A stretch of DNA of 33,301 nucleotides from an uncultured Prevotellaceae bacterium (GTDB taxonomy: Bacteria > Bacteroidota > Bacteroidia > Bacteroidales > Muribaculaceae): positions 1-33,301 of the forward strand of contig CAMEKH010000009.1 in NCBI GenBank assembly GCA_945921235.1, written 5' to 3'. The number at the start of each line of letters is the position of its first letter. Position 1 is the first letter of the stretch. Position numbers and translations under genes: made by a program. Below the pieces are notes generated by a model. It saw only the letters and a program-made list of their open reading frames with translations. It made no database searches and had not been told where the DNA came from. Below, one piece after another: positions 1-33,301 of this stretch.

Positions 1-622
1 GATTATCGATGTGTGCCGGCAAGCCGGAGCAACTATTGCGAATATGGTGTTCGTAATAGAGAAAGAGTTCCAAGACGGGCGTTCACGCATATTTGAGGAA
101 ATGCCCGAAATGAGAATAGAGAGCCTTGCCGTGGTCCAATCGCGCGAAATTACGGAAAAGGACTGCGAGTTTATGCAGATGGCAATCGACCTGTCGGTGG
201 AGAATGTGGCTAATGGCGGAGGTCCGTTTGGAGCGGTAATCGTTCGCGACGGCAAAGTGGTGGCAACAGGTGTGAACCGAGTGACAGCCAACCACGACCC
301 CACAGCTCATGCCGAGGTGAGTGCCATTCGCAATGCATGCAAAGCCATAGGCGATTTCAAGCTCGATGGTTGTGTTATCTACACGTCGTGCGAGCCGTGT
401 CCTATGTGCTTGAGTGCCATATATTGGGCAGGTATCAGCAAAATTTATTATGGGAATACCAAGCAAGATGCCAAAATGATAGATTTTGATGATTCATTTA
501 TCTATGATGAGATAGACAAGACTACCGACAAGCGTTCTATTCCGGCAATTGCATTGATGCGCAAAGCGGCTCAAAAAGCATTTACTGATTGGATGGCAAA
601 AACCGATAAAATTGAATATTAA
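1..622 (+). CDS. Xanthine phosphoribosyltransferase-guanine deaminase fusion (5' end outside window)
   Basis: The frame is open from the first bases, so the gene starts upstream of the window. Numbering from the GTG at 11, residues 1-44 match the end of xanthine phosphoribosyltransferase: a CRQAGA helix, then the VIEKEFQDGR strand and RIESLAVV, as in Xpt proteins that make XMP from xanthine and PRPP. With almost no linker, residues 47-203 form a cytidine-deaminase-fold guanine deaminase resembling Bacillus GuaD. Zinc and catalytic residues are HAE (H100, E102) and PCPMC (C130, C133), followed by DDSFIYDEIDK and the terminal EY typical of GuaD. No ATG sits where a separate GuaD would start; the first Met candidates (residues 55 and 57) already lie inside its first helix. 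Guanine deaminase yields xanthine, the substrate of the Xpt half, so a two-step guanine-to-XMP enzyme is a natural reading. The deaminase identity is firm; the Xpt half rests on about 47 visible residues. Confidence 0.85.
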   Translation, partial: IIDVCRQAGATIANMVFVIEKEFQDGRSRIFEEMPEMRIESLAVVQSREITEKDCEFMQMAIDLSVENVANGGGPFGAVIVRDGKVVATGVNRVTANHDPTAHAEVSAIRNACKAIGDFKLDGCVIYTSCEPCPMCLSAIYWAGISKIYYGNTKQDAKMIDFDDSFIYDEIDKTTDKRSIPAIALMRKAAQKAFTDWMAKTDKIEY

Positions 623-641
623 TTCAGTGAGGTAATAATGG

Positions 642-671
642 GAGGGTTGGTTTTATAATCAACCCTCTTTT
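642..671 (+). terminator. Intrinsic terminator of the Xpt-GuaD gene
   Basis: A perfect 8-bp stem GAGGGTTG (642-649) / CAACCCTC (660-667) with a 10-base loop is followed by TTTT. It lies 20 bases after the stop codon and faces the plus-strand gene. Confidence 0.75.
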
Positions 672-674
672 ACG

Positions 675-711
675 AAAAAAAGACATGCCCGTAAATGAAT
701 TGCGGGCATGT
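675..711 (-). terminator. Intrinsic terminator of dapA
   Basis: A perfect 9-bp stem ACATGCCCG (683-691) / CGGGCATGT (703-711) is flanked on its left by a run of A (675-681), which becomes a T tract on the minus strand. It therefore terminates dapA and sits back to back with the plus-strand terminator. Confidence 0.75.
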
Positions 712-773
712 TGTATTTATTAAGAATTGTTGCTTCGGAATTGGGCGGTGTAGGCAAAACGCTTTAGTTGACG

Positions 774-1658
774 TTAATTCAAGCTATTGAGCACGGCACG
801 AATTTTCTCGTAAGTGGTGATGCGAGTAGGAACAAGAGGCAAGCGCAGTTCGTTCTCAATGAATCCCATAGCGTTGAGCAGACATTTCACTCCGGCAGGG
901 TTGCCATCGACGAAAAGCAAGCTGAACAGCTCGGTGAATCGGTGGTGAATGAGCAGAGCTTTCTCATAGTCGCCTTCAAGAGCAAGGCGCACCATACGGC
1001 TGAACTCGCGTGGGAAAGCATTTCCGATAACTGAAATTACGCCAACAGCGCCCAGCGTGATAAGAGGGAATGTAATTCCGTCGTCGCCCGAAATCACCAT
1101 GAAATCTTTTGGCTTGTTTTTTATAATTTCGTCCATCTGAGAGATATTTCCTGAAGCCTCTTTTACACCTATAATATTCTCAAAGTCGCGAGCAAGACGA
1201 AGACACGTTTCAGGAGCCATATTGACGCCTGTGCGCCCCGGTACGTTATAGAGGATAACCGGTACGGGAGAAGCCTCTGCAATGGCTTTATAGTGCTGAT
1301 AAATGCCCTCTTGCGATGGCTTGTTGTAATAAGGGACAACCGATAGAATCGCGCTGAATGGAGATAAGTCGGTGCTCTTCACGGCGTTTACCACAGCCAT
1401 AGTGTTGTTGCTGCCCATTCCAAGGACGAGCGGAACACGACCATGAACACGCTCTACGACGAAATTCCGCACTTCCACCTGTTCTTCAGGCGATAATGTG
1501 ACGGTTTCGGCTGTAGTGGCAAGCACCACTAAATAATCTATTCCATTTTGTATTTGATATTCTAAAAGACGGGCAAGAGCCTCATAATCCACCGATTTGT
1601 CTTTCTTGAACGGAGTGATAAGAGCCACGCCCATACCTTTTAAGTTAATTCCTGCCAT
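774..1658 (-). CDS. dapA: 4-hydroxy-tetrahydrodipicolinate synthase
   Basis: This TIM-barrel class I aldolase condenses pyruvate with aspartate semialdehyde, the first committed step to diaminopimelate and lysine. The 294 residues match the usual DapA length. Visible landmarks are the Thr pair at 48-49, the YYNKPSQEG loop with Tyr110/Tyr111, YNVPGRTG with the catalytic Tyr137 and substrate-binding Arg142, and GVKEASGN with the Schiff-base Lys166. The first motif reads LATTAET where many homologues have GTTGE, a small variation. The ATG at 1658 gives a family-typical N-terminus (NLKGMGVALITPF). The gene stands alone on the minus strand, with its own promoter-like sequence upstream and its own terminator downstream. 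Confidence 0.95.
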   Translation of the reverse strand: MAGINLKGMGVALITPFKKDKSVDYEALARLLEYQIQNGIDYLVVLATTAETVTLSPEEQVEVRNFVVERVHGRVPLVLGMGSNNTMAVVNAVKSTDLSPFSAILSVVPYYNKPSQEGIYQHYKAIAEASPVPVILYNVPGRTGVNMAPETCLRLARDFENIIGVKEASGNISQMDEIIKNKPKDFMVISGDDGITFPLITLGAVGVISVIGNAFPREFSRMVRLALEGDYEKALLIHHRFTELFSLLFVDGNPAGVKCLLNAMGFIENELRLPLVPTRITTYEKIRAVLNSLN

Positions 1659-1696
1659 AAGTTAAATCTAACAACATTATATTTTTGATTACGCTA

Positions 1697-1728
1697 CAAA
1701 ATTAGTCATAAAACGGTTAAAGAGCAAT
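1697..1728 (-). promoter_or_regulatory. Probable dapA promoter (Bacteroidetes type)
   Basis: Read on the minus strand, TAATTTTG (1697-1704) fits the -7 consensus TAnnTTTG. ATTG (1725-1728) stands 20 bases upstream in the -33 position. The start of transcription would lie roughly 30 bases before the dapA ATG. Confidence 0.5.
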
Positions 1729-1772
1729 TTTTATTGATGAAAAAAATGTCGGTGTGGGCGAAGAAGTGGTTT

Positions 1773-1788
1773 TGGCACAAAATTTGTG
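1773..1788 (+). promoter_or_regulatory. Palindrome overlapping a sigma-54-like -24/-12 motif
   Basis: CACAAAATTTGTG (1776-1788) is a 13-base palindrome with 6-base arms around one central A. The same stretch reads TGGCAC-N5-TTGTG from 1773, one base from the sigma-54 consensus TGGCAC-N5-TTGCW, with GG and GT spaced as in real sites. It lies about 80 bases before the thioredoxin gene, in the gap between divergent dapA and trx, so it could be an operator or promoter. Chance is also possible in AT-rich DNA. Confidence 0.3.
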
Positions 1789-1869
1789 AGTTAAAAATCA
1801 TAAATGACAATGGTGAGTCAACTATTATTGACCTAATTTAGTTTATTAATAAGAAAATAAGTAATAAAT

Positions 1870-2166
1870 ATGAATGAGTTTGAAAAACTTATAGCAGGAG
1901 AAAAGCCGGTATTAGTAGATTTCTTTGCCACATGGTGCGGACCATGCAAGATGATGGCACCTGTGCTTGAAGAGGTGAAGAAGCAAGTGGGCGATTCTGC
2001 CACAATAATAAAAATCGACGTCGACCGCAATCAACAGCTTGCCATGAATTATGGCATACAATCGGTGCCCACGTTGATGCTGTTCAAGCGAGGAGAGTTG
2101 CTGTGGCGAGCATCGGGGGTGCAGCGAGCTGCTGACCTTGCGGAATTGCTTGGCAGATATGCTTGA
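1870..2166 (+). CDS. trxA: Thioredoxin
   Basis: A small cytoplasmic dithiol-disulfide oxidoreductase of 98 residues, slightly shorter than E. coli Trx1. The active site WCGPC is at 22-26 after the VDFFATWCGPC strand-turn, and the cis-proline is Pro67 in SVPTLMLF. There is no signal peptide or lipobox, so it should serve cytosolic reductases such as ribonucleotide reductase or peroxiredoxins. It is read alone, divergent from dapA and separated by about 120 bases from the HU gene downstream. A weak -7-like TAATTTAG lies at 1834-1841. Confidence 0.93.
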   Translation: MNEFEKLIAGEKPVLVDFFATWCGPCKMMAPVLEEVKKQVGDSATIIKIDVDRNQQLAMNYGIQSVPTLMLFKRGELLWRASGVQRAADLAELLGRYA

Positions 2167-2257
2167 ATAAGGGGTTGAGGCTTGTCGATTGATGCATATT
2201 CCTTGCACTTCGGCTTATTTTTTAAGCGGAGAATGAGGGAAAAACGTGTATTATGTG

Positions 2258-2265
2258 TATATTTG
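2258..2265 (+). promoter_or_regulatory. -7 promoter element upstream of the HU gene
   Basis: TATATTTG matches the Bacteroidetes -7 consensus TAnnTTTG, 23 bases before the ATG at 2289. The expected -33 position reads TGAG, a poor match, so only half of the promoter is convincing. Confidence 0.45.
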
Positions 2266-2288
2266 CATAAAATAATCGTTTTTTATAT

Positions 2289-2561
2289 ATGGAGAGCAAG
2301 GCATTAATTGATGAGATAGCGAAAAAAATGGAGCGGAGCACGGAGGATATAAGCAAGCTACTCGATGGCTTTGTTGCGACACTCGAGGAGCGTTGCGGCG
2401 ACTTGGACAGCGTGGCAATTCCGGGGTTCGGGACTTTTGAAGCGAAGAAAAAGACTGAGCGGGTGACAGTGAATCCCTCAACCGGAAAGAAGATGTTGGT
2501 GCCTCCAAAGATTATATTGACGTTCAAACCCAGTGCATTGTTAAAAAGCAAGTTGAGATAG
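2289..2561 (+). CDS. HU-family DNA-binding protein
   Basis: A 90-residue histone-like protein. Helices at 1-38 form the dimer base, followed by the signature GFGTFEAKKKTERVTVNPSTGKK (46-68), which contains the DNA-contacting arm and the intercalating Pro63. This is a canonical nucleoid protein that should bend DNA as a homo- or heterodimer; members of this family are also annotated as integration host factor subunits. The stop codon lies only four bases before the ATG of the HU-LysM membrane protein, so the two are almost certainly cotranscribed. Expression of a soluble HU with a membrane-anchored HU domain raises the possibility that the two form mixed dimers. Confidence 0.92.
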   Translation: MESKALIDEIAKKMERSTEDISKLLDGFVATLEERCGDLDSVAIPGFGTFEAKKKTERVTVNPSTGKKMLVPPKIILTFKPSALLKSKLR

Positions 2562-2565
2562 GCTT

Positions 2566-3870
2566 ATGAATATAAAAATGACATTTCCCGAGTTGGTTGA
2601 TGCCGTTTCGGCAGCAACTCAAAGTCCGAAGCGCGTGAGCGAAATATTCTTGAAAGAATTGTTCATGACTATTGCCGATGCTTTGCGCAATGGAGAGAAC
2701 GTGAAGGTGAGAAATCTCGGCTTATTCAAGTTGACAAATGTAGAGGCTCGCAAGAGTGTCAATGTAAATACAGGCGAAGAAATGGAAATTCCGAGTCACA
2801 GGAAAGTGACTTTTGTTCCCGATAAGGCTCTTGCCGATGCAATAAACACCCCTTTTGCAAGTTTTGATACTGTGGTGCTCGATGATGCACTTAGCGAAGA
2901 TGAATTGAAATTGATGGCAAAGGTGGAGGACTTCGATGAAGAATATGAGGCTGAAAATAAGGAAGTGAAACCTATAGCCGAACATGTGGCTGAGGAAAAC
3001 GAGCCAAAGGTGGTGCCACCAGTATTTCGCCCGAGAGTAATCGAAGAGGTGCAAGAGGAGGCTTTGGAAGAGCATCAAGAAGAAGGCCCGGAAGAACCGG
3101 TTAATGATATAGGTAAAGAGTCGGAGCCGACTGACGCCATAAGCCAGGAGAGTGACAAGATAGAAAATGATGAACAAATCCAACAAATTAAGGAAGAACA
3201 AGTGAATATAGATGAACAACCATCTGTTGCGAGCAATATAGGCAGCGGAACAAGCGAAGACGAAGATTATTGCATTCCTGAAGATGATGATGAGGAGTAT
3301 GTGAATGAGAGTAACGACTCGGAAGCGCCCAAGCACGACGGCTCGTTCACACGAGGATTTATCTGGGGTGCATTGACAATGTTTGTGCTATATCTTGTGG
3401 TTGGTGGTGGATATTTCTTATATCAGCATGTTAAGAATCAGGAGATTATTGACACGGCACTTGGCGTGGACTCCGTGGTGGCAGAGAATGACATCGCTAC
3501 CCTCGACGACGTCGATGAGGTGGAAGAAGCCGATAAAGCAGTGAAGATTTCGGAATCGGTTGAAAAAGTAGCCCCGGCTTCTGAAGCTGATGCACAGCCG
3601 GCGGTTAAAGCAGAGCGTCCCACGTTGCGATACGACACTGTGACAAGTACTAAATTCCTCACAAAGATAGCATACAAGCACTATGGGAATTCCGACTTTT
3701 GGGTGTATATCTACGAAGAGAATCGTGCAAAAATTAAGAATCCCAATACCATAGCACCCGGAACGGTGGTTGTAGTACCTCCTGCCGAGAAATATGGTAT
3801 AGATAAAAACAGCAAAGAGAGCCTGCGAGCCGCCCGCAAGAAGATTCAGGAGATAGAGTCGGGGAAATGA
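2566..3870 (+). CDS. Membrane-anchored HU-domain protein with periplasmic LysM domain
   Basis: This 434-residue protein is modular. Residues 1-97 form an HU-like domain (helices, then VKVRNLGLFKL and a beta arm at 62-83). Residues 98-260 form a long acidic, Glu/Asp-rich and probably disordered linker. One transmembrane helix spans about 264-286, with Arg263 on its N-terminal side. A second acidic spacer (295-350) leads to a LysM-like domain at 356-406 (TKIAYKHYGNSDFWVYIYEENR, then PGTVVVVPP), followed by a basic tail. DNA binding requires the N-terminus in the cytoplasm, which puts LysM in the periplasm, where the family binds peptidoglycan. The HU arm tip reads VNVNTG, so the intercalating proline of normal HU is absent. 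I infer a tether between nucleoid and envelope. It lies directly behind an HU gene and ahead of the bat operon. Confidence 0.88.
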   Translation: MNIKMTFPELVDAVSAATQSPKRVSEIFLKELFMTIADALRNGENVKVRNLGLFKLTNVEARKSVNVNTGEEMEIPSHRKVTFVPDKALADAINTPFASFDTVVLDDALSEDELKLMAKVEDFDEEYEAENKEVKPIAEHVAEENEPKVVPPVFRPRVIEEVQEEALEEHQEEGPEEPVNDIGKESEPTDAISQESDKIENDEQIQQIKEEQVNIDEQPSVASNIGSGTSEDEDYCIPEDDDEEYVNESNDSEAPKHDGSFTRGFIWGALTMFVLYLVVGGGYFLYQHVKNQEIIDTALGVDSVVAENDIATLDDVDEVEEADKAVKISESVEKVAPASEADAQPAVKAERPTLRYDTVTSTKFLTKIAYKHYGNSDFWVYIYEENRAKIKNPNTIAPGTVVVVPPAEKYGIDKNSKESLRAARKKIQEIESGK

Positions 3871-3880
3871 AGCTCGAAGC

Positions 3881-3948
3881 CACAATTGCATCACATGACA
3901 GATGCCTCACACAGCCGATATAGAGAATTGTGTGAGGCATAAATTGTG
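3881..3948. terminator. Large inverted repeat after the HU-LysM gene
   Basis: A perfect 12-bp stem ATGCCTCACACA (3902-3913) / TGTGTGAGGCAT (3929-3940) closes a 15-base loop. It is enclosed by outer arms CACAATT (3881-3887) / AATTGTG (3942-3948). The position just after the stop codon suggests transcript-end formation or mRNA stabilisation, but no T tract follows, so it is not a standard intrinsic terminator. Confidence 0.5.
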
Positions 3949-4191
3949 TTTATAAGTGCAATAGGCGAGATGCTGATAAGCAGATTAAAGTTTGAAAGAG
4001 GGAATAAAGGACAACTGTGAGCAAAGAGTGGGAAATTGGTGAAAATTGGAAATATCTTTAACTTAAAATATTGTAAATTAACGCACCCAATATGTGCTTT
4101 AAGCGACTAATATATTAATTTTGCAACGTCAAAACAGGAGTAATAGATTTCAAATAAGTTTAATTATAAAACTACTATAATAACTACGAAT
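3949..4191. other. Non-coding spacer before the bat operon
   Basis: This AT-rich stretch contains no convincing reading frame (the longest I noticed encodes 16 residues) and no tRNA-like fold. Its only recognised element is the promoter-like sequence at 4093-4123. Confidence 0.5.
4093..4123 (+). promoter_or_regulatory. Probable bat operon promoter
   Basis: TAATTTTG (4116-4123) fits the -7 consensus. TGTG (4093-4096) lies 19 bases upstream in the -33 position with one mismatch. Transcription would begin near 4130, leaving an untranslated leader of about 60 bases before the moxR ATG at 4192. Confidence 0.5.
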
Positions 4192-5187
4192 ATGAGCGAT
4201 TCAGTAAACATTCGAGAATTGAATGACTTAATAGCAAGTAAGAGTAATTTTGTGAGTATGATAACACAAGGAATGGACCAAACAATTGTGGGACAGAAGC
4301 ACTTGGTTGATTCATTGCTTATAGCACTGCTTGCTAACGGACACGTGTTGCTTGAGGGTGTTCCCGGTTTGGCAAAGACTCTTGCCATTAAGACACTCGC
4401 ATCGCTGATTGATGCAAAGTATAGCCGCATACAGTTTACTCCCGACTTGCTTCCTGCCGATGTGGTGGGAACTATGGTGTACAGCGCCAAGCAGGAGAAA
4501 TTTGAGGTGCGTCGCGGTCCGGTATTCGCCAATTTCGTCCTTGCCGATGAAATTAACCGTGCCCCGGCGAAGGTGCAGAGTGCATTGCTCGAGGCTATGC
4601 AAGAGCGACAAGTGACAATCGGCAAGGAAACTTTCAAGCTCGACGACCCGTTCCTCGTTCTTGCCACTCAGAACCCAATTGAGCAGGAGGGTACTTATCC
4701 ACTGCCTGAGGCGCAAGTGGACCGTTTCTTGATAAAGGTAGTTATAGGCTATCCCAACAAGGAGGAAGAGAAATTAATCATACGTCAGAATATCAAGGCA
4801 GAGAAGCGCGAAGTTTCACCGCTGATTACTCCGGCAGACATCGTAGAGGTGCGCAAGATAGTTCAGCAAATATATGTAGATGAAAAGATTGAGCGCTACA
4901 TAGTCGACATTGTGTTTGCTACACGTTTCCCGGCTGATTATGGCTTGAACGACCTCACGAGCATAATCTCCTTCGGAGCATCGCCTCGTGCATCAATAAG
5001 CCTTGCACTTGCATCGCGCGCCTATGCTTTCTTGAAAGGACGTGGCTATGTGATACCCGAAGATGTGCGTGCTGTGTGTCATGATGTGATGCGCCATCGT
5101 ATAGGCTTATCATACGAAGCCGAAGCCAATAATATAGTAGCCGACGAAGTAATAAGCGAAATTCTTGACAAGATTGCAGTTCCATAA
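4192..5187 (+). CDS. MoxR-family AAA+ ATPase
   Basis: A 331-residue cytoplasmic AAA+ ATPase of the MoxR group, which acts as a chaperone for partner proteins with von Willebrand A (VWA) domains. It shows Walker A GVPGLAKT (56-63), Walker B FVLADE (115-120), sensor 1 ATQNP (158-162) and the arginine-bearing PEAQVDRF segment (172-179). First gene of the operon; the DUF58 gene starts ten bases after its stop. MoxR, DUF58 and VWA-membrane proteins recur together in many bacteria, which supports a joint function in folding or activating an envelope complex. The ATG at 4192 follows the promoter-like element and gives a normal N-terminus. Confidence 0.95.
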   Translation: MSDSVNIRELNDLIASKSNFVSMITQGMDQTIVGQKHLVDSLLIALLANGHVLLEGVPGLAKTLAIKTLASLIDAKYSRIQFTPDLLPADVVGTMVYSAKQEKFEVRRGPVFANFVLADEINRAPAKVQSALLEAMQERQVTIGKETFKLDDPFLVLATQNPIEQEGTYPLPEAQVDRFLIKVVIGYPNKEEEKLIIRQNIKAEKREVSPLITPADIVEVRKIVQQIYVDEKIERYIVDIVFATRFPADYGLNDLTSIISFGASPRASISLALASRAYAFLKGRGYVIPEDVRAVCHDVMRHRIGLSYEAEANNIVADEVISEILDKIAVP

Positions 5188-5197
5188 TTGAAAGCAG

Positions 5198-6073
5198 ATG
5201 GATTCAACTGAGTTATTAAAGAAAGTCCGGAAGATTGAAATAAAGACTAAAGGACTTTCTCAAAATATATTTGCAGGTGAATATCATTCGGCGTTCAAGG
5301 GGCGCGGAATGACGTTTTCCGAGGTGCGCGAGTATCAGTATGGCGACGATATTCGCGACATCGATTGGAATGTGACAGCACGCCACAACCGCCCGTATGT
5401 GAAAGTATTCGAGGAGGAACGAGAGCTGACGGTTATGCTCCTTGTAGATGCGTCGGGGAGTAGAAACTTTGGCGCAGTAGGAGTGGAGAAGAACGAGATG
5501 ATGGCTGAAATAGCAGCTACCCTTGCATTCTCGGCAATACAAAACAACGATAAGGTGGGAGTAATTTTCTTCACCGACAAGGTTGAAAAGTTTATTCCGC
5601 CGAAGAAGGGGCGTAAGCATATTCTGCTTGTGATTAGAGAGTTGCTCGATTTCAAGCCCGAAAGTAAAGGAACGAATATATCGAATGTGCTTGAGTATCT
5701 GACAAGTGCGATAAAGAAGCGTTGCGCAACTTTCATAATATCGGATTTTATCGATACCGGTGATTATTACAAGGCGATGTCGATAGCCTCCCGAAAGCAC
5801 GACCTGACAGCCATTCAGGTTTACGACAAGCGTGAAACAAATATCCCGAATGTAGGGCTAATGAAAGTGGAAGATGCCGAAACGGGTGCCGTGAAATGGG
5901 TTAATACCGGTTCGGCGAATGTGCGTAATGCCTACAAGAAGTGGTGGTATGAGCGTCAGCTGGCTATGAATGACACCATGATGCGGTGCAACGTAGATGT
6001 AGCGTCGGTAGCTACCGATGAGGATTACGCCAAGTCGCTTATGGCATTGTTCAAGAAGCGAGGCGTGAGATGA
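5198..6073 (+). CDS. DUF58 domain protein
   Basis: A 291-residue soluble protein with the DUF58 signature REYQYGDDIRDIDWNVTAR (44-62) followed by a VWA-like fold. The metal-site motif is DASGS at 84-88. No signal peptide or membrane helix is visible, so it should stay in the cytoplasm, probably as a direct partner of the MoxR ATPase encoded just before. It is encoded ten bases after moxR and is clearly part of the same operon. No enzymatic role is known to me for this family; assignment rests on the signature and on the conserved MoxR-DUF58-VWA gene order. Confidence 0.92.
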   Translation: MDSTELLKKVRKIEIKTKGLSQNIFAGEYHSAFKGRGMTFSEVREYQYGDDIRDIDWNVTARHNRPYVKVFEEERELTVMLLVDASGSRNFGAVGVEKNEMMAEIAATLAFSAIQNNDKVGVIFFTDKVEKFIPPKKGRKHILLVIRELLDFKPESKGTNISNVLEYLTSAIKKRCATFIISDFIDTGDYYKAMSIASRKHDLTAIQVYDKRETNIPNVGLMKVEDAETGAVKWVNTGSANVRNAYKKWWYERQLAMNDTMMRCNVDVASVATDEDYAKSLMALFKKRGVR

Positions 6074-6132
6074 AAGAGAAGTAATTTCATAAAATTCAGC
6101 AAAACTTGTAATTATTGAAGTTGAAGCGAAAT

Positions 6133-7167
6133 ATGATTGAAAGATTAAAGATATTTGTAGCCATAGCCCTTGCAAGTTGCGTGATGTGCCCGGCAAAGGC
6201 ACAAGGGAGTGTGGTTTTTCGTGCGAAAATGGACTCTGCAATCCTATTGATGGGCAAGCAGACGGCATTGCATCTTGAAATTTCGCAAAATAAAGAAGCC
6301 GTAGGTCGACTGACGTGTGAAACGTCGCCAGTGCTCACCGAACGTGTGGAGGTGGTTGACCGTCCTGAAGCCGATACGGTGGATTTGGGAAACAACAGGG
6401 TGCAGATAAATCGCGACCTTATATTGCAGTCGTTTGATTCGGGTGTGTATGTTATTCCTCCGCTGGAATATGTTGTGGGGCGAGATACGTTTCGCACCAA
6501 TCAATTGACGCTCAAGGTCCTGCCTGTGCAGGTGGATTCAATGACCGGCATTCACGACTATAAGCCGATAGAAGGGTTGCCATTCAATTTGCTCGATTTT
6601 CTGCCATCGTTCATAGCTCATTATTGGTGGATTTATTTGCTCTTGCTCGTACTTGTGGGCTTGGGACTGTGGGTGTATTTCCGCTGGATAAAGAATGGAA
6701 AACTTACATTAAAACCTCAGAAACCCGAAATTCCACCCTACGAGGAAGCTATTCAGAGCCTGAATGAGCTAAAACAACGGCAATTGTGGCAGTCGGGGCA
6801 AGAAAAGGCTTATTATACCGGGCTTACGGATATTTTGCGCCGATATATTTATCGCCGATTCGGTGTGAATGCAGTGGAAATGACTACATCGGAAATTTTA
6901 GCTTCGCTCAAGACGTATGAGGAGGCGCATGATGTGAATAAACAACTCGGACAGATACTTGAAATTGCTGATTTCGTGAAATTTGCAAAAGTTCGTCCAT
7001 TGTCCGATGAGAATGAAGTGGCATATCAGCGTGCCTTGAATTTTGTGGAAACCACAAAGCCTGCGCCACAAGAAGCCGATGAGAGTGATGTTGACGATAA
7101 GGCGGTCGATAAAAAGGAAGATGAAGAAAAGTCAGAACCGCAAGATAAGAAGGAGGTGAAGAAATGA
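6133..7167 (+). CDS. DUF4381-like membrane protein of the bat operon
   Basis: I start this gene at the ATG at 6133 (344 residues) because it opens on a clean signal peptide (MIERLKIFVAIALASCVMCPAKAQ). A TTG 18 bases upstream is in frame but less likely. A periplasmic beta-rich part (about 25-160) is followed by one transmembrane helix (163-185, WWIYLLLLVLVGLGLWVYF). The cytoplasmic part contains a conserved-looking EAIQSL...YYTGLTDILRRYIYRRFG segment and a tail of alternating Lys and Glu/Asp. Proteins of this layout sit between DUF58 and BatA in related operons. The stop overlaps the next start (ATGA), implying translational coupling. The function is unknown; a scaffold linking the cytoplasmic MoxR/DUF58 pair to periplasmic BatD is one possibility. 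Confidence 0.82.
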   Translation: MIERLKIFVAIALASCVMCPAKAQGSVVFRAKMDSAILLMGKQTALHLEISQNKEAVGRLTCETSPVLTERVEVVDRPEADTVDLGNNRVQINRDLILQSFDSGVYVIPPLEYVVGRDTFRTNQLTLKVLPVQVDSMTGIHDYKPIEGLPFNLLDFLPSFIAHYWWIYLLLLVLVGLGLWVYFRWIKNGKLTLKPQKPEIPPYEEAIQSLNELKQRQLWQSGQEKAYYTGLTDILRRYIYRRFGVNAVEMTTSEILASLKTYEEAHDVNKQLGQILEIADFVKFAKVRPLSDENEVAYQRALNFVETTKPAPQEADESDVDDKAVDKKEDEEKSEPQDKKEVKK

Positions 7168-8156
7168 TGAAATTCGCTAATCCATATTATTTGTGGCTGT
7201 TCTTGATATACATACCGATAATAATATGGTATGTGATGAAGAACCGTACTGCCGACCCCACGATGACAGTATCGAGCACGTTGCCTTTCGGCAAGGTTGG
7301 TAACTCATGGAAAAGTTATCTGCGGCACATAATGTTTGCCGTGAGATTGGCTGCCATTGGTTGCTTGATAATTATTTTATGCCGACCGCAGACTTCTGAT
7401 AGCTGGTCGACGTCGGAAACCGAAGGAACCGATATTGTAATATCTCTTGATGTGTCGACGAGTATGCTTGCTCAAGATTTCCGTCCCAATCGCTTTGAGG
7501 CGGCTAAAGAGGTAGCGGCAAAATTCGTTTCGGGAAGAGAAACCGATAATATAGGACTTGTGATTTTTGCAGGCGAAAGTTTCACGCAAGTACCGCTCAC
7601 TACCGATAAAGCCGTTCTTATGAATTATATCCAAGATATGAAAATCGGAATGCTCGAAGACGGCACTGCGATAGGCGATGGAATAGCAACGGCAATCAAT
7701 CGCATAAAGAATGGCAAAGCTAAGTCGAAAAGCATAATATTACTCACCGATGGTTCCAATAACACAGGCGTTGTGGCACCGCTCACGGCAGCTGAAATAG
7801 CTAAGAAATATGGCATAAAGATATATACCATAGGAGTAGGTAAGAATGGAAATGCTTTGTATCCTGTTGGTGTGAATTACTATGGCAAGATGGAATATCA
7901 GTCGCTCCCGGTGGTGATTGATGAGCCTACGCTTCGCTCTATTGCATCGGCAACAGGCGGAAAATACTTCAGAGCAACGAGTAAGAACGTGCTGAAGCAA
8001 GTGTTTACTGAAATCGACAAGCTCGAAAAGACGCGAATGGACGTACGTAACTTCAGTCATACAGAAGACAATTATATGCCGTGGGCATACATGCTGCTTG
8101 CCCTTGTGCTTGTGGAGATACTTGCGCGGTACACAGTGTTGAGAAATATACCATAA
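7164..8156 (+). CDS. batA: BatA, membrane-anchored VWA protein
   Basis: A 330-residue protein with two N-terminal transmembrane helices (about 9-25 and 56-73), a VWA domain (88-290) and a C-terminal helix (about 308-325). The metal-ion-dependent adhesion site is complete in outline: DVSTS (D96, S98, S100), a threonine in the DGTAIGDG loop (T168), and TDGSN (D196). The first ATG (7164) overlaps the preceding stop; a second in-frame ATG follows at once. An unusually good AGGAGG lies at 7151-7156, which is noteworthy because Bacteroidetes rarely depend on Shine-Dalgarno pairing. Bat genes were named for Bacteroides aerotolerance; the VWA domain presumably binds partner proteins in the periplasm. 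Confidence 0.93.
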   Translation: MMKFANPYYLWLFLIYIPIIIWYVMKNRTADPTMTVSSTLPFGKVGNSWKSYLRHIMFAVRLAAIGCLIIILCRPQTSDSWSTSETEGTDIVISLDVSTSMLAQDFRPNRFEAAKEVAAKFVSGRETDNIGLVIFAGESFTQVPLTTDKAVLMNYIQDMKIGMLEDGTAIGDGIATAINRIKNGKAKSKSIILLTDGSNNTGVVAPLTAAEIAKKYGIKIYTIGVGKNGNALYPVGVNYYGKMEYQSLPVVIDEPTLRSIASATGGKYFRATSKNVLKQVFTEIDKLEKTRMDVRNFSHTEDNYMPWAYMLLALVLVEILARYTVLRNIP

Positions 8157-8189
8157 ATGATATATAAGAGAAACAGAGGATAAAAAATT

Positions 8190-9245
8190 ATGTTCAGTTT
8201 TGCAAATCCCGAATATTTATATTTGTTGCTGCTTATCCCGGCAATAATACTGCTACACTTCATGTCGCGCAGAGTACGGAAGCGTAATTTGGAGCGTTAC
8301 GGGCAGTTGGCAATTCTTGAAAGACAGATGCCCGATGTATCGAAATACAAGCATGGCATAAAACTTGCACTAACGCTTGTGGCGGTGACAATGATAGTGA
8401 TAGTGCTTGCGCGTCCTCGAGCCGGTGCCAAGGAGCAGACGGTGAAAGTGCATGGAATAGAGGTGATGGTGGCACTTGACGTGTCGAATTCCATGAATGC
8501 ATCGGCAACAGATGATGTGAAAGGCGTGTCGCGCTTGCAGAAGTCTAAATTGACACTTGAGAAACTTATCGACAAATTTGATAATGATAAAGTTGGGTTG
8601 ATAGTATTTGCCGGCAACGCATATACGCAATTGCCTATAACGTCCGATTTCACATCGGCAAAGATGTTTCTTAACAACATAAACACCGAGATGGTTCCTA
8701 CGCAAGGCACAGCCATAGGAGCAGCAATAAAACTTGCAATGAACTCCTTCACCGGCAATGAGAAGTCGCAGAAAGCCGTTATAATCATCACCGATGGCGA
8801 GAATCATGAAGATGATGCCGTGGGAATGGCTGAAGAGGCAAAGAAGAAAGGAATACAGGTGAATGTGATAGGTCAAGGCTCGACAAAAGGTTCACCGATA
8901 CCACTAAAAAGTGGCGGCTTCATGAAAGATGATAACGGCAATGTGGTAACTACTTTCCTCAATGAGAAAATGGCAGAGGATATAGCAAAAGCCGGAGGCG
9001 GCATATACTTGTCGGGGAATGCCGGTGATGCAGTGGGGCAGCTCGATGAACAATTGAAGAAGTTGGCAAAATCCGATTTGCAAAAGGTGGTATATTCACA
9101 GCACGACGAGCAATTTCCGGTGTTTGCATGGCTAGCCTTGATATTCCTTGTGTGTGAAGTTTTCGTGTTGAGTCGCAAGAACTCATGGTTGCGCAAGATT
9201 AATTTCTTTACAAAGGAGAATAAAGAAGATGAAAAGAAGAATTGA
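8190..9245 (+). CDS. batB: BatB, membrane-anchored VWA protein
   Basis: A 351-residue paralogue of BatA with the same plan: N-terminal helices (about 8-24 and 57-75), VWA domain (88-300) and a C-terminal helix (about 312-331) followed by a basic tail. The adhesion-site motif is DVSNS (D97, S99, S101), with TDGEN further on. It differs from BatA by an insertion after the first motif (ASATDDVKG). The last 17 bases overlap batC, so the two are translationally coupled. BatA and BatB probably form a heteromeric periplasmic pair that binds the TPR proteins and BatD. Confidence 0.93.
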   Translation: MFSFANPEYLYLLLLIPAIILLHFMSRRVRKRNLERYGQLAILERQMPDVSKYKHGIKLALTLVAVTMIVIVLARPRAGAKEQTVKVHGIEVMVALDVSNSMNASATDDVKGVSRLQKSKLTLEKLIDKFDNDKVGLIVFAGNAYTQLPITSDFTSAKMFLNNINTEMVPTQGTAIGAAIKLAMNSFTGNEKSQKAVIIITDGENHEDDAVGMAEEAKKKGIQVNVIGQGSTKGSPIPLKSGGFMKDDNGNVVTTFLNEKMAEDIAKAGGGIYLSGNAGDAVGQLDEQLKKLAKSDLQKVVYSQHDEQFPVFAWLALIFLVCEVFVLSRKNSWLRKINFFTKENKEDEKKN

Positions 9246-10047
9246 TATATTAATAATATTTATGCTCGGCCTGATGATTGCGTTGCCTTCAACGCTATAT
9301 GCCGGCAGCGACAAAACGAGCGAAGCGAAGACCGAGAGCACTATAGATGAGCGCAAAGCCATTCGCAAAGGCAACAAACTCTATGAGGATAAGCGATATG
9401 CAGAGGCTGAGGTGGAATATAAGCGTGCATTGCAGTATAATCCCAACTCCGACATTGCTAATTATAACCTTGCGTTGTCGTATTTGAGGCAGGGAGGAAG
9501 CAGCGACCCTAAAGATAGCAATAGCCCGGTGAATCAGGCATCACAGATACTGCGCAATGTGGTGAAAACTGCACACGACAAGGGATTGGCATCGCGGGCA
9601 TATTATAATCTTGGAAATATTGCATTTAATCAGCAAAACTATTCGGAGAGCATAGAAATGTATAAAGATGCATTACGCAGAAACCCCGATGATGACCAAG
9701 CGCGGCAAAACTTGCGTTTGGCACAAAAGAAGCAGCAGGAGCAGCAACAGCAAGACCAAAATCAAGATAAGAATCAAGATAAAGACAAGCAGAATAAAGA
9801 CCAAAATCAGAATAACGACGATAATAAGGAAAATAAAGATAAAAACCGGCAGGACCAACAGAATCAGCAGAATAAGCCCAACCAAAACAAGCCTCAGGAC
9901 CGGCAGCAAGGAGGTATGAGCGACAGTAATGTGCAGCAGATTCTCAAGGCAATGCAAGATGCAGAGAAAGGAACACAGCAAAAGGTTAATGCCGCCAAGA
10001 TTAAAGAAGAACAGAATAATCGCAAGCGGACAGGCAACCAGTGGTAA
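9229..10047 (+). CDS. batC: BatC, TPR protein with Gln/Asn/Asp/Lys-rich tail
   Basis: A 272-residue protein with a signal peptide (1-25) and tetratricopeptide repeats: one at 41-74 (KGNKLYEDKRYAEAEVEYKRAL), a degenerate one to about 120, and one at 121-154 (AYYNLGNIAFNQQNYSESIEMYKDAL). From 167 to 228 the sequence is almost entirely Gln, Asn, Asp and Lys, surely disordered. A short helical C-terminus (231-262) follows. The start at 9229 lies inside the end of batB, nine bases after an AAGGAG. It should be a periplasmic adaptor for the BatA/BatB VWA domains. The low-complexity tail is typical of BatC-type proteins but varies in length, so it may act as a flexible spacer. Confidence 0.9.
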   Translation: MKRRIDILIIFMLGLMIALPSTLYAGSDKTSEAKTESTIDERKAIRKGNKLYEDKRYAEAEVEYKRALQYNPNSDIANYNLALSYLRQGGSSDPKDSNSPVNQASQILRNVVKTAHDKGLASRAYYNLGNIAFNQQNYSESIEMYKDALRRNPDDDQARQNLRLAQKKQQEQQQQDQNQDKNQDKDKQNKDQNQNNDDNKENKDKNRQDQQNQQNKPNQNKPQDRQQGGMSDSNVQQILKAMQDAEKGTQQKVNAAKIKEEQNNRKRTGNQW

Positions 10048-10079
10048 AAGAGTAATTATTGTAATTTCAATTTTGTAAT

Positions 10080-11900
10080 ATGTTGAAATCTATAAAATTC
10101 TTATTGATTATAGCAATGCTTCAGGTGGCGGCAACTATGCTATCGGCTGAAGTGTCGTTCACAGTGGATTATCCGCATCAAGTGGTGCAAGGCAATAAGT
10201 TTAGAATCACTTTCTCTCTGCGAAATGCTGAAGGAGCGGGATTCACGGCACCCGAAGTAGGGGGGTGCGCTACGTTATACGGACCATCGAAGTCGTCGTC
10301 GTATAGCTCGCAATGGGTGAATGGCGTTAGCTCAAGTTCATCATCTGAAGAATACACTATGGTGTATAGAGCAGATAAAGCAGGAAAATACAATGTGGGG
10401 GCAGCTACTGTCACAGTGGGTGGAAAACGCTATTCCACGCGCCCTTTCACAATAGAGATTTTACCGCCCGACCGCTCGGCTCAAAGCAATGCTCGCGGCT
10501 CGCAGAGCGTGCAGATTGATAATGTCGACACTCAGAGTGCCGGAAAGCAAGTAAGCGCTAATGACCTGTTTGTGAGAATCAATATGTCGAAAAGCAACGT
10601 CTATGAGCAAGAGGCGGTGGTGTGTACGATAAAGCTCTACACAAAATACCAGATTTCTCAATTTATGGCAAATATACAGCCATCCTACAATGGATTCCTT
10701 ATTGAAGAATTGCCGGTATCACCTAATTTGAATGAGGTGGAGCGAGTGAATGGTGAGAATTACATGGTGGCTGAATTGAAGAAGTGCATTCTTTTCCCTC
10801 AGCAGTCGGGAAAACTTACCATTACATCGGGCACCTACGATGTGACGGTGGTTCAATTTGAGAATATTAGAACGATGTTTGGAATCGTTCGTCAGCCTGT
10901 GGAGAAGCAACTAAAGGTGAAATCGAATACGGCATCGGTAAATATTTTGCCACTCCCGACGCCGAAACCTGCATCATTCAGCGGTGCGGTGGGAAATTTC
11001 ACTATGACAACTGAAATAAAGCCACAAGTTCTTAAGACCTATGAGGCAGCAACGTATTCGTGCATAATAAAGGGTTCAGGAAATATAAAATATCTCAAAG
11101 CACCGGAGATAGCTTTCCCGGCACAATTTGATGTATATGACCCGCAGAATAATGTCAATGCAAAGCCAAATGGGGGCACGGTGAGCGGCACGGCAAGTAT
11201 CGACTATACGTTTGTGCCTCAATTTGTAGGTAAATATGAGATACCCGCCACGGAGTTCACTTATTTTAATCCTGCAACAAAGCAATATGTAACACTCTCG
11301 ACACAGAAATATGACCTCACTGTAGCTAAAGGAAGCGGTTCGCCCACATCGGCACATAAGGGCATACAGCAGCAAAATCGCGATATCTTGCACATCAAGA
11401 AAGGCGATTTGGAATTGAAGACTGCACACGACTTTATGGTGGAACATTTCAATTATTGGTTGTGGTATATCGTTCCGATTTTGATACTTGCCGGAGTGCT
11501 GTTCTATTATAGAAAATCGCTGAAAGCTCGGTCGGATTTGAAGTTGATGAAGACCAAGCGTGCAAATAAAGTGGCAAAGAAACGATTGCGAGTGGCTCAG
11601 CAATTTATGCGAGCCGGCGATAGCAATAAGTTCTATGCCGAGACATTAAAGGCATTATGGGGTTACCTGAGTGATAAAATAGGTATCCCGGTGTCGGAAC
11701 TTAACAAGGAGAACATATCGGCAGAGCTTGTAAGTTATGGAGCCGACGAAGATATGGTGGCATCGGTAATTGATGTGCTGAATAAGTGCGAATTTGCCCA
11801 ATATGCTCCGGAATTGGGCGGTACGGACATGGAGAGCATTTACAGTGCAGCAAGCGATGTGATGGATAAACTTGAAAATACTAAAAGAAAAAAAGCATAG
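10080..11900 (+). CDS. batD: BatD
   Basis: A 606-residue protein with a signal peptide (1-23) and a long periplasmic region of beta-sandwich domains. Landmarks are SFTVDYPHQVVQGNKFRITFSL near the start, a Ser-rich stretch (73-89) and YTFVPQFVGKYEIPATEF (about 379-396), a phrase typical of BatD. One transmembrane helix (about 459-480, WLWYIVPILILAGVLFYY) leads to a cytoplasmic, Lys/Arg-rich helical domain (485-606). The signal peptide and C-terminal anchor put the bulk of the protein in the periplasm, where it could bind BatA, BatB and BatC. The stop is followed seven bases later by the preferred batE start. Confidence 0.92.
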   Translation: MLKSIKFLLIIAMLQVAATMLSAEVSFTVDYPHQVVQGNKFRITFSLRNAEGAGFTAPEVGGCATLYGPSKSSSYSSQWVNGVSSSSSSEEYTMVYRADKAGKYNVGAATVTVGGKRYSTRPFTIEILPPDRSAQSNARGSQSVQIDNVDTQSAGKQVSANDLFVRINMSKSNVYEQEAVVCTIKLYTKYQISQFMANIQPSYNGFLIEELPVSPNLNEVERVNGENYMVAELKKCILFPQQSGKLTITSGTYDVTVVQFENIRTMFGIVRQPVEKQLKVKSNTASVNILPLPTPKPASFSGAVGNFTMTTEIKPQVLKTYEAATYSCIIKGSGNIKYLKAPEIAFPAQFDVYDPQNNVNAKPNGGTVSGTASIDYTFVPQFVGKYEIPATEFTYFNPATKQYVTLSTQKYDLTVAKGSGSPTSAHKGIQQQNRDILHIKKGDLELKTAHDFMVEHFNYWLWYIVPILILAGVLFYYRKSLKARSDLKLMKTKRANKVAKKRLRVAQQFMRAGDSNKFYAETLKALWGYLSDKIGIPVSELNKENISAELVSYGADEDMVASVIDVLNKCEFAQYAPELGGTDMESIYSAASDVMDKLENTKRKKA

Positions 11901-11907
11901 GATAAAT

Positions 11908-12702
11908 ATGAAGACTTTTATATCAATGATATTAATGCTTTTTGCTTTGACGGCAATGGCTGAAACTACGGCGTCGGCAGCTGAATCGATTGTGAATAAG
12001 GCAAATGCGGCATACGAGAAAGACGACTTCAATCAAGCTGTGCAACTCTATGAGCAGGCTGCCAGGCAGGAAGGCACATCGAGCATGCTCTATTACAATA
12101 TGGGCAATGCATATTATCGTCTTGGCAATATGGGAAAGGCTGTGCTTTGTTATGAACGTTCGCTATTGCTCGACCCGAGCAACGACGATGCGCGCACAAA
12201 TCTTGAGTTTGTCAATGATAAGCTACAGCTGAAAATTGACCGCGGCTCATCGTTCTTTAGCGATACGATAGGAGATTTTGTGAGTTGCACATCATCGGAT
12301 ACTTGGGCAAAAATAGGAATCTGCGCATTTTTATTGTTCCTTGTGGCGATTGTAGTGTATATTTTCTCCGACATTGTTTTATTGCGAAAAATAGGATTTT
12401 TCGGTGGTGGTATATTGTTGCTACTCTCCATTTTAGCCAATATTTGCGCATTCTATACACATTCGCTGGCAGTCGACAAAAATTATGCCGTAGTAACCAT
12501 TTCTTCGGCTACGCTAAGCACCTCACCGCGCTTGCCAAAAGACAAGACTGAAGAGGCCTTTTTGCTCAATGAGGGCACAAAAGTGGAGATTGTGGACTCG
12601 GTGGAGAGCAATAGCGGTGCGATGAAGATAAAGTGGTTTGACGTAAAAGCCGATGAGCAACATCGCGCATGGATAAAGTCGACCGATATAGAGCGAATCT
12701 GA
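11908..12702 (+). CDS. batE: BatE, TPR and SH3-like membrane protein
   Basis: The start is placed at the ATG at 11908 (264 residues), which opens on a signal peptide (MKTFISMILMLFALTAMA). An in-frame TTG at 11872 would lie inside batD and add charged residues before it. TPR repeats occupy about 27-105 (ANAAYEKDDFNQAVQLYEQAA, then YYNMGNAYYRLGNMGKAVLCYERSL). Two membrane helices follow (136-155 and 161-183), then a C-terminal SH3-like domain (about 192-262) ending in AWIKSTDIERI. Topology puts both TPR and SH3 parts in the periplasm. Last gene of the operon; it ends two bases from the convergent small membrane gene with no terminator between. Confidence 0.9.
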   Translation: MKTFISMILMLFALTAMAETTASAAESIVNKANAAYEKDDFNQAVQLYEQAARQEGTSSMLYYNMGNAYYRLGNMGKAVLCYERSLLLDPSNDDARTNLEFVNDKLQLKIDRGSSFFSDTIGDFVSCTSSDTWAKIGICAFLLFLVAIVVYIFSDIVLLRKIGFFGGGILLLLSILANICAFYTHSLAVDKNYAVVTISSATLSTSPRLPKDKTEEAFLLNEGTKVEIVDSVESNSGAMKIKWFDVKADEQHRAWIKSTDIERI

Positions 12703-12704
12703 TG

Positions 12705-12992
12705 TTATATCGTGATAATAATGGCGAGCACAGCGAGCCATGCAATGCCGAGGCATGCAAAAATCAAGGATAACCTACGCAGTGAACGTCGAGCGGTTTT
12801 CTTCTCGCTGCTAATAAAGCAACTTTGGCAAAGACAGAATGCCGCCATAAAGAAGAAAAAGTCGTCGATAATGCCTATAGCAGGACCATCGAAGTCGATA
12901 GGCATAATAATATAGATAATAGCAAGCACCATAGCTGCCACAGCAAGCCATTTTGCTGTGGCAGAATTGTTATTTGAATTCACATTCTTCAT
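12705..12992 (-). CDS. Small membrane protein, DUF1232-like
   Basis: A 95-residue protein with hydrophobic segments at about 14-30 and 75-93 and a central stretch YIIMPIDFDGPAIGIIDDFFFF. This resembles the DUF1232 pattern (YLLSPIDLIPD...GYLDDL) of small membrane proteins of unknown function. The N-terminus is Asn/Ser-rich and the middle carries a basic patch (KKTARRSLRR). It begins three bases after the stop of the VOC gene, so it is the last gene of that short minus-strand operon. No function can be assigned. Confidence 0.7.
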   Translation of the reverse strand: MKNVNSNNNSATAKWLAVAAMVLAIIYIIMPIDFDGPAIGIIDDFFFFMAAFCLCQSCFISSEKKTARRSLRRLSLIFACLGIAWLAVLAIIITI

Positions 12993-12995
12993 ATC

Positions 12996-13376
12996 TCAGT
13001 GTTTAAGCGGTAAAATTTCTATCCAATATCCATCGGGATCTTCTATGAAATAAAGTCCCATATCGGTGTTTTCGAAGCACACCACACCCATCTCCTTGTG
13101 GTAGGCACGCATAGCATCGTAATCGCCGTCGACACGCATACATAGATGAAACTCACATTCTCCAAGTTCGTAGGGTTGCGGGTGGTCTTTCAGCCAAGTT
13201 AGTTCAAGCAAGAAGTTGGTGGAACTATCAGTGAGATAAACGATTATGAAAGAGCCGTCGGGAGCGTTAATTCGGCTTTTTTCAGTGAGGTTCAATGCCT
13301 TTTGATAGAATTCAATGCTTCGATTCAAGTCGGTGACGTTGAAATTGAAGTGGTCGAATTTAGCTTTAATTTCCAT
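12996..13376 (-). CDS. VOC-family (glyoxalase I-like) protein
   Basis: A 126-residue protein with two beta-alpha-beta-beta-beta modules of the vicinal oxygen chelate fold. All four positions that bind metal in glyoxalase I are filled: H9, E58, H77 and E120. The length and the N-terminal phrase FDHFNFNVTDLNRSIEFYQKAL are typical of lactoylglutathione lyase annotations. Bacteroidales generally lack glutathione, so if it is a glyoxalase the thiol cofactor must be something else. Other VOC activities, such as isomerisation, epimerisation or thiol transfer, are equally open. It lies between a metallo-beta-lactamase-fold gene (12 bases away) and a small membrane protein gene in one operon. Confidence 0.85.
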   Translation of the reverse strand: MEIKAKFDHFNFNVTDLNRSIEFYQKALNLTEKSRINAPDGSFIIVYLTDSSTNFLLELTWLKDHPQPYELGECEFHLCMRVDGDYDAMRAYHKEMGVVCFENTDMGLYFIEDPDGYWIEILPLKH

Positions 13377-13388
13377 AAAAAATATCGG

Positions 13389-14138
13389 TTATAAAATTAA
13401 ATAATCACCATTGTGCATGCAGTGGCAGTTCACGCCGGGAGCACTATAGAGTGAGAAATTGCAAGAACGGCTGAAATCGCCCCATTGGTGCATCGGAATG
13501 AAATCGGCTACCTTAATTGCACTCATGAATTGACGTGCGCCGAGAGCGAAATCGCCGCCAATTCGAGGGTCGACAGGAAACATAGCTATGTCGATAGCAG
13601 GGAATTGCTCTTTAATCTTGCGGAGAATAGCAAGATAATTGCCCTCAGCGGTCTTAATCTCTTGCGGAGTGGACTCCTCGCTCCAGTGCCAGTTATTGAG
13701 GTCGCCGGCATGGAAAATACGCCTGCCAAATATCTCCATAAGATAGGAAACGCCGATGTCGGTTGAGCCGAAAGCGTGAATTGTGATGTTTTCATCGGTG
13801 TAACATTCACCACGTCGGAGAGAGTGGATTGGAACGTCGGGAATAGCCTCATGGCGTGAGTGCGACAGCTTTCGCCATAATTCGCCCGAAACTATATAGG
13901 CAAAATCTGCAGGGAAAGTGCTGTTCCAATGGAAGATATGTTTATTGAAATGGTCGGGGTGTGAATGAGAAACCAAAATATAAGCTTTCGATGCTCGGCT
14001 GAGTATTTCGGGCATAATCCCTTCGCTATCATTGAAATAGTCGACAACGATAAGAATGCCGTTGCAACATTCAATCGCAAAACCGCTATGACCGATATAG
14101 TGTATTTTCATTGCCGTGATTAGCTCATTTCCATTCAT
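13389..14138 (-). CDS. Metallo-beta-lactamase-fold hydrolase (UlaG-like)
   Basis: The frame encodes 249 residues from the ATG at 14138; an internal ATG at 14111 (residue 10, MKIHYIGHSGFAIE) matches the usual family start better and may be the real one. Zinc-site motifs are HSHPDH (58-63), HAGD (143-146) and a late histidine, H217 in PMHQWGD. The sequence groups with the lactamase_B_2/UlaG-like branch, cytoplasmic hydrolases of varied phosphoester, lactone or amide substrates, rather than with classic glyoxalase II. First gene of a three-gene minus-strand operon with the VOC protein. The physiological substrate is unknown. Confidence 0.85.
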   Translation of the reverse strand: MNGNELITAMKIHYIGHSGFAIECCNGILIVVDYFNDSEGIMPEILSRASKAYILVSHSHPDHFNKHIFHWNSTFPADFAYIVSGELWRKLSHSRHEAIPDVPIHSLRRGECYTDENITIHAFGSTDIGVSYLMEIFGRRIFHAGDLNNWHWSEESTPQEIKTAEGNYLAILRKIKEQFPAIDIAMFPVDPRIGGDFALGARQFMSAIKVADFIPMHQWGDFSRSCNFSLYSAPGVNCHCMHNGDYLIL

Positions 14139-14208
14139 AATGCAATATTACTAAAAATAATCGAGGTGTACCAATCAATTAAGGTAAAATTGGTATTTAT
14201 CATTTTTA

Positions 14209-14240
14209 TTTGCTTTTGCGCGCCTTGTGTACTAAATTTG
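14209..14240 (+). promoter_or_regulatory. yqgE promoter
   Basis: TTTG (14209-14212), a 20-base spacer and TAAATTTG (14233-14240) match the Bacteroidetes consensus TTTG-N19-21-TAnnTTTG exactly. The leader to the ATG at 14264 would be about 17 bases. This is the clearest promoter in the window. Confidence 0.65.
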
Positions 14241-14263
14241 CATAGAAATTAAAGCAAACAATT

Positions 14264-14866
14264 ATGGCAGTGATTGATGATTATGACATATTGTCGATGA
14301 GAATCCCGCAACCCGAACCCAAATGCGGAAGTCTGCTTATTGCCGAGCCTATGCTTTTCGATGGGTGTTTCAGCCGCTCTACAGTGTGCATAATCGACCA
14401 TAGTGCCGACGAAGGCACTATGGGGCTTATCACCAATCGCAATTCGGGATATCTACTTCATGAAATTGTAGATGGCATAGAAGAGAATAATGAAATTCCG
14501 GTGTTTGTAGGTGGTCCGGTGCATAATGAGAGGCTATATTATCTTCACACGTTGGGAAGTGTGGTGCCCGATTCGGTTGAAGTGATTGACGGATTATATG
14601 TAGGTGGTGATTTTGAGTGTATTAGGGAAATTATAAATATGGGTGCTATTGTAGAAGGAAATATACGATTTTTCGTAGGATACAGTGGTTGGGAGAAAGG
14701 ACAGTTGCGCAAAGAGCTTGATAATTTTGAATGGGCAGTCGGGCAGAGTATTGTTGCTGATGTGCTTAATCTAAGAGAGAATTATGCGTGGCGTAAGGCA
14801 GTGAAAGACATGGGTGCGCGCTATAAGGTGTGGCTTAATGTGCCACTTGACGCTCAACTTAACTGA
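14264..14866 (+). CDS. YqgE/AlgH family protein (UPF0301)
   Basis: A 200-residue cytoplasmic protein. Family signatures are GSLLIAEPML (22-31), RSTVCIIDH followed by GLITNR (54-59), VGGPV (82-86), and RFFVGYSGWEKGQL (135-148). YqgE/AlgH proteins are widespread; AlgH was linked to alginate regulation in Pseudomonas, but a biochemical role is not settled. The gene stands alone between a divergent MBL-hydrolase operon and a convergent acyltransferase gene, with its own well-formed promoter. Length and start are typical of the family. Confidence 0.93.
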   Translation: MAVIDDYDILSMRIPQPEPKCGSLLIAEPMLFDGCFSRSTVCIIDHSADEGTMGLITNRNSGYLLHEIVDGIEENNEIPVFVGGPVHNERLYYLHTLGSVVPDSVEVIDGLYVGGDFECIREIINMGAIVEGNIRFFVGYSGWEKGQLRKELDNFEWAVGQSIVADVLNLRENYAWRKAVKDMGARYKVWLNVPLDAQLN

Positions 14867-14885
14867 TGTTTTGTGTCGATACTGA

Positions 14886-15911
14886 TTATTTGTGCCCTAA
14901 AAGGAAAAGTATAGCTCGTTTGTAGGGGTGTTTCTCTTTATCGGATTCGAGGAATCGGTGAATGATTAGCGGAACGTATATGCCACAAACAAGCGATAGA
15001 GCCGAGTGAATCCACCAAGGCAGTTCCACAAAGTGGTGGAGAATTTGTTGTGAAGATACATTGGCAAACCATGAGAGAAGGAAAATCATGTAGGTGGAGC
15101 CTGCAAGGTGGTCGAGAATTGTAATATGCTTTTTCTCGATAATCAAGGCAAGCGATAATGTCATCATTATCCCGAAAATCGAGCTGAGCAACGATGCGCA
15201 TTGAAGCGAATAGACGGTGGCAATAGCGAAGCATCCGAGCCAGCCGAAAAGGCATAGAATAAAACATGACTTGTTAGTCCACTTAATAGCAGTGATAAAA
15301 CGCTTGTGTTCGGTTCCACATAGAGTTCCGGCTATGAAGAATATGAGCAGATTTCCCACTTGATTAATGGCGAAAAATTGATAAGGACGAAGACATTGCG
15401 ACTGATTGGTGTAGACTGCAATCAGTAGCAACGAGCATAGCAAGATGCTACGTACTTGTGCATTCTTTATGTAGAGCAGAATAGGGTAGGTGATAACCAT
15501 GCACACGAACGACATTTGAAGAAACCACAGGTAGATTATTGCACCTTTCTGATAAAAGAATAAGCCTGAAAGATAGGAACTTATCGACAATTCAAGTGCG
15601 TCGTCGGCAATGTCGCTCATTAATGCGCGCGGAATGAACGTGACTGTGTTAAGTACGAAAAACGGGAGCAGCAGTCGCCAAGCCTTGTTGGTTATGAATT
15701 CCTTGAAAGTGCGGTTGCGTGAGCGGCTCACAAAGCAATAGGCAAGAGTGTAGCCCGATGTGAAAGTGAATAGCGGCATTCGCATCACCATGAATACTTT
15801 GTAGAGGATTGTGTCTTCAAACACGCCATTCCATTGGTGGAACGAGTGCCCGAACACCACGAGAATAATACCTATAACTTTAAGATAAGATATGTATTTC
15901 AATTTCCCCAT
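14886..15911 (-). CDS. Acyltransferase family 3 membrane protein
   Basis: A 341-residue integral membrane protein with about ten hydrophobic helices. The N-terminus (YLKVIGIILVVFGHSFHQW) carries the conserved histidine (H22) of the acyltransferase-3 family, and an Arg-containing MRMPLFTFTSGYTLAY segment follows (43-58). These enzymes O-acylate sugars of lipopolysaccharide, capsule or other surface glycans. Last gene of the minus-strand glycan operon, ten bases after the HAD gene. Its presence in the same operon as a glycosyltransferase supports a surface-glycan role. The exact acyl group and acceptor cannot be read from sequence. Confidence 0.87.
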   Translation of the reverse strand: MGKLKYISYLKVIGIILVVFGHSFHQWNGVFEDTILYKVFMVMRMPLFTFTSGYTLAYCFVSRSRNRTFKEFITNKAWRLLLPFFVLNTVTFIPRALMSDIADDALELSISSYLSGLFFYQKGAIIYLWFLQMSFVCMVITYPILLYIKNAQVRSILLCSLLLIAVYTNQSQCLRPYQFFAINQVGNLLIFFIAGTLCGTEHKRFITAIKWTNKSCFILCLFGWLGCFAIATVYSLQCASLLSSIFGIMMTLSLALIIEKKHITILDHLAGSTYMIFLLSWFANVSSQQILHHFVELPWWIHSALSLVCGIYVPLIIHRFLESDKEKHPYKRAILFLLGHK

Positions 15912-15921
15912 AGCGAAAGCG

Positions 15922-16581
15922 TTATTTGATGATAGAATAAGATGTTATTCCCGCTTCGGCAATTTGTTCCAAAGTGCGTTTCCCGGGAGATACAAGAATA
16001 ATCGCTCCTCCTTGCGCCGAGCACTCAGCCATTAAAGGAATATCATCGAAATGGTCGGTTATTAAACTACTGATATGTAAGTTGCAAGAGTCGGTATAGG
16101 CTTTTACGGCTACGAGCTTATGCTCTCGAGCACATTCATTCCAATCAGTGCACTGCGAAGGGAGTGCTGTGGCTATGCAAGTGTCGCAACCGGTGAGCAT
16201 TGCTATCTTTTGAGCATAAATCTCGGGAGCGGCAGTGGCAAGAATAACTTTTTCACGGTTCTCATGGGCTTGTGAAATTATCTTCAGGACCTCGGTATTA
16301 GCCGATACCGCCATTTTGGCGGCAAAATGAGCTAAATCAAGCTCGGTGACGAAACCTGCTGTGGCTGATAGGATTTGTCGTTTCATATCGCTATGACTGT
16401 AGATGCGCAATAATCTACAACCGATAGCCGCCACAATCAGCAACAATGGCGCAAAGTGCAGGCGCACTATTGAAGCCTTCACAGCCATTACAATGAAGTG
16501 CCTGAATGTGTTCACCTTGACAAGCGTTTTGTCGAGGTCGACAACAATTGCAGAATTTATATTTTCGCATCGATTGCCCAT
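15922..16581 (-). CDS. HAD-superfamily phosphatase
   Basis: A 219-residue protein with HAD motifs in order: DLDKT with nucleophile D15 and acid D17, a motif II threonine (T116 in VILATAAPE), a lysine candidate K160, and DHFDD (176-180). The layout resembles the phosphoserine-phosphatase-like subclass IB. The cap region is unusual in carrying a strongly hydrophobic, basic-flanked stretch (about 28-60), which could sit in or on the membrane. Its start overlaps the end of the phosphoribosyltransferase gene by 25 bases, so the two are translationally coupled. I infer that it removes the 5'-phosphate left after phosphoribosyl transfer; it could instead act on another sugar phosphate. Confidence 0.83.
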   Translation of the reverse strand: MGNRCENINSAIVVDLDKTLVKVNTFRHFIVMAVKASIVRLHFAPLLLIVAAIGCRLLRIYSHSDMKRQILSATAGFVTELDLAHFAAKMAVSANTEVLKIISQAHENREKVILATAAPEIYAQKIAMLTGCDTCIATALPSQCTDWNECAREHKLVAVKAYTDSCNLHISSLITDHFDDIPLMAECSAQGGAIILVSPGKRTLEQIAEAGITSYSIIK

Positions 16582-17138
16582 GGAAATCGTATTAAAGTTT
16601 TGTCGTTAAAAATAAAATAATCGGCTGATATCACCGGGTGGTCGGTAGTTATGGTAATTACCGCAGTGCGAATGGTACATTCGGGAAATTTTTGGGAGAT
16701 TTCTTCTACTGCAAGTTTCATTGTTGTCCCGGAGTCGATTGCATCGTCAACAATCAATACGTTGCAGCCTTTAGCTAATTTTGCGGCAATTTCCGTCCTA
16801 AAATTCACTTCACCAATCCTTTTGGCGGTTTTGCGAATGCTACAGAAGTAAGATTCAGCCATTCTGAGCCAATCGAGTAGCCGAAAAGGAAGCATTGCCA
16901 TGATTTTTCTACTTATTTTGCTGTTTTTCCCACGCTTTGTAGAGCGGTGAATATCTACCTCTGTAAGTATTGCATCTTTGAAGTGCTGAGCTACGATTGT
17001 CGCCACCTGACTACCTCCACTGGCAATTCCCACAATTACATCGGGCAAAAAACCATCGTTGCACACCTTTGTGGCGAGCTTGCTGCAAAGGTTGTGAAAT
17101 AGAATGTTATCAGTTGTCAATACTCTCATATCCGGCAA
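16557..17138 (-). CDS. Type I phosphoribosyltransferase in a glycan operon
   Basis: A 193-residue protein with the PRPP-binding loop VLIVDDAIDSGTT (127-139) and an upstream GIASGG pyrophosphate loop (37-42), both diagnostic of type I phosphoribosyltransferases. A C-terminal FPWAID echoes the hypoxanthine/xanthine enzymes. Between the two motifs lies a basic and amphipathic insertion (about 65-108, including KIMAMLPFRLLDWLRMAE) that ordinary salvage enzymes lack. It overlaps the glycosyltransferase gene by 13 bases and the HAD phosphatase gene by 25, which ties it to glycan chemistry rather than purine salvage. A role as glycan phosphoribosyltransferase is inferred; purine salvage or regulation is the alternative. 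Confidence 0.83.
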   Translation of the reverse strand: MPDMRVLTTDNILFHNLCSKLATKVCNDGFLPDVIVGIASGGSQVATIVAQHFKDAILTEVDIHRSTKRGKNSKISRKIMAMLPFRLLDWLRMAESYFCSIRKTAKRIGEVNFRTEIAAKLAKGCNVLIVDDAIDSGTTMKLAVEEISQKFPECTIRTAVITITTDHPVISADYFIFNDKTLIRFPWAIDAKI

Positions 17139-18073
17139 ATTAGAGTGAAAACGTTTCTGCCAAGCATCGAAAGCATGATGCCGGCTTTTGTCTTTAGCCT
17201 TACTTTCCTGTTAGTCAGGCTGCCGAGTCGCAACGATTTTATGTTGAGCCAGCATGCATCGGCTTCGGCAGAATTACTTAATCCGTTGACTGCAAGTCGT
17301 GAAAAAATGTTGAAGTTTGCACTTAGTCGGCGCTCTCGGGCTGCTTTCATCAGCATTGGATATTGATTCTTCGCTCGTTCTTCAATCATTTCAGTCACTT
17401 TCAGCGCATCAAATTGTTTGGTAGAAAAACTCATAATAGAGCTGTCGATGCGTTTTCGGTAGTGGTAAATTATTTTTTTCGACCAAACCACTTTGTCCAC
17501 TGCGGGAAGAATCCGCGAAAGCAGTTCGAGGTCTTCGTAGATGATATTCTCGGTGTGCTTGAATTTAACTAAGATATCACGCTTGAAAATTTTACAAAAC
17601 ATACACGAATCGAAAAAACACTGATAGAGCATTCTTTCGGTGGCACCTATTCCGTCGGTTATTATAGTAGCCGGAGCAAAAAGTTGACGGCTCAGTCGAC
17701 CGAAACTATCGTGAGTTGCCATTGCCACATCGGCATTGTAAGCCTTTAAAAGAGTAAAAAGAGTGGCAATGTAGTCAGTAGTAATAGTGTCATCGGCATC
17801 AACAAAAGTTATGTATTCGCCCTTTGCCGAATCAATTCCTATGTTTCTTGCACGCGATTGACCTCCATTCTTGGTGTGAATCACGCAAATACGATTGTCG
17901 GACTTGGCGTAATCATCGCAAATTCTGCCTGATGCATCGGTGCTTCCGTCGTCGACGAGGATTATTTCGATATTTTTATAACTTTGAATGAGGATACTGT
18001 CAATGCATTGAGGCAAGTAATCCTCTACATTGTACACCGGTATAATAATAGATATTTTAGCGTTCTCATTCAT
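17126..18073 (-). CDS. Family 2 glycosyltransferase
   Basis: A 315-residue GT-A enzyme. It shows the opening SIIIPVYNVEDYLPQCIDSIL (8-28), the nucleotide-binding VDDGSTD (40-46), NGGQSRARNIGID (69-81) and the metal-binding DAD at 92-94 (FVDADD). The C-terminal part contains YEDLEL (about 200), a position often occupied by the catalytic base region of GT2 enzymes, and a basic tail. No transmembrane helix is evident, though the C-terminal Arg/Lys-rich segment could contact the membrane. It is the only recognisable glycosyltransferase in the operon, so the product is probably a short decoration rather than a full polysaccharide. Confidence 0.92.
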   Translation of the reverse strand: MNENAKISIIIPVYNVEDYLPQCIDSILIQSYKNIEIILVDDGSTDASGRICDDYAKSDNRICVIHTKNGGQSRARNIGIDSAKGEYITFVDADDTITTDYIATLFTLLKAYNADVAMATHDSFGRLSRQLFAPATIITDGIGATERMLYQCFFDSCMFCKIFKRDILVKFKHTENIIYEDLELLSRILPAVDKVVWSKKIIYHYRKRIDSSIMSFSTKQFDALKVTEMIEERAKNQYPMLMKAARERRLSANFNIFSRLAVNGLSNSAEADACWLNIKSLRLGSLTNRKVRLKTKAGIMLSMLGRNVFTLICRI

Positions 18074-18089
18074 AGATATAATAATGTAT

Positions 18090-18659
18090 TTATTTGCGTA
18101 AATATTGCATTAATATTCCGTCGGAATAGCTGTCGCTCCGTCGGAACCAGCATTTCAAGGTGGCGCATTTCGTGAAGCCGCAATTCGAGAGCATATTCAG
18201 CGAAGCCACATTGTCGGCAGCCACCTCAGCCACTATTTGCTTCAATCCGAGAAAATTGCATGCGTAATTTAGCGCAATGCCCACAGCATGAGATCCAAAA
18301 CCGCGTCGGCGGTGATTAGTGTCGATATAAATTCCCACTTCGGCGCGATTGTGGAAGTGATTGAAATTGAATATATCCACGCACCCTATGCAATTGCCTG
18401 ATGTTTTCTCAATAGCCATAAGACGCAAGTTGCCTGTAGCAAAAATATTGTTTTCGTAGTTCGCGGCATAGTCCCAAAGTTGCTTTCGCGAGAAAGGTGC
18501 ATTAGTGTTTGTAGTGTCCCATTGGCTGCTGTCGTTTTCCCAAGCGAGCACTCTGTCTACGTCGGTTACCTCAATGGCGCGAAGCATCAATATGTCGTCT
18601 TCAAGCGGTTTTTGTGTCATATTGCTACGGATTAGCTGTGAATATTCTATAAAAAGCAA
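18090..18659 (-). CDS. GNAT-family N-acetyltransferase
   Basis: A GNAT protein of 189 residues from the ATG at 18659, or 176 from the in-frame ATG at 18620 (MTQKPLEDDILMLRAIE), which I consider the more natural start. The acetyl-CoA loop is RRRGFGSHA (117-125), and the domain ends with NVASLNMLSNCGF. It belongs to the RimJ/RimL-like group that acetylates amines on proteins, polyamines or amino sugars. In this operon, ahead of a glycosyltransferase and an acyltransferase, an amino-sugar or nucleotide-sugar acceptor is attractive but unproven. Confidence 0.87.
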   Translation of the reverse strand: MLFIEYSQLIRSNMTQKPLEDDILMLRAIEVTDVDRVLAWENDSSQWDTTNTNAPFSRKQLWDYAANYENNIFATGNLRLMAIEKTSGNCIGCVDIFNFNHFHNRAEVGIYIDTNHRRRGFGSHAVGIALNYACNFLGLKQIVAEVAADNVASLNMLSNCGFTKCATLKCWFRRSDSYSDGILMQYLRK

Positions 18660-18674
18660 TATTTGCTGTTATCT

Positions 18675-19367
18675 TCAGTCATTTCGGGCATTTTCGGCGA
18701 GTTTTCCGAGAGCCTGCCACAGATTGTCGGCGGGAAGCGGTGCCGTGATGTCGATTTCTTTTCCCGATACGGGGTGAATGAACTCTATGCGATGAGATTG
18801 CAGCGAAATGCCGCCATCGGGGTTGCTTCGTTCGGCACCATATTTCAAGTCGCCTTTAATCGGGCACCCAATAGCAGCGAGTTGAACGCGGATTTGGTGC
18901 TTTCGTCCTGTGAGCAGATTGATTTCGAGCAGGTTGTAACGCTCAGTTTTTGCAATCAACCTATATTTCAGCACCGATTTTAGCGAGCCTTTTTTTTCGG
19001 TGGCAGACGCATAGGATTTGTTGTTACGTTCCACTGAGGTGATGTAGTGAGTGAGCGTGTCCTCGGTTTTTGGCGGAGTGTTTTTAGTGATAGCCCAATA
19101 AGTCTTTTTCACGTTTCCGTTGCGAAACAGCTCGTTCATGCGCGAAAGCCCCTTGCTTGTCTTGGCAAAAACCACCAACCCACACACCGGACGGTCAATG
19201 CGGTGAGTAACTCCGCAAAACACATTTCCCGGTTTGGCATATTTCTCCTTTATCCACTGCTTTAGCTTTTCGCACAGCGGCTCGTCGCCGGTTTTGTCGC
19301 CTTGCACTATTTCGCCGGCGGCTTTGTTGACGATAATTATGTGGTTGTCTTCGTAAACTACTTCCAT
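18675..19367 (-). CDS. RluA-family pseudouridine synthase
   Basis: A 230-residue RNA-modifying enzyme that isomerises uridine to pseudouridine. The catalytic motif is HRIDRPVCG (55-63) with Asp58, and LLTGRKHQIRVQLAAIGCPIKGD (150-172) is the second family block. There is no S4 domain, so it resembles the short RluA/TruC type. Its rRNA or tRNA target cannot be read from sequence. It is the first gene of a minus-strand run; the GNAT gene follows within 15-54 bases depending on its start, so cotranscription with the glycan genes is likely but may be incidental. Confidence 0.92.
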   Translation of the reverse strand: MEVVYEDNHIIIVNKAAGEIVQGDKTGDEPLCEKLKQWIKEKYAKPGNVFCGVTHRIDRPVCGLVVFAKTSKGLSRMNELFRNGNVKKTYWAITKNTPPKTEDTLTHYITSVERNNKSYASATEKKGSLKSVLKYRLIAKTERYNLLEINLLTGRKHQIRVQLAAIGCPIKGDLKYGAERSNPDGGISLQSHRIEFIHPVSGKEIDITAPLPADNLWQALGKLAENARND

Positions 19368-19804
19368 TTCAAGTCTTCACTAAATTCATCTATAAATTCA
19401 ACGCCCGATTTACACCTTATATTATATATAGGTGTGTTTTTTACTTCGCTGAGATAGAAAAACAGCAAAAACGATGTCGTTTTGCTATTTTGAAGCTCAA
19501 CTCCGTGAGAATTGAAAATTTCTGCAAAGAAAAGGAAATAGTGGGGAATATTAAAATTATTTCGATTGAAAATGCACTTTATTACTTTTAATTGAAAAGT
19601 GTAATTAACACATAAAGTGTTAAATTTGGGCTTGTTTTTGAGTGAATTTAATATATGCTATGCTAATTTTGGTGATTTATGGTGTGTAAATGTTTAATAA
19701 TTTAGATATAGCCACTTGGTGACTGAAAAATTAATGACAAGTCAAATAGCAAAATTGTAGACCTTTTGTAAGTAAAAATGAAATTTTTTTATCAAAAAAT
19801 TAGT
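19368..19804. other. AT-rich intergenic region upstream of susC and the RluA gene
   Basis: About 430 bases with no gene I can support. It holds an A/T hairpin ACACCT / AGGTGT near 19411-19436 followed by TTTTTT, a perfect inverted repeat at 19605-19623, and a -7-like TAATTTTG at 19664-19671. TTTG at 19637-19640 stands 23 bases before that -7 box, rather far. It probably carries upstream control sites for the susC operon. Confidence 0.5.
19605..19623. repeat. Perfect inverted repeat, candidate operator
   Basis: TTAACAC (19605-19611) and GTGTTAA (19617-19623) form perfect 7-base arms around ATAAA. The size suits a dimeric regulator site. It lies about 220 bases upstream of the inferred susC promoter and immediately upstream of a second -7-like element. 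Confidence 0.35.
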
Positions 19805-19831
19805 TTTTTACAAAAAAAAGCTGTTACTTTG
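19800..19831 (+). promoter_or_regulatory. Probable susC operon promoter
   Basis: TTAG (19800-19803), a 20-base spacer and TTACTTTG (19824-19831) fit the Bacteroidetes promoter with one mismatch in each box. Transcription would start near 19838, giving a leader of about 200 bases before susC. Confidence 0.4.
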
Positions 19832-19836
19832 TAGCC

Positions 19837-19861
19837 AATATGGTTAGGTAATATCCATATT
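19837..19861 (+). promoter_or_regulatory. Hairpin at the 5' end of the susC leader
   Basis: AATATGG (19837-19843) and CCATATT (19855-19861) pair perfectly around an 11-base loop. The hairpin would form at the very start of the inferred transcript and ends one base before the AAAGGA in front of the small leader frame. Confidence 0.4.
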
Positions 19862-19868
19862 AAAGGAA

Positions 19869-19940
19869 ATGACGCTTTACAAGTCAAGAGTCTTAATTGA
19901 TGATAAGAAAATCATCGAACTTGCTGTTAAAGATGTTTAA
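19869..19940 (+). CDS. Possible 23-residue leader peptide upstream of susC
   Basis: ATG at 19869 opens 23 codons ending in TAA at 19938-19940. The product begins MTLYKSRVLIDD and is rich in Lys, Asp and Ile. AAAGGA (19862-19867) lies directly before the start, an unusually good ribosome-binding-like site for this phylum. The frame lies wholly inside the inferred susC leader and is not in frame with susC. It may be a translated regulatory upstream frame or a chance frame; only conservation or ribosome profiling could decide. Confidence 0.35.
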   Translation: MTLYKSRVLIDDKKIIELAVKDV

Positions 19941-20044
19941 CACGGCAAAATTTACAATCTATGAGTTAAGATGTTTTGGGATTTGTATTTGCATCACAAC
20001 TGATTAAGAAACAAATTTAATACAAATATTACATTAAACAGTGC

Positions 20045-23000
20045 ATGATGATGTTTAAAAAGTTACTTTTGTGTGCGATAGCATTGGTGGGCTTCGCTGC
20101 GTCGGCGCAGGTGAAGGTTACCGGTGTTGTGCTACAGGCAGAGGACGATGAACCCGTGATTGGTGCAACCGTCACTGTGAAAGGCACATCTATCGCTACT
20201 GCGACTGATTTGGATGGCAAATTCATAGTCAATGCGCCATCGGGTAAATCAAAGATAGTGGTTACGTACGTGGGTATGAACCCCTATGAGTTTCAAGCTA
20301 CAAGTAAGCCGGTTACCATTAAACTTGAGTCGTCGGCTACTCAGCTTAGTGAGGTGGTTGTAACCGGTATGCAGAAGGTCGACAAGCGATTGTTCACCGG
20401 AGCGACAACAAGTATCAGTGCCGAGAAGGCACGTCTTGATGGTGTTGCCGATATCAGCCGTTCTCTTGAAGGAAAGGCAGCCGGAGTGTCGGTGCAGAAC
20501 GTATCGGGTACATTCGGTACGGCTCCGAAAATCCGTGTGCGTGGTGCAACGTCAATTTATGGTACTTCCAAGCCTCTTTGGGTTGTTGATGGAGTGATTC
20601 TTGAAGATGCTGTAGAAATCTCAGCCGACGACCTCTCATCGGGTGATGCCGAGACACTTATCGCATCGGCAATTGCCGGATTGAACTCTGATGATATCGA
20701 GAGTTTCCAAATTCTTAAAGACGGTTCGGCTACATCTATTTATGGTGCTCGTGCCATGGCAGGTGTGATTGTGGTTACCACAAAGCAAGGTAAGGCAGGC
20801 CGCACCAGCATCAACTATACCGGTGAGTTCTCTTACCGCTTGAAGCCTAATTACAGCAACTTCAATATCTGTAATTCGCAGGAGCAGATGGGTATCTACA
20901 AGGAGATGGAGCAAAAAGGTTGGTTGGAATTTGCATCGCTTGCATCTTCTTCATCTTCAGGTGTTTATGGAACGATGTATAAGATGATTGATAGCTACAA
21001 GAATGGTGGATTTGGCTTGGCTAACACAACCGATGCCAAGAATGCCTATCTTCGTGAGGCTGAGTTCCGCAATACTGATTGGTTTGATTTGCTTTTCAAG
21101 AGCAATATCACGCAAAACCACTCTGTGAGCATCTCAGGAGGTACTGATAAAGGACGTTTCTATACTTCAATGTCAATAATGAACGATGAAGGTTGGTATA
21201 AGTCGAGCGACGTTCAGCGCTATACTTTCAATGCCAATGCATCATATGATTTGTCGAAAACTTTGAGAATCAAGTTGTTGACCAGCGATTCTTATCGTAA
21301 GCAAAAAGCTCCGGGAACATTGAGTCAAGATGTCGACGTGGTATCCGGTGAGGTTAAGCGTGGCTTCGACATTAACCCTTATAGCTATGCGCTCAATACA
21401 TCGCGTACTACCGACCCGAATGCTACTTTGACTCGTAACTATGCCGATTTCAATATCTTCAAGGAGCTTGACAACAACTATATTGATATAGGTGTAACGG
21501 ATATGAAATTCCAGGCTGAGGTGAACTTCCGCCCGATACAAGGACTTGAGTTTAATGTGATTGGTTCTTATCGTAACAGCCGTTCTTCGCAGAACCACTA
21601 CGTTAAGGACGAGTCGAACCAAGCTATGGCATATCGTGCCGGTGTTGACCCTGAGGACGCTACAATTCGTGCCATCAACCCATATCTTTACACCGACCCC
21701 GATGAACCTAATGCTCTTCCTGAGTCAATATTGCCCAAGGGAGGTATTGTATATCACAATGTATTCTCACTTTCTCAATACGACGTGCGTGCAACGGCTC
21801 AGTATAACAAGACGTTCAACCGCATTCACATCACGAGTTTGATGGCAGGTCTTGAGTTTGGCTCAATCGACCGTCACTCAGAGAATTACGAGGGTTGGGG
21901 TATTTGCTACGACAATGGAAATATTCCGTTCATTGATTGGAGAGCGTTCAAGCAGTTCAGCGAGGAGAATCATAATTACTATTCCGATAGTTGGACCTAT
22001 CGCCGCAGCGAGGCTTATTTCGCTACGGGTAGCTACTCGTTCAAAGGACGTTATATCCTCAATGGAACAATCCGCTATGAGGGTTCAAATAAATTAGGTA
22101 TGTCTACACAGTCGCGTTGGTTGCCAACGTGGAACGTGTCGGGAGCATGGAATGTTCACGAGGAGGAATGGTTTGCCAATAAAGTGTTGTCACACGCTAA
22201 GTTGCGTGCATCTTACTCGTTGACAGCCGATGGTGGTCCGTCGTCAATTTCCAATGCAATGGCAATTTACAATCCTTATAAGCCATGGCGTCCGGTATCT
22301 GAGGCTTACGAAATCGGTCTTAGCCTCGACAACCTTGCCAACTCGGAGCTTACTTACGAGAAGAAGCATGAGTTTGACCTTGGTGTTGACCTCGGTTTCT
22401 TGAACAACCGCATCAACCTCGTGTTCGACTGGTACACTCGTAACAACTACGACCTTATCGGACGTATCTATACTACCGGTGTGGGAGGAGAAGTATCGAA
22501 GTATGCCAACGTAGCATCGATGAAGTCGCATGGTGTAGAGTTCACACTTTCTACCCGCAACATCGAGACGAAAGATTTCTCGTGGACAACCGACTGGACA
22601 TTCGCTTATGCAAAGAATACAATTACCGACCTTCAGTCGCGCTCACGTGTGATTGACTTGGTAACAAGTTCTGGTTTCCCGTTGGAGGGTTATCCCGTGC
22701 GTGCCATCTTCTCAATTCCTTTCATGGGATTGAATGATGAAGGTCTTCCCACCTTTATAAATCAAGATGGTAATCTCACGATTTCCGATATCAACTTCCA
22801 AGAGTTTGAGAAACTCGACTTCTTGAAATATGAAGGACCGGTTGACCCGACAATAACCGGAGGATTCGGCAATATGTTCCACTATAAGGGATTCCACCTC
22901 AATTTGTTCCTTACCTACTCTTTCGGCAACAAGATTCGTCTTGACCCGGCGTTCTCGGCTGCTTACAGCGACCTTTCGTCGATGCCTAAAGAGTTCAAGA

Positions 23001-23362
23001 ACCGTTGGGTGAAGCCGGGTGATGAGCTAATCACCGATATACCGGTAATCGCATCACGCCGTCAGGTGCACAACGATTCGCAGTTGGGTTATGCCTACAA
23101 TGCCTACAACTATTCAACAGCGCGAATTGCCGATGGTGGATTTATCCGCCTGAAGGAAGTGTCGCTCACTTACGACCTGCCGAAGTCGGTTATCAGCAAG
23201 TTGCGTCTTAACAATGCATCTGTCAAGCTGCAAGGAACCAACCTGCTTCTGCTCTATGCCGACAAGAAGCTCAATGGTCAAGACCCTGAGTTCTTCAATA
23301 GTGGTGGTGTAGCAACACCTTCGCCTAAGCAAGTAACTTTAACTGTACGTTTCGGTCTGTAA
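20045..23362 (+). CDS. SusC/RagA-type TonB-dependent outer-membrane transporter
   Basis: A 1105-residue outer-membrane transporter. It has a signal peptide (1-22, cleaved after AASA), a CarboxypepD_reg-like domain (24-100), a TonB-box-like LSEVVVTG (about 101-108) and a plug (about 110-250) with the SusC phrases KIRVRGATSIYGTSKPLWVVDGVI and SFQILKDGSATSIYGARAMAGVI. A 22-strand beta-barrel should follow, ending in VTLTVRFGL. Three consecutive ATG codons (20045, 20048, 20051) could each start the gene. There is no N-terminal STN domain, so no direct link to an anti-sigma factor is expected. It forms a pedal-bin transporter with the SusD protein encoded 19 bases downstream. The companion metallopeptidase suggests peptide cargo. 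Confidence 0.95.
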   Translation: MMMFKKLLLCAIALVGFAASAQVKVTGVVLQAEDDEPVIGATVTVKGTSIATATDLDGKFIVNAPSGKSKIVVTYVGMNPYEFQATSKPVTIKLESSATQLSEVVVTGMQKVDKRLFTGATTSISAEKARLDGVADISRSLEGKAAGVSVQNVSGTFGTAPKIRVRGATSIYGTSKPLWVVDGVILEDAVEISADDLSSGDAETLIASAIAGLNSDDIESFQILKDGSATSIYGARAMAGVIVVTTKQGKAGRTSINYTGEFSYRLKPNYSNFNICNSQEQMGIYKEMEQKGWLEFASLASSSSSGVYGTMYKMIDSYKNGGFGLANTTDAKNAYLREAEFRNTDWFDLLFKSNITQNHSVSISGGTDKGRFYTSMSIMNDEGWYKSSDVQRYTFNANASYDLSKTLRIKLLTSDSYRKQKAPGTLSQDVDVVSGEVKRGFDINPYSYALNTSRTTDPNATLTRNYADFNIFKELDNNYIDIGVTDMKFQAEVNFRPIQGLEFNVIGSYRNSRSSQNHYVKDESNQAMAYRAGVDPEDATIRAINPYLYTDPDEPNALPESILPKGGIVYHNVFSLSQYDVRATAQYNKTFNRIHITSLMAGLEFGSIDRHSENYEGWGICYDNGNIPFIDWRAFKQFSEENHNYYSDSWTYRRSEAYFATGSYSFKGRYILNGTIRYEGSNKLGMSTQSRWLPTWNVSGAWNVHEEEWFANKVLSHAKLRASYSLTADGGPSSISNAMAIYNPYKPWRPVSEAYEIGLSLDNLANSELTYEKKHEFDLGVDLGFLNNRINLVFDWYTRNNYDLIGRIYTTGVGGEVSKYANVASMKSHGVEFTLSTRNIETKDFSWTTDWTFAYAKNTITDLQSRSRVIDLVTSSGFPLEGYPVRAIFSIPFMGLNDEGLPTFINQDGNLTISDINFQEFEKLDFLKYEGPVDPTITGGFGNMFHYKGFHLNLFLTYSFGNKIRLDPAFSAAYSDLSSMPKEFKNRWVKPGDELITDIPVIASRRQVHNDSQLGYAYNAYNYSTARIADGGFIRLKEVSLTYDLPKSVISKLRLNNASVKLQGTNLLLLYADKKLNGQDPEFFNSGGVATPSPKQVTLTVRFGL

Positions 23363-23381
23363 TTTTTAACAAATAGGTAAA

Positions 23382-25103
23382 ATGAAATTGAAAAATATAT
23401 CATATTTAGCAGTATTGGCACTGGCGTCGCTTACATCATGTAACGACTTCCTCGATAAAGTGCCCGACACACGAGTTGAATTGAAGACACCGGAGCAGTT
23501 GCGAATGCTTATGGTGAATGCATATCCTTTGTCGAGCTATTCTTTGATAGGTGAGCTTTCGTCGGACAATGTAATCGACAATAATTCGCCTAACGAACAA
23601 GGTGTGCGCTACAATCTCAGCGTGTATGATAAGATTGATAATGAGCTGTTTGCATTTGAAGAGGCAAAGTCAACAAGTGGAACCGACAGCCCTACTAAAG
23701 TATGGGAGGCATACTATCACTCTATTGCCTGCTGTAATGCGGTGCTTGAGCGTGTTGCCCAGCTTGAAGGTGAAGGACGTGCATCGGAAGTTGCAGCCGT
23801 CAAGGGTGAAGCTCTCTTGTTGCGCAGCTATTGCCACTTTATTCTTGCCAATCTTTTCTGCGAGCCTTATCGCGGACCTGAATTAAGCAAGGCTATCAAA
23901 GGTATTCCTTATGTAAGTCAACCCGAGACCGAAGTCCTTGTTCATTATGAGCGCGGCAATCTTGCCGATGTGTATGCAAAGTGCCAGAAGGACCTTGAGG
24001 AGGGATTGCCATTGATTAATGATGGACTTTACGATGTGCCTAAATATCACTTCAACAAGGCAGCAGCATACGCTTATGCAGCACGCTTCTATCTCTTTAT
24101 TCGCGATTATAAGAAGTGCCTTGAGTGCGCCAACACTGCATTCGGTGGTGAAGGTGTAGATGTAGCTCCTTATATGACAGATATCTGGGCAAAAGCAAGT
24201 GATTTCTATTATATCAGCGACTTTGCACGCTATTTCACCAATATCACTCATCAGCGTAATTTCATGTTGATTTCAACATATTCGGTGTTCTTGCGTCACT
24301 TCACAAGTGCATCGCGCTATGCACCTAACCGCGACGCAAAGCGTGGTACCATTCAAGGCCCCGGTCCTACATGGGAAGGCTGGCGTTGGGAGAACTCGCG
24401 CACAAAAGAGAGCTTCTCGATGCACCCATGCTTCAATGGAGTGTGCGGCTCGGCAGGTAAGTCGGAATATGGTACATATTTTGCAGGTACTATAGGTGAG
24501 CAATTCGAGTACACCGACAAGGTGGCAGGAATCGGATTTGCGCATAATGTACGCTCCGAGTTCTTCGGTGAGGAAACTCTTATGTGTCGTGCCGAGGCAA
24601 AGGCTTATCTCGGTGACGTGCAGGGAGCTGTCGAAGATTTGCGTACTTGGGAATTATCGCTTCGCACTACTTTAAATGACGATGGTAAGGAGGATGTTTA
24701 TAAAGAACTTACTCTCGACCAGATTAACCAATTCTATGGAGCTAAGGACCCGGGATTCGGAATTGTGAAGAAACTTCATATCGATGAGATATTCCCGAGC
24801 GCAGAATACTCTGTGACCGATGCTATAGAGCCGTTGCTACAGTGCATACAGCACTTCCGCCGAATTGTCACTGTTCATAATGGTATGCGTTTCTTCGATA
24901 TCAAGCGTCTCGGACTCGAAATTACGCACGTTATCGGTAAAGATGCGCGCACTGAAACTCTTGGAGTGTTCGACCCCCGCAAGGCATTGCAGATACCTAA
25001 TGAGGTGATTGCTGCCGGTCTTGAGCCTAATAATCGCATATTGCAGACTCCGGGTGATAACTCAGAACTAAGAGCCGACGAAAAATACACTTTAGTAAAA
25101 TAA
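23382..25103 (+). CDS. SusD/RagB-type surface lipoprotein
   Basis: A 573-residue lipoprotein with lipobox LTSC (Cys20) followed by NDFLDKVPDT, the standard SusD opening. TPR-like helices run through YYHSIACCNAVLERV and VKGEALLLRSYCHFILANLF (about 110-160), the hallmark of the family. The C-terminal part contains FFDIKRLGLEI (about 506-516), matching the RF-D-LKRWG motif of RagB/SusD proteins. It caps the SusC barrel on the cell surface and binds substrate. It lies 19 bases after susC and 15 bases before the metallopeptidase gene, indicating one transcription unit. Specificity cannot be read directly; its operon partners point away from glycans. Confidence 0.95.
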   Translation: MKLKNISYLAVLALASLTSCNDFLDKVPDTRVELKTPEQLRMLMVNAYPLSSYSLIGELSSDNVIDNNSPNEQGVRYNLSVYDKIDNELFAFEEAKSTSGTDSPTKVWEAYYHSIACCNAVLERVAQLEGEGRASEVAAVKGEALLLRSYCHFILANLFCEPYRGPELSKAIKGIPYVSQPETEVLVHYERGNLADVYAKCQKDLEEGLPLINDGLYDVPKYHFNKAAAYAYAARFYLFIRDYKKCLECANTAFGGEGVDVAPYMTDIWAKASDFYYISDFARYFTNITHQRNFMLISTYSVFLRHFTSASRYAPNRDAKRGTIQGPGPTWEGWRWENSRTKESFSMHPCFNGVCGSAGKSEYGTYFAGTIGEQFEYTDKVAGIGFAHNVRSEFFGEETLMCRAEAKAYLGDVQGAVEDLRTWELSLRTTLNDDGKEDVYKELTLDQINQFYGAKDPGFGIVKKLHIDEIFPSAEYSVTDAIEPLLQCIQHFRRIVTVHNGMRFFDIKRLGLEITHVIGKDARTETLGVFDPRKALQIPNEVIAAGLEPNNRILQTPGDNSELRADEKYTLVK

Positions 25104-25118
25104 TAAAAAGTTAAGGAT

Positions 25119-26270
25119 ATGAAATTTTTTAAATATATGTCGACGATATCGCTTGCAGTGGCTGCACTGATGGCAACTACTTCATGTAGCGATGATGAAC
25201 TCGGCGATACTATCTTCCCTGACACTACCACTGAGCTTGACCCGAACTCTTATACTTACAAGTTCGATAAATGGTTGAAGCAGGAGTATCTTGACGTCTA
25301 TAATCTTGATTTCCGCTATAAGATGCAAGATGTAGGCACTGATATGAACTATAATCTTGTACCTGCCGAACTTACAAAGGCTGAAGACCTTGCACTTCTC
25401 ACGAAGTATCTTTGGTTTGATGTGTACACTAAGGTTGCAGGAAGTGAATTCTTGAAGATGTATGGTCCAAGAATCATTCACCTTATCGGCTCACCTGCCT
25501 ATAACCCGCAGTCGGGTACTATGGTGCTCGGTCTTGCCGAGGGTGGTATCAAGGTGTCGCTGTTCCGTGTGAATGAGCTTGACAACACTAATTTCGATGT
25601 GATGAATGAGTACTATTTCAAGACTATGCACCATGAGTTTGCTCACATCTTGCACCAGACGAAGACAATCCCGACTGAGTTTCGTGCAATATCAAATGGT
25701 CGCTACGACGACAACAACTGGCAAGACCAGTGGGAGCCTCGTATGAACTCGCTCGGAATGGTAACGAACTATGCAAGTTCGCAGATGCGCGAGGATTTTG
25801 CCGAGGTAATTGCCAACTATATCACTAAGACTGATGCTCAGTGGGCATATATGCTGAAAATGGCAGCTCGCGGCTGGGAGTCGGAGTCATCGGAAGAAGA
25901 CACAAGTTCTAAATACTATTGTTGGTATTATTTCGAGGACAACGATGCTAAGAACAACAAGAGCTATGCTGAAGACAGTCAAGTAAAAGAAATAAAGAGT
26001 TCAACCGGTGAAGTTACTTACCAATTGATTGATTCACATACAGGCTCAGTGGTTAAGGACAGCTTAGGTAACCCGGTAGAAGTTTATGCCGTTGTAGACA
26101 AAGATGGAGTAGACGGAGTGGCTATCATCAATCAAAAAGTCAGCATTTGCCGCAATTGGTTCAAAGATGAATGGGGACTTGACCTCGATGCTTTGCGTGA
26201 GGAAGTACAGACACGTCAGCTCAACTACAATATGGAAGAGTTGCGCAAACAAATCAGCGATATTCAGTAA
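25119..26270 (+). CDS. Substrate-import-associated zinc metallopeptidase lipoprotein
   Basis: A 383-residue lipoprotein. The signal peptide ends in a lipobox with Cys23, and the following SDDEL resembles the acidic export signal of Bacteroidetes surface lipoproteins. The zinc site is HHEFAHILH (171-179): H172, E173, H176 and a third histidine H179, giving HExxHxxH. A later REDFAEVIANY may supply a further conserved acidic residue. This matches the lipoprotein metallohydrolases encoded beside SusC/SusD pairs in Bacteroidetes (the TIGR04549 group, as I recall it). It probably trims peptides or proteins at the cell surface before import. The presence of all catalytic residues argues for an active enzyme. 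Confidence 0.87.
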   Translation: MKFFKYMSTISLAVAALMATTSCSDDELGDTIFPDTTTELDPNSYTYKFDKWLKQEYLDVYNLDFRYKMQDVGTDMNYNLVPAELTKAEDLALLTKYLWFDVYTKVAGSEFLKMYGPRIIHLIGSPAYNPQSGTMVLGLAEGGIKVSLFRVNELDNTNFDVMNEYYFKTMHHEFAHILHQTKTIPTEFRAISNGRYDDNNWQDQWEPRMNSLGMVTNYASSQMREDFAEVIANYITKTDAQWAYMLKMAARGWESESSEEDTSSKYYCWYYFEDNDAKNNKSYAEDSQVKEIKSSTGEVTYQLIDSHTGSVVKDSLGNPVEVYAVVDKDGVDGVAIINQKVSICRNWFKDEWGLDLDALREEVQTRQLNYNMEELRKQISDIQ

Positions 26271-26312
26271 TTCATTCATCAATATCATCAATTAAAATTT
26301 CAAATTACGATT

Positions 26313-27629
26313 ATGAAGAAATTTTTATATATAACAGCCGTACTTGCCACAGTGGCGTTGACATCGGTTTCCTGCAAGAATGAGGTCGACGACCTCTTCG
26401 ACCAATCGGCAGCCGAGCGCGTTCAGTCTGCTGTTGATGAGTACACTGCCGTACTTACTGCCAATGGCGGTAAATGGGTTATGGAATATTTCACCACAAG
26501 CAAAGAGCCGGGATATATCTACGTGTTCACGTTCAATGCCGATGGCTCGGTGGTGATTTCCGGAAAGAACAAGTGGATAGGCGACGTCTATAAGAGTGAA
26601 AAGTCGCTGTGGACAATGCTCTCGGATAATGGTCCGGTGTTGTCGCTTAACAGCTATAACAAAGTGTTCCACGTATTTGCTTCGCCTGAAGACATTCCAA
26701 ACGAAACAGACGAGGACCCCGATGAAACCGGTTACGGTCATAGCGGTGATTATGAGTTCATCTTTATGGAGTACACTGCCGATGTTGTCCGCCTGAAGGG
26801 TAAGAAATATGGTGCGTCAATCTATTTGCGCCGTCTTCCTGCCGACACCGACGACAAGGCTTATCTCGGACTTATCGATGACATGAAAGCGAAACTCTTC
26901 AATTCAAAGTTCTCAAAGTTGTATATCACCAATGCACAGAATGAGCGCTTTGTGATGACCGGAGGCGTGAATGGTGTGGCTTCGTTCTATCCCGAGGCAG
27001 GTGATGCAATTACGCAGACTTCAAGCGGCAATTTCATTGTTACTGTTGACGGTATTCGATTCATGAACACAGTAGAAATTGACCATGCCGACCCCACAGC
27101 CGAGCCATTCCGCTTCACCAAGTTCAATTATCAGGAGGCTGATGGTTCATTGATTTGTGCCGACGACAATTCCACAATCATCACTGCGGCTCCGTTTTCT
27201 GAATTATTTGCCGACAAGAACAACACTTGGACATTGACCAAAGCTAAAATAACCGGAAATATGCTCACGCTCTACAACGCTGTTGTGTCGGAGTGTAAAA
27301 AGAAGTTGAAAGAAACTTTCCGTTATTTCCAGTTGTATTATAGCAATGATGATCAACGATTTGGCTTGCGATTTAAGAGTGGTAATTACTATGGTATTAT
27401 ATTCTACAACTTGAATATTACTGAGGATAATAAGGCAACGTTTACTATTGATGGCTCTTGTGCTGAGGGAACTGAGTATTACTACAATAATCTCACCTCT
27501 TTCAAGGCATTCTGCGATGCTCTGCAATCCACTACATGGACAGTTGAGAGTGATTCGCGCCTTGTGCCGTCGTCAATAAAGTTCGTTAGCGACAATTCAG
27601 CCGACGACTCTTTCACTGCCGACTTGTAA
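26313..27629 (+). CDS. DUF4302-type lipoprotein
   Basis: A 438-residue lipoprotein with Cys21 at the lipobox (TSVSC) followed by KNEVDDLF, again acidic as expected for surface export. The mature part is rich in beta strands, with phrases such as GGKWVMEYFTTSKEPGYIYVFTFNADGSV (52-80), resembling DUF4302 proteins. These occur next to SusC/SusD and the HExxH lipoprotein, so a substrate-binding or chaperone role in the same uptake complex is likely, though unproven. It follows the metallopeptidase gene by 42 bases and is the last gene before a large hairpin. I have no catalytic motif to report. Confidence 0.8.
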   Translation: MKKFLYITAVLATVALTSVSCKNEVDDLFDQSAAERVQSAVDEYTAVLTANGGKWVMEYFTTSKEPGYIYVFTFNADGSVVISGKNKWIGDVYKSEKSLWTMLSDNGPVLSLNSYNKVFHVFASPEDIPNETDEDPDETGYGHSGDYEFIFMEYTADVVRLKGKKYGASIYLRRLPADTDDKAYLGLIDDMKAKLFNSKFSKLYITNAQNERFVMTGGVNGVASFYPEAGDAITQTSSGNFIVTVDGIRFMNTVEIDHADPTAEPFRFTKFNYQEADGSLICADDNSTIITAAPFSELFADKNNTWTLTKAKITGNMLTLYNAVVSECKKKLKETFRYFQLYYSNDDQRFGLRFKSGNYYGIIFYNLNITEDNKATFTIDGSCAEGTEYYYNNLTSFKAFCDALQSTTWTVESDSRLVPSSIKFVSDNSADDSFTADL

Positions 27630-27646
27630 TAAAAAGAAAAATGAGG

Positions 27647-27695
27647 CTTAAGCCCTCAATCTTGCGAAAATCGCTATGAAGTGCGAGGGCTTAAG
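27647..27695. terminator. Large stem-loop between the DUF4302 gene and the secreted-protein gene
   Basis: CTTAAGCCCTC (27647-27657) and GAGGGCTTAAG (27685-27695) form a perfect 11-bp stem. The loop contains a second small stem GCGA / TCGC. It starts 17 bases after the DUF4302 stop. No plus-strand T tract follows, so it may set transcript ends or stability rather than act as a classic terminator. Confidence 0.5.
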
Positions 27696-27747
27696 TTAGT
27701 AAAAATAGGAAATAAAAACTTTTTAGCTAATTTAATAATTAATTGTT

Positions 27748-29562
27748 ATGAAAAAAACATTACTTTTTTCGGCGGCGATAGCTATAGCATTCGCCGGTAG
27801 TGCTAAAGTGGTTAACCACGTTGTTACCACTTCAGTTGATGACAATGCAGTTCAAGCTGTTCCTATGGCTCAGCGTTTTGCATCTGTAAAGGAAGTTAGC
27901 AATACTTCCTATAGGGAATTGACTAAAGCTGAATTAAAAGAAGCTACTTCGCTCCCGATATCTTACTATGAGCGTCCTAAGGGAACCACCTATGTGGGTA
28001 TGGATGCAGAATCATTCGCTTTGGTAGTACCACAAATGTACTTCCCTGCATTTAAAGAGGTTGATTGGACAAGTCTTGCCTTCGGAGCAGAGTCGTTCAA
28101 GTGGGCGTATGCTTCAGGTGAAGTAGATAGTGAAGGTAATGATGTTATGACTGAAGCTACAACAAATGTGATAACAACACCGAAGTATGATGTAGGCAAT
28201 TACAGAGTTCCGGCGCTTACGGCTACGAACTCTTTGGGCGAAAGCGTCTTCACTACGGTTGATTATCTTTACACTGGTCCGTTCGTTCACAGTAGTTCAG
28301 CAGACCGTTCGTTCTTGTCAACAAACCTTCGCCCTGATGCTGAAACTATTGCATATATGGGTGAAACAGTATTCAACAGTGCAACTGCAAACAGCCGTCT
28401 TGACAAAAAATTCGGTCTTTCTGCTGCAGGATTTACTGATGTGAAATTGGATGGTATTTCGGAGCTTTACTTTAAGCCCTTGCGTCCGTATTTGCTCTCG
28501 CAAGTAGTAGCACACGTGTGCGACACCAAGAAAGGTGCTGCCAATATCAATGCTCAGCTTGTGATAAATCGCGTAGAACTCGATGAAAACGATGAAGTTA
28601 TGAAAATTGGCGAGAAGTTGTGTGAGGCTACTATAGAGTGCGCAGTTGAAGCAAATCGCCAGTGGCAGATCTTGAATTTCGATAACCTTGTGTACACCGA
28701 CCCTGAAACCGGACGCAAGAGAGACCTTATCATCGATGATAATATCCTTATTACTATTCGCCCGACCGATGATAGCCAGTTTGGTCAATATCTTTATGCT
28801 GCTCCAAAGGCATGGTTATATGCAGATCCCAACAACCGTTGGAATCTTTCTACTGCCTATGCTTTGGTTTCTGCAAAGAAAGATGGTGTTAACTATTTGT
28901 TGCCTGGCAATTTGGGTTCTGCATATTATATGGACGATGCACATACATCTGTAGGAGCAATGAAGAGCTTCCCGATTCAAATCCTTGCCAAGACTTACTA
29001 CTTAGATAGCGAAGACACTGAAATGATTGCTGAAACTGCAACCGAGTCGACTAAGACTTTCACAGTTAATTCCTACTATAGCTACTCTTCAGAATATTGG
29101 GAACTCGAAGCCGTTGATGCCGAAGGTGAAGAAGTAGAATGGGTTTCTATACCTCTTGACGACATTAAGGACTTGACTGTCGAATATGAAGGTACTAAAT
29201 ATTACAGCGGACAAACAGAAGTTCCTGTAACCGTAGAGGCACTTCCTGCCGGAGTTAAAGGACGTGAGGCATGGGTTAACATCAGCTATATGGGAGCTTC
29301 TTTGTCAATACACGTCGTTCAAGGTGAAGCAGGTGTGGAAGGCGTAGCCGTTAATGCTCCTCAGGTTGTAACCGTAGATGGCGACAACTTCGTGGTTAAG
29401 GCTAATGACAATGTAGCTAAGGCAGAGGTATACACAGCTGCCGGACAGAAAGTTGCCGAGGCTGCCGTGAACGGAACTACCACAATTGATGCTGCCGGTC
29501 TTGCAAACGGTCTTTATATCGTTAAGCTCGACAACGGCACAGCCGTTAAGGTAGTGAAATAA
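27748..29562 (+). CDS. Secreted protein with BACON-like domain and type IX sorting domain
   Basis: A 604-residue protein with an N-terminal signal peptide (1-19, AFAGSA). A large region (about 50-430) matches no family I recognise. A BACON-like beta-sandwich follows (about 437-528), with conserved-looking Trp residues and the closing VVQGEA. The last 76 residues (529-604) look like a type A sorting domain of the type IX secretion system: VNAPQVVTVDGDNFVVKA, AEVYTAAGQKVAEA and LYIVKLDNGTAVKVVK. It should cross the outer membrane by that route and be released or anchored at the surface. It lies behind the SusC/SusD locus, separated by a hairpin, and ends in a strong terminator. It may capture extracellular substrate for the transporter. 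Confidence 0.82.
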   Translation: MKKTLLFSAAIAIAFAGSAKVVNHVVTTSVDDNAVQAVPMAQRFASVKEVSNTSYRELTKAELKEATSLPISYYERPKGTTYVGMDAESFALVVPQMYFPAFKEVDWTSLAFGAESFKWAYASGEVDSEGNDVMTEATTNVITTPKYDVGNYRVPALTATNSLGESVFTTVDYLYTGPFVHSSSADRSFLSTNLRPDAETIAYMGETVFNSATANSRLDKKFGLSAAGFTDVKLDGISELYFKPLRPYLLSQVVAHVCDTKKGAANINAQLVINRVELDENDEVMKIGEKLCEATIECAVEANRQWQILNFDNLVYTDPETGRKRDLIIDDNILITIRPTDDSQFGQYLYAAPKAWLYADPNNRWNLSTAYALVSAKKDGVNYLLPGNLGSAYYMDDAHTSVGAMKSFPIQILAKTYYLDSEDTEMIAETATESTKTFTVNSYYSYSSEYWELEAVDAEGEEVEWVSIPLDDIKDLTVEYEGTKYYSGQTEVPVTVEALPAGVKGREAWVNISYMGASLSIHVVQGEAGVEGVAVNAPQVVTVDGDNFVVKANDNVAKAEVYTAAGQKVAEAAVNGTTTIDAAGLANGLYIVKLDNGTAVKVVK

Positions 29563-29625
29563 TTGCCCGAGAGGTGATTATAATTGATTAAGACAACAGT
29601 TTCTTAACAATAATTTGTGATGATG

Positions 29626-29664
29626 CGAGGAGGCGCGATGAGGTATCGCGCCCCTCGTTTTTTT
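29626..29664 (+). terminator. Strong intrinsic terminator
   Basis: CGAGG and GGCGCGAT (29626-29639, one bulged A at 29631) pair with ATCGCGCC and CCTCG (29645-29657) to give a 13-bp GC-rich stem, followed by seven T (29658-29664). It closes the uptake locus. Confidence 0.9.
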
Positions 29665-29703
29665 ATGAGCGTCGCTATGTATATTTTTTGTTGGGTTGAG
29701 GTA

Positions 29704-29738
29704 AGATAAAATATTCAGATAAAATATTCAGATAAAAT
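29704..29738. repeat. 13-bp direct tandem repeat
   Basis: AGATAAAATATTC occurs twice perfectly (29704-29716 and 29717-29729), followed by nine bases of a third copy. It lies in the non-coding gap between the terminator and recR. Confidence 0.85.
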
Positions 29739-29750
29739 CGCTACCATTTG

Positions 29751-29786
29751 TCTTACCATAAATCTTGCCATATATCTTTCCATATA
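29751..29786. repeat. 12-bp degenerate tandem repeat
   Basis: Three units follow one another: TCTTACCATAAA, TCTTGCCATATA and TCTTTCCATATA, then a partial TCT. They begin 12 bases after the 13-bp repeats and end about 58 bases before the recR promoter element. Confidence 0.75.
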
Positions 29787-29843
29787 TCTGAGTCGTGAAA
29801 GCGATTCAGCCGAAATGATTGCGAAAAATGACCGAAAAATCAC

Positions 29844-29851
29844 TATATTTG
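29844..29851 (+). promoter_or_regulatory. -7 promoter element of recR
   Basis: TATATTTG matches TAnnTTTG, with ATTG at 29818-29821 a somewhat long 22 bases upstream. The leader to the TTG start at 29909 would be about 50 bases. Confidence 0.45.
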
Positions 29852-29908
29852 CACATTGATTCCACATCAATAGGAATAATCTACTGAATTTAATAGGAAG
29901 ATAAGAAT

Positions 29909-30538
29909 TTGGAGAGGGAATTTGAATCGGGATTGCTTGAGGCGGCGGTGAATGAGTTTGCCAAGTTGCCCGGCATAGGACGCAAGACGGCATTACGCCT
30001 TGTGCTTTATTTACTGAGGCAGAGTGAGGAGTCGGCGGTGACATTCGGCGAGGCAATAATAAGGCTACGCAAGGAGATAGGTTATTGCAAGGAGTGCCAT
30101 AACATCTCCGAACAAGAAATATGCCCAATATGTGCCAATCCGATGCGCGACAAGACCACTATTTGTGTGGTAGAGAATGTGAAAGATGTGATGAGCATAG
30201 AGAACACACATCAGCATAACGGGCTATATCATGTGCTTGGCGGATTAATCTCGCCAATGGACGGAATAGGACCGCAAGATATAGAAATTGACAGCTTGGT
30301 GCAGCGAGTATCGACAGGTGAGGTGAAAGAGGTGATTCTTGCTTTGAGTGCAACCATGGAGGGCGACACCACTGATTTCTACATTTTCCGCAGGCTCGCT
30401 CCCTATCCCGAGGTGAAAGTGACAATGCTTGCACGCGGAGTGAGTGTGGGAAATGAGATAGAATATACCGATGAACTAACCCTCGGGCGGTCGATTATGA
30501 ACCGCACGCTATTCTCCGACTCCTTTGCCAAACAATAA
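29909..30538 (+). CDS. recR: Recombination protein RecR
   Basis: A 209-residue DNA-repair protein that acts with RecF/RecO to load RecA onto gapped DNA. It has the N-terminal helix-hairpin-helix ([17 protein letters not shown], 20-36), a C4 zinc finger (C60, C63, C72, C75) and a Toprim domain ([16 protein letters not shown], then [23 protein letters not shown]). The start must be the TTG at 29909: an in-frame TAG lies at 29894-29896, no ATG occurs before the conserved hairpin, and the resulting N-terminus aligns with other RecR proteins. A TonB-dependent receptor gene follows after 57 bases. Confidence 0.95.
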
Positions 30539-30595
30539 ATTGCGCCGCTCGGCGTTATAGAAAAAAGACAGACGTTATAATACTGTCGATAGAAG

Positions 30596-33010
30596 ATGAG
30601 CCAAAGAATAATAAAAAAAATAGCATTTTTAACTTTTGTGCTGTGTGGAGCACTGCAAGTGTATGCGCAGGTGAAACTCAGTGGCAAGGTAACCGACGAT
30701 GGTGGACGCCCCATAGAATTTGCCTCGGTGCGTATCGACGGCACGGCTATAGGCACCAATACCGATACCGAAGGAGCCTACGCCCTCTCGGTTCCGGCAC
30801 GCGACACGGTGATGGTGGTGTTCAGTTGCATAGGATATAGTGACGTGAAGCGTCGGTTAGTGAAGCCTAAGGGCGAGATGACACTCAATGCCAAGCTTTA
30901 TGAGAAGACACAGCAGCTCAAGGACCTTGAGGTGACGGAATTCAAGAAGCAGACCAACCAGATGCAGACCATTGATGCCACAAAGCTGAAGCTCACCCCT
31001 GATGCATCGGGCGGCAGTGTGGAGGCGGTGCTAACTACTATGGCAGGCGTGAGCACAAAGAACGAGATGAGCTCACAATATATGGTGCGCGGAGGAACCT
31101 ACGATGAAAACAGCGTGTATATCAATGGTATAGAAATTTATCGCCCGCAACTTATCAGCTCGGGACAACAGGAAGGACTGAGTATCATTAACCCCGATTT
31201 AGTGAGTAATGTGGCGTTCTCAACCGGCGGCTTCAGTGCAGCCTATGGCGACAAGATGTCGTCGGTGCTCGATATTACTTATCGAGAGCCTGAAGCCCTT
31301 GAAGGCGCGTTGTCGATGAGTCTGCTTGGCGGCAGTGTAGCATTCGGACAAGGAACAAAACGCTTTTCGCAGATACACGGGTTTCGCTACAAGCGAAATT
31401 CGTCGCTCCTCGGCTCGCTTGAAACCAAGGGCGAATACGACCCGCAATATTTCGATTACCAGACCAACCTGAATTTTAAGCTCAATAATCGCTGGAAAGC
31501 CTCGTTTCTGGGCAATATCTCGGTGAACAATTACCGCTTCACCCCTGAAACACGCGAAACGAGCTTCGGCACATCGACAAATGCCAAGCAATTCAAGGTG
31601 TACTTCGACGGGCAAGAGAAAGACAAGTTTGAGACCTATTTCGGAGCATTGTCGCTCAATTACCGCCACTCTAAAAGCACCGATTTCACCCTGCTTGCAT
31701 CGGGCTATCTCACCAACGAGCTTGTGGGCTATGACATTCATGGAGAGTATTGGCTCGACGAGGCGGGAACCACAGGTGCCGACGGTGGCGAGAGCGTGGG
31801 AGGCGAACTCGGAGTGGGGAAATATCATGAGCATGCCCGAAACCGCTTGAAAGCAAGTGTGATAAATGTGTCGTTGCGAGGAAACACGTCGATAAATCAC
31901 AACAACTTTAGCTACGGCTTGAGTTGGCAGCATGAGTCGATTCACGACCGCACACGCGAGTGGGAACAACGCGACTCGGCAGGTTACTCGCTGCCACACA
32001 CCGGTGAGGGAGTGAATATGGTGTATAATGTAACCTCCAAGCATAATATGGGGAGCAACCGCCTTTCGGTATTTGCTCTCGACTCCTATAAAATATTCAC
32101 CGATGCCGGAATGTTCACCGTGAACGGCGGAGTGCGCATGTCCTACTGGGATTTCAACAAGGAATTTATAGTCAGCCCCCGAGCAAGTGTGGGATTCGTG
32201 CCCAAGCGAAACGAGAAATTTGCCTTTCGCTTTGCCACCGGACTCTATTATCAAGCACCATTCTATAAAGAATATCGTGAAGAAGTGACCGATGACAAAG
32301 GCAACACCAATATACGGCTGAATACCGACATAAAATCGCAGCGCAGCCTTCACTTCATACTTGGAGGCGACTACACGTTCCGTTCACTCAACCGTCCGTT
32401 TAAGTTAACGGCTGAGTTATACTATAAGAGCCTGTCGAACCTTATTCCCTACGAAATCGACAACCTGAAAGTGTCGTATTCGGGAGTAAACGGCTCGAAA
32501 GGCTATGTGACCGGAGCCGATTTCAAATTCTTCGGACAATTTGTGGAAGGAACCGATTCATGGATCAGTTTTTCGCTGATGAAGACACAGGAAAACCTTA
32601 ATGGAGTGAAAGTGCCGCGTCCCACCGACCAGCGATATAGCATAGCACTCTTTTTCACCGACTATTTCCCAAAATTCCCCAAGATGAAATTTAGCCTAAA
32701 AGCCATATTCTCCGACGGACTGCCGATGACGTCGCCACGCACAACGCGCGATGTGTCGTATTTCCGCGCTCCGGCTTATAAGCGTGTGGATATAGGAGTG
32801 TCCTATCAGCTTGTAGGAGGAAAAGAAAAGCCGCAGAACTTTCTGCGGCATTTCAAGAGCGTGTGGATAGGGTTGGACTGCTTCAATCTTTTCGATATCT
32901 CCAATGTGAGCAGCTACTACTGGGTGACCGACGTGAACGACATTCAGTATGCCGTGCCCAACTACCTCACGCGACGTCAGCTCAACGTTCGCCTCTCAGT
33001 GAATTTTTAA
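30596..33010 (+). CDS. TonB-dependent receptor with CarboxypepD_reg-like domain
   Basis: An 804-residue outer-membrane receptor. It has a signal peptide (1-24, ending VYAQ), a CarboxypepD_reg-like domain (about 27-105, KLSGKVTDDGGRPIEFASVRIDG), a plug (about 115-235, with YMVRGGTYDENSVYINGIEIYRP and FSAAYGDKMSSVLDI) and a barrel ending in LNVRLSVNF. It is shorter than SusC and has no SusD partner nearby, so it resembles siderophore- or cofactor-type receptors rather than polysaccharide transporters. The substrate is unknown. It ends one base from the convergent receptor gene at the window edge. Confidence 0.92.
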   Translation: MSQRIIKKIAFLTFVLCGALQVYAQVKLSGKVTDDGGRPIEFASVRIDGTAIGTNTDTEGAYALSVPARDTVMVVFSCIGYSDVKRRLVKPKGEMTLNAKLYEKTQQLKDLEVTEFKKQTNQMQTIDATKLKLTPDASGGSVEAVLTTMAGVSTKNEMSSQYMVRGGTYDENSVYINGIEIYRPQLISSGQQEGLSIINPDLVSNVAFSTGGFSAAYGDKMSSVLDITYREPEALEGALSMSLLGGSVAFGQGTKRFSQIHGFRYKRNSSLLGSLETKGEYDPQYFDYQTNLNFKLNNRWKASFLGNISVNNYRFTPETRETSFGTSTNAKQFKVYFDGQEKDKFETYFGALSLNYRHSKSTDFTLLASGYLTNELVGYDIHGEYWLDEAGTTGADGGESVGGELGVGKYHEHARNRLKASVINVSLRGNTSINHNNFSYGLSWQHESIHDRTREWEQRDSAGYSLPHTGEGVNMVYNVTSKHNMGSNRLSVFALDSYKIFTDAGMFTVNGGVRMSYWDFNKEFIVSPRASVGFVPKRNEKFAFRFATGLYYQAPFYKEYREEVTDDKGNTNIRLNTDIKSQRSLHFILGGDYTFRSLNRPFKLTAELYYKSLSNLIPYEIDNLKVSYSGVNGSKGYVTGADFKFFGQFVEGTDSWISFSLMKTQENLNGVKVPRPTDQRYSIALFFTDYFPKFPKMKFSLKAIFSDGLPMTSPRTTRDVSYFRAPAYKRVDIGVSYQLVGGKEKPQNFLRHFKSVWIGLDCFNLFDISNVSSYYWVTDVNDIQYAVPNYLTRRQLNVRLSVNF

Positions 33011-33011
33011 A

Positions 33012-33301
33012 CTAAATATTCACTTTCACGCCTGCAAAGATGCTTCGAGGAAGCGAAGGACCATAGATGTAGCCCGAATCGCGGTCGGCACCACGGTCGA
33101 AATCCTTCTGGAAAGCATTAAACACATTAGATACCCCGGCATTAAATTGGAGAGTCACTTGATTCATTATGCGGAAGTCGTAGGATAGTTTCACGTTCAT
33201 ATCGAAGAAAGACGGCGTAGTTACAGCCACATCAATCTCCGTGCCTGAGCCGGCAAGGTGCTGCCCAAGCATTTCACCGGTGTAGGTGCCCGTGAGCGCA
33301 A
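33012..33301 (-). CDS. TonB-dependent receptor, C-terminal fragment at window edge
   Basis: The frame is open to the right edge, so the start lies outside. The visible 95 or so residues begin ALTGTYTGEMLGQHLAG and include the DMNVKLSYDFRI strand, a LQFNAGVSNVFNAFQKDFDRG turn (the NxFN phrase common to the last strands of TonB-dependent receptors) and GPSLPRSIFAGVKVNI at the end. The family assignment is good, but size, plug and substrate cannot be judged. It faces the receptor gene to its left with a one-base gap. Confidence 0.8.
   Translation of the reverse strand, partial: ALTGTYTGEMLGQHLAGSGTEIDVAVTTPSFFDMNVKLSYDFRIMNQVTLQFNAGVSNVFNAFQKDFDRGADRDSGYIYGPSLPRSIFAGVKVNI

Follow-up and report, generated by a model that had tools for sequence, protein, structure and literature searches.

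Gene organization and domain architecture of the locus

The window analysed here is a stretch of 33,301 nucleotides from an uncultured Prevotellaceae bacterium of the gut. Two HU genes stand side by side in it, and these genes and their parts described below lie on the forward strand (+). The first, at 2289..2561, encodes a small HU of 90 aa with a full arm carrying a proline (PF00216, E=2.9e-21), and is called here the partner HU or "UP-HU" after the clade that it forms with the sampled relatives. As stated in an initial annotation made from the letters of the window, it stops 4 bases ahead of the start codon at 2566. The second gene, at 2566..3870, is a single open reading frame of 434 aa, whose product contains, in this order, an HU domain, an acidic linker, a transmembrane helix, a periplasmic linker and a divergent LysM domain. 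We refer to it as the anchored HU-LysM protein. The same annotation had proposed an architecture of HU, linker, single membrane helix and LysM for this gene, and it is borne out by 126 distinct homologues that share it. These are proteins with both the HU and the LysM end, collected by a genome scan and by searches of related genomes after removal of identical copies, and their number rules out an isolated fusion or an assembly artefact.

The HU domain of the anchored protein covers aa 5–94 (2578..2847) and matches PF00216 with E=1.4e-20 and 73.8 bits, above the curated cut-off of 22.4. Structure prediction of this domain alone, one of the checks suggested at the outset, gave an HU fold with a mean AlphaFold pLDDT of 81, and the Foldseek matches of the model are HU and IHF structures. 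At the tip of the arm, Val67 replaces the intercalating proline, whose absence had been correctly read from the sequence. A proline-tipped arm is typical of the HU/IHF superfamily without strictly defining it; the superfamily is defined by its fold. The domain runs into a conserved tail (aa 93–107, 2842..2886; consensus VNxPFAxFExVVLDD in alignments A1, A2 and A4), in which N94 is nearly invariant in A1 and A2 and invariant in A4. This tail is present in most anchored proteins, including several armless members, and may serve as a docking segment.

The acidic linker, predicted to be cytoplasmic, spans aa 96–262 (2851..3351) and comprises 167 aa with 55 D/E and 11 K/R. Across the homologues (n=126) the linker has a median of 25% D/E and a length of 56–373 residues. 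The earlier figure of about 160 acidic residues fails if taken literally, given 93 D/E in the whole protein, but it holds as a description of a linker of about 160 residues of which one third are acidic.

At the other end of the protein, the divergent LysM domain (aa 355–406, 3628..3783) is missed by the Pfam LysM model PF01476 in the window protein, and this model is matched by only 2 of 55 relatives at E<=0.01. It is recognised by the NCBIfam Kbp and LipL71 models, and the family profile matches Kbp (7pvc) with E=2.7e-11. The AlphaFold model of the domain has a pLDDT >90, and Foldseek aligns it with Kbp and other LysM structures, for example over 52 columns at an rmsd of 1.2 Å. By its modelled fold and its homology to accepted LysM proteins it is assigned to LysM, as first annotated. 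A further helix follows the domain at aa 417–433 (3814..3864; H100–116 of the modelled piece). The closest LysM types are those of Kbp and of phage tails, which need not bind peptidoglycan; the divergent LysM of the anchored protein would most likely bind it. Pfam alone labels the anchored protein as an HU without LysM, and a generic annotation is likely to be expected for such proteins.

Membrane topology

The transmembrane helix lies at aa 264–282 (3355..3411) and reaches a Kyte-Doolittle value of 1.73. This peak is attained by 108 of 2000 shuffled copies of the window protein and is weak taken singly. We accept the helix because exactly one hydrophobic segment is kept in all 126 homologues, far beyond chance, with a minimum of 1.53, a median of 2.51 and no second segment of at least 1.6. 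Beyond it, a periplasmic linker extends over aa 283–354 (3412..3627); the modelled part starts at aa 318, and the pLDDT of about 50 over aa 318–347 denotes low predicted order.

Across the 126 homologues, the 15 residues next to the helix contain on average 4.0 lysines and arginines on the N side and 1.7 on the C side. Since the N side has the excess in 106 of them and the C side in 6, the positive-inside rule predicts that the HU end is inside and the LysM end outside, which supports the topology first suggested for this protein. The opposite orientation, with a periplasmic HU domain and a cytoplasmic LysM, could appeal to the existence of LysM proteins of the cytoplasm such as Kbp, but it runs against both the charge bias and the lack of any signal peptide found in the sequence upstream of the HU domain. 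We consider it extremely improbable.

Distribution and genomic neighbourhood

Within Bacteroidales the homologues are spread over many families, though not every one; beyond this order they occur in a single family, f41, that belongs to another class of the same phylum. Around 240 non-Bacteroidales genomes of the same class as Bacteroidales yielded short HUs only and no protein with both ends, an absence that is provisional insofar as the profile searches scored limited candidates per genome. A class-wide protein is ruled out by these genomes, and because of them and of the patchy distribution the function of the anchored HU pair is not universal.

A special second HU accompanies every one of the 126 homologues, in 124 cases as the gene directly upstream and in 2 as part of the same protein. 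The conserved gene order of an HU pair, which the initial annotation had recommended looking for, is present in these 124. The automatic search found a same-strand small HU immediately upstream in 122 of the 126, and L007 and L012 were added on inspection; in L012 the start had been called too early, and the identical copy L027 shows the HU at 3723–4004. The commonest spacings between partner and anchored genes, -8 (39 loci), -4 (34) and -11 (12) bases, are those of overlapping genes.

A common order in Bacteroidales is L33 - FtsY - RimO - HU - HU-LysM - MoxR - Bat. In the window, RimO is not adjacent to the pair, and the MoxR-DUF58-BatA-BatD cluster is directly downstream; it occupies 4192–11897 and reads MoxR - DUF58 - DUF4381-like - BatA - BatA-like VWA - TPR - BatD. 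The pair is retained in f41 though the surrounding genes differ, its neighbours there being aconitase, Dabb, CHAD or HemN, and no MoxR-Bat linkage was seen in the f41 loci examined. MoxR-Bat linkage as a functional requirement is thereby ruled out. Because the f41 pair sits among unrelated genes, the conserved unit is the HU pair and not the operon.

A phage or defence origin was rejected on the PADLOC and PHROGs results: PADLOC did not match the anchored protein at all and gave the partner a single weak IHF-type hit, and the PHROGs matches of the pair are generic HU and LysM. Elsewhere in the window, at 20045–25100, lies a SusC/SusD-type pair, consisting of a TonB-dependent receptor with a CarboxypepD_reg domain and a SusD-like protein.

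A natural fusion of the two HUs

The two homologues that have no separate upstream HU, L137 and L140, come from one family, f141, where the fusion recurs consistently. In each of them, a single open reading frame encodes UP-HU, anchored HU, linker, transmembrane helix and LysM. The first HU domain scores 23.5 and 14.3 bits with the partner model vs 11.0 and 5.1 with the anchored model, and the second 19.3 and 23.8 bits with the anchored model vs 4.3 and 0 with the partner model (L137 and L140, respectively). The L140 gene directly follows a RimO-like gene, which is the position of the HU pair in its relatives, and both genomes encode further HUs elsewhere.

A search of f141 gave a match in 32 of 38 genomes, including all 26 listed genomes of genus g278. 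Across 30 fusion loci (L194–L223), the UP model fits the first half better in 30/30 and the anchored model is the better fit to the second half in 28/30, with domain order and orientation constant. Read from sequence, such a fusion offers the textbook "Rosetta stone" argument that the two HUs are physical partners. The functional unit of HU is an intertwined dimer, and for this reason the fusion suggests a single-chain HU dimer.

Ancestry and asymmetry of the two HUs

A tree of 77 HU domains over 98 columns, including 21 other HUs (mostly housekeeping) from the same genomes, groups the anchored HUs of Bacteroidales and f41 at 100/99 and places the UP-HUs of Bacteroidales and f41 in another group at 99/99. 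Both groups stand apart from the 21 other HUs. These splits are firm, and the fine branching is uncertain given 98 columns. Each group spans Bacteroidales and f41; on this tree, therefore, the HU pair predates the separation of the two or moved as a unit by transfer. The upstream gene had been taken for a canonical HU; it belongs instead to a distinct paralogue clade, and a housekeeping HU is ruled out by the tree. Two distinct, co-inherited subunits from separate ancient clades, adjacent in 124/126 cases and fused in 2/126, give strong sequence support to a predicted heterodimer; a physical complex would be in line with the natural fusion and with the co-variation described below. Dimerisation with the upstream HU, one of the two options first offered for the anchored domain, gains accordingly from the adjacency, from the fusions and from the two clades.

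The subunits differ in their DNA-binding features. The arm, normally of 24 residues, is cut to 2–14 aa in 18 of the 126 anchored HUs and measures 23–24 aa in 122 of 122 partners. By parsimony on a tree built without the arm columns, arm loss counts up to 8 changes, of which at least 2 are forced by well-supported branches. The arm proline is missing in 100 of 101 anchored HUs of Bacteroidales (V 69, deleted 16, I 11) and is found in 85 of the scored Bacteroidales partners, the rest having L (5) or single other residues. In f41 it is kept in 25/25 anchored HUs and in 25/25 partners. The mean net charge of the HU domain is -1.2 in the anchored type vs +5.0 in the partner. The f41 partners (L090–L116) have a distinctive arm, SYNPHYEQYMxLPPKR, whose LPPK end is common to the Bacteroidales partners.

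Because the anchored arm is deleted in 18 of 126 and the basic surface is reduced, DNA binding is more likely to come from the partner, and an anchored HU by itself probably does not bind DNA. The second option raised initially, that the anchored HU binds DNA without strong bending, is weakened by the same deletions and by the charge difference. In its full form this explanation has the anchored HU homodimerise and bind DNA itself, the upstream HU being a mere co-transcribed neighbour. HU domains commonly homodimerise, and the full proline arm in 25/25 f41 members speaks for it; in that family the anchored HU may bind DNA itself. Such a homodimer is at odds, however, with an arm absent in 18 anchored HUs and in no partner, with natural fusions of fixed order, and with a pair that persists where the surrounding genes have changed, and we regard it as quite unlikely.

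It is also conceivable that the HU domains bind protein or RNA only and that the pair forms a scaffold of the envelope with no relation to DNA. A protein- or RNA-only binding or scaffold role has been proposed for eukaryotic CCDC81-type HU domains, and arm loss, the reduced basic surface and a weak similarity of 14/55 members to HU-CCDC81_bac_2 point the same way. The partner, however, with a full arm in 122/122 cases, its proline mostly kept, and a net charge averaging +5, looks as a DNA binder is expected to look, which makes the scaffold highly improbable.

The two HUs also co-vary. Partner and anchored HU-domain distances correlate with r=0.75 in Bacteroidales and 0.85 in f41, and partner and LysM distances in the same proteins with 0.59 and 0.80, mirror-tree values that are all inflated by shared ancestry. 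Partial correlations with the partner are 0.67/0.64 for the anchored HU (given LysM) vs 0.40/0.47 for LysM (Bacteroidales/f41), and 0/500 label permutations reached the HU-partner correlation. This pattern fits contact between the HU domains, short of proof. A predicted complex would add little weight, as AlphaFold would probably pair any two HUs and would not tell a heterodimer from a homodimer.

Proposed mechanism of nucleoid anchoring

We favour, as the fairly probable explanation, an obligate HU heterodimer that tethers nucleoid DNA to the inner membrane and, probably, to the wall, in which the small subunit would make the DNA contact and the large one would act as the anchor. The upstream gene and the gene at 2566..3870 would encode the two subunits. 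The small soluble subunit, with its long basic arm, would provide the DNA contact; DNA binding by this partner is what its arm and charge lead us to infer. The large subunit would contribute the other half of the dimer together with the acidic cytoplasmic linker, an N-in/C-out helix and a periplasmic LysM most likely on peptidoglycan. The heterodimer would thereby tie nucleoid DNA to inner membrane and wall. With 0.34 nm counted per residue, as in general polymer geometry, a reach of tens of nm for the cytoplasmic linker and of about 25 nm for the periplasmic one is possible, which would be enough for a nucleoid-to-wall connection. More speculatively, the acidic linker may prevent adhesion of the anchored protein to DNA or membrane, or may tune DNA release.

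The acidic linker can be read in another way, in which the anchored HU, rather than linking DNA to the wall, would hold the partner in a membrane-bound heterodimer and so sequester or regulate it, with the linker competing with DNA for the basic surface of the partner, as an anti-HU or envelope-responsive regulator would. This reading could draw on the missing arms and almost neutral charge of anchored HUs, on the strong acidity of the linker and on the MoxR-Bat envelope/aerotolerance cluster, which is the next gene in most Bacteroidales loci. It is nevertheless unlikely: the f141 fusion makes release of the partner impossible, the linkage to MoxR-Bat does not extend to the f41 loci examined, and a sequestering protein does not need a conserved wall domain.

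Within the favoured reading of a tethering heterodimer, the pair would act in nucleoid anchoring or partition, and a part in chromosome positioning or segregation is conjecture. The broader proposition, that a dedicated two-subunit HU with one anchor (often armless) and one DNA arm physically links the nucleoid across the inner membrane with peptidoglycan in much of Bacteroidales and in the family of the second class, has in our view about an even chance of being right. Nucleoid attachment to the envelope is understood in few models, and little for gut Bacteroidales. The HU pair offers a concrete, conserved two-gene candidate for such attachment, with a role testable by deletion, and suggests that HU may have been split into DNA-contacting and anchoring subunits. 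If true, chromosome and wall would be directly linked in a way that has not been described for HU pairs.

Comparison with known systems

Among known proteins, the HU-CCDC81_bac-TM-SPOR proteins of Bacteroidota (PF18174 and PF18175) resemble the pair in having two HU folds, one transmembrane helix and a C-terminus of peptidoglycan-binding type. They differ in carrying two short HUs in tandem and SPOR, whereas the present pair has PF00216-type HUs, usually in two genes, and LysM. The f141 fusion follows the same plan of tandem HUs, helix and wall domain with different domain families. The window protein has no match to PF18174 or PF18175 and ends in LysM, not SPOR, and PF18175 is weakly matched by 14 of 55 relatives; without the defining domains, the anchored HU pair is not a member of the CCDC81 family. 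A protein of this other kind, an analogous HU-to-envelope build, is encoded in the same genome (L086, 859–1899 of contig C6): it comprises HU-CCDC81_bac_1, HU-CCDC81_bac_2, a transmembrane helix and SPOR, the last at 18.2 bits, below the curated 21, and its gene lies beside those of a TPR protein and a DXP-reductoisomerase-like protein. A chromosome-partition role for such Bacteroidetes HU-CCDC81 proteins was reportedly proposed by Burroughs et al. in Cell Cycle in 2017. No paper on HU-LysM proteins or on the HU pair was found in the literature searched, whose coverage did not include Burroughs et al. 2017.

HU and IHF themselves (PF00216) share the fold and homology of both subunits, and the predicted heterodimer has counterparts in IHF and in HU-alpha/beta of E. 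coli. In the present pair, by contrast, one of the two subunits has a membrane anchor, a charge close to neutral and often no arm or no proline, and both belong to clades distinct from those of housekeeping HUs. In the PDB, the family profile matches best a single-chain IHF (scIHF2, PDB 2iie), which holds two HU folds in one chain as one dimer, the arrangement suggested for the f141 fusion; scIHF2 is engineered, whereas the fusion in f141 occurs in nature and carries a membrane anchor. The LysM subtype is shared with Kbp (YgaU) and LysM proteins related to it, but Kbp is a soluble, potassium-binding BON-LysM protein, and neither BON nor potassium binding is indicated in the anchored protein.

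Membrane-bound nucleoid tethers are represented by Noc and RacA-DivIVA. To our knowledge, no tether of this kind combines an HU dimer with a wall-binding domain. The HU pair has no homology to Noc or RacA-DivIVA but would work alike, as a DNA binder held on the envelope.
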